A stretch of DNA of 64,000 bases, from positions 1 through 64,000 of the forward strand of contig NZ_WTVK01000009.1 in assembly GCF_012910805.1 (NCBI RefSeq), given 5' to 3'. This DNA comes from Aromatoleum evansii (GTDB lineage Bacteria; Pseudomonadota; Gammaproteobacteria; Burkholderiales; Rhodocyclaceae). The stretch's first letter is position 1; each line of letters begins with the position of its first letter. The notes beneath the pieces were generated by a model that saw only the letters and a list, made by a program, of their open reading frames with translations, was not told the DNA's origin and did not search any database. Of the stretch, positions 1-64,000 are shown piece after piece. The translations under genes and the position numbers were made by a program.

Positions 1-48
1 GGGCCGGCGGGGGGCTGCTGAAGAGGTCCAGGGATTCGGAGTCTGTGG

Positions 49-489
49 TCATCGAGCGTTCAAATAGGTAGCGGCGGGTTCCATCAGGTTCGGTTCCACC
101 CAGTTTTCCAGGTGGAGGCCGTCGACCCGCGCGAATTCACGAGAGTTGTTGGTGACCAGGATGCAGCCGAGCGTCAACGCGTGGGCGGCAATCTGGGTGT
201 CGAGGGCGCCGATCGGGGCGCCGCGGCGTTCGAGTTCGGTGCGCAGTTCCGCGTAGTGCCAGATCGCGTGGTCGTCGAAGGGAGCGATCTCGAGTGGCAG
301 CAGGAAGGTTTCCAGCGCGCTGCGGTTGCGGGCCGAGCCGCTTTTCGCGACGCCATAGGCGAGTTCGGCGGCGGTGATCGCCGACACGCCGATGTCGCCG
401 ATCGCATGTGCTTCGAAGCGGGCACGCACGTGGGCCGGGCGGTGGTTGATGAGGTAGATGCAGATGTTGGTGTCGAGCATGTACCTCAC
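49..489 (-). CDS. vapC: VapC-family PIN-domain toxin
   Basis: PIN-domain ribonuclease toxin of a type II toxin-antitoxin pair, 146 aa. The N-terminus [10 protein letters not shown] holds the first acidic residue of the PIN active site. Further conserved acidic positions are seen in the AELAYG region, in [11 protein letters not shown] and in the late [11 protein letters not shown] motif. Family members cleave tRNA or rRNA. The start used is a GTG whose bases overlap the antitoxin stop (GTGA), as expected for translational coupling. An ATG three codons inside (position 480) is an equally usable start. No other defence or mobile gene is adjacent, so this looks like a solitary chromosomal module. 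Confidence 0.9.
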
Positions 490-716
490 GGCAGCAACGC
501 CTCCCGGGCGGGCTGCTCGGGCTGGTTGCGTTCGATCGCGAAGCCCGGCTCGAACGCATCGAGCGCCGCGAAAAGCGTGCCCCAGCCGCGGCGCGGAAGC
601 AGGACGACCGCGTCGCCGACGCGCTTGATGAACACCTCGTCGCCTTCGAAGCGGAATTCCTTGGGTAGCCGCACGGCCTGGCTGCGGCCATTGATGAACA
701 ATTTGGCGGTTTCCAT
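486..716 (-). CDS. vapB: VapB-family antitoxin (SpoVT/AbrB fold)
   Basis: Antitoxin partner of the downstream PIN toxin, 76 aa. The N-terminal half ([20 protein letters not shown]) is a typical swapped-hairpin SpoVT/AbrB DNA-binding domain. The acidic and aromatic C-terminal half would wrap the toxin. The start is the ATG directly before the AbrB motif; frames extending further upstream add only non-conserved residues. The stop overlaps the vapC start. Members of the family bind their own promoter, and an inverted repeat lies just upstream (725-744). Confidence 0.9.
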
Positions 717-724
717 GTGGGCCT

Positions 725-744
725 CGATAGTGGCGTATCTATCG
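725..744 (-). promoter_or_regulatory. Inverted repeat in vapBC promoter, candidate operator
   Basis: CGATAG and CTATCG are separated by 8 bp, ending 8 bp upstream of the vapB ATG. On the minus strand a TATACT box (747-752) lies just upstream, so the repeat would sit over the transcription start. VapB proteins usually repress their own operon through such repeats. The assignment here is by position only. Confidence 0.45.
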
Positions 745-923
745 TTAGTATATATCAGCGCCCGTGGCGCCGGCCGATGCGAGGCAAATTGCACCGGCGA
801 ACCGATCGGCCTAAAGTCCTTGTCGCCGCCAGTCGGCGAAAGCGCGCATTCTGGCAGCGTTCCGGGCCGAAATTCAAGAATGTCGAGCCTTGTCGGCCCT
901 TCCTCATCACACCGATCTCATCC

Positions 924-1823
924 ATGAACCTGCGTTTCGTCGAAGCCTTCCTGTGGGTGGCGCGCCTGAAGAGCATCACGCGCGCCGCGGACAAGCTGTG
1001 CCTGACGCAGTCCGCGGTGTCGAGCCGCATCGCCAGCCTGGAGGAGGAGCTGGGCGTGGCGCTGATCGACCGGCGCGAGCGGCACTTCCGCCTTACCAAC
1101 TCCGGCAACCGCTTCCTCATCTACGCCGAACGCCTGCTCGCGATCCAGCGCGAGCTGAAGGACGAGATCGGCATCGCCGAGCCGCAGGCGATGACGATGC
1201 GCATCGGCTGCATCGAGTCGGTGCTGCATACCTGGCTCATCCCGCTCGTCGAGCACCTGCGCCGCACGCAGCCGCACATCGAATTCGAACTGGCGGTGGA
1301 AATGACGCCCGTGATCACCGAGCAGTTGCGCCGCGGCGGCCTGGATCTCGCGTTCGCCGCCTTGCCGGCGGCGGGCGAGGGCATTCGCGTCACCGAACTG
1401 CCGTCGCTGGAGATGGTGTTCGTCGGACGTCGCAGGGAAGCGGAACGCGTCGGAAAATGGACCTTGCCGGAGATCCTCGAACACGACGTGCTGACCTTCC
1501 AGCGCGGCTCGCAGCCGCATGTCGCGCTGATCGAAGTGATCCGTCGCGCGGGCCTGGAGAGCGGGCGCATCCACACGATCTCGTCGATCTCGGCGCTGGC
1601 GCGGATGGTCGAGGGCGGTTTCGGCTTCGCGACCTTGCCGCGTGCCACGGTGCCCGGATTCGCCCGTGGGGCCGATCTCGCCGTGCTCGATTCCGAACCG
1701 CGTCTCGCGCCGCTGCCGATCCATGCGTCGTATTGGGCCTACCCGGGCGCGCCGCAGATGGAGGCTGCCGTACAGGAGGCGATCGCCTTCGTGCGCGGCT
1801 TCCCGATCGACGGCACGACTTGA
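924..1823 (+). CDS. LysR-type transcriptional regulator
   Basis: LysR-family regulator, 299 aa. The winged helix-turn-helix covers about residues 1-60 (FVEAFLWVARLKSITRAADKL, then LTQSAVSSRIASLEEELG), and a periplasmic-binding-protein-like effector domain fills the rest. The start is the ATG at the usual N-terminus (MNLRFVEAF); the frame is open upstream but that part is not family-like. It is codirectional with the oxoprolinase/DUF1445/MFS cluster and 138 bp upstream of it, which makes it the probable local regulator. Its effector is unknown; 5-oxoproline or a related organic acid would be a reasonable guess. Confidence 0.88.
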   Translation: MNLRFVEAFLWVARLKSITRAADKLCLTQSAVSSRIASLEEELGVALIDRRERHFRLTNSGNRFLIYAERLLAIQRELKDEIGIAEPQAMTMRIGCIESVLHTWLIPLVEHLRRTQPHIEFELAVEMTPVITEQLRRGGLDLAFAALPAAGEGIRVTELPSLEMVFVGRRREAERVGKWTLPEILEHDVLTFQRGSQPHVALIEVIRRAGLESGRIHTISSISALARMVEGGFGFATLPRATVPGFARGADLAVLDSEPRLAPLPIHASYWAYPGAPQMEAAVQEAIAFVRGFPIDGTT

Positions 1824-1928
1824 TCGCGCTTGTCGCGCAGGCGGATCAGCTGCGGCCGGCATCGAAAAAATCGATGAGCTCACAAAGAAATTTTGCGTTT
1901 GTCTAGCTTTCTGCCCTTGCCGATACTT

Positions 1929-1945
1929 TGATCACGACGCGATCA
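1929..1945. promoter_or_regulatory. Interrupted palindrome upstream of the DUF1445 gene, candidate LysR site
   Basis: TGATC, 7 bp, GATCA: a perfect 5-bp dyad in the gap between the LysR gene and the metabolic cluster. Its symmetry resembles LysR binding boxes, but the classic T-N11-A frame is not exact. It lies about 30 bp before the predicted GTG start, so it would overlap the promoter. Confidence 0.3.
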
Positions 1946-1976
1946 CAGCGTCGGGCAAAGGATGAGGAGGCAGTCG

Positions 1977-2795
1977 GTGGAAAGGAATCTTGACAGGGCA
2001 GTTGCGTCCGCTGAGGAACTGACGACCGGGGTCGCCGCACGCCGCGCGATCCGGGCGGGGCTGTGGACGTCCCACACCAGCGGCATCGCACCGGGGCACG
2101 TGCAGGGCAACGTCGTGATCCTGCGTTCCCGCGACGCCGACGAATTCCTGCGCTTCTGCCAGCGCAATCCCAAGCCCTGCCCGCTGCTGGCGGTGTCCGA
2201 GCCGGGCGAGCCGCTGCTGCCGACGCTGGGTGAGGACGTCGACATCCGCTTCGACGTGCCGCGCTATCGCGTGTGGCGCAAGGGCGAGCTGGTCGCCGAG
2301 CCGACCGCGATCGACGAGCTGTGGGAATCGGACTTCGTCACCTTCGTCATCGGCTGCTCGTTCTCTTTCGAGCAGGGGCTGCTCGAAGCGGGCATCCCGC
2401 TGCGCCATATCGCCCAGGGACGCAACGTCGCGATGTACCGCACCAACATCCCCACCAACCCGGCCGGCAAGTTCCACGGCCCGATGGTCGTGTCGATGCG
2501 CCCGATGACCGCGGCCAACGCGATTCGCGCGATCCAGGTCACGTCGCGCCTGCCCAACGTGCATGGCGCACCGGTGCATTTCGGCGACCCGGCCGAGATC
2601 GGCATCGCCGACCTCGCCAAACCCGATTTCGGCGATGCGGTCGAGATCCTGCCCGGCGAAGTCCCCGTCTTCTGGGCCTGTGGCGTGACGCCGCAATCGG
2701 CGGTGATGGAAGCCCGCCCCGAGCTGTGCATCACGCACGCGCCGGGCTTCATGCTCGTCACCGACCTCCTGAATCACCAACTCGCCTTTTCCTGA
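1977..2795 (+). CDS. DUF1445 family protein (YcsI / D-glutamate cyclase-like, putative hydro-lyase)
   Basis: Member of the DUF1445/UPF0317 family, 272 aa from the GTG start. Family-typical stretches are [11 protein letters not shown] near the N-terminus, [13 protein letters not shown] in the middle, and the late FWACGVTPQ and [11 protein letters not shown] motifs. Mammalian and bacterial relatives hydrolyse D-glutamate/5-oxo-D-proline-type substrates or are annotated as hydro-lyases. GTG is preferred because a strong GAGGAGG lies 6 bp before it; an ATG at 1962 lies upstream of and partly within that ribosome-binding site. Its place before pxpBCA matches the Bacillus ycsFGI-kip arrangement and suggests a role in oxoproline or D-glutamate handling. 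Confidence 0.85.
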
Positions 2796-2869
2796 ACAGA
2801 GCCTTTCTTCGCTGCACTCCGGCACAGACCGGGGACGGCGTGTGTCGAACCACCTAAAGGAGATCCACC

Positions 2870-4102
2870 GTGTGGATTAACGAGACCACCAAGAACGAAC
2901 GCAAGACGCTGACCGCCGCGTTTGCCGGCTATGGCGTCGATGCGTTCGACTACATGATCTACACCTTCCTGATCCCGACGCTGATGGCGGCGTGGGCGAT
3001 GAGCAAGGTCGAGGCGGGCTATATCGCCACCGGTGCGCTGATCACCTCCGCCATCGGTGGCTGGGCCGCCGGCATCCTCGCCGACAAGTACGGCCGCGTG
3101 CGCGTGCTGCAATGGACCGTCATCTGGTTCACGCTGTTCACCTTCCTGTCCGGCTTCACGAATTCCTTCGAGCAGCTTTTCTTCACCCGCGCGATGCAGG
3201 GCTTCGGCTTCGGCGGCGAATGGTCCGTCGGCGCGGTGCTGATCGCCGAGATGATCCAGCCGAAGAACCGCGGCAAGGCGGTCGGCCTGGTACAGAGCAG
3301 CTGGGCCGTGGGCTGGGGCCTGTCGGCGATCGCGTTCTGGGCAGTGTATGCGCTGATGCCCGCGGAGTATGCGTGGCGTGTGCTGTTCTGGATCGGCATC
3401 CTGCCGGCCGGGCTGATCTTCTACATCCGCCGCAACATCCACGATCCCGAAGTCTTCCACGTTGCCCGCGCCAAGGTGAAGGCCGAGGGCGGCGGCAACT
3501 TCCTCGAGATCTTCTCGCCGCGCCTGCTGCCGACGACGATCTTTGCCAGCCTGCTGTCGACCGGCATGATGGGCGCCTACTACGCGGTCACGACCTGGCT
3601 GCCGACCTTCCTCAAGATGGAGCGCGGGCTGTCGGTGCTGGGCACCAGCGGCTACCTGCTGGTGCTGATCCTCGGCTCCTTCGTCGGCTACCTGACGAGC
3701 GCCTGGCTGTCGGACCACCTCGGGCGGCGCCGCTGCTTCATGCTCTTCGCCACCTGCGCCGGCGCCCTGGTCTACAGCTACACGCTGCTGCCGATCAACG
3801 ACACGATGATGCTCTTCCTCGGCTTCCCGCTCGGCTTCTTCCTGTCCGGCATCTTCTCGGGCATGGGCGCCTTCCTCGCGGAACTCTTCCCGAACGAGCT
3901 GCGCGGTTCGGGCCAGGGCTTCTGCTACAACTTCGGGCGCGCGGTCGGCGCGACATTCCCGGCACTGGTCGGCTATCTGAGCACCAGCATGCCGCTCGGC
4001 GAAGTGATCGGCATCCTCGCCGTAGGCGGCTACCTGCTGGTGATCGTCGCCTGCCTGCCGCTGCCCGAGACGCGCGGCCGGGATCTGGTCCTGCAGAACT
4101 GA
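2870..4102 (+). CDS. MFS transporter, probable carboxylate:proton symporter
   Basis: Major facilitator of 410 aa with about twelve membrane segments. The loop 2-3 motif GGWAAGILADKYGRVR is the MFS signature, and the sequence style (FAGYGVDAFDYMIYTFLIP) resembles sialate, shikimate and aromatic acid symporters. It starts at GTG behind AAAGGAG. In Bacillus the equivalent position between ycsF and ycsI is held by an NRAMP-like gene, so the carrier type differs here. Sitting between DUF1445 and pxpB, it probably imports the substrate of the cluster; that is inference. Confidence 0.88.
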   Translation: MWINETTKNERKTLTAAFAGYGVDAFDYMIYTFLIPTLMAAWAMSKVEAGYIATGALITSAIGGWAAGILADKYGRVRVLQWTVIWFTLFTFLSGFTNSFEQLFFTRAMQGFGFGGEWSVGAVLIAEMIQPKNRGKAVGLVQSSWAVGWGLSAIAFWAVYALMPAEYAWRVLFWIGILPAGLIFYIRRNIHDPEVFHVARAKVKAEGGGNFLEIFSPRLLPTTIFASLLSTGMMGAYYAVTTWLPTFLKMERGLSVLGTSGYLLVLILGSFVGYLTSAWLSDHLGRRRCFMLFATCAGALVYSYTLLPINDTMMLFLGFPLGFFLSGIFSGMGAFLAELFPNELRGSGQGFCYNFGRAVGATFPALVGYLSTSMPLGEVIGILAVGGYLLVIVACLPLPETRGRDLVLQN

Positions 4103-4211
4103 GCGGGTCGGCGCTCTGCAAGGCTTCCCGCGCCGTGTCGTACGGCAGGGTGCGGGAACTGCCGAACGCAATTCACTGGGCGCGAGCCCTCCCCAGCGGA
4201 ATAATCCCGCC

Positions 4212-4979
4212 ATGACTACTGAGCTTGCACATCCGCCCGCGCGTCTGTTGAGCGTCGGCGACGCTGCCTGGACGGTCGAGTTCGGCAACGCCATCGACCC
4301 CGCGATCCACGGCCGCGTGCTCGGCTTCTCCAGCCTGCTCGACACCCTGTCGAACGACGGCCGCCTCGACGGCGTCGTCGAATGGGTGCCGACCTTCCGG
4401 TCGGTGACGGTCCACTTCGACCCGCTGCGCACCGACGCGATGGCGTTGCACGACCTGCTCGCCGACCTCGCCGGCAAGAGCGGCAGCCTGTCGGCGGCCG
4501 GCTGCCGCTGGCGCATCCCGGTCTGCTTCGATGCCGATTGCGCGCCGGATCTCGACGAGGTTGCTGCCGCCAAGGGCATGCCGCGCGAGGAGGTCGTGCG
4601 CCTGATGACGGAGACCGTCTTCACCGTCTACATGCTGGGCTTCCTGCCCGGTTTTCCCTACCTCGGCGGCCTGCCCGAGGCGCTCGACATGCCGCGGCTC
4701 GCGACGCCGCGCAAGGTCGTGCCGTCGCGCTCGATCGCGATTGCCGGCCGCATGTGCGCCGCCTATCCGTGGGAAAGCCCGGGCGGCTGGCACCTGCTGG
4801 GCCGTACGCCGCTGCGCCTCTTCGACGCGGCCAACGCGCGCCGTCCGGCCTTGCTGGCGCCCGGTGACCAGGTGGTGTGGCAGGCGATCGACCACCAGAC
4901 CTTCGATGCGCTCGAGCTGGAATGTGCCGCCGGCCGCTTCGACCTGTCGAGCCTGCTGACCGAAGGAGAGACGGCATGA
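4212..4979 (+). CDS. pxpB: 5-oxoprolinase subunit B (PxpB/KipI family)
   Basis: PxpB/KipI-family subunit, 255 aa, of the three-part ATP-dependent 5-oxoprolinase PxpABC, which opens 5-oxoproline to glutamate. The family motif FTVYMLGFLPGFPYLGGLP and the following RKVVPSRSIAIAG and ESPGGWHLLGRTP blocks are clear. Its stop overlaps the start of pxpC (ATGA), so the subunits are translationally coupled. Confidence 0.95.
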   Translation: MTTELAHPPARLLSVGDAAWTVEFGNAIDPAIHGRVLGFSSLLDTLSNDGRLDGVVEWVPTFRSVTVHFDPLRTDAMALHDLLADLAGKSGSLSAAGCRWRIPVCFDADCAPDLDEVAAAKGMPREEVVRLMTETVFTVYMLGFLPGFPYLGGLPEALDMPRLATPRKVVPSRSIAIAGRMCAAYPWESPGGWHLLGRTPLRLFDAANARRPALLAPGDQVVWQAIDHQTFDALELECAAGRFDLSSLLTEGETA

Positions 4980-6055
4980 GTGCGGTCCTTGAAATCATCG
5001 ACGCCGGCCTTGCCGTCAGCGTGCAGGACCGCGGCCGCACCGGCTACCGCAACATCGGCGTGCCGGTGTCCGGGGCTCTCGATCCGGTGCTGATGGCGGC
5101 GGCGAACGCCCTCGTCGGCAATCCGTCGGACGTTGCCGTGCTCGAAGTGGGCCTCTCCGGACCGTCGCTGAAGGCGCTGTCCGGCACGGTGCGCGTCGGA
5201 CTCTCCGGCGAGATGGGCGCGCAGCTCGTCAATACGCGCGGCCAGGTGCTGAAGGTGGCGCCGTGGCAGACGGCGACGCTGTTTCCCGGCGACGTCATCC
5301 GCATCGGTGGCGTATCGCACGGCGTGGGCTACGTTGCGCTCTCGGGCGGCGTGCAGGTGTCCGGGCAGCTCGGCAGCCGTTCGACCTACCTGCGCGCCGC
5401 GATCGGCGGGGTGCAGGGCAGGGCGCCGAAGGTCGGCGACCGCCTGCAGTGCGACGCGGTGCGCGGCGACCCCTGGCTCGAATACCGCGCCCGTGCGCCC
5501 TGGCACCACGACACCGGGCCGATCCGCGTGATCCTCGGGCCGCAGGAGGACCACTTCACGCCCGAGGCGCTGGCGAACTTCCTGTCGCGACCCTACGCCG
5601 TGACGCGCGACATGGACCGCATGGGCCTGCGCCTCGATGGTGAAAAGCTCGCCCACAACGACAAGGGCGCCGAGATTGTCTCCGACGGCGTCGCCCCGGG
5701 CACGATCCAGGTGCCCGCCAACGGCCAACCCATCGTGCTGATGGCCGATTGCCAGACCTCGGGCGGCTATCCGAAGATCGCGACGGTGATCCGCGCCGAC
5801 CTGCCGCGGCTCGCCCATGTGCGGCCGGGCGACGAGTTGCGCTTCGTCGCGGTGAGCCATGCCGAGGCCGCAGCGGCCTTGCGCGAACAGGTCCGGCGGC
5901 TTGCCGAGTGGATCGGCATGATCCAGAGTTTCCGCCCGCCCGGCGTCATCGACGAGGCCGCGCTGTACGGCGCGAACCTCATCTGTGGCGCCGTGCGTGG
6001 CGACGAATGGAACCTGCACGGCGTCAATCTGCAATTTGGAGCACAGCATGTCTGA
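4976..6055 (+). CDS. pxpC: 5-oxoprolinase subunit C (PxpC/KipA family)
   Basis: Biotin-dependent-carboxylase-like domain protein of 359 aa. It begins VLEIIDAGLAVSVQDRGRTG and continues with the family GVPVSGALDP and LGPQEDHFTPEAL motifs and a late GYPKIATVIRADL block. It works with PxpA and PxpB in cytoplasmic 5-oxoproline hydrolysis. The ATG overlaps the pxpB stop, and its own stop overlaps pxpA by 8 bp. Confidence 0.95.
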   Translation: MSAVLEIIDAGLAVSVQDRGRTGYRNIGVPVSGALDPVLMAAANALVGNPSDVAVLEVGLSGPSLKALSGTVRVGLSGEMGAQLVNTRGQVLKVAPWQTATLFPGDVIRIGGVSHGVGYVALSGGVQVSGQLGSRSTYLRAAIGGVQGRAPKVGDRLQCDAVRGDPWLEYRARAPWHHDTGPIRVILGPQEDHFTPEALANFLSRPYAVTRDMDRMGLRLDGEKLAHNDKGAEIVSDGVAPGTIQVPANGQPIVLMADCQTSGGYPKIATVIRADLPRLAHVRPGDELRFVAVSHAEAAAALREQVRRLAEWIGMIQSFRPPGVIDEAALYGANLICGAVRGDEWNLHGVNLQFGAQHV

Positions 6056-6818
6056 GCGCATCAACCTCAACGCCGACCTCGGCGAAAGTTTCGGCGCCTG
6101 GAGCATGGGCGAGGACGCGGCGATGCTGGAGGTCGTCAAGTCGGCCAACGTCGCCTGCGGCTTCCACGCGGGCGATCCGCTCGTGATGCGCCAGACCGTC
6201 GCGACCGCGAAACGCTGCGGCGTGAGCCTGGGCGCCCATCCGGGCTTCCCCGACCTGCAGGGCTTCGGCCGCCGGCGCATGGACGTGCCCGCCGCGGAAC
6301 TCGAAGCGATGCTGATCTACCAGATCGGCGCGCTCGCCGGCATGGCGCGCGCCGAAGGCATGGCGGTGACCCACGTGAAGCCGCACGGTGCCCTGAACAA
6401 CATGGCCTGTGCGGACGCGAAGCTGGCGGCGACGGTGGCGCGTGCGGTGCGGGCGTTCGATCCGAACCTGATCCTGCTCGCGCCGGCGCTTTCGCAGCTC
6501 GTCATTGCGGGGCGCGAGGCGGGGCTGCGGGTCGTCGAGGAGATCTTCGCCGACCGGGCGTATCTGGACGATGGCAATCTCGTCCCGCGCTCGCAGCCGG
6601 GCGCGATGGTGCATGGTGCGGATGCCTGCCTGCGCCACGTGCTCGCCATGCTCGAAGCCGGCGCGCTGATCTCGATCAACGGCAAGCGCCTGCCGGTCAA
6701 GGCGCAGAGCATCTGCGTGCATGGCGACGACGCCGAGGCCGTCGCGACCGCGCGGGCGCTGCGCGATGGCTTGCAGCGCGCGGGTTACCAGCTGGTGTCG
6801 ATTCCCGAGCTCGCCTGA
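6048..6818 (+). CDS. pxpA: 5-oxoprolinase subunit A (PxpA/YcsF, LamB/YcsF family)
   Basis: LamB/YcsF family catalytic-type subunit of 5-oxoprolinase, 256 aa. It opens with the family signature INLNADLGESFGAW and continues with ANVACGFHAGDP, GVSLGAHPGFPD and the late IFADRAYLDDGNLVPRS block. It overlaps the end of pxpC and closes the cluster. The downstream gap to a convergent gene holds a REP-like hairpin. The gene order B-C-A is common in proteobacteria. Confidence 0.95.
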   Translation: MSERINLNADLGESFGAWSMGEDAAMLEVVKSANVACGFHAGDPLVMRQTVATAKRCGVSLGAHPGFPDLQGFGRRRMDVPAAELEAMLIYQIGALAGMARAEGMAVTHVKPHGALNNMACADAKLAATVARAVRAFDPNLILLAPALSQLVIAGREAGLRVVEEIFADRAYLDDGNLVPRSQPGAMVHGADACLRHVLAMLEAGALISINGKRLPVKAQSICVHGDDAEAVATARALRDGLQRAGYQLVSIPELA

Positions 6819-6843
6819 TCACGCGGCGCAGGGTTCTTCACAC

Positions 6844-6904
6844 CCGTTCGGGCTGAGCCTGTCGAAGCCCTGCCAATGCCCTTCGACAGGCTCAGGGCGA
6901 ACGG
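6844..6904. repeat. REP-like inverted repeat, CCGTTCGGGCTGAG family, copy 1
   Basis: Two 24-nt arms (6844-6867 and 6881-6904) match in 22 of 24 positions with a 13-nt loop. The core CTTCGACAGGCTCAGG is a dispersed repeat known from many proteobacterial genomes. It lies between the convergent pxpA and HAD phosphatase genes, where it may end or stabilise both transcripts. A second copy is at 59026-59086. Confidence 0.85.
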
Positions 6905-6922
6905 ATGTATCCGATCGACGCC

Positions 6923-7717
6923 TTAACCGCCGAGCGCGAGCAGACGCGTGACCGCGTCGGCGAAGTCGTTGGCGACGAGGCTGGGCCGGATCGCCGGATC
7001 CGCCTCGTCGCCCGCGCGGAACTTGCCGGTGCGCACCAGGATCGCCGGGATGCCCGCAGCGAGCGCCGCACCGATGTCGTCGTGCAGGTCGTCGCCGATC
7101 ACGACGGCGTCCGCAGCCGACACGCCCAGTTCGGCCAGGGCCGTGTCGAAGAAGGCCGCCGACGGCTTGCCGACGACCTCCGCCTGCACGCCGCTGCTGA
7201 ATTCGAGCCCTGTGACGAAGGCACCCATGTCGAGCGACAGGCCGTCCTCTTCCATGAAATAGCGGTTCCTCGCCATCGCGATGAAGCTGCCGCCCGCCAT
7301 CAGCAGGCGGAACGCGACGTTGAGCCGCGTGTAGTCGAGCTGCGGGCCCATGTCGCCCATCACGACGGCATCCGGATGTTCGGCGCTTGGCCCCATCTCC
7401 GCCGCAAGATCGGGATGGACCAGATACATGGGCTTCAGGCCGCGCGCGCGCACCAGCTGCTGCGCCGCGTGCGGCGCGGTCTGGAGCTCGTCCTCGTCGA
7501 TCGCGAAGCCCATGCGCTGCAGTTTCGCGACGAGGCTGCGTCGCGGCGTGCGTGTCGTATTGGTCAGGAAGCGCAGCGGCAGCCCCGCGTCGCGCAGGCG
7601 GGCCAGCGCGTCGATCGCACCGCCGATCGCGCACTCACCCACGTGCAGCACACCCGCCAGGTCGATCAGCGCGGCCTTCGGTCGGTGGACAAGCGATGGG
7701 ACGGTACTGGGGCGCAT
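6923..7717 (-). CDS. HAD-superfamily IIA hydrolase, LHPP-like
   Basis: Haloacid dehalogenase family IIA phosphatase, 264 aa from the chosen ATG. Motif I is ALIDLAGVLHVG (the Asp-x-Ala form seen in LHPP-like proteins), motif II is RFLTNTTRTPR, and the late VVIGDDLHDDIGAAL carries the metal-binding acids. Relatives act on phospholysine/phosphohistidine or pyrophosphate; the true substrate is unknown. An ATG 11 codons further upstream is possible, but a GAGGAG lies directly before the chosen start. Confidence 0.85.
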   Translation of the reverse strand: MRPSTVPSLVHRPKAALIDLAGVLHVGECAIGGAIDALARLRDAGLPLRFLTNTTRTPRRSLVAKLQRMGFAIDEDELQTAPHAAQQLVRARGLKPMYLVHPDLAAEMGPSAEHPDAVVMGDMGPQLDYTRLNVAFRLLMAGGSFIAMARNRYFMEEDGLSLDMGAFVTGLEFSSGVQAEVVGKPSAAFFDTALAELGVSAADAVVIGDDLHDDIGAALAAGIPAILVRTGKFRAGDEADPAIRPSLVANDFADAVTRLLALGG

Positions 7718-7847
7718 CGGCGACTCCTCGCGGCTCGAGGGTTCGAACATTTCCAGGCTTCGCGGTTCAAAGGGGCCGGCTGCGGCGCGATGCCGAAATC
7801 GCGCCGTCGACGGACGACGCCCGAACTGCGATCCGCTCAGCCGCGAC

Positions 7848-9821
7848 TCAGATGTCCGCTTCGACCGTATCGCCCTTCGCTTCCATCCAAGCGCGCCGGC
7901 CCGAGGCTTCGCCCTTGCCCATCAGCAGCGTGAACATCTTCAGCGTGTCGTCGAGCGCATCGGCGCGCACCTGCACCGGCAGCACGCGGCGCGTCGCCGG
8001 GTCCATCGTCGTCTCGCGCAGCTGGTCGGGGTTCATCTCGCCCAGGCCCTTGAAGCGGCCGACCTCGATCTGCTCGGGCCTGAAGCCTTCCTTCTCGACG
8101 CGGTCGCGGATTGCCGCGAGCTCGCCGTCGTCGAGCGCATACAGGCGCCGCGCCGGGCGCTTCTTCCCTTGGGCCGGTACGTCCACGCGATACAGCGGCG
8201 GCTGCGCGACATAGATGTGGCCGCGCGCGATCAGCTCCGGGAAGTGGCGGAAGAACAGCGTCAGCAGCAGCGTCTGGATATGCGCGCCGTCCACGTCCGC
8301 GTCGGACATGATCACGACCTTGCCGTAGCGCAGCCCCGAAATGTCCGGATTGCTGCCCGCCGCGTGCGCATCGACGCCCAGCGCGACTGCGATATCGTGG
8401 ATTTCGGCGTTCGCGAGCAACCGGTCGGGGTCGATCTCCCACGCGTTCTGCACCTTGCCGCGCAAGGGCAGGATCGCCTGCGTCTCCTTGTTGCGCGCCA
8501 TCTTCGCCGAACCGCCCGCGGAGTCGCCCTCGACGAGGAAGAGCTCGTTCTCGGCGATGTCTTCCGATTCGCAGTCGGAGAGCTTGCCCGGTAGCACCGC
8601 GACGCCCGAGGTCTTCTTCTTCTCGACTTTCTGCGCGCTCTTCTGCCGCGCGAGCGCCTGCTTGATCGACAGCTCCGCGATCGCCTTGCCGGCCTCGACG
8701 TGGTTGTTCAGCCAGATCTCGAAGGGGTCGCGGATCATCGACGACACGAGCTTCACCGCCTCGCGCGAGTTGAGCTTTTCCTTCACCTGGCCCTGGAACT
8801 GCGGGTCCAGCAAGCGCGCCGAGAGCACGAAGCTCATGCGGCCCGCGACGTCTTCCTGCTGCAGCTTCACGCCGCGCGGCAAGAGCGCATGGTGCTCGAT
8901 GAAGCTCTTCACCGCATCGAACACGCCCGCGCGCAGGCCGCTCTCGTGCGTGCCGCCTGCCACCGTCGGGATCAGGTTCACGAAGGACTCGGACGGCACC
9001 GACTGCTCGAACCAGCCGATCACCCAGGCCGCGCCTTCGCCCGGCGCGAAAGTCGCATCGTCCTTGTCAGCGTACTTCTCGGCCATGTAGAGCGGTGCGA
9101 CCGCTTCGAGGTCGCCCGCCTGCTCGCGCAGGTACCCGGCCAGCCCGTCCGGGTAGGACCAGGTCTTGGTCAGCGCCGGCCCGTTCGCCTGCTCGATGTC
9201 GAGCCGCACCGACACGCCCGACAGCAGCACCGCCTTCGAGCGCAGCAGGCGCTCGATCTCGGCCTGCGGCACGCGCGGGTTCTCGAAATACTTGCCGTCC
9301 GGCCACACGCGCACGCGCGTGCCGCTCTGGCGGCCGCAGTCGCCGACGATCGCGATCGCGCCGATGTTCTCGCCGCCCTCGCTGAAGTCGATGCGATGGA
9401 CCTTGCCCTCGCGTTTCACCTCCACCTCGACGCGCGTCGACAGCGCATTCGTCACCGCGACGCCGACGCCGTGCAGGCCGCCCGAGAAGGCGTAGGCGCC
9501 GTTGCCTTCGCGTTTGTCGAACTTGCCGCCGGCGTGCAGGCGCGTGTAGGCGAGCACGACCACCGGCACGCCTTCCTCGGGGTGCAGGCCCACCGGAATG
9601 CCGCGGCCGTCATCGGCCACGCTCACCGAGCCGTCGAGGTGCAAGGTCACGTGGATCTTCTTCGCGAAGCCGCCGAGCGCCTCGTCCGCGGAGTTGTCGA
9701 TGACTTCCTGGATGATGTGCGCCGGCGAGTCGGTGCGGGTGTACATCCCGGGCCGTTCGCGCACCGGTTCGAGTCCCTTGAGGACGCGGAAGGACGATTC
9801 GTCGTATTGCTTGCCTGTCAT
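7848..9821 (-). CDS. parE: DNA topoisomerase IV subunit B
   Basis: ATPase subunit of topoisomerase IV, 657 aa, which decatenates chromosomes together with ParC. The GHKL ATP site is seen in VIDNSADEALGGF and DDGRGIPVGLHPEEG, followed by a GGLHGVGVAVTNAL loop. The TOPRIM domain has EGDSAGGSAKMARNKETQ and MSDADVDGAHIQTLL. The ending, with EMNPDQLRETTMDP, is typical. The length and KMARNKETQAILPLRGK favour ParE over GyrB. The start is the ATG before TGKQYDESSF; parC is not in the window. Confidence 0.95.
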   Translation of the reverse strand: MTGKQYDESSFRVLKGLEPVRERPGMYTRTDSPAHIIQEVIDNSADEALGGFAKKIHVTLHLDGSVSVADDGRGIPVGLHPEEGVPVVVLAYTRLHAGGKFDKREGNGAYAFSGGLHGVGVAVTNALSTRVEVEVKREGKVHRIDFSEGGENIGAIAIVGDCGRQSGTRVRVWPDGKYFENPRVPQAEIERLLRSKAVLLSGVSVRLDIEQANGPALTKTWSYPDGLAGYLREQAGDLEAVAPLYMAEKYADKDDATFAPGEGAAWVIGWFEQSVPSESFVNLIPTVAGGTHESGLRAGVFDAVKSFIEHHALLPRGVKLQQEDVAGRMSFVLSARLLDPQFQGQVKEKLNSREAVKLVSSMIRDPFEIWLNNHVEAGKAIAELSIKQALARQKSAQKVEKKKTSGVAVLPGKLSDCESEDIAENELFLVEGDSAGGSAKMARNKETQAILPLRGKVQNAWEIDPDRLLANAEIHDIAVALGVDAHAAGSNPDISGLRYGKVVIMSDADVDGAHIQTLLLTLFFRHFPELIARGHIYVAQPPLYRVDVPAQGKKRPARRLYALDDGELAAIRDRVEKEGFRPEQIEVGRFKGLGEMNPDQLRETTMDPATRRVLPVQVRADALDDTLKMFTLLMGKGEASGRRAWMEAKGDTVEADI

Positions 9822-9988
9822 GGTGTCTGAGCTGTGTTGCGGTCCGGCCAAGTGCCGGGAGGCGTGCAAGGATACCCGCTGCGCGACCTTCTGGCACGGC
9901 GGTGTTGGCGGGGGCGCGAAAGGACGCGGCGTCTCGCAGCGCTTTCGCACCTAGAATGAGGCTTTGTCGTCGCCGAGGGCGCGGGGCC

Positions 9989-10420
9989 ATGCAGCATTGC
10001 TTTACCTACGGTTCGCTGATGTGCGAGGACATCATGGCGGCGGTCTGCGGCGCGCGCAGCCGCTTCGTCGCCGCCTCGCTGGACGGCTATCGACGGCAAC
10101 CGGTGTGCGGGCAGGCATATCCGGGGATGGTGCCGGCGGCGGAGGCGTGCGTAGCGGGGGTGTTGTATCTGGACCTGCCGGCGTCCGCATGGCTGCGGCT
10201 CGACCGTTTCGAGGGTGAGGAATACGAGCGCCGGCGGGTCGTCGTGCGGCTGCCGGACGGGCGGACGGAGACCGCGTGGACCTACGTCTTCCGCCCGAAA
10301 TATGCGGCGCGGCTCGTCGACGGGGAGTGGGATTTCGAGCGCTTCCTGCGCACCGGCAAGGCGCGCTTCACGGCGCAGTATGTCGGTTTCGACGCCCTGG
10401 AGGGCGACGGCCCGGCGTGA
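9989..10420 (+). CDS. Gamma-glutamylcyclotransferase-like (AIG2/GGCT fold) protein
   Basis: A 143-aa protein that begins with the GGCT substrate-loop motif FTYGSLM. It continues with AGVLYLDLPASAWLRLDRFEGEEYERRRV, a characteristic block of AIG2-like cyclotransferases including the expected acidic catalytic position. Family members release 5-oxoproline from gamma-glutamyl amines or peptides. The pxp 5-oxoprolinase genes are nearby but not in the same operon. It is divergent from parE. Confidence 0.85.
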   Translation: MQHCFTYGSLMCEDIMAAVCGARSRFVAASLDGYRRQPVCGQAYPGMVPAAEACVAGVLYLDLPASAWLRLDRFEGEEYERRRVVVRLPDGRTETAWTYVFRPKYAARLVDGEWDFERFLRTGKARFTAQYVGFDALEGDGPA

Positions 10421-10452
10421 CGCGAGGGGAGGGCCGCTCCCGGGGCCATGCG

Positions 10453-11412
10453 CTATCGCTCCATCTGCTGCTCGTTCCTGCCGCGCCGGCCGCGTTCCTC
10501 TTCCTGCTGCGGCTGTTTGCGTCCGTGGGGCTGGGCGCCGCCACCGCGGTCCTGCGGCGCGCGCTCGTCCATGCGCGGGCCGCCCATCTGGCGGTCACGC
10601 ATGTGCCTTTCCTGCATCCGTTGTTCGCGCGCGGGTTCCATCCGGCGCGGTTCCATCTGTCTGGGTTCCCGTTGCCGCGGCTCCATCTGCCGGGGCTCCG
10701 GCTGCATTCGTTCGGTGCGCCGCTGGACGGGAGCGTCGGGAGCCGAACGCGGGCGATCCTGCTCGATCGTGCGCGGAGGGCGTTCGCGGCGCGTGGCTTC
10801 GCGTTCCTCCCGATCCGGCCCTCGCATCCTCGGGGGCGCCGGCGGCGGCAGGAACTCGCGGGCTGTGGCGTCGCGTGGCCGGTAGCGGTAATGCTCACCG
10901 CTCAGGTTCCGCTGTTCGTGGATGTCGCGCGGATAGCGGTCGCCCGAGTAACGTCGCTGATAGATCGGCAGCGGTGCCGGCGGCGGTGCTGCGCGGCGGT
11001 CCCAGCGGTCCCAGCCGCGACGGTGTTCCGCCCAGTCGTCGCCCCAGTGCTCGCGCCAGCGCGGCGGGGCCTCGCGGCGCCAGGTGCGGAAATAGATCGG
11101 CGGGTCGCGGTAGTAGCGCACCGGAATCCGCAGGATGAACACCGGCACGGCCAGCGGCGCGACGAGCGTCCACGGGCCGTTGTACCAGGAACTCACGTAC
11201 CAGTCGTCGTCGTAGAACACCCAGTACAGCCCGTCGTAGAAGAAGAAGTTCCCGGCCACCCGCGGCGCGTAATACACCGGATAGCCGGGTACCCGCACAA
11301 GCTGCGGATATACCGGCAGGTTGATGCCGATGAACACCTGTACGGAGGCCGTTGCCGGCGTGATCCCGGCCAGCAGCAGCCACAACACCACCAATAGCGT
11401 GCGCATGCTCAT
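10453..11412 (-). CDS. Secreted protein with YDGLYW-type domain and Met/Glu/Pro/Arg-rich tail
   Basis: A 319-aa protein not assigned to a named function. A Sec signal peptide (residues 1 to about 22, ending ATA-SVQ) is followed by an aromatic domain with repeated Tyr and Trp (FFYDGLYWVFYDDDWYVSSW), seen in small envelope proteins of environmental proteobacteria. From about residue 130 the chain is low complexity: Pro/Arg rich, then imperfect EPRQM repeats (MEPRQ, REPRQ, MEPRR, MEPAR), then Gln/Glu/Arg. A strong GAAGGAGAC ribosome-binding site precedes the ATG. Likely periplasmic or surface exposed; the basic tail could bind polyanions, which is speculation. Confidence 0.75.
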   Translation of the reverse strand: MSMRTLLVVLWLLLAGITPATASVQVFIGINLPVYPQLVRVPGYPVYYAPRVAGNFFFYDGLYWVFYDDDWYVSSWYNGPWTLVAPLAVPVFILRIPVRYYRDPPIYFRTWRREAPPRWREHWGDDWAEHRRGWDRWDRRAAPPPAPLPIYQRRYSGDRYPRDIHEQRNLSGEHYRYRPRDATAREFLPPPAPPRMRGPDREEREATRRERPPRTIEQDRPRSAPDAPVQRRTERMQPEPRQMEPRQREPRQMEPRRMEPAREQRMQERHMRDRQMGGPRMDERAPQDRGGGAQPHGRKQPQQEEERGRRGRNEQQMER

Positions 11413-11498
11413 GTCTCCTTCGCGTAGGTTCCGCGAGTGGCGTTTCGTCGCGCGTATACCTTTATAGATCGCGGAGGTGCCTCGGCGTTCGTGACCGC

Positions 11499-13421
11499 CT
11501 ACTGCCCGCGCATGAAGAAGCGGTCGAGATCGCCCATCGTGAGCTGGGTCCAGGTCGGGCGGCCGTGGTTGCACTGGTCGGCGCGCTCGGTCGCCTCCAT
11601 GTCGCGCAGCAGCGCGTTCATCTCGGGAATCGTCAGGCTGCGGTGCGCGCGCACGGCGCCGTGGCAGGCCATCGTCGCCAGCAACTCGTTGCGCCGCGCG
11701 GTGATCACCTCGGAGGCCGGATACTCGCGCAATTCCTCGAGAAGCTTCCTCATCAGTTCCGCTACCGACGCACTGGCGAGCAGTGCCGGCACCGCGCGCA
11801 CCGCCAGTTCCTGCGGGCCGGCAGGGGCCACCTCGAAGCCCATGCCGGCGAGCACCTCGGCGCATTCCTCGGCGGCGGCCATGTCCTTCGCGCTCACCGA
11901 AAACACCGCCGGGATCAGCAGGCGCTGCACCGAAGGCGTGCCGTCGAGCACCGTCTTGAGCTTCTCGTAAAGGATGCGCTCGTGCGCCGCGTGCATGTCG
12001 ACGAGCACGAGGCCCTTCGCGTTCTGCGCGAGGATGTAGATGCCGTGCAGCTGCGCGAGCGCGTAGCCGAGCGGCGCGGAGTCGTCGCCATGCAGCGGCA
12101 GCGGATTCGAGAGCGCAGCCGATGCCGCATTCGCCGGGCGGCTGGAGGCGGGCGTGAAGGCGGTCGGCCGGAAGGTGTCGGCCACAGGCGTCGGGGCCGT
12201 GCCGCCGGTGGCTTGGCGTGCGCCGCCGACGAAATCGAAATAGCTGCGGCTCGCGGACTCCATCGCCAGGCGCCCCTGCACGGGTGGTGCACTGCCGTAG
12301 CCGCCGAACGCCTGCGGGCGGCGGGGTTCGGTATCTGCCGCGACATTTCCGTGGACGATCCCGCGGTTCGGCGCAGTCTCGTCGACGGCCGCCGACGCAT
12401 CGGCCTGGTCAAGGGCGGACGCCGCACGGCCGGCCAATGCCGCGCCCGACTCGGCGAGCGTGCGCGACAGCGCGTGGAACACGAACTGGTGGATCGCGCG
12501 CGATTCGCGGAAGCGCACCTCGATCTTGGCCGGGTGGACGTTCACGTCCACGCCCGCCGGGTCGAGTTCGAGGAACAGCACGTAGGCCGGATGCCGCTGG
12601 CCGTGCAGGATGTCCGTGTAAGCTTGGCGCACCGCGTGCGTGAGCAGCTTGTCGCGCACGAAGCGGCCATTGACGAAGAAATACTGCGCGTCGCGGCTCG
12701 CGCGTGAATACGCGGGCAAGGAGGCGAAGCCAGACAGGCGCAACGGCCCCGCATCGGCGTCGAGCGCGCGCGCCTGCGCGAGGAAATCGTCGCCCATCAG
12801 CGCCGCGACGCGGCGGGCGTGGTCGGCTACCGGCAGGCGATGCACGACGCGGCCGTTGTGTGCGAGCTGCAGCGCGATGTCGGGCCGCGCGAGCGCGACG
12901 CGGCGAAACATCTCGTCGCAGTGCGCGTATTCGGTGCCTTCCGACTTCAGGAACTTGCGCCGCGCCGGGGTGTTGTAATAGAGGTCCGCGACATCGACGA
13001 CCGTCCCTGCGCCGAGCGCGGCCGGCGCGATGCTGCGTTCGCTGCCGTCGATGCGCCACGCGTGCGCGCTGCCCTCGGCGCGGCTCGTGAGCGTCGTGCG
13101 CGCCACCGCTGCGATCGCCGCCAGCGCCTCGCCGCGGAAGCCCATCGTGCCGACGCGCTCGAGGTCGTCGAGATTCGCGATCTTGCTCGTCGCGTGGCGC
13201 TCCAACGCCAGCGCGAGTTCGTCCTTCGCGATGCCGCAGCCGTCGTCGGCGACGCGGATGCGCCGCACGCCGCCCTGTTCGAGCTGCACGTCGATCGCGC
13301 GCGAGCCCGCATCAACCGCGTTCTCCAGCACCTCCTTGAGCACCGAGGCCGGCCGTTCGACGACCTCGCCGGCGGCGATCTGGTTGATCAGGAGGTCGGA
13401 CAGCAGGTGGATCGAGGGCAT
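11499..13421 (-). CDS. mutL: DNA mismatch repair protein MutL
   Basis: Mismatch repair matchmaker, 640 aa, linking MutS recognition to nicking and excision. The N-terminal GHKL ATPase is complete: LLINQIAAGEVVERPASVLKE, LENAVDAGS, ADDGCGIAKDEL and GFRGEALAAIA. The C-terminal dimerisation domain has the conserved VDMHAAHERILYEKL. A proline/alanine-rich linker separates them (about residues 335-430). The true start is the ATG before PSIHLLSD; the open frame extends far upstream without MutL-like sequence. Confidence 0.96.
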   Translation of the reverse strand: MPSIHLLSDLLINQIAAGEVVERPASVLKEVLENAVDAGSRAIDVQLEQGGVRRIRVADDGCGIAKDELALALERHATSKIANLDDLERVGTMGFRGEALAAIAAVARTTLTSRAEGSAHAWRIDGSERSIAPAALGAGTVVDVADLYYNTPARRKFLKSEGTEYAHCDEMFRRVALARPDIALQLAHNGRVVHRLPVADHARRVAALMGDDFLAQARALDADAGPLRLSGFASLPAYSRASRDAQYFFVNGRFVRDKLLTHAVRQAYTDILHGQRHPAYVLFLELDPAGVDVNVHPAKIEVRFRESRAIHQFVFHALSRTLAESGAALAGRAASALDQADASAAVDETAPNRGIVHGNVAADTEPRRPQAFGGYGSAPPVQGRLAMESASRSYFDFVGGARQATGGTAPTPVADTFRPTAFTPASSRPANAASAALSNPLPLHGDDSAPLGYALAQLHGIYILAQNAKGLVLVDMHAAHERILYEKLKTVLDGTPSVQRLLIPAVFSVSAKDMAAAEECAEVLAGMGFEVAPAGPQELAVRAVPALLASASVAELMRKLLEELREYPASEVITARRNELLATMACHGAVRAHRSLTIPEMNALLRDMEATERADQCNHGRPTWTQLTMGDLDRFFMRGQ

Positions 13422-13652
13422 GGGGGCGGGGGAAAGCGCGATGCAACGCGCAATTATACGGAGTCCGTCCGGGCTCCGGTCGCCGCGTGGCAGCGGCCGG
13501 GTTTCGGGGCCGCGGCCCCCTTCCGGTATGATTGGCGGAAATCCACCCGCCGCATGCAGCCCTCCGCCCGCCCGCGGAACCAGGCCGGCCGGTCCCTGTC
13601 CCATTCCCCCGACGCGCAAGCGCGCATCCGAAACGAACGCCAAGAAACCTGC

Positions 13653-14333
13653 ATGAAGTCCATCGTCATCCTCATTTCCGGCCGCGGCAGCAACATGGAA
13701 GCCATCGTTAACGCGGGCATTCCGGGCGCGCGCATCGCCGCGGTGATCAGCAACCGCCCGGACGCGAAAGGGCTCGCATTTGCCGCCGCGCGCGGCATCC
13801 CCACCGCCGTCGTCGACCACAAGGCCTTCCCGTCGCGGGAAGCCTTTGACGCCGCGCTGGCCGAGACGATCGATACGCACGGCGCGGAGCTCGTCGTGCT
13901 CGCCGGCTTCATGCGCGTGCTCACCGACGCCTTCGTGCGCCGCTACGAGGGGCGCCTCATGAACATCCACCCCTCGCTGCTGCCGTCCTTCCCCGGCCTG
14001 CACACGCACCAGCGTGCGATCGAGGCGGGTGTGCGGGCGCACGGGGCAACGGTGCATTTCGTGACCCCCGCGCTCGACTGCGGGCCGGTCGTGATCCAGG
14101 CGGTCGTGCCCGTTTTGCCGGGCGACGACGAGGACAGCCTGTCGGCCCGCGTGCTCCGGCAGGAGCACCGCATCTACCCGCAGGCGGTGCGCTGGTTCGT
14201 CGAGGACCGGCTGACGGTCACCGCGCAGGGCCAGGTGCGCGTGCGTGACGAAGCGGTCGATGAGGCCGGGTGGACGATCCCGTCGCTGGATCGCGTTCCC
14301 GGGGCCGGAGCGTGCGACAGCCGACCGTCCTGA
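13653..14333 (+). CDS. purN: Phosphoribosylglycinamide formyltransferase
   Basis: PurN, 226 aa, transfers a formyl group from 10-formyl-THF to GAR in purine synthesis. Present are SGRGSNMEAIV (phosphate-binding loop), AGFMRVLTDAFV, NIHPSLLPSFPGLHTHQRAI with the catalytic Asn and His, and a following VTPALDCGPVVIQ containing the catalytic Asp. It is slightly longer than the usual roughly 212 aa because of a C-terminal extension that overlaps the next gene. Its operon partner purM is about 44 kb away. Confidence 0.96.
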   Translation: MKSIVILISGRGSNMEAIVNAGIPGARIAAVISNRPDAKGLAFAAARGIPTAVVDHKAFPSREAFDAALAETIDTHGAELVVLAGFMRVLTDAFVRRYEGRLMNIHPSLLPSFPGLHTHQRAIEAGVRAHGATVHFVTPALDCGPVVIQAVVPVLPGDDEDSLSARVLRQEHRIYPQAVRWFVEDRLTVTAQGQVRVRDEAVDEAGWTIPSLDRVPGAGACDSRPS

Positions 14334-15493
14334 TCCTCGCCGCGGGCGTTTCGGTGCTCGCGCACGCGCTCGTGCTGAGCCTGCCCGGCTGGCCCGTGCA
14401 CATCGGCGAAGAGTCGCCGGTGCTGCATGCGACGCTGGTGATTCCCGAGCCGCAGCCCGTGGTGGCGCTCGCGCCGGTCGCGCTGCCTCCGCCGCCGCCC
14501 GTCGTGCCGGAAATGCCCAAGCCGCGGCCCAAACCGAAGCCTCGCCCCGCGCCCGCGGTCCCGCTGACGGCACCATCGGTCGGAGAAAGCGGCGAGATTG
14601 CCATCGCGGCGCCGGCCGCGGCCGAGGCGCCGCCTGCGGCGGAGCTGCCGCCGGCCGTCGATGCCGCGCCCGTTGCCGACGTTGCGCCGGAACTCGTCGC
14701 GGCTGCCGACCTCAAGGGTTTCAGCATCGCCGGATGGCCCGAGCGCGGCAGCATCCGCTTCCGCGTGCATCTGGGCGAAGGCGGTTTCGCCGTCGGCGAG
14801 GCGCAGCACGAGTGGTCGCACGACGGCAAGCGCTACCGCATGTCCGTCGCCGTCCGCACGACGGGGGTCGTCGGCATGTTCCGGTCCTTCCACTATGCTC
14901 AAAGCAGCGAGGGCAGCGTCGGGCGGGAAGGCCTCAAGCCCGAGCGCTTCAGCGTCGAGCAGACGCGCAAGACGCCAGCCAGCGCCCGGTTCGACTGGGA
15001 TGCAGGGAAGGTGACGATGACGCGCGGCGCCAAGGAACGTGTCGCCGAGCTGCGTCCGGGCGACCAGGACCTCCTGAGCCTGTGGCACCAGATCGGTATC
15101 GTCGGCGCGGTCAGCGGATCGACCGAGCTGAACGTTATCACCGGACGCGAGGCCACGCCCTCGACAGTCGAAGTGATGGGGCCCGAGAAGCTGCCGCTGC
15201 CGATCGGGCTGCTGGAGACCCTGCGCGTGCGGGCCGAGGCGCGCAACGGCAGCCTGACCATCGACATCTGGCTCGCGCGCAACTACGGCATGCTGCCGGT
15301 GCGCATCCGCGTCATCGACGACAAGGGCGAGGTGCTCGACCAGCAGGCCGTCGAGCTGCGCCTGTCGCCTCCCGGATCGGCTGGCGAGGAGCCCCCGGTG
15401 GCGGGGGGCGGTGGCGGCACGGAGGCGGAAGAAGAAATGATCGAATTGCGGGCGGAGGACAATGCCTTCGCCCATCCAACCATCGGAAACTGA
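14312..15493 (+). CDS. DUF3108 domain protein with TonB-like N-terminus
   Basis: An envelope-directed protein of 393 aa. One N-terminal hydrophobic segment (VLILAAGVSVLAHALVL) is followed by a Pro/Lys-rich spacer (PKPRPKPKPRPAP), like the periplasm-spanning part of TonB proteins. An alanine-rich linker leads to a DUF3108 domain from about residue 140. The GTG at 14312 overlaps purN by 22 bp. A GTG at 14270 would add 14 polar residues before the membrane segment and is less convincing. DUF3108 function is unknown; the architecture suggests an inner-membrane-anchored periplasmic protein. Confidence 0.8.
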   Translation: MRQPTVLILAAGVSVLAHALVLSLPGWPVHIGEESPVLHATLVIPEPQPVVALAPVALPPPPPVVPEMPKPRPKPKPRPAPAVPLTAPSVGESGEIAIAAPAAAEAPPAAELPPAVDAAPVADVAPELVAAADLKGFSIAGWPERGSIRFRVHLGEGGFAVGEAQHEWSHDGKRYRMSVAVRTTGVVGMFRSFHYAQSSEGSVGREGLKPERFSVEQTRKTPASARFDWDAGKVTMTRGAKERVAELRPGDQDLLSLWHQIGIVGAVSGSTELNVITGREATPSTVEVMGPEKLPLPIGLLETLRVRAEARNGSLTIDIWLARNYGMLPVRIRVIDDKGEVLDQQAVELRLSPPGSAGEEPPVAGGGGGTEAEEEMIELRAEDNAFAHPTIGN

Positions 15494-15502
15494 AGAACAA
15501 CT

Positions 15503-16786
15503 ATGGCAAGACATGAAGAGGCTGCCTCGCGCGGCCTGCTGATCCACGCCGCCCAGGTCCTCGGGGCGGTGCTCACCTTCGAACATCCGGCCGACGTCGT
15601 CCTCTCGCGTCACTTCCGCGAGAATCGGGAGATCGGCCATCGCGACCGCGGCTTCATCGCCGAGGCCGTCTACGGCATCGTGCGTCGCCTGCGCTGGCTG
15701 CGCCGCCTCGTCGGCGAGGACGCGCGCCCGCGCACCCTCTTGCTGGCGTGGCTCGCGCGTGGCGAGGGCTGGCCGATGCGCAACTTCGAAGGCCTCGCGT
15801 CGGCAACCGAGCGCGACTGGATCTCGGGGATCAAGGCGAAGGAACTCGACGACGGCTCGCTCGCCGAGCGCGCAGACATGCCCGACTGGCTCGCCGAACG
15901 CCTGCTCGCGACGCACGACGAGGCTGCGCTGCTAGAACTCGCGCACAGCCTGAACCGGCCCGCGCCGCTCGACCTGCGCGTGAATGTGTTGAAGAGCGAT
16001 CGCGACAAGGTGCTCGCCGCCTTCAAGGAGAACGGCATCCAGGCCGGCCCCTGCCCATACTCGCCGCAGGGCATCCGGCTGGCCGGCAAACCGGCGCTGC
16101 AGAAGCACCCGTTGTTCCTCGACGGCTCCTTCGAAGTGCAGGACGAAGGCAGCCAGCTGCTCGGCTTCCTCGTGCAGCCCAAGCGCGGCGAACTGGTCGT
16201 CGACTTCTGCGCCGGAGCCGGCGGCAAGACGCTGCAGCTCGGTGCGCTGATGCGCTCGACCGGCCGCCTGTACGCCTTCGACGTGTCGGAGAAGCGCCTC
16301 GCCAAGCTCAAGCCGCGCTTTGCCCGCGCCGGCCTGTCGAACGTGCACCCGGTGCTGATCGCGCACGAGCGTGACGCCAAGGTGAAACGTCTCGCCGGCA
16401 AGGCCGACCGCGTGCTGGTCGACGCCCCGTGCAGCGGTCTTGGCACCCTGCGCCGCAACCCCGATCTCAAGTGGCGCCAGACGCCCGAGTCGGTCGCCGA
16501 GATGGTCGCCAAGCAGGGCGCGATCCTTGAGTCCGCCGCGCGCCTCGTGAAGCCGGGCGGGCGGCTCGTGTATGCGACCTGCAGCCTGCTCGCCGAGGAG
16601 AACGACGGCATCGTCGACGCCTTCCTCGCCGCGCATCCGGCGTTCCGCCAGGTCAGTGCGGCGGACGTGCTCGCCAAGCAGGGCATCGCGCTCGACACCG
16701 GCGAGCGCCTGCGCCTGACGCCGCGCGCACATGACACCGACGGCTTCTTCGCCGCCGTGCTGGAGCGTGTGGATGCAGTGGAGTGA
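15503..16786 (+). CDS. RsmB/NOP-family 5-methylcytosine RNA methyltransferase
   Basis: SAM-dependent RNA m5C methyltransferase of 427 aa. An N-terminal NusB-like/RNA-binding part is followed by the Rossmann domain with VVDFCAGAGGKTLQLG (SAM loop), the DAPCSGLGTLRRNPDLKW motif (catalytic Cys of motif IV) and YATCSLLAEEND (second Cys, motif VI). Substrate is probably rRNA or tRNA; without fmt and def beside it the symbol rsmB is not certain. It lies 9 bp after the DUF3108 gene and overlaps the PLD gene downstream. Confidence 0.9.
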   Translation: MARHEEAASRGLLIHAAQVLGAVLTFEHPADVVLSRHFRENREIGHRDRGFIAEAVYGIVRRLRWLRRLVGEDARPRTLLLAWLARGEGWPMRNFEGLASATERDWISGIKAKELDDGSLAERADMPDWLAERLLATHDEAALLELAHSLNRPAPLDLRVNVLKSDRDKVLAAFKENGIQAGPCPYSPQGIRLAGKPALQKHPLFLDGSFEVQDEGSQLLGFLVQPKRGELVVDFCAGAGGKTLQLGALMRSTGRLYAFDVSEKRLAKLKPRFARAGLSNVHPVLIAHERDAKVKRLAGKADRVLVDAPCSGLGTLRRNPDLKWRQTPESVAEMVAKQGAILESAARLVKPGGRLVYATCSLLAEENDGIVDAFLAAHPAFRQVSAADVLAKQGIALDTGERLRLTPRAHDTDGFFAAVLERVDAVE

Positions 16787-17363
16787 TGCACGGGGGCGGC
16801 TGCTCGCAGGCGTCGCCCTCGCGTTATTCGCCGTGGCGGCGCAAGTCGCCACGGCCAGCCAGCGTCTGCCCGCGCGCGGTTCGGTCGAGGTCGCGTTCTC
16901 CCCGGCCGATCGACCCGAGGCGCTGCTCATCGACGTCATCGACGACGCGCGCAAGACGCTGCATGTGCAGGCCTACGCCTTCACCAGCAAGCCGATCGCC
17001 CACGCGCTGATCGGTGCGCACCGTCGTGGCGTACGCGTCGAAGTCCTCGCGGACGCTAAGATGAACAAGCGCGGCAAGGGCAACGTGCTGCCCGATCTGC
17101 TCGCCGCCGGCATCCCGGTCTCGCTCGAGACGCGCTTCGCCGCGGCGCATAACAAGGTCATGATCGCCGACGCCGAAGGCCCCGCCTGCGCGCTCGTCAC
17201 CGGCTCGTTCAACTTCACCAAGTCCGCCGTCAAGCGCAACGCCGAGAACCTCCTGGTGCTGCGCGACAACTGCACGCTGACACAGATCTACCTCGACAAC
17301 TGGCGCCGCCACCGCGCGGACGCCACCCGCGTTACGCGACTGCCCTGGAAACCCGGAACGTGA
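16773..17363 (+). CDS. Secreted phospholipase D-family nuclease (single HKD)
   Basis: A small PLD-superfamily protein of 196 aa, like bacterial Nuc endonucleases. A signal peptide (about residues 1-29, ending ATAS) is followed by one complete HKD motif: H126, K128, D133 in HNKVMIAD, then GSFNFTKSAVKRNAENLLV. Single-HKD enzymes act as homodimers and cleave nucleic acids non-specifically, usually in the periplasm. The ATG lies inside the end of the methyltransferase gene (14-bp overlap), and its stop overlaps the mscS-type start (GTGA), so three genes are coupled. Confidence 0.88.
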   Translation: MQWSDARGRLLAGVALALFAVAAQVATASQRLPARGSVEVAFSPADRPEALLIDVIDDARKTLHVQAYAFTSKPIAHALIGAHRRGVRVEVLADAKMNKRGKGNVLPDLLAAGIPVSLETRFAAAHNKVMIADAEGPACALVTGSFNFTKSAVKRNAENLLVLRDNCTLTQIYLDNWRRHRADATRVTRLPWKPGT

Positions 17364-18679
17364 CAGAAGAGATTCGTTTCGCCGCCATGCTCACGGATAC
17401 CTGGAGCGACCTGCAGAGTCCCTCCGTCCTGTGGCAGCTCGGCTCCCTGGCCGGCTGCCTCGCGCTTGCCTGGCTGATCGAGCGCGCCATGCTCGAGCGC
17501 GTCGCGCGTCGCGGCGACCCCGCTACCGCCGCCCAGCGTTTCGGCCGCAGCGGCCTGCGCCGCGTGCTGTTCCCGCTCTCCGCGCTGATCTTCGTGTTCG
17601 CCGCGCGCGCCGTGCTCGCCAAATACCAGAGCGTGCACCTGCTCAATCTCGCGGTGCCGCTGCTCACCTCTTTTGCCGCGATCCGCTTCGTCGTCTTCAC
17701 CGTGCGGCAGGGCATCGGCCGCTCGAGCTGGCTGGGCAACTTCGAGCGCGTCTTCGCGTCCCTCGCGTGGGCCGTGGTCGCGTTGCATATCCTCGGCTGG
17801 CTGCCGGAAGTGATCGATGCAATCGAGAGCGTGTCCTTCAAGGTCGGCAGCCAGAAGCTCTCGTTGTGGACGCTGCTGCAGGGCGCCGGCATGGTGATGT
17901 TCACGCTGCTGATCGCGTTGTGGGCGGCAGGGGCGCTGGAGCGCCGGCTGAGTGCCGCCGCGGGAATCGACGACAGCATGCGCCTCGTCCTGATGCGGGT
18001 CGCCAAGGCGCTCCTGATCGTCATCGCCGTGCTGGTCGCGCTGCCGATGGTCGGTATCGACCTGACGACGCTGTCCGTCTTCGGCGGCGCGTTGGGCGTG
18101 GGTCTCGGCTTCGGTCTGCAGAAGATCGCCGCGAACTACGTTTCAGGCTTCATCATCCTGCTCGATCGTTCGCTGCGCATCGGCAACCTCATCTCGGTCG
18201 GCACCGAGCGCGGCGTCGTCACGCAGATCAACACCCGCTACACCGTGCTGCGCGCGGCGAGCGGCATCGAATCGCTGGTGCCGAACGAAACCTTGATCGG
18301 GTCGGTCGTGCAGAACGAAACTTACAGCGACACGCGCATTGTTGTGCCAATCAACATCCAGGTGAGTTATGCGGCCGATCTGGAGCGCGCTATGCGGATC
18401 CTCGTCGAGGCGGCCAGGACGCAGGAACGCGTGATCGCGGACCCCGAGCCGAAGGCCTTCGTCGTGGCTTTCGGCGAGAACGGCATCGACCTGCGCCTCG
18501 CGGTGTGGATCGCCGATCCGCAGGAAGGCACGCTGGGCGTGATCTCGCACATCAACATGGAAGTGTGGAAGCGCTTCCGCGCCGAGGGCATCGAGATTCC
18601 CTACCCGCAGCGCGAAGTGCGTGTCGTGCACGGCGAAGCCGAGCTGGCGCAGGCGGTCGCTGCCGCTGCGGCCGATTGA
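17360..18679 (+). CDS. MscS-family mechanosensitive channel
   Basis: Small-conductance mechanosensitive channel family, 439 aa. Four to five hydrophobic segments precede the pore helix and beta domain; GGALGVGLGFGLQKIAANYVSGFIIL is the MscS TM3b/beta signature, followed by ERGVVTQINTRYTVLR and PNETLIGSVVQNE. It is longer than MscS because of an extra N-terminal membrane region, closer to YjeP/YnaI-type channels in style. GTG start overlapping the PLD stop; an ATG nine codons later is an alternative. It would release solutes at hypo-osmotic shock. Confidence 0.92.
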   Translation: MTEEIRFAAMLTDTWSDLQSPSVLWQLGSLAGCLALAWLIERAMLERVARRGDPATAAQRFGRSGLRRVLFPLSALIFVFAARAVLAKYQSVHLLNLAVPLLTSFAAIRFVVFTVRQGIGRSSWLGNFERVFASLAWAVVALHILGWLPEVIDAIESVSFKVGSQKLSLWTLLQGAGMVMFTLLIALWAAGALERRLSAAAGIDDSMRLVLMRVAKALLIVIAVLVALPMVGIDLTTLSVFGGALGVGLGFGLQKIAANYVSGFIILLDRSLRIGNLISVGTERGVVTQINTRYTVLRAASGIESLVPNETLIGSVVQNETYSDTRIVVPINIQVSYAADLERAMRILVEAARTQERVIADPEPKAFVVAFGENGIDLRLAVWIADPQEGTLGVISHINMEVWKRFRAEGIEIPYPQREVRVVHGEAELAQAVAAAAAD

Positions 18680-18689
18680 CCCGCCGGCG

Positions 18690-19145
18690 TCAGAGGCCGG
18701 CGTCGCCCCGCACGGCGTCGGCCCAGCAGTTCGGCGTTTCGTACAGGCGCACGCGCTCGAGACGCAGGTGGTTGCCGTAGCTGTCGTGGTAGCGCGGATC
18801 GAGGATGCGGAACGCTTCGCGCGCCAGGTTCTCTGCGGTCGGCACGCAGTCGAGCACCACCGTCTTGTGGCCCGGCATCGAGCCAAGGAACTGCATGACC
18901 TGCGTATCGCCGCGGAACACCAGGAAGGCGTGGTCCCACACGTCCACGACATGCGCCTTGGCGATCGTCTTCACTTCGCCGAAATCCATCACCATGCCAT
19001 TCACGGGCTGACCGGCTGCCTCGATGATCCCGCCGGACAGCGTGATCTCGATCGCGTAACGGTGTCCGTGCAGGTGGCGGCACTGGCTGGCATGGTCCGG
19101 AATCCGGTGGCCTGCGTCGAATTCCAGGCGGCGGGTGATGCGCAT
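18690..19145 (-). CDS. 6-pyruvoyl-tetrahydropterin synthase / QueD-family protein
   Basis: QueD/PTPS-family protein of 151 aa. Zinc ligands are seen as H13 (FDAGHRIP) and H26/H28 (CRHLHGHRY), with the candidate catalytic Cys at C22. VMDFGEVK, VWDHAFLV and the late VRLYETPNCWA with its catalytic Glu complete the family pattern. QueD makes 6-carboxy-tetrahydropterin from dihydroneopterin triphosphate for queuosine. QueC and QueE are not adjacent, so a different pterin role cannot be excluded. It is divergent from a radical SAM gene. Confidence 0.9.
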   Translation of the reverse strand: MRITRRLEFDAGHRIPDHASQCRHLHGHRYAIEITLSGGIIEAAGQPVNGMVMDFGEVKTIAKAHVVDVWDHAFLVFRGDTQVMQFLGSMPGHKTVVLDCVPTAENLAREAFRILDPRYHDSYGNHLRLERVRLYETPNCWADAVRGDAGL

Positions 19146-19252
19146 GATTGACCTCGGGAGTGCAGGGCGCGGATTATAGCACCCGTCCCGATCGGCCCCT
19201 TTCGGGCCTCCATCTTCCCCCTTTTCGACCGCGATTCGCGGCACCTTCGGCA

Positions 19253-20107
19253 ATGGCCTCCAGCGACCGGCAACTCACGATCCGCAACCACGACCGCGAC
19301 CTCGCGGGCCTCACCTATGTCTATCCGGTGCTGTCGCGCCGTGCCGGCGGGGTGTCGGTCGGCATCAACCTCAATCCCAACAATGCGTGCAACTGGCATT
19401 GTGTCTACTGCCAGGTGCCCGATCTCGTGCGCGGCAGCGCGCCTCCCATCGACCTCGGCCAACTCGAGGCCGAACTGTCGGGTTTCCTCGATGCGCTCGT
19501 CAACGGCGATTACCTCGAGCGTCATGTCCCGGAGGGGCTGCGCCAGGTCCGCGACATCGCGTTCTCAGGCAACGGCGAGCCGACCAGCGCCGCCGAGTTC
19601 GCCGACGCGATCGGGATCGCCGTACGGCTGCGGGCGCAATTCGGATTCGGCAGCGAAGTGCCGCTGCGCCTCATCACCAACGGCAGCCTGATGGGACAGG
19701 CGACGGTGCGCGAAGGCGTGCGGCGCCTGGGCGAAGCGGGCGGGGAAGTGTGGTTCAAGCTCGATTCGGGAACGCGCGCCGGCATGCGCCGCATCAACGG
19801 CGTCGGCCCCGATCCCGAAGCGGTCGCGCGCCGCCTGCTGGCGAGCGCCGAGCGCTGCACGACCTGGGTGCAGACCTGCATGTTCCGTTGGGATGGACAG
19901 GCGCCGTCGGAGGCGGACATCGCCGAGTATCTGGCGGTGCTGGAAAAAACCGGCGTCGAGCGATTGGCCGGGGTGCTGCTTTACGGCATCGCGCGCCCCT
20001 CGATGCAGCCCGAGGCGCCGCGCCTGTCTCCGCTCACCGAGGCCGAACTCGAGGCGATCGCCGAGCGCATAAGAAAAACGGGGCTGACGGTTCGCGTCAG
20101 CCCCTGA
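19253..20107 (+). CDS. Radical SAM protein (COG0731-like)
   Basis: Radical SAM enzyme of 284 aa. The cluster motif is CX3CX2C at C46, C50 and C53 (NACNWHCVYCQ), followed by a glycine-rich SAM block FSGNGEPTSAAEF. INLNPNNACN preceding the cysteines resembles the COG0731 family, which includes TYW1-like wyosine enzymes. No flavodoxin or SPASM domain is present. The ATG used follows 35 upstream codons of non-conserved sequence. It is divergent from the QueD-like gene across about 107 bp, so a shared regulator or a common pterin/tRNA pathway is possible but unproven. Its last codons contain a terminator acting on the opposite strand. Confidence 0.85.
   Translation: MASSDRQLTIRNHDRDLAGLTYVYPVLSRRAGGVSVGINLNPNNACNWHCVYCQVPDLVRGSAPPIDLGQLEAELSGFLDALVNGDYLERHVPEGLRQVRDIAFSGNGEPTSAAEFADAIGIAVRLRAQFGFGSEVPLRLITNGSLMGQATVREGVRRLGEAGGEVWFKLDSGTRAGMRRINGVGPDPEAVARRLLASAERCTTWVQTCMFRWDGQAPSEADIAEYLAVLEKTGVERLAGVLLYGIARPSMQPEAPRLSPLTEAELEAIAERIRKTGLTVRVSP
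20072..20104 (-). terminator. Rho-independent terminator of the HTH gene, inside the radical SAM coding end
   Basis: A perfect 10-bp stem (GGGGCTGACG, loop GTTCG, CGTCAGCCCC) is followed on the minus strand by a T-rich run (GTTTTTC). It is about 30 bp past the stop of the minus-strand HTH gene and is encoded entirely within the last codons of the convergent radical SAM gene. Confidence 0.85.
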
Positions 20108-20131
20108 TGACCATCTGCTACTCCGCCCGGG

Positions 20132-20434
20132 TTAGCGCGACGTGCGCTCCTTGCGCTTCGCGCGGGCTTCCTTCTTCAGCGTCTTGAACAGGTCCGGGTT
20201 CGAAGCCTTCAGGAACTCGGCCACTTCGACGTCTTCCTTCTTGACCTTGTTGATATCGATCTGCTCGATGTGAACGAGGCGCAGCAGGGCCTGCACGGGA
20301 CGCGGAATGTTGCGGCCGCTCTCGTAGCGCGATCCCCCACTTTGGGTAACGCCGATCTTCGACCAGAACTGCGACTGGTTCAGACCGAGTTTGCGGCGAA
20401 TCTCGCGAACATCAATGGTTTCAGTGCTTTTCAT
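20132..20434 (-). CDS. Small HTH (XRE-like) regulator with basic tail
   Basis: A 100-aa DNA-binding protein. The N-terminal helix-turn-helix is IREIRRKLGLNQSQFWSKIGVTQSGGSRYESGRNIP-like: a Cro/C1-type fold with SQFWSKIGVTQSGGSRYE as the recognition part. The C-terminus (about residues 80-100) is Lys/Arg rich (TLKKEARAKRKERTSR). It is transcribed divergently from lysC. Its promoter contains a near-perfect 20-bp palindrome over the -10 box, consistent with autorepression. Its target genes are unknown. Confidence 0.8.
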   Translation of the reverse strand: MKSTETIDVREIRRKLGLNQSQFWSKIGVTQSGGSRYESGRNIPRPVQALLRLVHIEQIDINKVKKEDVEVAEFLKASNPDLFKTLKKEARAKRKERTSR

Positions 20435-20493
20435 CTCTTGGGCCTCTGTTGTGAAGTCGGTTGTGCTATGAGGTTTAGCTGCGCCCGGAGGCG

Positions 20494-20515
20494 ATCATAC
20501 GACTTAAGTCATATG
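20494..20515 (-). promoter_or_regulatory. Palindrome over the -10 box of the HTH gene, candidate operator
   Basis: The minus-strand -10 box TATGAT occupies 20494-20499. The sequence 20496-20515 is an 18-of-20 palindrome with a perfect 10-bp centre (GACTTAAGTC) and CATA/TATG ends. It is the only strong dyad in this AT-rich 260-bp gap (20435-20694) between the HTH gene and lysC. The rest of the gap shows no gene and no lysine riboswitch-like structure. A weak TAGAAT at 20655-20660 could be the lysC -10 box. Confidence 0.5.
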
Positions 20516-20694
20516 GTACCCAAAGTATAGATTACTATTCCGGACAAATACAACGGGAAAATCAAAAGTCCTAGGGTTAACCGCAATCCATAAGTGCCCA
20601 AGTTGGGTTTGAGGGAGCGGGTCACGTCGCTCAGCAAAGTCCACTCGCTTTCGCTAGAATTGCGTGTTTTATCCACGGCTATTTGGATACGACG

Positions 20695-21921
20695 ATGGCA
20701 CTGATAGTTCAGAAGTACGGCGGCACCTCCGTTGGCAATCCGGAACGCATCAAGAACGTCGCCCGCAAGGTCGCGAAGTTCCAGGCGGCCGGCCATCAGG
20801 TGGTGGTGGTGGTGTCCGCGATGAGCGGCGAAACCAACCGCCTGATCGCGCTCGCGAAGGACGTGGCGAGCAATCCCGATCCGCGCGAACTGGACGTGGT
20901 CGTATCGACCGGCGAACAGGTCACCATCGGCCTGCTGTGCATGGCGCTTCAGGACATCGGCGTCAAGGCGAAGAGCTACACCGGCGGCCAGGTGCGCATC
21001 CTCACCGACAGCGCGCATACGAAGGCGCGCATCCTCAACATCGACGAGGCGCCGATCAAGAAGGACCTCGACGAAGGCAATATCGTCGTCGTCGCCGGCT
21101 TCCAGGGGGTGGACGAGCACGGCGCCATTACCACCCTCGGCCGCGGCGGCTCCGATACCACCGGCGTTGCGCTGGCTGCCGCGCTGAAGGCCGACGAGTG
21201 CCAGATCTATACCGATGTCGACGGTGTCTACACCACCGACCCGCGCGTCGTGCCCGAAGCGCGCAAGCTCGACAAGATCACCTTCGAGGAGATGCTCGAG
21301 CTCGCCAGCCTCGGCTCCAAGGTGCTGCAGATTCGCTCGGTGGAATTCGCGGGCAAGTACAAGGTCAAGTTGCGCGTCCTCTCCAGCTTCCAGGAGGAAG
21401 GCGAGGGCACGCTCATCACTGTTGAGGAAGAGCAGAACATGGAACAACCCGTCATCTCCGGTATCGCCTTCAACCGCGACGAAGCCAAGCTCACGGTGCT
21501 CGGCGTGCCCGACAAGCCGGGTATCGCGTACCAGATCCTCGGTCCGGTCGCCGATGCCAACATCGAAGTCGACATGATCATCCAGAACGTGAGCAAGGAC
21601 GGCACGACCGACTTCTCGTTCACCGTCGCCCGCGGCGAACTGGACAAGGCCGTGAAGGTTCTCGAGGCCGTCAAGGAGCATATCGGCGCCCGCTCCATCG
21701 TCACCGACCGGACCATGGCCAAGGTTTCCATCGTTGGCGTCGGCATGCGTTCGCACGCCGGAGTTGCCTCGCAGATGTTCCGCACGCTCGCAGAAGAGGG
21801 CATCAACATCCAGATGATCTCGACGTCCGAAATCAAGATCTCGGTCGCGATCGAGGAGAAGTACCTCGAGCTCGCCGTGCGCGTGCTGCACAAGGCCTTC
21901 GGCCTCGACGTCGCTGCATAA
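20695..21921 (+). CDS. lysC: Aspartate kinase
   Basis: Aspartokinase, 408 aa, phosphorylating aspartate at the entry to Lys, Thr, Met and diaminopimelate synthesis. [15 protein letters not shown] is the N-terminal kinase motif, and [32 protein letters not shown] and [11 protein letters not shown] follow. Two ACT repeats fill the C-terminus from about residue 265 ([13 protein letters not shown] and [15 protein letters not shown]), so feedback control by amino acids is expected. An ATG four codons upstream is possible. Confidence 0.97.
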
Positions 21922-21927
21922 TTAAGT

Positions 21928-21956
21928 TTGACCGGCAGGCCCGGAGTCGCTATGAT
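21928..21956 (+). promoter_or_regulatory. sigma70-type promoter of tRNA-Ser
   Basis: TTGACC and TATGAT are separated by exactly 17 bp. The transcript would start about 10 bp before the tRNA 5' end. This gives tRNA-Ser its own promoter, independent of lysC immediately upstream. Confidence 0.75.
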
Positions 21957-21972
21957 GTCGGGCTCAAAGGTT

Positions 21973-22066
21973 GGAGAGTTGGCCGAGAGGTCGAAGGCAC
22001 TCCCCTGCTAAGGGAGCATACGGGCTAAAACTCGTATCGAGGGTTCGAATCCCTCACTCTCCGCCA
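21973..22066 (+). tRNA. tRNA-Ser(GCT)
   Basis: A 94-nt class II tRNA with an encoded CCA end. The acceptor GGAGAGT pairs with ACTCTCC; the anticodon stem is CTCCC/GGGAG with loop CTGCTAA, giving anticodon GCT (reads AGC/AGU). There is a long variable arm and a GGTTCGAAT T-loop region. A terminator follows 14 bp downstream. Confidence 0.97.
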
Positions 22067-22080
22067 GCCATACAGAAAAA

Positions 22081-22110
22081 GCCGCCGATTCCTGGCGGCT
22101 TTTTTCTTTT
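22081..22110 (+). terminator. Rho-independent terminator after tRNA-Ser
   Basis: GCCGCC, a 7-nt loop, GGCGGC, then TTTTTTCTTTT. An A-run before the stem may extend the hairpin. Confidence 0.9.
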
Positions 22111-22239
22111 GTGTGCGGGGCGGGGATACCAGCCGAAACACACCGGACTCGGGGCGTGTTGAATAATCCCGGATCATTGCGTCGGCGGGAAGGGCTGCGC
22201 GGCTGAGGGCGCGTGCTATCGGAAACGGACTGGGTGGAA

Positions 22240-22428
22240 ATGAGCGTGAAAAATGTGCTGTTCCTGGTGGCGTGCGCCGCGATGCTCGGCGGATGTGCGG
22301 TGTTTGCCGTTGCCGATGCGGCTGTCACGGTGGTGGCGACAACGGTCAAGGTGGGCGCCAAGGTCGTGGGCGCCGGTGTCGATGCCGTGATTCCGGATGA
22401 CGATGATGAGGACGCGAAGAAGGAGTAG
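22240..22428 (+). CDS. Small lipoprotein
   Basis: A 62-aa protein with a lipoprotein signal: MSVKNVLFLV, hydrophobic core, lipobox LGGC with the acylated Cys at residue 19. The mature part (about 44 aa) is Val/Ala-rich, with repeated TVVATTVKVGAKVVGAGV-like residues, and ends in an acidic DDDDED tail with terminal lysines. Function unknown. A frame start further upstream would spoil the signal peptide. Confidence 0.75.
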   Translation: MSVKNVLFLVACAAMLGGCAVFAVADAAVTVVATTVKVGAKVVGAGVDAVIPDDDDEDAKKE

Positions 22429-22488
22429 TCGCGTCCGGTGCGAGGTGGGCGGGTGTTGGCGGTCTCGCCGTATCCATCCTCGAGGATG

Positions 22489-22512
22489 AAAAAACGGGCC
22501 CCGCGGGGCCCG
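22489..22512 (-). terminator. Rho-independent terminator of the rpsP-rplS operon
   Basis: CGGGCCCC and GGGGCCCG arms 2 nt apart are followed on the minus strand by six T residues. It is 30 bp past the rplS stop. Confidence 0.85.
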
Positions 22513-22541
22513 TTCCATTTGCTGCTGGCTGAATCGCGCAA

Positions 22542-22919
22542 TCAGCCCTGCTTGGCGGCGCTCTTGTAGTTGAGCTTTTCCTTGATACGAGCGGACTTGC
22601 CCGAGCGCTCGCGCAGGTAGTAGAGCTTGGCACGACGCACGTCACCGCGGCGCTTGACTTCGATGCTGTCGACCAGCGGGGAGTAGGTCTGGAACGTACG
22701 CTCCACGCCTTCGCCCGACGAAATCTTGCGCACGATGAAGTTGGAGTTCAGGCCACGGTTGCGCTTGGCGATCACCACGCCTTCATAGGCCTGCAGACGC
22801 TCGCGCGAGCCTTCCTTGACCTTCACCTGCACCACCACGGTGTCGCCGGGGGCGAACTCGGGGATGGTCTTGTTCAGGCGGGCGATTTCTTCCTGTTCGA
22901 GCTGCTGAATCAGGTTCAT
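22542..22919 (-). CDS. rplS: 50S ribosomal protein L19
   Basis: L19, 125 aa, at the interface of the ribosomal subunits. Typical are [32 protein letters not shown] and the [20 protein letters not shown] block. Last gene of the conserved rpsP-rimM-trmD-rplS operon. Confidence 0.98.
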
Positions 22920-23001
22920 TGTGCGACTCCTGTCGATTCAATGGCACTTGGCCTTGCGGCAGAGCAGGACGTGCCTGATGCGCGCGGTTTGTATTCGGGC
23001 T

Positions 23002-23790
23002 TCAGGCTTGGCCTTCTGCCCCTGCTTGCTCCTGCCTGAGTTCCTCAAGCAGTGACAATTCTTCCTTGCTCAGTCTGCGCCCTTCCAGCAGGTCCGGGCG
23101 TCGGCGCGAGGTCGTGCCCAGCGCCTGCTTCAGTCGCCAGCGACGGATCGCTGCGTGGTTGCCGGAGAGCAGCACCGCCGGCACCGGCTCGCCTTCGTAG
23201 ATCTCGGGCCGCGTGTAGTGCGGGCAATCCAGCAGCCCGTTCACGAACGAGTCCTCGATCGCCGATACGGCGTCGTTCAGCGCGCCCGGCAACTGGCGCA
23301 CGATCGCGTCGAGCAGCACCATTGCCGGTAATTCGCCGCCCGACAGCACGAAGTCGCCGAGCGAAATTTCCTCGTCGACGCAGCGGTCTATGAGTCGCTG
23401 ATCGACGCCTTCATAACGTCCGCACAGCAGGGTCAGTGCGGGCAGTTCCTTCAGTTCCAGCACCTTCGCGTGGTCCAGCGGCCGGCCTTGCGGCGACAGG
23501 TAGATCACGCGTCCAGCGGCGCCGTGCAGCGCCTGTTGCGCCGCTTTAGCGCGACCGATCGCCTTTTCCAGCGGCTCGGCCATCATCACCATTCCGGGGC
23601 CGCCGCCGTAAGGGCGGTCATCCACGGTGCGGTGCGGATCGTCCACGAAATCCCGCGGGCTGTGGAAGGCGATGTCATAGAGACCGCGATCCAGTGCGCG
23701 CCGCGTGATGCCGCTGGCGGTCAGCGCCGCGAACATCTCGGGAAACAGGGTGATCACGTCGAAGCGCCTTGCGGCGGCTGGTGTGCTCAC
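23002..23790 (-). CDS. trmD: tRNA (guanine-N1-)-methyltransferase
   Basis: TrmD, 262 aa, methylates G37 of tRNAs reading CNN or CGG codons and prevents frameshifting. [11 protein letters not shown], the [14 protein letters not shown] stretch, the knot region [29 protein letters not shown], and [14 protein letters not shown] are all present. GTG start 7 bp after rimM. Confidence 0.97.
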
Positions 23791-23797
23791 CCCGTCT

Positions 23798-24304
23798 TCA
23801 CCAATCCTTTTGCCAGTCGACCCGGATCGTCCGGCTCGACAGGTCTACCTTCAGCACGTAGGCGGCGACGAAGGGGATCAGTCGTTCCTCTTCGCCGTCG
23901 CGGACCTGCAGCACATCGTGGGCACCCGTGGACATCAGGGCTTCGACCGTGCCGAGCGATTCGCCCGACTGGTTGATGACCGCAAGGCCCACCAGGTCGC
24001 CCCAGTAGTACTCGTCTTCGTCGGTGCCGGGCATCGCCTCGCGTGGCGCGGCGATGTAGCGTCCCTGCAGCGCCTCCGCGCCATTGCGATCCGTCACGCC
24101 TTCGAACGAGGCGATGAGGCCTGCGCCATGCTCGCGGAAGCCGGCGAGTTTCAGCGGCTGCCATGCCTCATCGGGAGCTTCGGCCTTGTCGGCCAGCCAC
24201 CATTGGGGCATTTCACGCCAGGCGAGCGGGTCGTCCCCGAAGGGGTGTACCTTGACCCAGCCCTTGACGCCAAAAGGGGCGACAATGCGCCCCAGTACCA
24301 TCAT
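23798..24304 (-). CDS. rimM: 16S rRNA processing protein RimM
   Basis: RimM, 168 aa, needed for 30S head maturation. The N-terminal barrel begins [21 protein letters not shown], and the PRC-barrel half has [15 protein letters not shown], followed by [14 protein letters not shown] second ATG one codon in is equally possible. Confidence 0.95.
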
Positions 24305-24326
24305 GACTGCAAAGAATCCGGCAGGA

Positions 24327-24578
24327 TCAGGCGGCGGCTTTCGCGGCCTGCTTGGCCAGGCGCTCGACCGTCGGCGACAGCTGGGCGCCGTTCTGCTTCC
24401 AGTAGGCCAGACGCTCGGCGTTGATCACGAGACCCTTTTCGGACTCGGCTGCCATCGGGTTGTAGAAGCCAACGCGCTCGATGAAGCGGCCATCGCGACG
24501 GTTGCGCGAGTCGGCGGCGACGATGTTGTAGAACGGGCGCTTCTTGGCGCCACCACGGGCAAGGCGAATGACGACCAT
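24327..24578 (-). CDS. rpsP: 30S ribosomal protein S16
   Basis: S16, 83 aa. [20 protein letters not shown] and the [14 protein letters not shown] block are diagnostic. First gene of the operon, with its own promoter at 24615-24643. Confidence 0.98.
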
Positions 24579-24614
24579 TGGGGTGTCCTGATGAGTGGAT
24601 GCGAAAAGCAGGCG

Positions 24615-24643
24615 ATTGTAAGGCAAGCGAGCGAGGGAGACAA
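24615..24643 (-). promoter_or_regulatory. sigma70-type promoter of the rpsP operon
   Basis: On the minus strand TTGTCT and TACAAT are separated by 17 bp, and the -10 box lies 36 bp before the rpsP ATG. The rest of the 197-bp divergent gap shows no further clear element. Confidence 0.7.
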
Positions 24644-24775
24644 GTGCGGATAAGGATTTGTCCGGAGAAAGGGGAGGGCCGATCCCCGCGCAAGGTCCGC
24701 GGGCTGCGGGGCTCCGCTCAAAAGCGTGATTCTTGAATAGAATGGGAGGACGTCTCAAAGCGGAAGTTTTCCCCG

Positions 24776-26287
24776 ATGCCTGCATCCGATCCGGTTCCCG
24801 AACAGTTGGCTCCCGTGCTGGAGTGGCTGGCGAGCGAGCCGGCCGACGATCCGCGCGCGGAGCTGAACGCCTTGCGGGGGCATCTTGGGGGGCTGCCGGA
24901 AGCCGCCGTCGGGCAGTGTATCGATGAGTTCGAGGCGAGGGTCCTGGACGTGTGCGGCCGCCTGAAGCCGCGTCTTCTCAATGCCGCATTGCCCCTTTCG
25001 CATGAACTGCACGCGGTCGCGGGGGAACTCGTCGAGGCTCTGCTCGAGGTCGCCGGAAAGCTCGGGGAGATGGCTGCCGCGACACGCGAGCGGTGGCGTC
25101 CTGCGCGCCGTGGTGATGCGTTGGCGATGACGGGGCGTGCCTTGAGCCTGGTGCATGAGGCCTTCGTCGTCGCCGCGATGGGCGGCGGAGTTACGCCACC
25201 CGGTCTGTGGCTCGCGGCGTATGGCATCGTCGCAGCGGGAGGCGGCTTCGGCGCGCTGGTGTCGGCGAGGCCAGAGACGGCCGCCGCCGATGCCCTGCAT
25301 GCATTGAAGCGTCTGCTCGCGCTGGCGGTGCTGCAGCCCGAAAGCCTGACGGCGCGCGAGCTGGTGTGGGCGAACGATTATCTCGAAGGGGTTGCGGACG
25401 AGGGGGCGTTGTCGACGGAATCCCTGCAGCCTGCGGCGTCGTCCTTCTGGATCGATCCGGGCGAGGATCTCCCGCCGATTGCGACGATCCGCAGTGCGGC
25501 GCCGGCGGCCGAGGGGCTGGTGTATTTCTCCGCTTTCGCGGTGTCGCGTGCGCTTTCGGGGCAGCTCGACTGGCTCAAGGAGCGCATGGCGGAGGCCGAG
25601 ACCGTGGGCCTGGAACTCGACGGCGAGTTGCTCGAACCGGATGCATCCGGGTTGCCGGTGGGGCTGACGCCGGTGGAGATGGTTTCGCTGCTACAGCGCA
25701 TGCGGGATCGTTGGGCGCTGCCGCCGAATCGTGGCCAGTCGCGCCGGGCATACCGGTATTCGGTGCAGGTGTGTGTGGGCCTGCGCGCGGTCTGGGAGGC
25801 TGCACGCTCGGATGGGGCGACGGAACGCATCTCCGAGTGGATGGTGTACAACGAGAGCCCCGGCGGCTATGCGCTGATGTCCGTCGAGGGCGTGACGGGC
25901 AGCCTGAGCGCCGGGATGGCCGTCGCGCTGCGGCGGGATGCGGGGCATCCCTGGGCGGTGTGCATCGTGCGCTGGATCCGCAGCGACAGCCCCGGGCAGG
26001 TGGAACTGGGCCTGCAGGTGGTGGCGCAGACTTGCACGCCGGTGACGATCGGCTTCCGCGGCGCCGAGGTGAGTTCCACGACGCACGCCCTCATCCTGCC
26101 GCCGCTGCCCGCGCTGCGCCGCAATCAGGCGATCCTCGCACCGGCGGGAACGTATGCGTCGCGGCGCTTCGTGCTGGTGCACGAGGGTGAGCGTCTCTAT
26201 GTGGCACAGGCCCGTGTGCTCAGCCTCGACATGCAGACGGCGAACGTCGAGCTGTTCCAGTACGAGGTCGATCCTTACCCGATCTAG
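24776..26287 (+). CDS. PilZ-domain protein with large uncharacterised N-terminus
   Basis: A 503-aa cytoplasmic protein. The C-terminal third (about residues 320-440) has both PilZ sequence marks for binding cyclic di-GMP: RxxxR at R323-R327 and NxSxxG at N359/S361/G364 (NESPGG). The 320-residue N-terminal part is mostly helical, Ala/Leu/Glu rich, with no recognised domain and no signal peptide. It is divergent from the rpsP operon. The TAG stop lies in the first bases of a long inverted-repeat element, so the C-terminus may have been trimmed or extended by that insertion. The specific output (motility, attachment, other) cannot be read from the sequence. Confidence 0.7.
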
Positions 26288-26448
26288 TGGTCTGCTTCGC
26301 AAATGCCGTGACACGAAAGCGCGTCTTGCGACCCGTGGCGGCGTTGCTCATCCTCGCAATAGCTACTGCTATTGCTCCGGTTCGCGCCTTGCCACAGCTC
26401 GCAATCCATCGCTTTCGTCCAGTCCCTTGATTTACGAAGCCGACCACT
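26286..26448. mobile_element. MITE-like element: full-length 163-bp imperfect inverted repeat
   Basis: The ends read AGTGGTCTGCTTCGCAAAT and, reverse-complemented from the other side, AGTGGTCGGCTTCGTAAAT (17 of 19). Matching blocks continue inwards in order: ACGAAAGCG, TTGCGA, GTGGC, GCAATAGC. The whole element therefore folds back on itself around a central 8-bp stem (GCAATAGC/GCTATTGC, loop TACT, 26356-26375). The sequence CTAG is present at both borders, compatible with a TA target duplication. It carries no gene. Both convergent neighbours end with TAG stops formed by its two tips. Confidence 0.75.
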
Positions 26449-27661
26449 AGGTGTTCTGCTGCGTGGCCAGCGCCGCGATCGAAATGTCTGCGGCGCGGAG
26501 CGCGTTGTCGATGCGTTCGGCCGTGTCGCGCGACAGGTCGTTGCGGCCTGCCTTGCGCCAGCCCGTCGGCGACAGCGCTAGGCGGCAGATGACATCGGCG
26601 AACCCGATGCTGGCGGCGTCGCGGGTGAGCAGCCAGTTGCCGTCCTCGGTGCGCGCGACCCAGCCGGCTTCGCACAGGTCGCCGAGCAGGCTTTCCCCTT
26701 CGTCGCCGTTGAGACGGGCTGCCTGGGTCAGCGGCTCGAAGGCGACGGTGCGGCCTTCGGCCTGCGCGCGCGCGAGCATCGTCAATACTGTGGTTGCGGC
26801 CCATGCGCGGTCGCCGGCGAAGGGCGCGAGGACGCGCGTGCGCTCGAAAAATCCGGGCAGCGATGCGCTCAGGATCGCTCCGAGCAGGATCACGACCCAC
26901 GACAGGTAGAGCCACAGGAGGAAGATCGGCACGGTCGCGAAGGTGCCGTAGATCAGGGTGTAGGTCGGGATGCGCGTGAGGAAGAGGGCGAAGAGCTGCT
27001 GCATCAGCAGGAAGGCGAGCGCCGCGGTGGTGCCGCCGGCAAGCGCATGGCTCGGGCGTACCTTGTGGTTGGGCACGGCGAAATACAGGAAGGTGAACAC
27101 GACGCACAGCAGCGCCGCCGACACCAGCGTCGAGAAGGCTTCGACGACCCACGATCCCTTCCCGGCCAGCGCGACGGAGCTGGCGACCAGGTGGCCGGTG
27201 GCGAGCGCGCTGGCGCCGAGGGCGACCGGGCCCAGCGTGAGCGTCGACCAATGCACGGTCAGGCGCGTGAGCAGCGGACGCGGGCGGCGTACGCCCCAGA
27301 TCTGGTTGAACACGCGGTCTATCGTCATCAGCAGCATCAGCGCGGTGACGACCAGCGCGGCGGTGCCGATCAGCGTGAGCTTGGCGGCTTTCTGCGAGAA
27401 CTGGAAGGCGTAGGTGGCGATGATCTTGCCGGCACGGTCCGGCAGGAGGTTTTCCAACAGGAATATCTTGAGCGAGGCGCCGAGCTCGGAAAAGGCCGGG
27501 AAGTTGCTGAAGAGCGCGATTACGACGGTGACCAGGGGCACGAGGGCGAGCAGCGTCGTGAAGGCGAGGCTGCCGGCAACCTGGGGGCAGCGGGTGGCGA
27601 CGAAGCGCTGCGCGACGAGGCGCAGGAAATCGCGTGCGGGATGCAGGGGCATGACGGACAT
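26447..27661 (-). CDS. YihY/BrkB-family inner membrane protein
   Basis: YihY/virulence factor BrkB family, 404 aa, about six membrane helices in the first 290 residues. Family motifs include AGSLAFTTLLALVPLVTVVIAL, RVFNQIWGVRR, and TLIYGTFATVPIFLLWLYLSWVVILLGA. Past about residue 290 a soluble winged-helix-like cytoplasmic tail follows. Some relatives were once called ribonuclease BN in error; the real function is unknown. An ATG three codons downstream is an alternative start. The TAG stop lies in the tip of the inverted-repeat element. Confidence 0.88.
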   Translation of the reverse strand: MSVMPLHPARDFLRLVAQRFVATRCPQVAGSLAFTTLLALVPLVTVVIALFSNFPAFSELGASLKIFLLENLLPDRAGKIIATYAFQFSQKAAKLTLIGTAALVVTALMLLMTIDRVFNQIWGVRRPRPLLTRLTVHWSTLTLGPVALGASALATGHLVASSVALAGKGSWVVEAFSTLVSAALLCVVFTFLYFAVPNHKVRPSHALAGGTTAALAFLLMQQLFALFLTRIPTYTLIYGTFATVPIFLLWLYLSWVVILLGAILSASLPGFFERTRVLAPFAGDRAWAATTVLTMLARAQAEGRTVAFEPLTQAARLNGDEGESLLGDLCEAGWVARTEDGNWLLTRDAASIGFADVICRLALSPTGWRKAGRNDLSRDTAERIDNALRAADISIAALATQQNT

Positions 27662-27712
27662 GCGGTGAATGGATGGGATGATGCCGGGCCGGTGCCGGAG
27701 GGGCGGCTATAA

Positions 27713-28698
<986 letters not shown>

Positions 28699-28719
28699 GC
28701 CGGCGGGATGCGGCTGCGG

Positions 28720-28754
28720 TGCATGGGCGCGGGGCGCTTGCCCGTGCCCATGCA
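28720..28754. terminator. U-less hairpin between DUF2069 gene and leuA
   Basis: A 14-pair stem (TGCATGGGC with GCCCATGCA, one G-T wobble, then CGGG/CCCG) with a 7-nt loop sits between the two convergent stop codons. No T-run on either strand, so it may act as a pause or stability element rather than a classical terminator. Confidence 0.5.
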
Positions 28755-28759
28755 TCGGG

Positions 28760-30295
28760 TCAGAGCTGCGGGTTCAGTTTCTCGAACTTGCCGTGCAGCT
28801 TGTTGAGCGCGTTGAGGTAGGCCTTCGCCGACGCGACGATGATGTCGGTATCGGCGCCCTGGCCGTTCACGACCTTGCCGTCCTGCGACAGGCGCACGGT
28901 CACTTCGCCCTGTGCGTCGGTGCCGGTGGTGATCGCGTTCACCGAGTACAGCAGCAGTTCGGTGCCGCTCTTGGCGACTGCTTCGATGGCCTTGAAGGCG
29001 GCATCCACGGGGCCGGACCCTTGGGCGCTGGTGCGCGTCTCCTTGCCGCCGACGGCGATCGTGAGCTCGGCTTGGGGCGTCTCGCCGGTCTCCGAGTGGA
29101 AGCGTGAGGCGAGCAGGCGGAAGTGCTCGTGTTCGGGCGTGACGCCTTCGTCGCTCATCAGTGCGTGGAGGTCCTCGTCGAAGATCTCGTGCTTCTTGTC
29201 GGCGAGTTCCTTGAAGCGCGCAAAGGCGTGGTTGAGCTGGTCCTCGGACGACACGACGATGCCGATCTCCTGCAGGCGGCTGCGGAAGGCGTTGCGGCCC
29301 GAGTGCTTGCCGAGGACGAGCTTGTTGGCGCCCCAGCCGACATCCTCGGCGCGCATGATCTCGTAGGTCTCGCGGTGCTTGAGCACGCCGTCCTGGTGGA
29401 TGCCGGATTCGTGCGAGAAGGCGTTGGCGCCGACGATGGCCTTGTTGGGCTGCACCGGGAAGCCGGTGACGCCGGACACGAGTTTCGACGCGGGCACGAT
29501 CTGCGTGGTATCGATGCGCGTGTCACAGGCGAAGACGTCCTGGCGGGTGCGCACGGCCATGACGATCTCCTCGAGCGCGGCGTTGCCGGCCCGTTCGCCC
29601 AGCCCGTTGATCGTGCACTCGACCTGGCGTGCGCCTGCCAAGACCGCGGCGAGCGAGTTGGCGACCGCGAGGCCGAGGTCGTTGTGGCAATGCACGGACC
29701 AGATCACCTTGTCGGAGTTGGGTACGCGCTCGATCAGGGTGCGGATGGTGTTCGCATACTGGCTGGGCACGTTGTAGCCCACCGTGTCGGGCACGTTGAT
29801 CGTCTTCGCACCGGCGTCGATGACCGCGGTGAAGATGCGTACGAGGAAGTCGATCTCCGAGCGGCCGGCGTCCTCGGCCGAGAACTCGATGTCGTCGGTG
29901 TATTCCTTCGCCCAGCCGATCGCCTTCACCGCCTGCTCGACGACCTGGTCCGGCGTCATGCGCAGCTTCTTCTCCATGTGGATCGGGCTGGTCGCGATGA
30001 AGGTGTGGATGCGCCCGCGTGCGGCCGGGCGGATCGCCTCGCCCGAACGCCGGATGTCGTTCTCGTTGGCGCGGGCCAGCGCGCACACGGTCGATTCCTT
30101 GATCGTCTCGGCGATCGCGCGAACCGATTCGAAGTCGCCGTTCGACGCCGCGGGGAAGCCCGCCTCGATCACGTCGACGCGCATGCGCTCGAGCTGGCGG
30201 GCGATGCGCAGCTTCTCTTCCTGCGTCATCGAGGCACCGGGGCTTTGTTCGCCGTCGCGCAAGGTGGTATCGAAAATGATCAACTGGTCTTTCAT
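28760..30295 (-). CDS. leuA: 2-isopropylmalate synthase
   Basis: LeuA, 511 aa, condenses acetyl-CoA with 2-oxoisovalerate, the first step of leucine synthesis. The N-terminal TIM barrel has [18 protein letters not shown], and [17 protein letters not shown] and [17 protein letters not shown] carry the metal and substrate residues. The C-terminal LeuA dimer domain (about residues 390-511) is the leucine feedback site. The start is the ATG before KDQLIIF, behind CAGGAG. A leucine-rich leader ORF lies 98 bp upstream. Confidence 0.97.
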
Positions 30296-30393
30296 CGTCG
30301 GCTCCTGCTGGGATGTTGGAATACCGGATATGACAAGCGGCCTGCGTCGGGACGCGGGCGAAAGTTTGACAACACGAGGGGATGGGGTCTGAT

Positions 30394-30486
30394 TTAGCGC
30401 GCGGGGCGCAGCAGCGGGCCGGGCAGCAGCAGGTCCGCCGGGAGAAGGCGTCGCGACAGGAGGAGGTGGCCGCTGACGGAGTTCAT
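30394..30486 (-). CDS. leuL: Leucine-rich leader peptide of leuA (30 aa)
   Basis: ATG to TAA, 30 codons with ten leucines in four clusters (HLLL, RRLL, DLLL, PLL). Its position, strand and composition fit a leu-operon leader peptide that senses leucyl-tRNA supply. No Shine-Dalgarno is seen; the predicted promoter would start the RNA at about the ATG, so it may be translated leaderless, as known for trpL of Sinorhizobium. In the 98 bp before leuA I see only a weak hairpin (CCTGCGTC/GACGCGGG) and no U-run, so classical terminator-type attenuation is not evident. The symbol is by analogy. Confidence 0.7.
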
Positions 30487-30493
30487 GCGTACG

Positions 30494-30523
30494 ACTATAA
30501 ACCGCGGATTTGGCCGAAGGCAA
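30494..30523 (-). promoter_or_regulatory. sigma70-type promoter of the leu leader and leuA
   Basis: On the minus strand TTGCCT and TATAGT are 18 bp apart. The -10 box ends 7 bp before the leader ATG, placing the start site at or next to the first codon. Confidence 0.6.
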
Positions 30524-30574
30524 GGACGGCACGCTAAACCTCAGAAAGTCTGCACGGGGCTTGATGCGCGGCAA

Positions 30575-30650
30575 TGTGGGAGCGGCTTCAGCCGCGAAGC
30601 GGTGGTGTCGCAAAGTGATCCGCTCATTCGCGGCTGAAGCCGCTCGCACA
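30575..30650. repeat. REP-like inverted repeat, GGGAGCGGCTTCAGCC family, copy 1
   Basis: 24-nt arms (30575-30598 and 30627-30650) agree in 23 of 24 positions. The core GAGCGGCTTCAGCCGC is itself palindromic. It lies in the gap between the leu promoter and the convergent-side end of the cytochrome cluster (30524-30720). The rest of that gap shows nothing recognisable. A second copy is at 55172-55228. Confidence 0.85.
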
Positions 30651-30720
30651 GGTTCGAACGAGCCCGGCGGCGTCCATGTTCAGATGCTGCCGTGGCGCGC
30701 GATAGGGGCGCGAAGTCGGC

Positions 30721-31458
30721 CTAATCGTCGTCGTGGTGTCGGTCCTGCGCGTCGGCGGTCGCGCTCGGCTGCGGCAGCCATGCCTCGGCCGCGCCGCTCT
30801 GGTAGGCCCACCAGAAGCCCAGTACGGCGACGAGGAGGGCCGTGCCGACGACGCGGTGCGCGTGGCGGATGCCTTGCGCCGGCGCGCCGGGCTTGTTTCC
30901 GGTGAACATCGCGCGGACGAGATTCTCGCGGTGCAGCAGGCTGCTGACGACGACGCCCGCTATATGTACCAGGACGATGGCGAGCATGGTGCTGGCCGCG
31001 CCTTCGTGCAGTTCCTCGAGCCACTCGCCGCCGATGTCCTGGTAGGTCGCAAAGCCGCTCAGGGCGATCAGCGCCCCCAGGCCCAGCATCGCGAAGATCG
31101 CGACCGCGCCGGCGGGGTTGTGGCCGAGGTAGTGCCGAGGCTTCATCGCGAGGAGCGATTTCAGGTAGGAAACGAGCTCGCGCGGCGGGAAGACGAAGCT
31201 CGCGAAACGCGCGTAGCGGGTGCCGACCAGTCCCCACAGGACGCGGAACACGGCGAGCCCGGCGAAAGTGTAGCCGAGCATGACATGCAGGTCGCGCAGG
31301 CGCTCCGAGTCGGACGTCAGCCAAGCGCCGGCGAAGCACAGCGCGAAGCTCCAGTGGAAGATGCGTGTCGGGAGGTCCCACACGCGCACGTTGGTGGCCG
31401 CTTCGGCGGCGCGGGACGCCCCGCCGGCGGCGCTGGGGGTGGTGATGCTGGTGTTCAT
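30721..31458 (-). CDS. Cytochrome b561-type membrane protein of the SHP/DHC cluster
   Basis: A 245-aa b-type cytochrome with four membrane helices. VWDLPTRIFHWSFALCFAGAWL has the first helix His, and HVMLGYTFAGLAVFRVLWG, MLAIVLVHIAGVVVSSLLHREN and HRVVGTALL add further candidate heme ligands. It would pass electrons between the quinone pool and periplasmic c-type cytochromes. A His/Asp-rich cytoplasmic tail ends the protein. Its start overlaps the diheme cytochrome stop (ATGA). Confidence 0.9.
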   Translation of the reverse strand: MNTSITTPSAAGGASRAAEAATNVRVWDLPTRIFHWSFALCFAGAWLTSDSERLRDLHVMLGYTFAGLAVFRVLWGLVGTRYARFASFVFPPRELVSYLKSLLAMKPRHYLGHNPAGAVAIFAMLGLGALIALSGFATYQDIGGEWLEELHEGAASTMLAIVLVHIAGVVVSSLLHRENLVRAMFTGNKPGAPAQGIRHAHRVVGTALLVAVLGFWWAYQSGAAEAWLPQPSATADAQDRHHDDD

Positions 31459-31970
31459 GAGCGTGCTCCGTTCCTGGGGATGCGGATGTCGCGTTCGCTG
31501 TAGTCGCCCTCGGCCGCGTTGCGGTGGCAGGCGGCACAGTTGGCGGCGCTCTTGACGGCTTCGCTGCGGAAGATGCCCGGCGTGATGCCGTCGTGGCCGT
31601 CGCGGTGCTCCTTGCGGAACCAGGGGGTATCGCTGATGCGCAGCTGCGGGCGCCCGTCGCTGCCCGAGGTGTCGCGCCGCGCGGCGTTGGCGACGAGGAA
31701 TTTCGTGATCACGGCCGAGGTCTCGGCATCGAGGCTGGCGTCGGAGCCGAAGTGCTTGTCGAGCCCGGCCATCATCGCGCGCCACGAGCCGGTGCCCAGC
31801 AGGGCGGGCGGGAAGGCGATGTGGCAGCTGCCGCATTCGCTGCGATATTCGGGGTGATTGATGTTCATGCGCTTGTTCTCGTCGTCGTCGGCGAGCGCGA
31901 GGCCGGCTGCGCCGGCGGCGACGACAAGGGCAAGGGCGCGCAGGGCGCGGGTGGGGAAGGTGGCGGTCAT
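31455..31970 (-). CDS. Diheme cytochrome c (DHC)
   Basis: Periplasmic cytochrome of 171 aa with a signal peptide (to about residue 27, ALA-DDD) and two heme motifs, CGSCH and CAACH. The block HPEYRSECGSCHIAFPPALL is typical of the DHC family of the Rhodobacter sphaeroides SHP system, where DHC is the electron donor to SHP. Middle gene of a three-gene unit. Confidence 0.92.
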   Translation of the reverse strand: MTATFPTRALRALALVVAAGAAGLALADDDENKRMNINHPEYRSECGSCHIAFPPALLGTGSWRAMMAGLDKHFGSDASLDAETSAVITKFLVANAARRDTSGSDGRPQLRISDTPWFRKEHRDGHDGITPGIFRSEAVKSAANCAACHRNAAEGDYSERDIRIPRNGARS

Positions 31971-31990
31971 GTCATGGTGCTCCGTGTGGG

Positions 31991-32407
31991 TCAGCGGGGG
32001 GAATTCATCAGCCAGGCGACGACGTCGGCCTTCTCCGCGGGCGTGCAGACGCGACCGAGCACGTCCTTGCAGTTGCGCCCGAACCACTTCTCGACCGAGC
32101 GGGTGCTCGCGAGGCGCTCGGGATTGGCTGCCGGCGCCATCGGCTCGATCGCCTTGCCGGTGTTGGCGTGCTTGCCGCGTGCCGCGGGATTCTTCGTGTG
32201 GCAGGTGGAGCAGCTCCACTCGCCGCCGTGCGTGGTGGTGAAGAACTTTTCGCCGCGTTCGGCCGAAGCGCTGAAGCCGGGGGCGGATTGCCGCGCTTCG
32301 TTCTGGTAGCGGGCGAGGAAGTCGGCGGGGGTCTCCGCGGCGCGGGCGACTCCGCCTGCGAGCACTGCGGTGCCGGCGAGGAGGATCCACAGGGTGTGGC
32401 GTTTCAT
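31991..32407 (-). CDS. SHP-type monoheme cytochrome c (DUF1924)
   Basis: 138-aa periplasmic cytochrome. Signal peptide (to about residue 23, ARA-AET), one heme motif CSTCH, and the family stretch SVEKWFGRNCKDVLGRVCTPAEKADVVAWL. Sphaeroides heme protein relatives bind oxygen or NO at a heme whose sixth ligand is an Asn. First gene of the shp-dhc-cyt b unit, transcribed away from a PepSY/two-component operon. Confidence 0.88.
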   Translation of the reverse strand: MKRHTLWILLAGTAVLAGGVARAAETPADFLARYQNEARQSAPGFSASAERGEKFFTTTHGGEWSCSTCHTKNPAARGKHANTGKAIEPMAPAANPERLASTRSVEKWFGRNCKDVLGRVCTPAEKADVVAWLMNSPR

Positions 32408-32501
32408 GTTTGCTCCTTCTGCTGATGGTGGAACAATGTCCTTGGAATCGGATCGCCGGAGTGTCCGCTCCGGTTTCGGAACGTACTTTGCGCGGCGCAG
32501 C

Positions 32502-32540
32502 CTGAACGCAAGGTGAAGGCGGCGTTCAGCCGCCGTTCAG
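32502..32540. promoter_or_regulatory. Four half-sites in two divergent 11-bp direct-repeat pairs
   Basis: Plus strand: GTTCAG at 32524 and 32535. Minus strand: CTTCA (32518-32514) and GTTCA (32507-32503). All four have an 11-bp period, the spacing bound by OmpR/PhoB-type regulator dimers. One pair points to the PepSY-regulator-kinase operon and the other to the cytochrome operon. A TACAAG box (32552-32557) follows the plus-strand pair by 11 bp. Confidence 0.55.
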
Positions 32541-32609
32541 TCCGGGGGCCGTACAAGGGATGCCGGAGGGCGGCGCGCACGGTGCACGCCGCAGGAAAGG
32601 GAGGAGTCG

Positions 32610-32944
32610 ATGCGCACGCTGGTGACATCGGGTGTCGTGGGGATGGTGGTCGCGGCCTTGTCGATCTTGCCGGCTGCGGCCGGCGGGGACGACCACGATC
32701 ACGACCGCGCGCGTGCGGCGCTGGAACGCGGGGAAGTGCTGCCGCTGCGCACGATCCTCGACAAGGTGGAGCGCGAACATCCGGGCAAGGTCGTCGACGT
32801 CGAGCTCGAACGCGAGCACGGGCGCTGGATCTACGAGATTCGCCTGCTGCGCGGCGGCGGCGCGCTCGTGCGGCTGGACGTCGATGCGCGCGACGGCACC
32901 GTGCTCGGCATTCGAGCGCGCGGCGACAAGGGAGGGAAGCGCTG

Positions 32945-32945
<1 letters not shown>
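32610..32945 (+). CDS. PepSY-domain periplasmic protein
   Basis: 111 aa: signal peptide (to about residue 24), a His/Asp-rich mature start (DDHDHDRAR) that could bind metal, then one PepSY domain (LPLRTILDKVEREHPGKVVDVELEREHGRWIYEIRLL, V.D.RDGTVL). Such proteins often precede response regulator/kinase pairs and may modulate the sensor. Stop overlaps the regulator start (TGATG). Confidence 0.88.
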
Positions 32946-33603
<658 letters not shown>

Positions 33604-33607
<4 letters not shown>

Positions 33608-34962
33608 GCGTGCGCGGCTCGCTGCGTGCGCGGCTGCTGGCCGGCAGCGTGGTATGGATCCTGGGGGCGTTGACGATCACCGGGTGCGTGCTCGGCGATC
33701 TCTTCCGCCGCCACGTCGAGGATCGCTTTCAGGCCGAACTGCGCATCCACCTCGACCAGCTCACCGCGAGCATCGAACTCGCCCCCGAGGCGGACCTGCG
33801 CCTGCGCACCGACCTGAGCGACCCGCGCCTGCGCAAGCCGCTGTCAGGCTTCTACTGGCAGGTGGACCGCGAGGGTACGGAGACGGCGCGCGGCGTGCTG
33901 CGCTCGCGCTCGCTGTGGGATGCGACGCTCGCCGTGCCGCCGGACGGTCCGCGCGATGGCGAGGTGCATGTGCATCGCATCGAAGGGCCCGATCGCGAAC
34001 GCCTGGTGATGATGGAGCGCATAGTGCGGCCGGAGGAAGCCGCGGGCCAGCCGTTGCGGCTGATCGTCGCCGCCGACGAACGCGGTATGACGAACCCGGT
34101 GCGCGAATTCGTCGGGCTTCTCGTCACCGCGCTGGGTGTGCTCGCGGCCGGGGTGATCGCCGCGGTGCTGCTGCAGGTGTCGGTGGGGCTCGCTCCCCTG
34201 AAGCGCCTGCGCGAGCAACTCGCCGAGGTGCGCGACGGTCGCAGCCGGCGCCTGGAAGGGATCTTTCCGAACGAGGTCCGGCCGCTCGTCGACGAACTCA
34301 ACGCGGTGCTGCAGCACGATGCCGAGGTCGTCGAGCGCGCCCGCACGCAGGCCGGCAATCTGGCGCACGCGATCAAGACGCCGCTCGCTGTGCTCGGCAA
34401 TGCGGCGCTGCGCGAGGAAGGGCCCCTCGCGCGCCTCGTGGCCGAGCAGGTCGCGACGGCTCAGCGCCAGGTCGATTACCACCTCGCGCGTGCGCGAGCT
34501 GCGGCGGCGACGCAGGTTCCCGGCTTGCGCAGCGTGCTGCGGCCGGCCGTCGAGGGGCTCGTGCGCGTGATGCAGCGCGTGCATGCGGAACGGAATTTGC
34601 ACATCGCGATCGAAGCGATTCCCGGCGATGCGGCCTTCCGTGGCGAGGAGCAGGACCTGCAGGAGATGCTCGGCAACCTCATCGACAATGCGTGCAAGTG
34701 GGCGCGCGCGTCGGTCGGCGTGAGTGCGACGGTGCGCGCCGGCGAGCTCGTCGTCACCGTCGACGACGACGGGCCCGGCCTGCCGCCGGAGGCGCGCGAG
34801 GCCGTATTCGCACGTGGCATGCGCGCCGACGAGGCGGTGCCCGGATCGGGGTTGGGCCTTGGCATCGTGCGCGACCTGGCCCAGCTCTACGGCGGGCGCA
34901 TCGAGCTGGGCCAGGCGCCGGCCGGGGGGCTGCGCGCCACGCTGTTCCTGCCCGCTGCTTGA
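33604..34962 (+). CDS. Sensor histidine kinase
   Basis: 452 aa, partner of the preceding regulator. Two membrane helices bracket a periplasmic sensor region (about residues 30-165), a HAMP-like linker follows, then the H-box HAIKTPLAVLGNAALREE, N-box NLIDNACKWARAS and G-boxes DDDGPGLPPEAR and GSGLGLGIVRDLAQLYGG. The H-box HAIKTPL is the PhoQ-like variant. ATG overlaps the regulator stop (ATGA); an ATG three codons earlier is possible. Context implies control of the SHP cytochromes. Confidence 0.92.
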
Positions 34963-35016
34963 GATCGTCGGGTCGGCCCCAACTGAAACCCTATTGTTGT
35001 TGCGAGAAGAGAAACG

Positions 35017-35958
35017 ATGACTCCCGAACAGAACCGCTCCCTGATCACCGTCTGCCTGATGGCGGCCTTCGCCGACGGCCACAACGACCCGCGCGAGCGC
35101 GAGCACGTGCGGCGTACCGCCGAGTCGCTGTCGGCCGGTGCCGGCCTTGACGTCATGTCGCTGTACCAGGACGTCCTGCTCAAGCGCGTGACACTCGAGC
35201 AGGCCGCTGCCGGACTGGATACGCCCGAGATGCGCCAGCTCGCCTTCGAGATGGCGGTCGGCGTATGCGATGCCGACGGCGTGCACAATGCCGGCGAGAC
35301 GGCCTTCCTCGAGCGCCTCGGCGCCCTTCTGCAGCTCGGGCGCAGCGACGCGGACGCGATCGTGAACCAGGCCGACGCGCTCGCCGGAGCGCCGGTCGAC
35401 AAGCCCTTGCCGGAGCTGGCTTCAGCCCCGATGCCGGCCGGGCCCGATCAGGCCGAGCTGGACAAGATGATCCTCAATGCCGCGATCCTCAACGGTGCGC
35501 TCGAACTGCTGCCCGAGTCGCTCGCGTCGATGGCGATCATTCCGCTGCAGACCCGTCTCGTGTATCGCGTCGGCAAGGCCCACGGCTTCGAGCTCGACCG
35601 CGGCCACATCACCGACTTCCTCGCGACCGTCGGCGTCGGCCTGACCTCGCAATATGTCGAGCAGTTCGGCCGCAAGCTCGTCGGCGGCCTGCTGGGCAAG
35701 GTGCTAGGCAAGGTCGGCCGCACGATAGGCAGCGAGGCGACCGGGTCGGCGTTCTCCTTCGCGACGACGTATGCGCTGGGGCACGTCGCGAAGCGCTACT
35801 ACGCGGACGGCCGGCGTCTGGACGGGACCGCCCTGAAGTCCGCCTTCGGCCAGCTCTTCGACAACGCCAAGGGATTGCAGCAGCGCTACGCACCCGAAAT
35901 CGCCGAGCGTGCCCGCACGCTGGACCTGAAGAAGCTCACCTCCGAGCTCACGCGCTGA
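35017..35958 (+). CDS. TerB-like / DUF697 protein
   Basis: 313-aa protein in two parts. Residues 1 to about 115 form a TerB-like helical domain (CLMAAFADGHNDPREREHVRR, VCDADGVHNAGETAFLERL) with the acidic positions seen in tellurite-resistance TerB. From about residue 150 a DUF697-like part follows (AIIPLQTRLVYRVGKAHGFEL, LGKVLGKVGRTIGSEATGSAFSFATTYALGHVAKRYY) with hydrophobic, Gly-rich helices. Probably membrane associated. Function unknown; the gene stands alone between two two-component loci. Confidence 0.78.
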   Translation: MTPEQNRSLITVCLMAAFADGHNDPREREHVRRTAESLSAGAGLDVMSLYQDVLLKRVTLEQAAAGLDTPEMRQLAFEMAVGVCDADGVHNAGETAFLERLGALLQLGRSDADAIVNQADALAGAPVDKPLPELASAPMPAGPDQAELDKMILNAAILNGALELLPESLASMAIIPLQTRLVYRVGKAHGFELDRGHITDFLATVGVGLTSQYVEQFGRKLVGGLLGKVLGKVGRTIGSEATGSAFSFATTYALGHVAKRYYADGRRLDGTALKSAFGQLFDNAKGLQQRYAPEIAERARTLDLKKLTSELTR

Positions 35959-35963
35959 ACGGC

Positions 35964-35989
35964 AGCCGGGCCGCCGTCGCGGCCCGGCT
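35964..35989. terminator. U-less hairpin between convergent genes
   Basis: Perfect 11-bp stem (AGCCGGGCCGC / GCGGCCCGGCT) with a CGTC tetraloop, exactly between the TerB/DUF697 stop and the kinase stop. No T-run on either side. Confidence 0.55.
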
Positions 35990-35994
35990 CCGCA

Positions 35995-37263
35995 TCAGGC
36001 GGAGCGCAGCTCCACCCGGAATTCGCAACCGCAGCCCTCGCGCGGGGCCAGGGTGATCCGCCACCCCTGCCGGTCGCAGATGCGCTGCACCAGCGACAGC
36101 CCGATGCCGATGCCGTCCCCGCGCGTACTGCCGCCGCGGGCGAACGGCCGGAACACCAATGCGCGCTCGGCCTCCGGAATCCCCGCGCCGGAATCCAGCA
36201 CCGAAAAACCGCCATCGCGCAGCACCACGCGCACGAAGCCCTCATCGGTGTAGTGGATCGCGTTGCGTATGAGGTTCGTCATCACCGCGCGCAGCAGGGG
36301 GGCCGGATAGATGCCGTCGTCGACGCTTTCGCTGACGAGGTCCAGCGCGAGGCCGCGCTGCGCCGCCTCCGGTTGCCAGCGATGCAGCTGCTCGGTCGCC
36401 ACCGCGGCGAGCGAGGTGCCCGCGAGCTTCGTGCCGCGCTCTTGCGGCGCACGCGCGAGGCCGAGGAAGGTCTCCACCAGTTCCTGCATCTCGGCGCAGG
36501 CGCGGCCGACGCGTTCGACCTGCGCGCGCTGTTGCGGCGTGAGGCCCTGCGCCTCGAGCAGTTCGCACGAGCTGGCGATCACCATCAGCGGCGTGCGCAG
36601 CTCGTGGCTCACGTCGCTGGTGAAGAGCTGCTCGCGTTCGAGCGCCTCGCGCAGGCTCCCGAGCGTCTCGTCGAAGGCGGAGGCCAGCTTTCCGACTTCG
36701 TCCTCGGCATACTCGGCGGCGAGTGGCGGTGCGAGCGGAAGCAGCTGGTCGCGGTGCTGTACCTGTCCCGACAGGCGCACCACCGGCGAGATCACGGTGC
36801 GCGCGAGCGCCCGCCCGAGCAGGGCTGCGGCGAGGATGGAGATCACGACGCCCGCCGCGACCGCGACGAACAGCATCGTCTCGCGCCGCTCGAAGTCCTC
36901 CTGGTCGAGTACGAGGACATAGCGTTTGCCGTCCCGGTCGCGCACCTGCACGTGATAGGCCTCGTCGTCGTTCTCGATTTCATGCAGACCTTCGTGCAGC
37001 GGCGCGAGCCACGCCGGCAGCGAGGCACTCGCTCCGACCGGTGCGACATAGAGGTCCAGACCGGGTCCCAGCGCCGGAAACCGTCCCTCGTCCGATTCCT
37101 CGATGATGAAGTCGAGCTGGCGGTTCATCGCATCGCTCACCAAACGGGTTTCCACCGTGTTGATGGCGTTGACGACGATCAGCGCGAAGAGGCCGGCCAC
37201 GACGGCGGCCATCAGCACGAAGGCTGCGACGATGCGCGAAGCGAGGCTCTGGGGTGCCGCCAT
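35995..37263 (-). CDS. Sensor histidine kinase of the sulfatase-linked system
   Basis: 422 aa. Two membrane helices (about 10-32 and 128-150) flank a small periplasmic sensor with an acidic EIENDDEAYH stretch. HAMP (ALARTVISPVVRLSGQVQ), H-box FTSDVSHELRTPLMVIASS, N-box NLIRNAIHYTDEG, G-box FSVLDSGAGIPEAERALVFRPF and GIGIGLSLVQRICDRQG. Transcribed after its regulator, with a 51-bp gap. Confidence 0.92.
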   Translation of the reverse strand: MAAPQSLASRIVAAFVLMAAVVAGLFALIVVNAINTVETRLVSDAMNRQLDFIIEESDEGRFPALGPGLDLYVAPVGASASLPAWLAPLHEGLHEIENDDEAYHVQVRDRDGKRYVLVLDQEDFERRETMLFVAVAAGVVISILAAALLGRALARTVISPVVRLSGQVQHRDQLLPLAPPLAAEYAEDEVGKLASAFDETLGSLREALEREQLFTSDVSHELRTPLMVIASSCELLEAQGLTPQQRAQVERVGRACAEMQELVETFLGLARAPQERGTKLAGTSLAAVATEQLHRWQPEAAQRGLALDLVSESVDDGIYPAPLLRAVMTNLIRNAIHYTDEGFVRVVLRDGGFSVLDSGAGIPEAERALVFRPFARGGSTRGDGIGIGLSLVQRICDRQGWRITLAPREGCGCEFRVELRSA

Positions 37264-37314
37264 GTCAGCCCTTTCGCTGTGTTGCGGTGCGCAGGGTTTC
37301 GCCCGTGCGTACCA

Positions 37315-37986
37315 TCAGGCTGCGGCAAGCCGGTAGCCGACGCCGTGCACGGTATGCAGCAGCGGGTTGCCGAAGGGCTTGTCGATCTGCTGTCGCAGCG
37401 TGTGGATGTGGCTGCGCAGGCTGTCGCTGTCCGGGGGCGAATCGCCCCACAGCGCGCTCTCGAGCGCCTCGCGCCGGACCACGCCGGGGCTCTTCTGCAT
37501 CAGCAGTTCGAGGAGCTTGAGACCGATCGGCCCCACGTGCAGGGCCTGCCCCGCGCGCATGACCGCGAGCGTGTCGAGGTCGTACTCCAGGTCCGCGACG
37601 CTGAGCACGCGCCGGCCGCCGCCGCGGCTGCGCTTGAGGACGGCGGCAATGCGCGCCGCGAGCTCGGACAGGGCGAAGGGTTTGGTCAAATAATCGTCCG
37701 CGCCGGTGCGAAAGCCCTGCAGCCGGTCATCGAGCGTGTCGCGTGCGGTCAGCATGATCACGGGAACGTGGCTGCGCTCGCTGTCGCGCAGGCGCTGGCA
37801 CAGCGTGAAGCCGTCCATGCCGGGCAGCATCACGTCGAGCACGATCAGGTCGTAGTGCTGCGTCGCGGCGAGATGCAGGCCGGTCAGTCCGTCCTGTGCG
37901 CAATCGACCTCGTAGCCCTTGAGCGCGAGGTAATCCGCGAGATTCGCAAGAATGTCGCGGTTGTCTTCCACCAGCAGTAGCCGCAT
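37315..37986 (-). CDS. OmpR-family response regulator of the sulfatase-linked system
   Basis: 223 aa. Receiver with LLVEDNRDI, phospho-acceptor in YDLIVLDVMLPGMDGF (about D51) and KPFALSELAARI. DNA-binding winged helix with VLRREALESALWGDSPPDSDSLRSHIHTLRQQIDKPF. It follows the sulfatase-like gene by 46 bp; a small GGGGG/CCCCC hairpin (38014-38028) lies in between. The 11-bp-period array upstream of the sulfatase gene is a likely target. Confidence 0.93.
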   Translation of the reverse strand: MRLLLVEDNRDILANLADYLALKGYEVDCAQDGLTGLHLAATQHYDLIVLDVMLPGMDGFTLCQRLRDSERSHVPVIMLTARDTLDDRLQGFRTGADDYLTKPFALSELAARIAAVLKRSRGGGRRVLSVADLEYDLDTLAVMRAGQALHVGPIGLKLLELLMQKSPGVVRREALESALWGDSPPDSDSLRSHIHTLRQQIDKPFGNPLLHTVHGVGYRLAAA

Positions 37987-38032
37987 GCGGATTCCAGTCT
38001 CCAGTCCGGGGGAGGGGGTGACGCCCCCGTCA

Positions 38033-39925
38033 TTATCCGCGGTGTCGGCTGAATCGCGCCAGATTGGCCATGATCTCCACCATCGCCGACCGGATCGACG
38101 CGATCGCCCCGTCCGCGCTGGCGAGCGGGCGGTCGTCGCCGTCGGTCGCCTCGTTACGCACGGCCCCGATCGCGTTGATCGGGAAGGTCACCTTGTAGTC
38201 GTTGCCAATGTAGGCGAGGCGGTTCCAGTCCGCCACCACCGCGTAATCGCGGTGAAAATCCGGGGCGAGCAGGTCATGGCCCAGCGAGTAATCCTCGGCG
38301 GGATTCTGCACGCCGAGCAGCGGCATCAAGGTCGCGGGAAGGTCGAGGTGGCTGGTGATGCCGGTGACGACTTGCGGCGGTCGGCCGGGGACCCGGATGA
38401 CGGCCGGCGTGCTCGTCTGGAAGCGGTTGAACTCCGCGCTGTGGCCCCAGCGGCTGCGTTCCATGAACTCCTCGCCGTGGTCACCGAGCACGATCACGAT
38501 GGTGTTCTCGAGCAGGCCGCGCTTGCCGAGGTGATCGATCATGCGTCCGATCTGGCTGTCGACGTGATGCGCCGCGTTGATGTAGCGGTTCTTGATCTGC
38601 CCGATCTGCGCGCCGAAGTCCGCCGTCAGGTAGTTGAAGTCCTGCAGCACCGGGGTGGCGATCTCGGCCTCGGGCGGATAGTCGTAGTTCGCGTGCGTCG
38701 ACTCGAAGAACATGTAGGTCATGAACGGGCGTGCCGGATCGCGCTTGTCGATGAAGTCGATCAGCGCATCGATGTTGCGCACGTCGCGCTGCCAGGCCGG
38801 TGCACCGCCTTCCAGCGGATGCAGGTCTTCCGTCCGCATGTTGGCGAACACCGTCTTGTCGAAGGCCGGGTAGGTGAAGCGCTGGCTGGTGTTCAGGCTG
38901 AACTGGTAGTTCTGCTGCTGCAGCACGTCCATCAGCACCGGCGCCCGGCGTGCGGCCAGCATCGGGAACCAGTAGTTGCCGTACAGGCCGTAGAACATCG
39001 AGAACACGCCCATCTGCGTCATGTTGCCGCCGCTGAAGTGCTTCTCCAGGCGCACGGCGTCGTTCGAGAATGCCCACAGGCGCGGCATGATCTTCGGGTC
39101 GAGCATGTCGAAGCGCAGCGACTCCGCGACCAGCCACACGATGTTCAGGGGTTTCTCCGGCGCGACCACGCGCAGCGGCTGCTGCGGATAGCTCAGGCTC
39201 TCGTCGCGCACCTGCATGCTGCGCGCGCCGGCCTGATCCACCTTGACGCCCAGGTTCTGCGCGAAGTTGCGGAAGGTCAGCGGCTGGTACAGGGGAAAGT
39301 GCTCGCTGGCGAACAGGATAGGCTGGTAGTTCGACATCTCGCTGTAGCCGTAGGCGATGCGCTCGCCGGTGGTCAGCACGAAGAACAGCGCGATCGCCCA
39401 CGCCCCGCGCAGCCTCCACCCGCCCGCGCTCGCGTTGCGCCGCATCACCCACACCCAGGCTGCCGCCTGCAGCGCGCACAGCGCGAGGACGATCGCGCCG
39501 GCGGTGATCTCGGTGCTGCGGCTGGCGCCGAGCGAGGCGATGCCGCCCGGCGTGAACACCAGGTTCACGACGAAGCCGTTGATGTGGAAGCCGTACATTT
39601 CATGGATCACGCGGTCGGCGAAGAGCAGCACCTGCGTGAGCCCGGTCAGCGCGATCATCGTTGCGCCCAGGATCGAGGGTCCGCGTCGAAAGGACTTCCG
39701 GGTGCCCAGCAGCCGGCGCAGTCCATGCCCGATGGCGACACCTGGCAGCAGGTACATGAAGGCGTAGGACAGCGTCGCCGCGAGCGTCCAACCGGCCACC
39801 GCGGGAGTCGCATAGTCACTCGCCCCCTGCTGCGAGAACAGCTGCGCCAGCGCCACCAGCCAGGTGATCAGGAAGTAGGCGTTGAGCTTGCGGCTTGTGG
39901 GCAGGGCGAAGGGCTGGGCGGACAT
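38033..39925 (-). CDS. Membrane-anchored sulfatase-family (LTA synthase/YejM-like) enzyme
   Basis: 630 aa. Five N-terminal membrane helices (to about residue 195; the start resembles the DUF3413 part of YejM/PbgA) are followed by a periplasmic alkaline-phosphatase-superfamily domain. Metal and nucleophile region: NIVWLVAESLRFDMLDP, FSGGNMTQMGVFSMFYG with a Thr in the usual nucleophile window, and IVIVLGDHGEEFMERSRWGHSAEF with the late Asp-His-His ligands. Family members move phosphoethanolamine or phosphoglycerol groups or sense lipopolysaccharide. With a downstream regulator and kinase this mirrors the eptA-basRS layout. Confidence 0.85.
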   Translation of the reverse strand: MSAQPFALPTSRKLNAYFLITWLVALAQLFSQQGASDYATPAVAGWTLAATLSYAFMYLLPGVAIGHGLRRLLGTRKSFRRGPSILGATMIALTGLTQVLLFADRVIHEMYGFHINGFVVNLVFTPGGIASLGASRSTEITAGAIVLALCALQAAAWVWVMRRNASAGGWRLRGAWAIALFFVLTTGERIAYGYSEMSNYQPILFASEHFPLYQPLTFRNFAQNLGVKVDQAGARSMQVRDESLSYPQQPLRVVAPEKPLNIVWLVAESLRFDMLDPKIMPRLWAFSNDAVRLEKHFSGGNMTQMGVFSMFYGLYGNYWFPMLAARRAPVLMDVLQQQNYQFSLNTSQRFTYPAFDKTVFANMRTEDLHPLEGGAPAWQRDVRNIDALIDFIDKRDPARPFMTYMFFESTHANYDYPPEAEIATPVLQDFNYLTADFGAQIGQIKNRYINAAHHVDSQIGRMIDHLGKRGLLENTIVIVLGDHGEEFMERSRWGHSAEFNRFQTSTPAVIRVPGRPPQVVTGITSHLDLPATLMPLLGVQNPAEDYSLGHDLLAPDFHRDYAVVADWNRLAYIGNDYKVTFPINAIGAVRNEATDGDDRPLASADGAIASIRSAMVEIMANLARFSRHRG

Positions 39926-39971
39926 GCAGGACTCCGGATGCGGGCAGGCGTGGATGCTCGCAGTCCGGCCG

Positions 39972-40009
39972 TCAAGCGGCGCTCAAGACCTGGTGAAGAA
40001 TTCGTGAAA
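39972..40009 (-). promoter_or_regulatory. Four tandem half-sites with 11-bp period upstream of the sulfatase gene
   Basis: Plus-strand pentamers TCAAG (39972), TCAAG (39983), TGAAG (39994) and TGAAA (40005) start exactly 11 bp apart. On the minus, coding strand they read TTTCA-N6-CTTCA-N6-CTTGA-N6-CTTGA, ending 47 bp before the ATG. This is the geometry of PmrA/PhoB-type regulator sites. Confidence 0.5.
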
Positions 40010-40083
40010 GCCCGGGAATCGGGCGCCCGGCAGGAGGCGGTGGCCGGGAGAGGGCGGACGCGCGCGCGTCCGCCATGCGTCGC

Positions 40084-40887
40084 CTATTTCGACGCGGAGT
40101 CCTCTTCGTCCGCGGCGTCGCCCGCAGCCTGCGGCGCAGGTGCGGCAGCACCCGTTCCTCCGCGCCGCTGCTTCATCCAGCGCATCGCATACACGACGTA
40201 GCCGGAGCCGGCGTAGACGAGGAAGAGTCCGAAGAGCACGCCCGGCGGGTAGCTCGACACCAGCGCGAACGCCATCACCAGCGCGATCACGACGATGAAG
40301 GGCACGCTCTTGCGCAGGTTGATGTCCTTGCCGCTCCAGAACAGCACGTTGCTGACCATCGACACGCCGGCGAAGATCGTGAGCATGCCCGCGAGCCAGC
40401 GCACGTCCTGGCCGGCAAGACCCAGGTCGGTGACGACCCACACCAGGCCGGCCACCAGCGCGGCCGCAGCCGGGCTCGGCAGGCCCTGGAAGAAGCGCTT
40501 GTCGACGACGTCGATGTTGGTGTTGAAACGGGCCAGGCGCAGCGCCGCGCCCGCGCAGTAGATGAAGGCGGCGATCCAGCCGAACTTCCCGGTGTCCTTG
40601 AGCGCCCACTCATACACCACCAGTGCGGGGGCCGCGCCGAAGGACACCATGTCGGACAGCGAATCGTACTCGGCGCCGAAGGCGCTCTGCGTGCGCGTCA
40701 GGCGCGCGACGCGGCCATCCAGGCCGTCGAGCACCATCGCCACGAAGATCGCCACGGCCGCTACCTCGAAGCGTTGATTCATCGCCTGCACGATCGCGTA
40801 GAAGCCGGCGAACAGGGCGGCGGTGGTGAACAGGTTGGGCAGGATGTAGATGCCGCGGCGGCGTTTTTCGTTCGAGATCAGTGGCAT
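40084..40887 (-). CDS. pssA: CDP-diacylglycerol-serine O-phosphatidyltransferase
   Basis: Integral membrane PssA, 267 aa, making phosphatidylserine from CDP-diacylglycerol and serine. The CDP-alcohol phosphotransferase motif DGx2ARx8Gx3Dx3D is intact (DGRVARLTRTQSAFGAEYDSLSD-type spacing, about residues 57-79). Several helices follow; the tail is Ala/Glu rich. Downstream of psd with a 103-bp gap. Confidence 0.95.
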   Translation of the reverse strand: MPLISNEKRRRGIYILPNLFTTAALFAGFYAIVQAMNQRFEVAAVAIFVAMVLDGLDGRVARLTRTQSAFGAEYDSLSDMVSFGAAPALVVYEWALKDTGKFGWIAAFIYCAGAALRLARFNTNIDVVDKRFFQGLPSPAAAALVAGLVWVVTDLGLAGQDVRWLAGMLTIFAGVSMVSNVLFWSGKDINLRKSVPFIVVIALVMAFALVSSYPPGVLFGLFLVYAGSGYVVYAMRWMKQRRGGTGAAAPAPQAAGDAADEEDSASK

Positions 40888-40990
40888 GGAATATGACGTT
40901 CCTGCGCAGGGCCGGTGCGCGTGGTGGCCGGTTGCCGATTCTAACGCAGCGACGGGCGGCCGGGATGACCGCCCCGTCGGCGCTGCGCGA

Positions 40991-41641
40991 TCAGGGAAGC
41001 TCGGCGAGGATGGTGCTGGAGGCCGAGACCTTGTCGCCGATCGTCACGCGCGCGCGCGTGCCCGGCGGCAGGTAGAGATCGACGCGCGAACCGAAGCGGA
41101 TGAAGCCGTAGCGCTGGCCGCGCGCCACCTTGGCGCCCGGTTCGACATAGCACAGGATACGGCGGGCGACGAGGCCGGCGACCTGCACGCAGGTCACGTC
41201 CTGACCGTCGCGCGTCACCAGGTGCAGCGCGTTGCGTTCGTTCTCCACCGAGGCCTTGTCGAGCGCGGCATTCACGAAGCGTCCCGCGTTGTACCAGCGC
41301 TGCTTGACTTCACCATCGACGGGAATGCGGTTCGAATGGACGTTGAAGACGTTCATGAACACGCTGATCTTCACGCAGTCGCGGTCGAGGTAGGGGTCGC
41401 GGACCGGCTCGATCGCCACGATGCGGCCGTCGGCCGGCGACAGGACATCCTTGGCTCCTTGCGGGATCGGGCGCGGCGGGTCGCGGAAGAACTGCACGAC
41501 GAACGCGAACACGATCCAGAAGGGCAGGGCCCAGCCGAAGCCTGCCGAGGTGTTGATCACCAGCGCGACGACCAGCGCGATCGCGATGAACGGCCAGCCT
41601 TCGCGAGCCAGGATGGGATGAGGATAGTTGCTGTTGGACAT
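40991..41641 (-). CDS. psd: Phosphatidylserine decarboxylase (short, pyruvoyl type)
   Basis: 216 aa, converts phosphatidylserine to phosphatidylethanolamine. [30 protein letters not shown] and the self-cleavage site in [13 protein letters not shown], where the Gly-Ser bond yields the pyruvoyl Ser, define the short Psd type. One to two N-terminal membrane helices. Between ilvC and pssA, a usual betaproteobacterial order. Confidence 0.95.
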
Positions 41642-41710
41642 GGCGAATCCGATATGAAAAAGGCAGGGCCCGCGCGCACGGCGCAGCCCGGCCTGTTATG
41701 CCGATGCGGC

Positions 41711-42727
41711 TCAGTTCTTCGACTGGTCGACCAGCTTGTTCTTCTTGATCCAGGGCATCATGTCGCGCAGCTGGCCACCGACCTGCTCGATCGGGTGGGC
41801 TGCGTTCAGACGGCGACGCGCGGTCATCGACGGGTAGTTGGTCTTGCCTTCCTGGATGAACATCTTGGCGTACTCGCCGGTCTGGATGCGCTTCAGCGCG
41901 GCGCGCATGGCTTCGCGCGACTGTGCGTTGATGACTTCCGGGCCGGTCACGTACTCGCCGTACTCGGCGTTGTTCGAGATCGAGTAGTTCATGTTGGCGA
42001 TGCCGCCCTCGTACATCAGGTCGACGATCAGCTTGAGCTCGTGCAGGCACTCGAAATAGGCCATCTCCGGCGCGTAACCGGCTTCGGTCAGCGTCTCGAA
42101 GCCCATCTTTACCAGCTCGACGGCGCCACCGCACAGCACGGCCTGCTCGCCGAACAGGTCGGTCTCGGTCTCTTCACGGAAGTTGGTCTCGATCACGCCG
42201 CCCTTGGTGCCGCCGTTGGCCGCCGCGTACGACAGCGCGATGTCCTTGGCCTTGCCCGAGCGGTCCTGATGGACGGCGATCAGCGAGGGCACGCCACCGC
42301 CCTTCAGGTACTCGGAGCGCACGGTGTGGCCGGGACCCTTGGGGGCGACCATGATCACGTCGAGGTCCTCGCGCGGCACCACCTGGTTGTAGTGCACATT
42401 GAAGCCGTGCGCGAAGGCGAGGGTCGCGCCCTTCTTGATGTTCGGTTCGATGTCGTTGTAATACACGCCCGGGATGTTCTCGTCCGGCAGCAGGATCATG
42501 ACGACGTCGGCGCCCTTGACGGCCTTGGCGACTTCCTCGACCTTCAGGCCGGCCGCTTCGGCCTTCTTCCACGAGGCGCCGTCCTTGCGCAGGCCGACGG
42601 TGACCTTGCAGCCCGAATCCTTCAGGTTCTGGGCGTGGGCGTGGCCCTGCGAGCCGTAGCCGATGATGCTGATCTTCTTGCCCTTGATGAGGGAGAGATC
42701 GGCGTCCTTGTCGTAATAGACTTTCAT
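41711..42727 (-). CDS. ilvC: Ketol-acid reductoisomerase (class I)
   Basis: 338 aa, NADPH-dependent isomeroreductase of valine and isoleucine synthesis. Rossmann loop [19 protein letters not shown], then VMILLPDEN, the metal site [25 protein letters not shown] and the following [17 protein letters not shown]. The short length marks the class I enzyme. Confidence 0.98.
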
Positions 42728-42839
42728 GCTTTTCCTTTTTGCTTTCGGTGGGGATGTCTTCCGGCGCCCGCCATGATAGCGGCGGGCATGCCGGTCGCAA
42801 ACGCTTGGGTGCTTGTCCGGAAGGGGCGCGGGGCCGGGG

Positions 42840-43331
42840 TCAGACCTTCAGGATGCGGTCGCCGCGGCCGACGCCGCAGACGCCGGAGCGCACCGTTTCA
42901 AGGATCAGCGCCGGGTCGATGGCGCTGATGAAGGCATCGAGCTTCGACTGGTTGCCGGTCAGTTCGATGACGTAGGACGTGTCGGTGACGTCGATGATGC
43001 GCGCGCGGAAGATCTCCGCCATGCGCTTCATCTCCTCGCGGTCCTTGCCGGTTGCGCGGACCTTGGTGAGCATCAGCTCGCGCTCGATGTGCGCGGCCTC
43101 AGAGATATCGACGACCTTGACCACCTCGACGAGCTTGTTCAGCTGCTTGGTGATCTGCTCGATGATGTCGTCCGATCCGGTGGTGACGATGGTCATGCGC
43201 GACATCGAGGCATCCTCGGTCGGCGCGACGGTCAGGGATTCGATGTTGTAGCCGCGGGCGGAAAACAGGCCCGACACGCGCGACAGGGCGCCCGATTCGT
43301 TCTCGATCAGCAGGGAGATGACGTGTCTCAT
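42840..43331 (-). CDS. ilvH: Acetolactate synthase small (regulatory) subunit
   Basis: 163 aa. N-terminal ACT domain ([38 protein letters not shown]) binds valine and confers feedback on IlvB; the C-terminal domain has the [14 protein letters not shown] block. Starts 20 bp after ilvB. Confidence 0.97.
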
Positions 43332-43351
43332 TTATTGTCTCTGGTCGATGC

Positions 43352-45061
43352 TTACAGGTCTTCGGCGGACAGGATCATCTCGGTGAGCCCCTTGCCGCCC
43401 TGAACCATGGGGTACACGTTTTCGGTCTGGTCGATCTGGAAGTCGAGGAACACCAGATCGTTCTTGCGTGCGAAGGCCTCGCGCAGCGCGCCCTCGACGT
43501 CCGACGGGCGCTCGACGCGCAGGCCGACATGGCCGTAGGCTTCGGCGAGCTTGGCGAAGTCGGGCAGCGAATCCATGTAGGACTCGGAGTAGCGCTCGCC
43601 GTGGAAGAGCTGCTGCCACTGGCGCACCATGCCGAGGTAGCGGTTGTTCAGGTTGCAGATCTTGATCGGCAGGCGGAACTGCTTGCAGGTCGACAGCTCC
43701 TGGATGTTCATCTGGATCGAGGCTTCACCCGTCACGCATGCGATCTGCTTGTCCGGATTGGCGAGCTGGGCGCCCATCGCGTACGGCAGGCCCACGCCCA
43801 TCGTGCCGAGGCCGCCCGAGTTGAGCCAGCGGCGCGGCTTGTCGAAGCGGTAGTACTGGGATGCCCACATCTGGTGCTGGCCCACGTCGGAGGTCACGAT
43901 GGCCTCGCCGCCGGTGACTTCCCACAGCTTCTGGATCACGAACTGCGGCTTGATGATCTCGTCCGAGTTCTTGTACTTCATGCACTCGCGGCTGCGCCAT
44001 TCGTCGACCTGCTTCCACCACGAGCCGAGCGTCTCGGGGTTCGGGCGGGCGGCGTTGGCCTCGAGCTGGCGGATCATCTCCTCGAGCACTTCCTTGAGGT
44101 CGCCGACGATGGGCACGTCGACCTTCACGCGCTTCGAGATCGACGAGGGGTCGATGTCGACGTGGATGATCTTGCGCGGCTCTTCGGCGAAGTGGTCCGG
44201 GTTGCCGATCACGCGGTCATCGAAGCGGGCGCCGACGGCGAGCAGCACGTCGCTGTAGTGCATCGCCATGTTGGCTTCGTAGGTGCCGTGCATGCCCGGC
44301 ATGCCGAGGTACTGGCGATCGCTCGCGGGGTAGCCGCCCAGGCCCATCAGCGTGTTGGTGATGGGGAAGCCCAGCATGCGCGTGAGCTTGGTGAGCTGCT
44401 CGGCCGCGTTCGCGAGCACCACGCCGCCGCCGGTGTAGATCATCGGGCGCTTGGCTTCGAGCAGCAGCTGCACGGCCTTGCGGATCTGGCCCTGGTGCCC
44501 CTTGATGACGGGGTTGTACGAGCGCATCGAGACCTCCTTCGGGTACTCGAACTCGCACTTGTGCATCGACACGTCCTTGGGAATGTCGACCAGCACCGGA
44601 CCGGGGCGGCCCGTCTTCGCCAGGTAGAAGGCCTTCTTCATCGTCGCGGCGATGTCGCGCACGTCCTTGACGAGGAAGTTGTGCTTGACGCAGGGACGGG
44701 TAATGCCGACCGTGTCGACCTCCTGGAAGGCGTCCTGGCCGATCGCGGCGGTCGGGACCTGGCCGCTGATGATGACCATCGGGATCGAGTCGCAGTAGGC
44801 GGTGGCGATGCCGGTAACCGCGTTGGTCGCGCCCGGGCCCGAGGTCACCAGCGCGACACCGACGTTCTCGGTGCTGCGGGCGTAGCCGTCGGCGGCATGC
44901 ACCGCGGCCTGCTCGTGGCGCACGAGGACGTGGCGCACCTTGTCCTGGTTGAACAGCGCGTCATAGATGTAGAGTACCGCGCCGCCCGGATAGCCGAAGA
45001 CGTAATCGACCTTTTCTTCCTGCAGACACCTGATTACAATTTCCGCTCCAGTCAGCACCAT
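43352..45061 (-). CDS. ilvB: Acetolactate synthase large (catalytic) subunit
   Basis: 569 aa ThDP/FAD enzyme. The catalytic Glu region is PGGAVLYIYDALF..HEQAAVHAADGYAR, PRPVLVDIPKDV-like FAD-region blocks follow, and the ThDP/Mg site lies in the late GEASIQMNIQELSTCKQF..NNRYLGMVRQWQ region. First gene of ilvBHC-psd-pssA. No branched-chain-rich leader ORF was found in the 120 bp upstream. Confidence 0.97.
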   Translation of the reverse strand: MVLTGAEIVIRCLQEEKVDYVFGYPGGAVLYIYDALFNQDKVRHVLVRHEQAAVHAADGYARSTENVGVALVTSGPGATNAVTGIATAYCDSIPMVIISGQVPTAAIGQDAFQEVDTVGITRPCVKHNFLVKDVRDIAATMKKAFYLAKTGRPGPVLVDIPKDVSMHKCEFEYPKEVSMRSYNPVIKGHQGQIRKAVQLLLEAKRPMIYTGGGVVLANAAEQLTKLTRMLGFPITNTLMGLGGYPASDRQYLGMPGMHGTYEANMAMHYSDVLLAVGARFDDRVIGNPDHFAEEPRKIIHVDIDPSSISKRVKVDVPIVGDLKEVLEEMIRQLEANAARPNPETLGSWWKQVDEWRSRECMKYKNSDEIIKPQFVIQKLWEVTGGEAIVTSDVGQHQMWASQYYRFDKPRRWLNSGGLGTMGVGLPYAMGAQLANPDKQIACVTGEASIQMNIQELSTCKQFRLPIKICNLNNRYLGMVRQWQQLFHGERYSESYMDSLPDFAKLAEAYGHVGLRVERPSDVEGALREAFARKNDLVFLDFQIDQTENVYPMVQGGKGLTEMILSAEDL

Positions 45062-45181
45062 CGCAAACTCGCTATTCTTACGTTCCGAAACGCTGAACGT
45101 TACCGGTCAGGCGCAGTTTGGTCAAGGCTGCTGCGGCATCGCACAATGGCCTGAATAACCGGTTTTCATAAGGATCCAGAA

Positions 45182-45751
45182 CTGGCTAACCGGGCAGAAC
45201 TCTCCGCCTTTCTCCAGGGTGTCGAAAAGCGCGCTTTCAAGCAGGCGGTGTATGCGCTGCGCAATGACGACGCGGCCCTGGATGCGGTGCAGGATGCGAT
45301 GCTCAAGCTCTCGGTCAGCTATGGCGAGCGGCCTGCGAGCGAATATCCGATGCTGTTCCAGCGCATCCTGCAGAACGTCATCTATGACGCACTGCGGCGG
45401 CAGAAGGTGCGCAACACGTGGACGACGCTGCTGTCGTCCTTCGTCGGCGACGACGAGCAGGACAGCGACAACGATCCGCTCGACACCCTCGCAGGTGCGC
45501 CCGACGAGGCGAGGGCCGACACCCCGCACGGGCAATACGAGCGAACCCGCATGCTGGCAGCGATCGAGCGCGAGATCGAGCGCCTGCCGCCCCGTCAACG
45601 CGAAGCCTTCATCATGCGTTATTGGGAAGAAATGGACATTTCCGAGACTGCCGCCGCGATGGGCTGCTCGGAGGGGAGCGTGAAAACCCATTGTTCGCGC
45701 GCCACGCAGACGCTGGCGGCGGCCCTGAAAGCGAAGGGAATCGAGTTATGA
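45182..45751 (+). CDS. ECF-type RNA polymerase sigma factor (CTG start proposed)
   Basis: About 189 aa. Sigma region 2 (AFKQAVYALRNDDAALDAVQDAMLKLSVSYG..PMLFQRILQNVIYDALRRQK) and region 4 (IERLPPRQREAFIMRYWEEMDISETAAAMGCSEGSVKTHCSRA) are clear. The nearest standard start, GTG at 45248, would cut into region 2. The in-frame residues upstream (NRAELSAFLQGVEKRAFKQA) look like the normal N-terminus, and AAGGA lies 7 bp before a CTG at 45182; no ATG, GTG or TTG is in frame there. Stop overlaps the next start (ATGA). Confidence 0.85.
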   Translation: MANRAELSAFLQGVEKRAFKQAVYALRNDDAALDAVQDAMLKLSVSYGERPASEYPMLFQRILQNVIYDALRRQKVRNTWTTLLSSFVGDDEQDSDNDPLDTLAGAPDEARADTPHGQYERTRMLAAIEREIERLPPRQREAFIMRYWEEMDISETAAAMGCSEGSVKTHCSRATQTLAAALKAKGIEL

Positions 45752-46119
45752 ACGAGGAGGCTTTTGCCCGCAAGGTCGCGGCTCAGCTTTCGGTCGCGGC
45801 GCGCGGCGTTGACGGCGACGTCGCGGACCGTCTGCGGCTCGCGCGCGAGCGTGCGCTTGCGGCGCACAGACCGGCGCTGCCAAGTGTCGGCGCACGGATC
45901 GCCAGTGCGCTGCGGCGGCTGTTCCCGCCCATGATGAGGCCGGCAGCGGTCGCCGCCGCGATCCTCGTCGCCGTGCTGGCGGGCGATTACTGGACGACCT
46001 GGCTGCGTGTGAACGAAATGGAGGAGGTCGATACGGCGCTGCTGATCGACGACCTGCCGATCGACGCCTATCTCGACTCGAATTTCAAGGCATGGCTGCA
46101 GGACGACTCGCAATCCTGA
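45748..46119 (+). CDS. DUF3619 protein, anti-sigma-like topology
   Basis: 123 aa: a basic cytoplasmic N-terminal part (residues 1 to about 68), one membrane helix (RPAAVAAAILVAVLAGDYW), then a short acidic periplasmic end (DTALLIDDLPIDAYLDS). Directly coupled to the sigma gene and of the size and layout of single-pass anti-sigma factors, though no zinc-finger or known anti-sigma motif is seen. Function unknown. Confidence 0.8.
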   Translation: MNEEAFARKVAAQLSVAARGVDGDVADRLRLARERALAAHRPALPSVGARIASALRRLFPPMMRPAAVAAAILVAVLAGDYWTTWLRVNEMEEVDTALLIDDLPIDAYLDSNFKAWLQDDSQS

Positions 46120-46541
46120 TCCTTGCGGCCGCCCTGAGCGGTCCGGTCCTCGCGGTCGCGCCGATCGGCGCGCCCTCGTGGTCGGGGCTGACCGCTGCGC
46201 AGCGTTCGGTGCTCGCGCCGCTGTCGGACGACTGGAACGCAATGAGCGAAGTCCAGCGCCAGCGCTGGCTGGGGGTGGCCGACCGATATTCGCGTCTGAC
46301 GCCCGAAGAGCAGGCGCGTATCAGTGCGCGCATGCGTGACTGGGCAAATCTGCGGCCCGACCAGCGCGAGCGCGCCCGCGATCAGTACCGCGCACTGCGC
46401 AGCATGCCGCGCGAGCGGCGCGAATCGCTGCAGGAGCAGTGGCAGCGCTACCGCAGCATCTCGCCCGAAGAGCGCCAACTCAAATCCGGCCCGCGCATCG
46501 TGCGCCCCCTTCAACGACCGCCCGTGCGCGGCAACAAGTAA
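46092..46541 (+). CDS. DUF3106 periplasmic protein
   Basis: 149 aa with a signal peptide (to about residue 21, VLA-VAP) and a helical mature part with repeating WxxLxPxQR-type units (LTPEEQARISARMRDWANLRPDQRERAR, SISPEERQ). The helix-rich, Arg/Glu/Gln composition recalls Spy/CpxP-like periplasmic chaperones and metal-resistance proteins. 28-bp overlap with the DUF3619 gene and TAATG coupling to the RDD gene. Confidence 0.82.
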   Translation: MAAGRLAILILAAALSGPVLAVAPIGAPSWSGLTAAQRSVLAPLSDDWNAMSEVQRQRWLGVADRYSRLTPEEQARISARMRDWANLRPDQRERARDQYRALRSMPRERRESLQEQWQRYRSISPEERQLKSGPRIVRPLQRPPVRGNK

Positions 46542-47032
46542 TGAAGAAAACAGTCTCCAGTCGCAACGCTCCGGATCCGTCACGCAAGCTTCAATCCCGT
46601 TCCGCACCCCAGGTGCAGGCGGTGGAACTGGCCGGCCTGCGCCGCCGGCTCGCCAGCCTGCTGTACGAGGCCCTGCTGTTGCTGGGCGTGCTCGCGCTGG
46701 TCTTCATGGTTCCGTATCTGTTGCTCGGCGTCTTCTTCGGCATCGCGCCGGCCGGGTGGGTTGCATGGCTGCACATCTACCTCGCCCTGGGCGCGTACTT
46801 CATCTGGTACTGGCGGCGCCGTGGCCAGACGCTCGCGATGCAGACCTGGAAGCTGCGCCTCGTCACCGCCGACGGTCATGCTCCCAGCGTGGCGACCGGC
46901 TGGCTGCGCTACACGCTGGCGTGGCCGTCGCTGCTGTGTTTCGGCCTGGGGCTCGCGTGGGCGCTGGTCGATCGCGATCGCCAGTTCCTGCACGACCGGC
47001 TTGCCGGCACGCGCATCGTCCTGCTGCCCTGA
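46541..47032 (+). CDS. RDD-family membrane protein
   Basis: 163 aa, three to four membrane helices. Family marks include LRRRLASLLYEALLLLGVL (the Arg-Asp-Asp region in a modified form), GQTLAMQTWKLRLVTADG and DRDRQFLHDRLAGTRIV. RDD proteins are small transporters or envelope proteins of varied function. Last gene of the sigma operon. Confidence 0.85.
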   Translation: MKKTVSSRNAPDPSRKLQSRSAPQVQAVELAGLRRRLASLLYEALLLLGVLALVFMVPYLLLGVFFGIAPAGWVAWLHIYLALGAYFIWYWRRRGQTLAMQTWKLRLVTADGHAPSVATGWLRYTLAWPSLLCFGLGLAWALVDRDRQFLHDRLAGTRIVLLP

Positions 47033-47105
47033 GGCGGGCGTCGCTCGGCGCGGGGGGCGTATACTCGCGGCTTGTCCCCATAGCGGCCGGACAACCGGAG
47101 AAAGA

Positions 47106-49793
47106 ATGAAAAGCGAACACGCCCCGACCATCCAACGATCCGACTACACGCCCCTGGCGTGGAACATCGAAGACATTGAGCTGCATTTCGCGCTCGACCC
47201 CGTGGCAACCCTGGTGACGAGCCGGATGCGCTGCGTCCGTCGCGCGTCGCGGGCCGAGCCCCTGCGCCTGCTGGGCGAGGAGCTCGAGCTGGTGAGCGTG
47301 AGCATCGACGGTCGCCCGGCTGAAGACGGCCAGCTCAAGCGGGGCGAGGGCTGGCTGGAGATCGCGCTCGATGCCGACCGCGTGGAGATCGGCATCGTCA
47401 CGCGCATCAATCCGCAGGCGAACACCGCGCTGTCGGGCCTGTATGTGTCGCGTGGCGGCTTCTTCACGCAGTGCGAGGCCGAGGGCTTCCGGCGAATCAC
47501 CTATTTCCCGGACCGCCCCGATGCGATGACACGCTTCACGGTGACGCTGGAAGCGGACGCGGTCGATTATCCGGTGCTGCTGTCGAACGGCAATCTCATT
47601 GCGCAGGGGGCGCTCGAAGGTGGCCGCCACTTTGCGAAGTGGGTCGATCCCTTCCCCAAGCCGTCCTATCTCTTCGCGCTGGTCGCGGCGAAGCTGGTCG
47701 CGCTGGAGCGCCGTGTCGAAACGGCGTCGGGGCGCGAGGTGCTGCTGCAGGTATGGGTGGAGGAGGGCAATCTCGACCGCACCCCGCACGCGCTGGACTC
47801 CCTGGTGCATTCGCTGCGCTGGGACGAGGAGGTGTTCGGCCTGGAGCTCGACCTCGACCGCTTCATGATCGTCGCTGTCAGCGACTTCAACATGGGCGCG
47901 ATGGAGAACAAGGGCCTCAACATCTTCAACGCGAAGTACGTGCTGGCGAAGCCCGACACGGCGACCGACGTCGATTATGAAAACATCGAGAGCGTCGTCG
48001 CGCACGAGTACTTCCACAACTGGACCGGCAACCGCGTGACCTGCCGGGACTGGTTCCAGCTCACGCTCAAGGAAGGCCTGACGGTGTTCCGCGACCAGCA
48101 GTTCTCCGCGGACATGCTGGCCCGGGCGGCGGGCGAGGCGGGCGCAGCGTCGGCACGGGCGGTCAAGCGCATCGACGACGTGCGCGTGCTGCGCGCGGCG
48201 CAGTTCCCCGAGGACGCGGGGCCGATGGCGCATCCCATCCGGCCGGAGCGCTACCAGGAGATCAACAACTTCTACACCGCGACGGTGTACGAGAAGGGTG
48301 CCGAAGTCATCCGCATGCTGCATACCCTTCTGGGCGCGGAGGGTTTCCGCAACGGCATGGACCTGTACTTCAGCTATCACGACGGCCAGGCGGTGACCTG
48401 CGACGACTTCGTCGACTGCATGGCGGAGGCGAACGGTTACGAGCTCGACCAGTTCATGCTCTGGTACAGCCAGGCCGGCACGCCGCGGGTGAAAGCGTCC
48501 GGTACCTGGGACGCGACGGACGGCAGCTACACGCTGACGCTGTCGCAGCACACGCCGCCGACGCCGGGGCAGCCCGACAAGTCGCCGCTGGTGATCCCGG
48601 TTGCGGTGGGCCTCATCGGACCGGACGGCAAGGATCTGCCCCTGAGCCTGGACGGGGAAAGCCACGGCGGCGCGACGACGCGCGTGCTGGTGCTCTCGGA
48701 GGCGGAGCAGACTTTCCGCTTCACCGGCCTGGCCGCCGAGCCGGTGCCTTCGGTGCTGCGCGGGTTCTCTGCGCCGGTGGTCCTCGAACTGGACGAGAGC
48801 GACGAGCGGCTGGCATTCCGCATGGCGCACGACGCCGATGCCTTCAACCGCTGGGACGCCGCGCAGCGTTACGCGGAGCGCGTGATCCTCGCGCTCGCGG
48901 CGGATGTCGCCGCAGGGCGTGCGCCGGCGCTGCCGGACGCATTCGCCGCGGCATTCCGCGCCCTCCTGAACGACGGGGCGCTCGACCCGGCCTTCCGCGC
49001 GCAGGCCGCGGCGCTGCCATCGGAAACCTATCTCCTCGAACGGATGGAGCCCGCCGATCCGGCCGCGCTGCGCGTCGCGCTGATGCAAGTGATGCGCGAC
49101 CTGGGCACGGGGCTCGCGGCAGACTGGCTGGCGATCGAGGCGGCAATGGAGGTGCCGGGCGAGTATCGCTATCACCCGGGCGACGCGGGTCGGCGTGCGC
49201 TGGGCAATCTCGCGCTGAAGTATCTCGCGGCCGGCGGTGTCGCCGAGGGGCTGGCGCGCGCCGAGGCGCGGTTCGCGCGCTTCGGCAACATGACCGAGGG
49301 TTTCGGTGCGCTCGCCGCCCTGGTCCAGAGTGCGAGCCCCGCGCGTGAGGCGGCGCTGTCGCGCTTCCACGAGCGTTACCGCGACGATGCCCTGGTGCTG
49401 GACAAGTGGTTCGCGCTGCAGGCCTCGGCCTGGCGCTGGGACCCAAGTGCGGCGCCGGTGCTCGGGCGCGTGCGCGTGCTGATGGACGATCCGGCCTTCA
49501 GTCTCGCCAATCCGAACAAGGTGTATGCGCTGCTGGGGAGTTTCTTCCGTGCGAACGCGGCCGAGTTCCACGCGCCGGACGGCAGCGGGCACGCGTTCTG
49601 GGCCGATCAGGTGATCGCGCTGGATGGCCGCAATCCGCAGGTGGCGGCGCGCATGGCGCGGGCGCTGGAGAACTGGCGGCGCTTCACGCCGGCTCTGCGG
49701 CAGAGCATCCGTGCGCAGATCGAGCGGGTCGCCGCGACGCCGGGGCTTTCGCCCGACGTCGCGGAGATCGTCGGCAAGGCGCTCGCGGACTGA
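47106..49793 (+). CDS. pepN: Aminopeptidase N (M1 family)
   Basis: 895-aa zinc aminopeptidase of the E. coli PepN type. FNMGAMENKGLNIFNAKYVL is the substrate-binding loop; HEYFH (H300, E301, H304) plus E323 (18 residues after H304) bind and activate zinc. The C-terminal helical domain is complete. Releases N-terminal amino acids in cytoplasmic peptide turnover. Confidence 0.97.
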   Translation: MKSEHAPTIQRSDYTPLAWNIEDIELHFALDPVATLVTSRMRCVRRASRAEPLRLLGEELELVSVSIDGRPAEDGQLKRGEGWLEIALDADRVEIGIVTRINPQANTALSGLYVSRGGFFTQCEAEGFRRITYFPDRPDAMTRFTVTLEADAVDYPVLLSNGNLIAQGALEGGRHFAKWVDPFPKPSYLFALVAAKLVALERRVETASGREVLLQVWVEEGNLDRTPHALDSLVHSLRWDEEVFGLELDLDRFMIVAVSDFNMGAMENKGLNIFNAKYVLAKPDTATDVDYENIESVVAHEYFHNWTGNRVTCRDWFQLTLKEGLTVFRDQQFSADMLARAAGEAGAASARAVKRIDDVRVLRAAQFPEDAGPMAHPIRPERYQEINNFYTATVYEKGAEVIRMLHTLLGAEGFRNGMDLYFSYHDGQAVTCDDFVDCMAEANGYELDQFMLWYSQAGTPRVKASGTWDATDGSYTLTLSQHTPPTPGQPDKSPLVIPVAVGLIGPDGKDLPLSLDGESHGGATTRVLVLSEAEQTFRFTGLAAEPVPSVLRGFSAPVVLELDESDERLAFRMAHDADAFNRWDAAQRYAERVILALAADVAAGRAPALPDAFAAAFRALLNDGALDPAFRAQAAALPSETYLLERMEPADPAALRVALMQVMRDLGTGLAADWLAIEAAMEVPGEYRYHPGDAGRRALGNLALKYLAAGGVAEGLARAEARFARFGNMTEGFGALAALVQSASPAREAALSRFHERYRDDALVLDKWFALQASAWRWDPSAAPVLGRVRVLMDDPAFSLANPNKVYALLGSFFRANAAEFHAPDGSGHAFWADQVIALDGRNPQVAARMARALENWRRFTPALRQSIRAQIERVAATPGLSPDVAEIVGKALAD

Positions 49794-49819
49794 GTCCCGG
49801 GCGTGCGCCCGAAGGACGA

Positions 49820-49844
49820 GCGGGCCGCGATGTACGCGGCCCGC
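49820..49844. terminator. U-less hairpin between pepN and the CBS gene
   Basis: Perfect 10-bp stem (GCGGGCCGCG / CGCGGCCCGC) with ATGTA loop between the two convergent stops. No T-run. Confidence 0.5.
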
Positions 49845-49851
49845 GTGGTGT

Positions 49852-50304
49852 TCAGGTGGTGAGTTCGCCGGCGATGTAGTTCGACAGGTGGCTGATCGTC
49901 TTTTCCTGCTGGTCGATGATGGACTTGACCACGTCGCCGATCGTGACGATGCCGACGATGCGGCCCTGCTCGACCACCGGCAGGTGACGGAAGCGGTTTT
50001 CCGTCATGATGTTCATCACCGCGTCGATCGCCAGGGCGGGGGTGATCGTGCACACGTTGGGGGTCATCACGTCGCCTACGATGGCTTCGCGCGAATTGAG
50101 GCCCTTGAGGACCAGCTTCCGCGCGTAGTCGCGTTCGGTGAAGATGCCCACGAGGCGTTCGTTCTCGACGACCAGCACCGAGCCGATGTCGTGTTTCGCC
50201 ATCATTGCAAGGGCGTCGAGGACGCTGACGCCGGGCGTCACCGAGTGCGTCGTCGAGCCTTTCTGTTCGAGAATCTGTCGCACTGTCACTGTCGTCGCAA
50301 GCAT
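49852..50304 (-). CDS. Tandem CBS-domain protein
   Basis: 150 aa consisting of two CBS domains (TVRQILEQKG..DIGSVLVVENERLVGIFTERDYARKLVLKG and VGDVMTPNVCTITPALAIDAVMNIMTENRFRHLPVVEQGRIVGIVTIGDVV). Such stand-alone proteins bind adenine nucleotides and regulate partners; the partner here is unknown. Confidence 0.92.
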   Translation of the reverse strand: MLATTVTVRQILEQKGSTTHSVTPGVSVLDALAMMAKHDIGSVLVVENERLVGIFTERDYARKLVLKGLNSREAIVGDVMTPNVCTITPALAIDAVMNIMTENRFRHLPVVEQGRIVGIVTIGDVVKSIIDQQEKTISHLSNYIAGELTT

Positions 50305-50413
50305 CGTGTCCCTCCGTTCGTGTTAGGCATTCACGCGGTTCTCCCGGACATCGGGAGCATGCTGGCATAGCTTGAAACGAACCGCGCGCGGATGCAAGTG
50401 CGCAATGACCGGC

Positions 50414-50430
50414 GGGGCCCTAGCGGCCCC
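50414..50430 (-). terminator. Hairpin after panC
   Basis: GGGGCC, CTAGC loop, GGCCCC, 8 bp past the panC stop on the minus strand. No strong T-run; weak terminator at best. The rest of the 133-bp gap to the CBS gene shows nothing. Confidence 0.35.
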
Positions 50431-50437
50431 GGGCGCG

Positions 50438-51289
<852 letters not shown>

Positions 51290-52105
51290 TCAGTAGCAGT
51301 GTTCGGCGGCGGGGAAGCTGCCGTCCTTGACCGCGCGGACGTAGTTGGCCACGGCTTCCTCGATGCTGGCGGCGCCGGGCATGAAATTCTTGACGAAGCG
51401 CGCCTTGCGGCCCGGATAGACCCCGATCATGTCGTGCAGCACGAGCACCTGGCCGTCGCAGGCGGGGCCCGCACCGATGCCTATCGTGGCCATCGAGGTG
51501 AGGCTGGCGGTGACCTCGCCGGCAAGGGTGGCGGGGACCATCTCCATGACCATGAGGGCGGCTCCGGCCTGTTCGAGCGCGTGTGCGTCGGACTTGAGCT
51601 GCGCGGCGCCCGCTTCGCTGCGGCCCTGCACGCGGTAGCCGCCGAGCTGATTCACGGACTGAGGCGTGAGGCCGATGTGCGCGCACACGGGCACGCCGCG
51701 TTCGACGAGGAAGCGCACGGTCTCGGCCATGAAGGCGCCGCCTTCGAGCTTGACCATGTGGGCGCCGGCCGCCATCAGGCGCGCGGCGTTGCGCAGCGCC
51801 TGTTCGGGGCTTTCCTGGTAGCTGCCGAAGGACATGTCGGCAACGATGAACAGGCGGGTGTTGGCGCGGGCAACGCACTCGGTGTGGTAGACCATCTGGT
51901 CGACGGTCACCGGCAGGGTCGACTTCTGCCCCTGCACCACGTTGCCGAGGGAGTCCCCGACCAGCGCGACGTCCACGCCGGCGCGTTCGAGCAGTGCGGC
52001 GAAGCTCGCGTCGTAGCAGGTGAGCATGGCGATCTTGCGCCCTTCGCTGCGCATCTTGGCAAGCTCGGACAGGGTGACGGGTTTTTCGTCCTGGAGGTAG
52101 CTCAT
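51290..52105 (-). CDS. panB: 3-methyl-2-oxobutanoate hydroxymethyltransferase
   Basis: 271 aa, first committed step to pantothenate. [83 protein letters not shown] and the late [20 protein letters not shown] define PanB. Confidence 0.98.
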
Positions 52106-52183
52106 CGGGGTTCCTCGGAAGAGGCGCGGGTCATTCTTGAGTTGCGCGCGTGTGCAGGCCGTTTCGGTCCGCCGGCCGTCCGC

Positions 52184-52825
52184 TCAGGCGGCGTAGCCGA
52201 AGAATTCTCGATAGCTGCGCATGTTGCGCAGGCGATCGAGCAGGAGTTCGAAGTCGTCATCGTGGTCGACCGGGTTGAGGACTTCGGCATCGACGATGAA
52301 CAGCGGCGCTGCGTCATACTGGTAGAAGAAGCGTGCGTAACGTTCGGCGACGCGTTCGAGGTACTGCTCGGTGATGCGCCGCTCGGTGTCGAGGCCGCGC
52401 CGGCGCACGCGTTCGACCAGCGTTTCGGGCTTGGCCTGCAGGTAGATGATGAGGTCGGGCTTCGGCGGGGCTGCGGGCTTCATCGCATCGAACACGCGCT
52501 GGTAGAGCGCGAGCTCGTCGGGGGCGAGGTTCAGCGCCGCGAACAGCGGATCCTTGTCGAGCACGAAGTCGGACACGACGCGCTGCTGCTTCTCCATCGC
52601 CTCGGCGACGATGCCGAGCTGGTCGAAGCGCTGGAACAGGAAGTGCAGCTGGGTCGACATCGCCCAGCGCTCGGCGTCCTGGTAGAAGCGGCCGAGGAAG
52701 GGGTTGAGTTCGGGCTGCTCGAACAGCGCCCGCGCGTCGAGGCGTTCCGCCAGCCGCCGTGCGAGCGAGGTCTTGCCCGCGCCGATGGGGCCTTCGACCA
52801 CGATGTAGCGTGCCTTGTCGAACAT
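52184..52825 (-). CDS. Deoxynucleoside kinase family protein
   Basis: 213 aa P-loop kinase (dGK/dAK family). EGPIGAGKTSLARRLAERL is the nucleotide loop; ELNPFLGRFYQD..AMSTQLHFLFQRFDQL, VVSDFVLDKDPLFAALNL and RVRRRGLDTERRI follow the family pattern. Substrate base specificity is not readable. A conserved neighbour of folK and panB in betaproteobacteria. Confidence 0.9.
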   Translation of the reverse strand: MFDKARYIVVEGPIGAGKTSLARRLAERLDARALFEQPELNPFLGRFYQDAERWAMSTQLHFLFQRFDQLGIVAEAMEKQQRVVSDFVLDKDPLFAALNLAPDELALYQRVFDAMKPAAPPKPDLIIYLQAKPETLVERVRRRGLDTERRITEQYLERVAERYARFFYQYDAAPLFIVDAEVLNPVDHDDDFELLLDRLRNMRSYREFFGYAA

Positions 52826-52840
52826 GCAGCAGAGTCGCCT

Positions 52841-53203
52841 TTAGTTTCTGAAGATGAAATATACCGCGCCAAGCATACACAGGGCGGCCCAAAGGTAGTC
52901 AAGCTTGATCGGCTGCTTCATGTACAGCACGACGAAGGGGACGAAGACCAGCAGGGTGATGACTTCCTGCATGATCTTGAGCTGGGCGAGGTTCAGCTCG
53001 CTTGCGCCGATGCGGTTCGCGGGCACCTGCAGCAGGTATTCGAAGAGGGCGATGCCCCAGCTGACGATGGCTGCGACGAACCAGGCCTTCGACTGCATGT
53101 TCTTGAGGTGCCCGTACCACGCGAAGGTCATGAAGACGTTCGATGCGGTGAGCAGCATCGCGGTCTGCACCCAGGCGGGCAGGGTCTGCATCCAGGCAGT
53201 CAT
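52841..53203 (-). CDS. DUF486 membrane protein
   Basis: 120 aa, four membrane helices, related to the small drug/metabolite transporter group. The blocks NVFMTFAWYGHLKNM, WGIALFEYLLQVPANRIG and FNLAQLKIMQEVITL-like residues are typical of DUF486. Function unknown. Confidence 0.88.
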   Translation of the reverse strand: MTAWMQTLPAWVQTAMLLTASNVFMTFAWYGHLKNMQSKAWFVAAIVSWGIALFEYLLQVPANRIGASELNLAQLKIMQEVITLLVFVPFVVLYMKQPIKLDYLWAALCMLGAVYFIFRN

Positions 53204-53227
53204 GGGCGACTCGGTGTTGCAGGCGGA

Positions 53228-53740
53228 TCAGGAAACGCGCTCGATGCGCTGGTCGCCCACGGCGTCGAGCAGGTCGGCGGCGCGGCCATGGCCGGGAATC
53301 GCAGTGTCCGGCGCGATTTCGGCCAGCGGGACGAGGACGAAGGCCCGCTGGTGCATGCGCGGATGCGGGATCTCGAGACCCGGTTGGGAGATCGTCGCGT
53401 CGCCGTAGAGGAGCAGGTCGAGATCGAGCGTGCGCGGGGCGAGCTCGGTTTCGCGCCTGCGGCCGTGCAGCGCTTCGAGCGTCAGCAGGGTGTTGAGGAG
53501 CTTCTGCGCGGGCAGCGTGGTTTCCACTTCGGCGACGGCGTTCAGGTAGTCCGGGTGACCGGTGACGCCGATCGGTGCGGTGCGGTAGAGGCCGGAACGC
53601 GCGACGAGGCGGGTGCCGGGCAGGGCGTCCAGGGCGGCGAAGGCGCTGTCGAGTGCCGCGGCGGTATCGCCCAGGTTGGCGCCGAGGGCGATGAACGCGC
53701 GCACCGGGTTGCCGTGCGGCAGCGGGCGGTGGGGGCTCAT
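53228..53740 (-). CDS. folK: 2-amino-4-hydroxy-6-hydroxymethyldihydropteridine pyrophosphokinase
   Basis: HPPK, 170 aa, ATP-dependent pyrophosphorylation in folate synthesis. FIALGANLGDTAAALDSAF, YRTAPIGVTGHPDYLNAVAEVET, and the signature RTLDLDLLLYGDATISQPGLEIPHPRMHQRAFVLVPL are present. Its ATG overlaps the pcnB stop (ATGA). Confidence 0.97.
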   Translation of the reverse strand: MSPHRPLPHGNPVRAFIALGANLGDTAAALDSAFAALDALPGTRLVARSGLYRTAPIGVTGHPDYLNAVAEVETTLPAQKLLNTLLTLEALHGRRRETELAPRTLDLDLLLYGDATISQPGLEIPHPRMHQRAFVLVPLAEIAPDTAIPGHGRAADLLDAVGDQRIERVS

Positions 53741-55095
53741 GACGCGTCGCTGCTCGCGGTGGCCTCGGCTGCGGCCGGTTTGCGCCGGCGTCGGCGCCGT
53801 TTGCGCTCGGCGGTTTCGCCGGCGGACGGCGCCGCGGCGAGAAGGGCCTCGCGCGCGTCGTGGCCGGCGTGGGCGAAGCGATCCCACCATTCCGGCAGCG
53901 CGGCGTCGATCTCTCCGGACTGGGCGCGCAGGCGCAGGAAGTCCCACGCGGCACGGTAGCGCGGTTGTTCGATGAGGCGATAGGGGGTCTTGCCGGTGCA
54001 CTTGTCGAAGCGCGGCTGCAGGGCCCAGATTTCCTTGATGTCGCCCACGATGCGCTTGGTGATCGCGAGCTTGCCGGCCTGCTTGTCGAGCACTTCGTCC
54101 ATCGCCGCGAAGAGCGCGGGCTGGGTGTGCTCGCCGTCCTTCCTGCGCGCTTCCCAGTTGGCCAGCACTTCGTGCCACAGCAGGGTCGCGAACAGGAAGC
54201 CCGGTGAGACGGGCTTGTCGGCGCGCACCCGCTCGTCGGTGTTCTCCAGCGACAGCCACACGAAGCGCTCGCCCAGCGGCTGTTCGAGGATCACGTCGAG
54301 CAGCGGCAGCAGGCCGTGGTGCAGGCCCTCCTCGCGCAACTGCTGTAGGCACTTGACGGCGTAGCCGGAGAACAGCAGCTTGAGCATCTCGTCGAAGAGG
54401 CGTGCTGCGGGCACGTTCTCGAGGAGTTCCGCCATCTCGCGGATGGGGTTGCGCGCGGCGGGGTCGAGCGTGAGCCCGAGCTTGGCGCCGAGTCGCACGC
54501 CGCGCAGCATGCGCACGGGGTCTTCGCGGTAGCGCGCGCGCGGGTCGCCGATGATGCGCAGGGTCTTCTGCTTGAGGTCCGCGACGCCGTGGTGGTAGTC
54601 GAGGATCTGTTCGGTGGTCGGGTCGTAGTACAGCGCGTTGACGGTGAAGTCGCGGCGCGTGGCGTCCTCGGCCTGCGAGCCGTACACGTTGTCGCGCAGG
54701 ACGCGTCCGTGTTCGTCGGTTTCGGCGTCCTCGGCAGTCTGGCTGGCGCGGAAGGTCGAGACTTCGATCGTTTCCGGGCCGCTCATGACGTGCACGATCT
54801 TGAAGCGGCGGCCGATGATGCGCGAGCGGCGGAACAGCGCGCGCACTTCCTCGGGCGTTGCGCTGGTGGCGACGTCGTAGTCCTTGGGCGGATGGCCGAC
54901 CAGCAGGTCGCGCACGGCGCCGCCTACGACAAAGGCCTTGTGGCCGGCTTCCTGCAGCACGGTGCACACCTTGCGGGCGGCAGGCGAGATCTGTTCGCGA
55001 CGGATGCCGTGCTGGGTGACGGGGACCAGCGCAGGTTCGGTGTTGATGGGCGAGGCGGCGCGGCGGAAGACCTTGCGCAGCAGCTTGCGGATCAT
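53737..55095 (-). CDS. pcnB: Poly(A) polymerase I
   Basis: 452-aa class II nucleotidyltransferase adding 3' poly(A) tails to RNA. GHKAFVVGGAVRDLLVGHPPKDYDVATSATPEEV has the catalytic Asp pair; RRDFTVNALYYDPTTEQILDYHHGVADL and DPVRMLRGVRLGAKLG follow. The basic C-terminus (RKRRRRRRK) with an Ala/Ser tail supports the PcnB call over CCA-adding enzyme. Confidence 0.95.
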   Translation of the reverse strand: MIRKLLRKVFRRAASPINTEPALVPVTQHGIRREQISPAARKVCTVLQEAGHKAFVVGGAVRDLLVGHPPKDYDVATSATPEEVRALFRRSRIIGRRFKIVHVMSGPETIEVSTFRASQTAEDAETDEHGRVLRDNVYGSQAEDATRRDFTVNALYYDPTTEQILDYHHGVADLKQKTLRIIGDPRARYREDPVRMLRGVRLGAKLGLTLDPAARNPIREMAELLENVPAARLFDEMLKLLFSGYAVKCLQQLREEGLHHGLLPLLDVILEQPLGERFVWLSLENTDERVRADKPVSPGFLFATLLWHEVLANWEARRKDGEHTQPALFAAMDEVLDKQAGKLAITKRIVGDIKEIWALQPRFDKCTGKTPYRLIEQPRYRAAWDFLRLRAQSGEIDAALPEWWDRFAHAGHDAREALLAAAPSAGETAERKRRRRRRKPAAAEATASSDAS

Positions 55096-55171
55096 TGGAG
55101 GGAAAGGGGTGCAGTCAACATAAGCTTGGAATCATAACCGATGCGGCGCTGCGGTAGGGGCTGCATCGTGC

Positions 55172-55228
55172 TGTGGGAGCGGCTTCAGCCGCAAATGGGC
55201 GCCGATTCGCGGCTGAAGCCGCTCCCAC
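55172..55228. repeat. REP-like inverted repeat, GGGAGCGGCTTCAGCC family, copy 2
   Basis: Arms 55172-55195 and 55206-55228 form a long hairpin with a 10-nt loop; sequence nearly identical to the arms at 30575-30650. It lies between pcnB and the HAD phosphatase gene (55096-55241), with no promoter recognised beside it. Confidence 0.85.
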
Positions 55229-55241
55229 GGGGCGACGGGGC

Positions 55242-55904
55242 TCAGCGCAGCGACATGATCGGCCAGCCGGCCTGCGTCGCGTGGGCGCGCAGGGTGTCGT
55301 CGGGATCGACGGCGACGGGATCGGTGACGCGCGACATCAGCGGCAGGTCGTTGTGCGAGTCGCTGTAGAACCACGAGCGCGCGAAGCTGCCGGCATACAG
55401 GCCGAGCGATTCGAGCCAGGCGTCGACGCGCTCGATCTTGCCGGCCTTGAACGCGGGCATGCCGCGCGGCTTGCCGGTGAAGGCGCCGTTCTCCTGCGCG
55501 GGGATGGTGGCGACGAGGTGCGGGATGCCGAATTCGCGCACGATGGGGCCGGTGACGAAGCTGTTGGTGGCGGTGACGACGGCGACGAGGGCTCCGCTTT
55601 CGGTATGTTGGCGCACCAGCGCGCGGGCCTTGTCGGTGATCATCGGTGCGACCGAGCCGGCCATGAACTCGCGGTGCCAGGCGTCGAGTTGCTCGCGCGA
55701 GTGGCGTGCGAGCGGGGCGAGCTGGAAGTCGAGGAACTCGAAGATGTCGAGCGTGCCGGCCTTGTACTGCTCGTAGAACTCGATGTTCTTCGCTTCCTGC
55801 ACTTCGCGGTCGAGGACGCCCTTGGCGATGAGGAACTGGGCCCAGGCGAAGTCGGAGTCGCCGGCGAGGAGGGTGTTGTCGAGGTCGAAGAGGACGAGAT
55901 CCAC
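55242..55904 (-). CDS. HAD-family IB phosphatase
   Basis: 220 aa. Motif I LVLFDLDNTLLAGDSD with the nucleophile Asp, motif II VAVVTATNSFVTGP, motif III/IV region WFYSDSHNDLPLMSRV. Similar to SerB-like and phosphatidylglycerophosphate phosphatase-type IB enzymes; the substrate cannot be assigned. Follows hda by 34 bp. Confidence 0.88.
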   Translation of the reverse strand: MDLVLFDLDNTLLAGDSDFAWAQFLIAKGVLDREVQEAKNIEFYEQYKAGTLDIFEFLDFQLAPLARHSREQLDAWHREFMAGSVAPMITDKARALVRQHTESGALVAVVTATNSFVTGPIVREFGIPHLVATIPAQENGAFTGKPRGMPAFKAGKIERVDAWLESLGLYAGSFARSWFYSDSHNDLPLMSRVTDPVAVDPDDTLRAHATQAGWPIMSLR

Positions 55905-55938
55905 GTGTATTTCCTTGGGGTTGGGGCCTGCGGCCGGC

Positions 55939-56610
55939 TCAGATGTCGAGGCCGGCCTGCATCATTTCGCGCAGCAGCGGCAGCGTGACGGCGCGCTTGC
56001 GTTCCAGGGACGCGTTGTCGAGGGCGTCGAGCACCGTGAGCAGGCTGGGGAGGTCGCGGCGGCCATGACGCATGAGGAAGTCGATGACCTCGTCGGCCAG
56101 CCGCAGGCCGCGGCGGGCGGCGAGTGTCGCGAGGATGGCTGCGCGCGATTCGTCGTCGAGCGGGCGGACTTCATACACGAGACATTGCCCCACGCGCGTG
56201 CGCAGGTCTTCGCGCAGCACCAGCGCGAGGGGGCGGGCGTCGCCGGCGAGGAGCAGTTTCTGGCCGAGTGGGCGCGAGCGGTTGAAGGCGTTGAAGAGCG
56301 CGATCTGCGCCTCCGGGGCGAGCGCATTGATGTCGTCGATGGCCAACAGCAGGTCGGGCGTTTGCGGCAGTTCGTCGCCGATCCGGGCGGCTTCGAGATA
56401 GGCCGCCGGGCGGCCCGCCTTGCACGCGGCGTCGACGGCGGCGCGCAGCAGGTGGGTGCGCCCGCAGCCGGCCGGACCCCACACGTAGACGTGGCCGGGC
56501 AGTTGCGCGGCGTCGTGCAGGGCGGCGACGAGTTCCTGGTTGTTGCCGACCACGAAATTGTCGAGGGCTGGCGGCGCGTCGGGGCGGATGTCGAGGACGA
56601 GCTGTTTCAT
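55939..56610 (-). CDS. hda: DnaA regulatory inactivator Hda
   Basis: 223 aa AAA+ protein. FVVGNNQELVAAL, Walker A GPAGCGRTHLLRAAV, Walker B LLLAIDDINAL, and RRDLPSLLTVLDALDNASL match DnaA domain III without the DNA-binding domain IV, which defines Hda. It stimulates DnaA-ATP hydrolysis with the beta clamp; the N-terminal KQLVLDIRPD is the clamp-binding region. ATG overlaps the PerM stop. Confidence 0.93.
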   Translation of the reverse strand: MKQLVLDIRPDAPPALDNFVVGNNQELVAALHDAAQLPGHVYVWGPAGCGRTHLLRAAVDAACKAGRPAAYLEAARIGDELPQTPDLLLAIDDINALAPEAQIALFNAFNRSRPLGQKLLLAGDARPLALVLREDLRTRVGQCLVYEVRPLDDESRAAILATLAARRGLRLADEVIDFLMRHGRRDLPSLLTVLDALDNASLERKRAVTLPLLREMMQAGLDI

Positions 56611-57698
56611 GACTGCGGCGGGGGCGAGTCGGTGTCGCCGAGGTAGAGGCGGCTGGTGAGCCAGGCCGTGCGCACTTCGCGCAGGCCGACGAGGATGGCT
56701 GCGCTGGCGGGCAGGGCGACGAGGACGCCGACGAAGCCGAAGAGCTGGCCGAAGGCCATCAGCGCGAAGATCACCGCGAGCGGGTGCAGGCCGATGCGTT
56801 CGCCGACGAGGTAGGGGGTGAGCACGAAGCTTTCGATGAGCTGGCCGAGGCCGAACACGATGGCGACACCGATCAGCGGCGACCAGCCTTCGGCCTGCAG
56901 CAGGGCGGTGAGGATGGCGAGCAACAGGCCGCCGCCGAAGCCGACGTAGGGAATGAAGACGAGCAGGCCGGTGATGACGCCGACCGGCAGCGCGAACTTG
57001 AGCCCGGCGATCCACAGACCGACGCTGTAATAGACGGCCAGCAGCAGCATCACGGAGAGCTGGCCGCGCAGGAACTCGGACAGCACGCGATCGATGTCGT
57101 TGATGATGCGCATCGTGCGTTCGAGCATCGGGCGCGGGATGACGGTCTGCAGGCCGTCGAGGATGCGGGGCCATTCCTGCAACAGGTAGAACATCACGAC
57201 CGGCACGAGGAAGACGCTGGCGGCGGCGCCCAGCAGCGCGAGCCCGCCCTGGCGGAGCTGGCCGAGGATCACGGGGATGAGGTCCTGCGCGCTGTCCCAG
57301 TGCTCGGCGATCCAGGTGCGCACGAAGGCGGCGTCGAGCTGGAAGTCGATATCGAAGCGCGCCTGCAGGACGGGGGCGACGCGCGCGTTGAGGAGCTCGA
57401 TGAGGTCGGGCAGGCGGCGGATGAGCGCGATCGCTTCGCGCCACACCATGGGGGCAAGGATCAGGAACAGCAGCACGAGCAGCAGCCCGGCGCCGAGGAT
57501 CACGATCAGCACCGCGGCGGGGCGCGGGATGCGCCGGGCGGCCATCCAGTTGACCGCCGGATCGCAGATATAGGCGAAGACGGCGGCGATCGCGAAGGGC
57601 GCGAGGATGGGCGACAGGGCGTAGAACAGGGCGACCAGCGCCAGCGCGACGCCGGCCCAGGCGGCGGTTTGCAGACGGTCGGCGCGGGAAGGGTTCAT
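56607..57698 (-). CDS. PerM / AI-2E exporter-family permease
   Basis: 363 aa, about eight membrane helices. VFAYICDPAVNWMAARRIPRPAAVLIVI, LRGQLSVMLLLAVYYSVGLWIAGLKFALPVGVITGLLVFIPYVGFGGGLLLAIL and LTPYLVGERIGLHPLAVIFALMAFGQLFGFVGVLVALP are characteristic. Constant partner of hda and purM in this lineage; cargo unknown. Confidence 0.92.
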   Translation of the reverse strand: MNPSRADRLQTAAWAGVALALVALFYALSPILAPFAIAAVFAYICDPAVNWMAARRIPRPAAVLIVILGAGLLLVLLFLILAPMVWREAIALIRRLPDLIELLNARVAPVLQARFDIDFQLDAAFVRTWIAEHWDSAQDLIPVILGQLRQGGLALLGAAASVFLVPVVMFYLLQEWPRILDGLQTVIPRPMLERTMRIINDIDRVLSEFLRGQLSVMLLLAVYYSVGLWIAGLKFALPVGVITGLLVFIPYVGFGGGLLLAILTALLQAEGWSPLIGVAIVFGLGQLIESFVLTPYLVGERIGLHPLAVIFALMAFGQLFGFVGVLVALPASAAILVGLREVRTAWLTSRLYLGDTDSPPPQS

Positions 57699-57721
57699 TT
57701 CGAGTAAAATCGCGGACTTGG

Positions 57722-57809
57722 CGCGGGCTATGGTGGCCCGCGAAACCCGTAAATGTAGCCACTTGGCGTGGCGGCCTCAAGTTCGGCCGCCCCCGGAAGC
57801 GGCCCGAAC
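57722..57809 (+). promoter_or_regulatory. Two hairpins in the purM upstream region
   Basis: Hairpin 1: CGCGGGC/GCCCGCG (57722-57728, 57736-57742). Hairpin 2: GTTCGG-CCGC/GCGG-CCCGAAC (57781-57809, one bulge). Both lie in the 139-bp gap between perM and purM. No purine riboswitch consensus and no T-run were seen. Confidence 0.4.
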
Positions 57810-57837
57810 GCGCATTCAGCAAGCCTGAGGAACGATC

Positions 57838-58884
57838 TTGAGCTCCCCGAAACCCTCCCTTTCCTACCGTGATGCCGGCGTAGATATCGATGCCGGCGAC
57901 GCCCTCGTCGACCGCATCAAGCCGCTCGCGAAACGCACCATGCGCCCCGAGGTGCTGGGCGGCATCGGCGGTTTCGGCGCGCTGTTCGAGCTGTCGAAGA
58001 AGTACCGCGAGCCGGTGCTGGTGTCCGGCACCGACGGCGTCGGCACCAAGCTGAAGCTCGCCTTCCAGTTGAACAAGCACGACACGGTGGGCCAGGATCT
58101 GGTGGCGATGAGCGTGAACGACATCCTCGTGCAGGGTGCCGAGCCGCTGTTCTTCCTCGACTACTTCGCCTGCGGCAAGCTCGATGTCGAAACCGCCGCG
58201 GCGGTCGTCGGCGGCATCGCGCGCGGCTGCGAGCTGTCGGGTTGCGCGCTGATCGGCGGCGAGACCGCCGAGATGCCGGGCATGTATCCGGACGGCGAGT
58301 ACGACCTCGCGGGCTTCGCGGTGGGCGCGGTGGAGAAGTCGGAGATCATCGACGGCTCGACGATCGGGCCGGGCGACGTGGTGCTGGGGCTGGCGTCCAG
58401 CGGCGCGCATTCGAACGGCTATTCGCTGATCCGCAAGATCATCGAGCGCGCGCAGCCGGACCTCGACGCGGACTTCCACGGTCGTCCCTTCCGCGACGTG
58501 GTGCTGGAGCCGACGCGCCTGTACGTGAAGCCGATGCTGGGCCTGATGCGCGCGATCCCGGGTGTCGTGAAGGGCATGGCGCACATCACTGGCGGCGGCC
58601 TGACGGAGAACGTGCCGCGCATCCTCGCCGACAACCTGACCGCGACGATCGATGCGTCGTCGTGGACGCTGCCGCCGCTGTTCCAGTGGCTGAAGCGCGA
58701 AGGCAACGTGGACGCGCAGGAGATGTACCGCGTGTTCAACTGCGGCGTCGGCATGGTCGTGATCGTGGCGCCGGAGCAGGCCGACGCGGCGGTTGCGAAC
58801 CTGGAGGCGGCGGGCGAGACGGTGTATCGCCTCGGTCGCATCGAGGCGCGCGCGGAAGGCGTGGCGCAGACGACGGTGGCCTGA
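57838..58884 (+). CDS. purM: Phosphoribosylformylglycinamidine cyclo-ligase (AIR synthetase)
   Basis: 348 aa, ATP-dependent ring closure to AIR in purine synthesis. [60 protein letters not shown] and [15 protein letters not shown] are diagnostic. Starts at TTG behind GAGGA; no ATG is near. A terminator follows 75 bp downstream. Confidence 0.97.
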
Positions 58885-58959
58885 TTTCGGGGGCGCGCGG
58901 CACGCGCGCCTGCCGACCGCGCAACTTTGTTGCCGGAACCGTTGTCAGCAGCAGGCAGG

Positions 58960-58992
58960 GAGCGCACAGGAAAGGGTGCGCTCGTTTTTTTT
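58960..58992 (+). terminator. Rho-independent terminator of purM
   Basis: GAGCGCAC, 8-nt loop, GTGCGCTC, G, then eight T residues. Confidence 0.92.
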
Positions 58993-59025
58993 CCGGATCT
59001 TTCCTGGTAACCCGGCAACGAAATA

Positions 59026-59086
59026 CCGTTCGGGCTGAGCTTGTCGAGGCCCTGCCAGTGCCCTTCGACGAGCTCAGGGCGAACGG
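59026..59086. repeat. REP-like inverted repeat, CCGTTCGGGCTGAG family, copy 2
   Basis: 24-nt arms 59026-59049 and 59063-59086 with a 13-nt loop, the same loop size as the copy at 6844-6904. It lies between the purM terminator and the RND adaptor gene. Confidence 0.85.
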
Positions 59087-59129
59087 GGATAGCCGACCGC
59101 CGCCTTGATTGTTTGAGTGCTCGCCGAAA

Positions 59130-60275
59130 ATGCCCGTCCGTCGTCACCTGATCGCCGCCCTCAGCCTTGCCGGAATCGCCGCTCTCGCGGGCTATGCGTA
59201 TTACGCGCATCGCAGCGTCGGCACGGTGCCGTCGGCGCCCGGGGCGAAAGCGGCGGCGGGTGCCAAGGGGGGCGCCACGCAGGGACCTGCGGAGGTCGAG
59301 ACGACGACGGTCGTGGCCGAGGCGATTGCGGACGACGTGAGCGCGGTCGGCACGCTGCGTTCGAACGAGTCAGTCGTGTTGCGCCCGGAAGTCGCCGGGC
59401 GCATCGAGACGATCCGCTTCCGCGAGGGCAGCCCGGTCCGCCGCGGTGACGTGCTGGTCGACTTCGATGCCGCCGTGCAGCGGGCCGAAGTGCAGCAGGC
59501 CAAGGCGAACCTTGCGCTCGCGCAGGCGAATTTCGGCCGCACCGAAGATCTCTTCAACCGCAAGTTCCTCAGCCAGAGCGCGCGCGACGAGGCGGCGTCG
59601 CGGCTGGAGGTGGCGCGCGCGAACATGGCGCTGGCCGAGGCGCGGCTGGACAAGATGCGCATCCGCGCGCCCTTCGCCGGCATCGTCGGCATCCGCAACG
59701 TGAGCGTCGGCGACTACGTCAAGGAAGGCGAGAACCTCGTCAATCTGGAGGACATTGCGACGCTGAAGGTGGATTTCCGCCTGCCCGAGATCTACCTCGC
59801 GCAGATCCGCCCGGGGCAGAAGCTGGAGCTGGCATCCGATGCGGTCGAGGGCGGGCGCTTTGCCGCCGTGGTCAGCGCGATCGATCCGCTCGTCGACGAG
59901 CAGGGGCGGGCGGTGGTGATGCGTGCGTCGCTGCAGAACGAGGGGCTACGCCTGCGCCCCGGGATGTTCGCGCGCGTGCGGCTGATCCTGCAGGAGCGTG
60001 CGAACGTCGCGGTCGTGCCCGAGGAGGCGCTGGTGCCGGCGCCCGGTGACGTGCAGTTCGTGTATCGCGTGGTGGACGGCAAGGCGCAGCGCGTCGAGGT
60101 GAAGACCGGCGTGCGGCGCGGCACGCGGGTGGAGATCGTCAAGGGCGTGCAGGCGGGCGATGTGATCGTCACCGCAGGACAGCAGAAGCTGCGCGACGGG
60201 GCAGCCGTCAAGCTCGTCGGGGCGGGCGAGGCGCCGGTCGCGCCGGCAGCCGGAACGGCCAAGCCGGCAAGCTGA
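59130..60275 (+). CDS. RND efflux periplasmic adaptor (membrane fusion protein)
   Basis: 381 aa. N-terminal membrane/signal segment (LIAALSLAGIAALAGYAYYA), lipoyl-like half LRPEVAGRIETIRFREGSPVRRGDVLVDFD, an alpha-hairpin with QRAEVQQAKANLALAQANFGRTEDLF, second lipoyl half MRIRAPFAGIVGIRNVSVGDYVKEGENLVNLED, then beta-barrel and membrane-proximal domains. No Cys lipobox. A TTG seven codons upstream is an alternative start. Ends 10 bp before the pump gene. Confidence 0.93.
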   Translation: MPVRRHLIAALSLAGIAALAGYAYYAHRSVGTVPSAPGAKAAAGAKGGATQGPAEVETTTVVAEAIADDVSAVGTLRSNESVVLRPEVAGRIETIRFREGSPVRRGDVLVDFDAAVQRAEVQQAKANLALAQANFGRTEDLFNRKFLSQSARDEAASRLEVARANMALAEARLDKMRIRAPFAGIVGIRNVSVGDYVKEGENLVNLEDIATLKVDFRLPEIYLAQIRPGQKLELASDAVEGGRFAAVVSAIDPLVDEQGRAVVMRASLQNEGLRLRPGMFARVRLILQERANVAVVPEEALVPAPGDVQFVYRVVDGKAQRVEVKTGVRRGTRVEIVKGVQAGDVIVTAGQQKLRDGAAVKLVGAGEAPVAPAAGTAKPAS

Positions 60276-60285
60276 GGAGGCGGCC

Positions 60286-63200
60286 ATGGTCCTGTCGGAG
60301 ATCTGCATCAGGCGCCCGGTGTTCGCGACGGTGCTGTCGCTGCTGGTGCTGCTGATCGGGCTGATGTCTTATTCGCGCCTGACGGTGCGCGAGTATCCGA
60401 ACATCGACGAGCCGGTCGTGACGGTGGATACGACCTATACCGGCGCGAGCGCCGAGATCGTCGAGTCGCAGGTGACGAAGCCGCTGGAGGATTCGCTCGC
60501 GGGCATCGAGGGCGTCGATGTGCTGCAGTCGATCAGCCGCCAGGAGCGCAGCCAGATCACGGTGCGTTTCCGCATCGAGCGCAATGCCGACAGCGCCGCC
60601 GCGGACGTGCGCGACCGCGTGTCGCGCGTGCGCCGGCGCCTTCCCGACGACGTCGACGAGCCGGTGATCTCGAAGGTGGAGGCGGACGCGAACCCGATCA
60701 TCTGGATCGCGTTCTCGTCGGACCGCCATTCGCCGCTGGAACTCTCGGACTTCGCCAGCCGCGTCGTCAAGCCGCGCCTGCAGACGCTGTCGGGGGCGGC
60801 GGACGCGCGCATGTTCGGCGAGCGTCGCTATTCGATGCGCATCTGGCTGGACCGCGACCGGCTGGCGGCCTTCCGGCTGACGCCTCAGGATGTCGAGGAC
60901 GCGATCCGGCGCCAGAACGTGGAGCTGCCGGCCGGCCGCATCGAGAGCCGCGAGCGCGAGTTCGCGGTGGTGGCGCAGACCGATCTCGATACGCCGCAGG
61001 AGTTCGAGGCCATCGTCGTGCGCGAGCCGCAGGCGCCCGGCGGCTACGCGGTGCGCATCCGCGACGTGGGCCGCGTGGAGGTTGCGGCACAGAACGAGCG
61101 CACGCTGGTGCGCTTCATGGGCAAGCCGGCGGTGTCGATCGGCCTGATCAAGCAGTCGGTGGCGAATCCGCTGGATCTCAAGCGCGGCCTCGTGGAGATG
61201 CTGCCGGTTCTGGAGGCGGAACTGCCCGAAGGCATGCGCATGAACATCGCCAACGACACGACGGTGTTCATCGAGCGCTCGATCGAGTCGGTGTTCAGCA
61301 CGATCTGGGAGGCGGTGCTGCTGGTCGCGGTGATCTGCTTCTTCTTCCTGCGCAACTGGCGCGCGATGCTGATACCGCTGGTGACGATCCCGGTGTCGCT
61401 GGTCGGCGCGTTCGCGCTGATGCTGCTGTTCGGCTTCTCGATCAACACGCTGACGCTGCTCGCGCTGGTGCTGGCGATCGGCCTCGTCGTGGATGATGCG
61501 ATCGTGGTGCTGGAGAACATCTATCGCCATGTCGAGGAAGGCATGGAGCCGCTCGCGGCGGCCTTCCGCGGGGCGAAGGAGATCGGCTTCGCGGTGGTCG
61601 CGATGACGATCACGCTCGCCGCGGTGTATGCGCCGGTGGCCTTCATGACGGGGCGCACCGGCAAGCTGTTCACGGAGTTCGCGCTGACGCTCGCGGGGGC
61701 GGTGATCGTGTCGGGATTCGTCGCGCTGACGCTGTCGCCGATGATGTGCTCCAAGCTGCTGCGTCACGAGAGGAAGCACGGGCGCGTGTATAACGCGATC
61801 GAGGGTTTCCTCGGCGGGCTCACGGTGGGCTACCGGCGCGCGCTGGGGGTTGCGCTGAATGTGCGCTGGCTCGTGATGCTGGCCTTCGCCGTGGTCGCCG
61901 GAACATCGTTGGTGTTGCTGAAGACGCTCAAGACCGAGCTCGCGCCAGTCGAGGACCGCGGGCGCGTCGTGGGCATCTTCTCCGGGCCGGAAGGGGCGAC
62001 GATCGATTTCATGGCGCGCTATGCGGCGCAGCTGGAGGGGATTTACGCGAAGGTGCCGGAGGTGGATCGCTACCTCGTGATCTCGGGCAATCCGACGGTG
62101 TCGCAGGGGATTTCCTTTGCCGGCTTCAGCGACTGGGCCGAGCGCGGGCGCAACTCGACGGCGATCGCCGGCGACATGCGGCCGAAGATGGCGGCGATCC
62201 CCGGCCTGCAGGCTTTCCCGGTGCTGCCGGCGTCCTTCGGGCAGAGCCCGCGCACGCGCCCGATCAGCTTCGTCATCACGACCTCGGAGTCCTACGACGA
62301 GCTCGCGCGCTACACGGACCTGATCCTCGACGAGATGCGCAGGCAGCCGGGCTTCGTGTCGCCGGACACGGACCTCAAGCTCACCAAGCCCGAACTCGCG
62401 GTGGACGTCGATCGCGACAAGGCGGCCGATCTCGGCATTCCGGTGGATGTGATCGGGCGCACGCTGGAGACGATGCTGGGCGGGCGCCAGGTGACGCGGT
62501 ACAAGCAGGACGCCGAGCAGTACGACGTGATCGTGCAGGTGGAGGCGCCGAGCCGGGCCGTCGCGCGCGACATCCGCGAGATCTACGTGCGCGCGAAGAA
62601 TGGCGAGATGGTTCCGCTGGCGAACCTCGTGAAGGTGCACGACCGCGTGAGTCCGCGCGAGCTGAACCACTTCGGGCAGCGCCGTTCGGTGACGATCTCG
62701 GCTAACCTCGCGCCGGGCTTCGCGATGGGCGAGGCGCTGGAGTGGCTCGAGGGGGCGGCGGGGCGCATCCTGCCGGCCGGCTATGCGATCGACTACGATG
62801 GCCAGTCGCGGGAGTTCAAGACCAGTTCGGCGAGCCTGGCGCTGACCTTCGTGCTCGCGCTGGCCTTCATCTACCTCGTGCTGGCGGCGCAGTTCGAGAG
62901 CTTCCGCGATCCCTTCATCATCATGCTGACGGTGCCGCTGTCGATGACCGGGGCGCTCGCGGCGCTGTATTTCGCCGGGGGTACGCTCAACGTGTATAGC
63001 CAGATCGGGCTGGTGACGCTGGTCGGCCTGATCACGAAGCACGGCATCCTGATCGTGGAGTTCGCGAACCAGTTGCGTGACCAGGGCGCGGCGCTGCGCG
63101 AGGCGGTGATCGATGCGTCGGTGCTGCGCCTGCGCCCCATCCTGATGACGACCGGGGCGATGGTGCTGGGCTCGATCCCCCTCGCGCTGGCGACCGGGGC

Positions 63201-63360
63201 GGGGGCCGAGAGCCGCCAGCAGATCGGCTGGGTGATCGTCGGCGGGCTGCTGCTGGGGACCTTCTTCACCCTCTTCGTAGTGCCGACCGTCTATACGCTG
63301 CTCGCGCGGCGTGAACGCAACCGGCTCGCGGTCGAGGACGGCGCGCCCGCGTCCGCGTGA
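60286..63360 (+). CDS. RND efflux pump, HAE1-type permease
   Basis: 1024 aa, inner membrane trimer subunit with twelve helices and two large periplasmic loops. Helix 4 has the proton-relay acid pair in LAIGLVVDDAIVVLENIYRHVEEG; ASISRQERSQITVRF-type porter motifs and SMTGALAALYFAGGTLNVYSQIGLVTLVGLITKHGILIVEFANQL in the second half are characteristic. Probably exports hydrophobic or amphiphilic compounds; no outer membrane channel gene follows within the window. Confidence 0.95.
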   Translation: MVLSEICIRRPVFATVLSLLVLLIGLMSYSRLTVREYPNIDEPVVTVDTTYTGASAEIVESQVTKPLEDSLAGIEGVDVLQSISRQERSQITVRFRIERNADSAAADVRDRVSRVRRRLPDDVDEPVISKVEADANPIIWIAFSSDRHSPLELSDFASRVVKPRLQTLSGAADARMFGERRYSMRIWLDRDRLAAFRLTPQDVEDAIRRQNVELPAGRIESREREFAVVAQTDLDTPQEFEAIVVREPQAPGGYAVRIRDVGRVEVAAQNERTLVRFMGKPAVSIGLIKQSVANPLDLKRGLVEMLPVLEAELPEGMRMNIANDTTVFIERSIESVFSTIWEAVLLVAVICFFFLRNWRAMLIPLVTIPVSLVGAFALMLLFGFSINTLTLLALVLAIGLVVDDAIVVLENIYRHVEEGMEPLAAAFRGAKEIGFAVVAMTITLAAVYAPVAFMTGRTGKLFTEFALTLAGAVIVSGFVALTLSPMMCSKLLRHERKHGRVYNAIEGFLGGLTVGYRRALGVALNVRWLVMLAFAVVAGTSLVLLKTLKTELAPVEDRGRVVGIFSGPEGATIDFMARYAAQLEGIYAKVPEVDRYLVISGNPTVSQGISFAGFSDWAERGRNSTAIAGDMRPKMAAIPGLQAFPVLPASFGQSPRTRPISFVITTSESYDELARYTDLILDEMRRQPGFVSPDTDLKLTKPELAVDVDRDKAADLGIPVDVIGRTLETMLGGRQVTRYKQDAEQYDVIVQVEAPSRAVARDIREIYVRAKNGEMVPLANLVKVHDRVSPRELNHFGQRRSVTISANLAPGFAMGEALEWLEGAAGRILPAGYAIDYDGQSREFKTSSASLALTFVLALAFIYLVLAAQFESFRDPFIIMLTVPLSMTGALAALYFAGGTLNVYSQIGLVTLVGLITKHGILIVEFANQLRDQGAALREAVIDASVLRLRPILMTTGAMVLGSIPLALATGAGAESRQQIGWVIVGGLLLGTFFTLFVVPTVYTLLARRERNRLAVEDGAPASA

Positions 63361-64000
63361 GCGTCCGCGGCGTGTCCGACGCGCATCTCCACCCCCTGTC
63401 GCGTCCGCGCGCCGTCCTTGCCGCCTGGCTGATGGCGGGGCTGGTGCTGCTTGCGTTCGCGCACGGCGCACGCACGGGGTTGCCGGCCTGGCCGGCGGGT
63501 GTCGCCGCGTGGGGAGCGGGTGTCGCGCTGTGGCCGCGCCTCGATGCGGGGCAGCGCCGGTTCGCGCTGATCCTGTGCGGGCTGGGGATGCTCGCGCTGG
63601 GCGTGGCGGTTTGGCGCGGGGGGCGGCCGGCGTGGAGCGGCCTGCTGACGCAGAACACTGCGCTGCTCGGGATGCTGGCGGCCGTGAGCTTCCTGCAGCT
63701 CGTCGGCGTCGGCAAGGACGGGGAACGGCCGCTGCCGCGCGGCCGCCGCGCGCTATGGCAGACGCTCGCGGGCGTGCATGTGCTGGGGGCGGTCATCAAC
63801 ATGTCGGTCGTGTTCATCATCGCCGAGCGCATCGCCCGGGACGGTCGCCTGAGCGCGGCGCAGGCGGCGCTGCTCGCACGCGGATTCCTCCTCGCGGCGT
63901 TGTGGTCGCCGTTCTTCGGCGCGATGGCGGTGGCGCTGACCTACGCGCCGGGGGCGCGGCTGGAGGAGCTCGTGCTGGCCGGCGTGCCGCTGGCCGTGAC
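63357..64000 (+). CDS. Multi-pass membrane protein, 3' part cut by window end
   Basis: At least 214 codons, no stop before the window edge. GTG start overlaps the RND stop (GTGA). Five or more hydrophobic segments are visible: AVLAAWLMAGLVLLAFAHG, LPAWPAGVAAWGAGVALW, FALILCGLGMLALGVAVW, NTALLGMLAAVSFLQLVGV, and a helix ending NMSVVFIIAERIARDG, then RGFLLAALWSPFFGAMAVALTY. It resembles an ion or carboxylate carrier in style, but I do not recognise the family. Translational coupling to the pump suggests a related role. Confidence 0.65.
   Translation, partial: MSVRGVSDAHLHPLSRPRAVLAAWLMAGLVLLAFAHGARTGLPAWPAGVAAWGAGVALWPRLDAGQRRFALILCGLGMLALGVAVWRGGRPAWSGLLTQNTALLGMLAAVSFLQLVGVGKDGERPLPRGRRALWQTLAGVHVLGAVINMSVVFIIAERIARDGRLSAAQAALLARGFLLAALWSPFFGAMAVALTYAPGARLEELVLAGVPLAV

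Follow-up and report, generated by a model that had tools for sequence, protein, structure and literature searches.

The leuA gene of Aromatoleum evansii is preceded by a small leucine-rich open reading frame (ORF) that we consider rather likely to act as a leucine-responsive, ribosome-mediated attenuator. This leader is probably a leucine sensor, since it recurs in many relatives with the same promoter, the same hairpin at its end and the same C-rich tail. Directly readable from the DNA are the ORF and its enrichment in Leu, the promoter, the sequence of the terminal hairpin (hairpin A), the C-rich tract, a tendency to fold further downstream (hairpin B) and the association with two unlike leuA genes. 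All elements lie on the reverse strand of the window, that is, the whole stretch of 64,000 nucleotides that was analyzed (contig NZ_WTVK01000009.1):

30518..30523, (-) strand: -35 element TTGCCT, 18 nt upstream of the -10 box
30494..30499, (-) strand: -10 element TATAGT, the box ending 7 nt from the leader ATG (30486)
30394..30486, (-) strand: leader ORF, 30 codons, 10 of them Leu, presumably leaderless
30398..30410, (-) strand: hairpin A, UGCGC-CCC-GCGCG, at the end of the leader ORF
30376..30393, (-) strand: C-rich, G-poor tract directly past the leader stop, a candidate rut-like single-stranded region
30340..30359, (-) strand: position of hairpin B, GCC-C-GCGU-CCCG-ACGC-A-GGC, 35 nt past the stop, with no U-tract
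30302..30306, (-) strand: Shine-Dalgarno (SD) sequence of leuA, AGGAG
28760..30295, (-) strand: leuA, 2-isopropylmalate synthase, 511 aa, named by its similarity to leuA homologues

The ten Leu codons of the window leader are grouped as LLL, LL, LLL and LL, and 98 nt separate its stop codon (ending at 30394) from the ATG of leuA (30295). The sequence-only reading had described a 30-codon ORF at this distance from leuA, its ten Leu codons forming four clusters, and a promoter TTGCCT-18-TATAGT whose -10 box ends 7 nt before an ATG that has no SD sequence; the first description proved exact on recheck and the second was confirmed. Among the 384 ATG starts of ORFs of 20–60 codons on both strands of the window, only that of the leuA leader reaches 30% Leu, and this ORF alone has a -10 hexamer (at least 5 of 6 matches) ending 5–8 nt upstream. 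The promoter is the sole promoter-like match in 30150–30750, where 0.1 would be expected from shuffled sequences, and transcription would start at, or adjacent to, the A of the leader ATG.

The same-strand gene upstream of the leader appears, by eye, to encode a cytochrome b561-type protein. Just upstream of the promoter, at 30573–30650, lies a long inverted repeat (GAGCGGCTTCAGCCGCGA...TCGCGGCTGAAGCCGCTC) that looks REP-like by eye. A search with the covariance models of Rfam 15 in the window and five relatives gave no match over the leader, and the hits that were obtained were weak and below the gathering scores; those near the leader correspond to the inverted repeat at 30573–30650, on both strands. 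With no match over the leader, a known Rfam RNA was ruled out as its identity.

A search for leuA at E ≤ 1e-150 gave matches in 86 of 91 genomes of the family and 168 of 200 of the order, and upstream DNA was taken from 160 family/order loci and from 80 further loci of named genomes. Loci in which the leuA motif was not found were dropped (12 of 97 in the genus and named sets, 20 of 160 in the family/order set), leaving 225 readable regions, a set that repeats the same species across two collections and in which some loci of the named collection carry the label Gammaproteobacteria MAGs. A leader filter, based on the -10 box, the Leu count and a distance of 60–170 nt, was passed by 135 of the 225 regions, and a second filter for the CTGCTGCGC-type terminal signature by 124 of those 135. 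These 124 of the 225 regions, including one regarded as an artefact, carry a leader with the shared anatomy; they comprise 17 of 17 regions in Aromatoleum, 35 of 68 in the named collection, 36 of 67 in the family sample and 36 of 73 in the order sample. The artefact (L036) was taken out and redundancy was reduced by an ungapped 85% identity rule, which leaves some close relatives in place, to give 105 sequences. Approximately ten further leaders, missed by the filters, were recognized by eye. Conservation of a Leu-rich leader in relatives, on which the sequence-only reading had staked its proposal in advance, was thus found throughout Aromatoleum (17 of 17 genomes) and in many further families.

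The anatomy shared by these leaders consists of a promoter abutting the ATG, an end hairpin of the form CTGCTGCGC-NNN-GCGCGC, a C-rich and almost G-free tract, and usually a second hairpin; the leaders of relatives are 22–56 codons long, mostly 26–37. Their occurrence varies with the position of a putative upstream pssA gene, read as such from a C-terminal motif: a leader is present in 0 of 41 loci where pssA ends less than 120 nt from leuA, in 65 of 91 where it ends at least 120 nt away, and in 59 of 93 with no pssA in 600 nt. The absence near pssA is partly a matter of geometry, as there is no room for a leader. At seven loci (L222, L243, L247, L251, L255, L260, and L262), a small ORF (MSFDIERLIADFGGPSKLAEDYN...SRAAIYKWRERGS) replaces the leader directly before leuA; it appears Cro/CI-like by eye, with TTAGACA/GTCTAA-like repeats alongside. 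No convincing similar leader was found before ilvB or leuC in Aromatoleum (four loci each, ilvB less L271).

The reading of the leader as a leaderless transcript, made originally from the window, is supported in the relatives by the proximity of the -10 box to the ATG, the fixed spacing of the TTGC element and the missing SD sequence. The start codon is ATG in 104 of the 105 reduced sequences. The gap between the -10 box and the ATG is 6–9 nt in 104 of 105, the box itself being part of the filter, and in 90 it is 6 or 7 nt. No filter was applied upstream of the box; there, 83 of the 105 sequences have TTGC at a distance of 17 or 18 nt (61 and 22), and 12 more have TTG with a different fourth base. 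In all 17 Aromatoleum genomes, TATAGT lies 6–7 nt from the ATG, and the spacing of TTGC is 18 nt. An SD-like string within 18 nt of the ATG occurs in a single sequence of the 105. The conserved TTGC of the -35 element is unusual, with C and not A at the fourth base, and the spacer is A-rich at -12 to -6; the two might conceal a regulator site.

Leu accounts for 25.6% of the leader frame, compared to 6.4% and 10.3% of the other two frames (n = 105), and stop codons are found in frames +1 and +2 in 67 and 26 of the 105 sequences, respectively. In 61 of the 105 sequences the last Leu lies 5 codons upstream of the stop, and the final pair of Leu codons falls within the hairpin-forming sequence. 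The expectation that the Leu clusters would be kept in relatives therefore stood for the enrichment of Leu in frame, but the best-conserved part is this last pair and not the set of four clusters. The window copy itself is missing Leu codons 12 (now R) and 22 (now P), which are kept in the other 16 Aromatoleum genomes. Across the genus, the 3' half of the leader is nearly invariant, including the wobble bases, and the variable sites number 5, 13, and 9 by codon position, so that the constraint at this level is mostly on the nucleotide sequence. The 5, 13, 9 pattern lacks the third-position excess of ordinary coding selection, and this counts against the attenuator model.

The final Leu codon, CUG, contributes its last two bases to the 5' arm of hairpin A, and a single nucleotide separates the 3' arm from the stop. 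Part of the hairpin A sequence was a selection filter for the set in which the terminal codons read CTGCTGCGC-NNN-GCGCGC-stop, with CTGCTGCGC exact in 85 and the complete string in 65 of 105 sequences. In alignment A1, which contains 83 of the 105 leaders picked by hand, the five pairs UGCGC/GCGCG are formed in 96.6% of cells. Proof of the hairpin by covariation failed, as the sequence is too invariant: the value was 0.072, compared to 0.073 with the partners slid by 2 columns, in columns that are nearly invariant, and a two-sided change (GCCC/GGGC) is found in 3 sequences only of the 83. In four lineages (L069, L206, L213, and L216) the frame or the position of the stop has changed and the palindrome is retained; it is on the support of these, and not of covariation, that we speak of a conserved, hairpin-forming sequence.

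Directly downstream, positions +4 to +16 past the leader stop contain 3.3% G and 54.7% C, and are G-free in 71 of 105 sequences; the control region past the leuA stop (68 loci) contains 29% G and 26.4% C, and is G-free in 2 of 68. Pairing of the C-rich tract with downstream RNA is slightly below that of shuffled sequences (z +0.22 ± 0.08, n = 105). The predicted RNA is thus C-rich, G-poor and unstructured, the features looked for in Rho-dependent leader control. The region of hairpin B folds better than shuffles (z -1.23 ± 0.11, 88% negative, n = 105), and a stem of at least 5 pairs is found in 78 of 105 sequences. The window copy is not among the 78: its hairpin B is weak (7 pairs in two stretches), whereas it is strong in many relatives, and, taken as a whole, the 201-nt leader of the window shows no gain in folding over shuffles (z -0.03). 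No runs of T follow hairpin B (mean 1.65 T in 8). The sequence-only reading had remarked that a U-tailed terminator is absent before leuA, and this observation extends beyond the window, with 0 terminator-like sites in the window and 1 in the 105 relatives, where 1.45 would be expected by chance. An intrinsic terminator was therefore rejected as the output of the leader.

We infer that Rho-dependent termination would be the likeliest output, in view of the unpaired, C-rich and G-free tract past the stop and the lack of an intrinsic terminator. In the mechanism that we propose, RNA polymerase would initiate at or beside the ATG of the Leu-rich ORF and, given a start at this position, a 70S ribosome could load immediately on the 5' end without an SD sequence. 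With ample leucyl-tRNA, the ribosome would reach the stop and depart, hairpin A would re-form over the end of the ORF and the C-rich, G-free tract would be exposed in unstructured form; transcription would then end before or early in leuA, most likely via Rho, with hairpin B as a possible pause or polymerase trap. When leucine is short, the ribosome would wait at the Leu codons, chiefly at the last pair inside hairpin A. The waiting ribosome would hold hairpin A open and sit at the edge of the C-rich tract, by which termination would be hindered and leuA made. A ribosome paused at the final Leu codon would extend no further than approximately the stop, and the C-rich tract begins 4 nt beyond; masking of the tract is hard to account for in this way, which counts against the model.

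The leader could instead act on translation, in the way proposed for the LEU element of actinobacteria, its ribosome deciding whether the SD sequence of leuA is free; we regard this as unlikely. Leu codons of the CCUGCUG type in the window can pair with CAGCAGG around the SD sequence (7 bp), and a base stem of a Leu codon run with the SD sequence exists in the actinobacterial LEU element, according to the available text of PMC1262725. In the relatives, duplexes between the ORF and the SD region are slightly above shuffles in strength (z -0.33 ± 0.10), and this weak pairing, like a weak signal between the C-rich tract and the SD region (z +0.26 ± 0.10), fits poorly with a purely transcriptional model. 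However, the mean unpaired probability of the SD sequence is 0.276, compared to 0.271 when the stretch from the stop to the SD sequence is shuffled, and is lower in 52 of 102 cases. The longest helix between the ORF and the SD sequence also does not exceed that obtained with a shuffled SD sequence (z 0.04 ± 0.09, or -0.17 ± 0.09 for the last 36 nt). Sequestration of the SD sequence by the ORF or by the C-rich tract was rejected on these grounds, as base-pair probabilities and helix lengths show no or small excess over shuffles, and it has little support as the output of the leader.

Classical transcription attenuation, with hairpin B as a terminator that lacks a good U-tract (aided, for example, by NusA) and a ribosome that switches between hairpins A and B, is in our judgment improbable. 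The start of hairpin B is held at a steady position despite its differing sequence, at a median of 34 nt past the stop (IQR 30–42) in the 78 of 105 leaders that have it, and duplexes between the end of the ORF and positions +10 to +60 slightly exceed shuffles in strength (z -0.38 ± 0.09). At two loci with a different, yeast-type leuA (L347 and L352), inspection by eye shows ACGGCCCG...CGGGCCGU-UUU past a short leader that contains Leu. Against this stand the count of terminator-like sites, which is no higher than chance, and a terminator scan that gave 0 sites in L347 and L355, although the loop limit of the scanner is 8 and the loop of L347 is longer. Moreover, no shared antiterminator pairing or common helix was found between the ORF end and the downstream sequence in the 105 leaders. 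It is very unlikely that only the promoter and an RNA or protein-binding element are conserved, with an ORF that is incidental or merely carries ribosomes over the element. In favor of this, the terminal CTGCTGCGCNNNGCGCGC is kept at the nucleotide level including the wobble bases, while some lineages end the peptide in a shifted frame (KLRSRAN, LLRGRAH, LLRSRAH), and codon mutations in the leuA leader of Streptomyces coelicolor had, in the available text of PMC1262725, effects inconsistent with classical attenuation, but the Leu enrichment is frame-specific, the ATG is at the same promoter-relative place in 104 of 105 sequences and the distance of 5 codons from the last Leu to the stop recurs in 61.

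The preferred reading, a ribosome-mediated attenuator responding to leucine, gains from the occurrence of the leader before the second, yeast-type leuA. A model (R1) built from the 83-sequence alignment has the leuA leader as its best match in each of the 17 genomes (E ≤ 4.6e-7), which is partly so by construction; six more matches in the genus have E values of 0.013–0.71. One further strong match (E 6.9e-5) lies on a separate contig of G012, a genome listed as 6% contaminated, and one match outside the order was obtained in G372. Both precede a protein starting with ...KYRPF/KYRAF...STDLRDGNQAL, a yeast-type 2-isopropylmalate synthase. The class-wide search with R1, of low sensitivity with 14 candidates scored per genome, gave a match at E ≤ 1e-4 in 1 of 369 genomes besides the source genome. 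Upstream of TIGR00970 (yeast-type leuA) genes, the leader signature is present at 15 of 46 loci, made up of 14 among the 30 in the order and 1 among the 16 readable ones in the class; a -10-like box is found in most of these 15, and their tract contains 51% C and 6% G. The yeast-type copy of the source genome itself (L354) has no leader signature upstream. The leader tracks the reaction and not the gene family, which is good evidence for a role in leucine synthesis. Upstream of the yeast-type leuA of L347 and L352 we observed, by eye, short leaders (MQNLSLALLLMSNGQRK / MQYLSLALLLMSHGQRQ) and, past them, a long-looped GC stem with a U-run.

Upstream of trpE in Aromatoleum (L310–L326), a short Trp-bearing leader ending in SWPAGH* was seen in 15 of 17 loci, with its last UGG in a hairpin (GUGGCC-UGCG-GGCCAC) that reaches the stop codon. 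The layout is that of the leu leader, without a G-free C-rich tract and without an adjoining promoter seen.

A broader reading, which we put forward tentatively as plausible but short of probable, is that leaderless, terminatorless and Rho-operated leucine attenuators are found throughout the betaproteobacteria. One module, in which a 5'-terminal leader ORF is joined to a fixed hairpin around the last Leu codons and to a neighboring rut-like tract, would then serve two non-orthologous-looking types of leuA, with a related module, its last Trp codon inside a hairpin near the stop, before trpE. We found no description of such a leader in Betaproteobacteria in the open-access literature. In Actinobacteria, leu leaders that are leaderless and have no terminator have lacked an explanation since 2005 (PMC1262725, available text). 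The betaproteobacterial counterpart, with its sharply defined and position-conserved parts, occurs in non-pathogenic genera that can be cultured, such as Aromatoleum, and makes ribosome–Rho control from a 5'-terminal ORF testable; if the reading is true, screens based on terminators miss a common mode of control in amino-acid synthesis. In addition, the anatomy of the leader provides a rule by which dozens of small ORFs that lack an annotation could be annotated.

The enterobacterial leu, trp, and his attenuators consist of a leader ORF rich in codons for the end product and preceded by an SD sequence, alternative hairpins and a terminator with a U-tract. The leuA leader resembles them in its codons for the end product, its position on the same strand close to the first gene and its possible alternative hairpins. 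It differs in that no U-tract terminator is found in the window, nor above chance in the 105 relatives, and in that the leader has no SD sequence. In Rho-dependent leader-peptide control of the tnaC type, the nascent peptide arrests the ribosome at the stop codon. The likeness here is a C-rich, unstructured tract directly past the leader stop with no intrinsic terminator; the signal for the leuA leader would, in contrast, be a shortage of charged tRNA, and the action of Rho is proposed from the tract. The trpL leader of Sinorhizobium meliloti, a leaderless leader peptide with a terminator-containing attenuator, is similar as a leaderless leader of a biosynthetic gene in a proteobacterium, and differs in sensing Trp, in belonging to an alphaproteobacterium and in its terminator.

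In layout, the leuA leader is closest to the leuA leaders of actinobacteria. The available text of PMC1262725 describes the LEU element of these organisms, a leader with a Leu run before leuA that is shared with the betaproteobacterial leader, and leaves its mode of regulation open. That element has a pseudoknot and a base stem of Leu codons with the SD sequence, whereas here two tests gave no such pairing excess and a looser third a small one; its leaders have 15–16 codons (PMC1262725, available text), whereas those of betaproteobacteria are longer and add hairpin A, the C-rich tract and hairpin B. For the leu leader of C. diphtheriae, the accessible part of PMC5784534 leaves the start site unassigned, and a search of PMC2965389 by term did not turn up leuA. 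In S. lividans, LeuL1 is leaderless and lacks a typical Rho-independent terminator, as described in the available text of PMC8079986, and in both respects is like the betaproteobacterial leader. Finally, the enzyme regulated in actinobacteria is the yeast-type leuA, as judged from the TIGR00970 matches in C. glutamicum, and the betaproteobacterial leader is found before this type of gene as well, at 15 of 46 loci.
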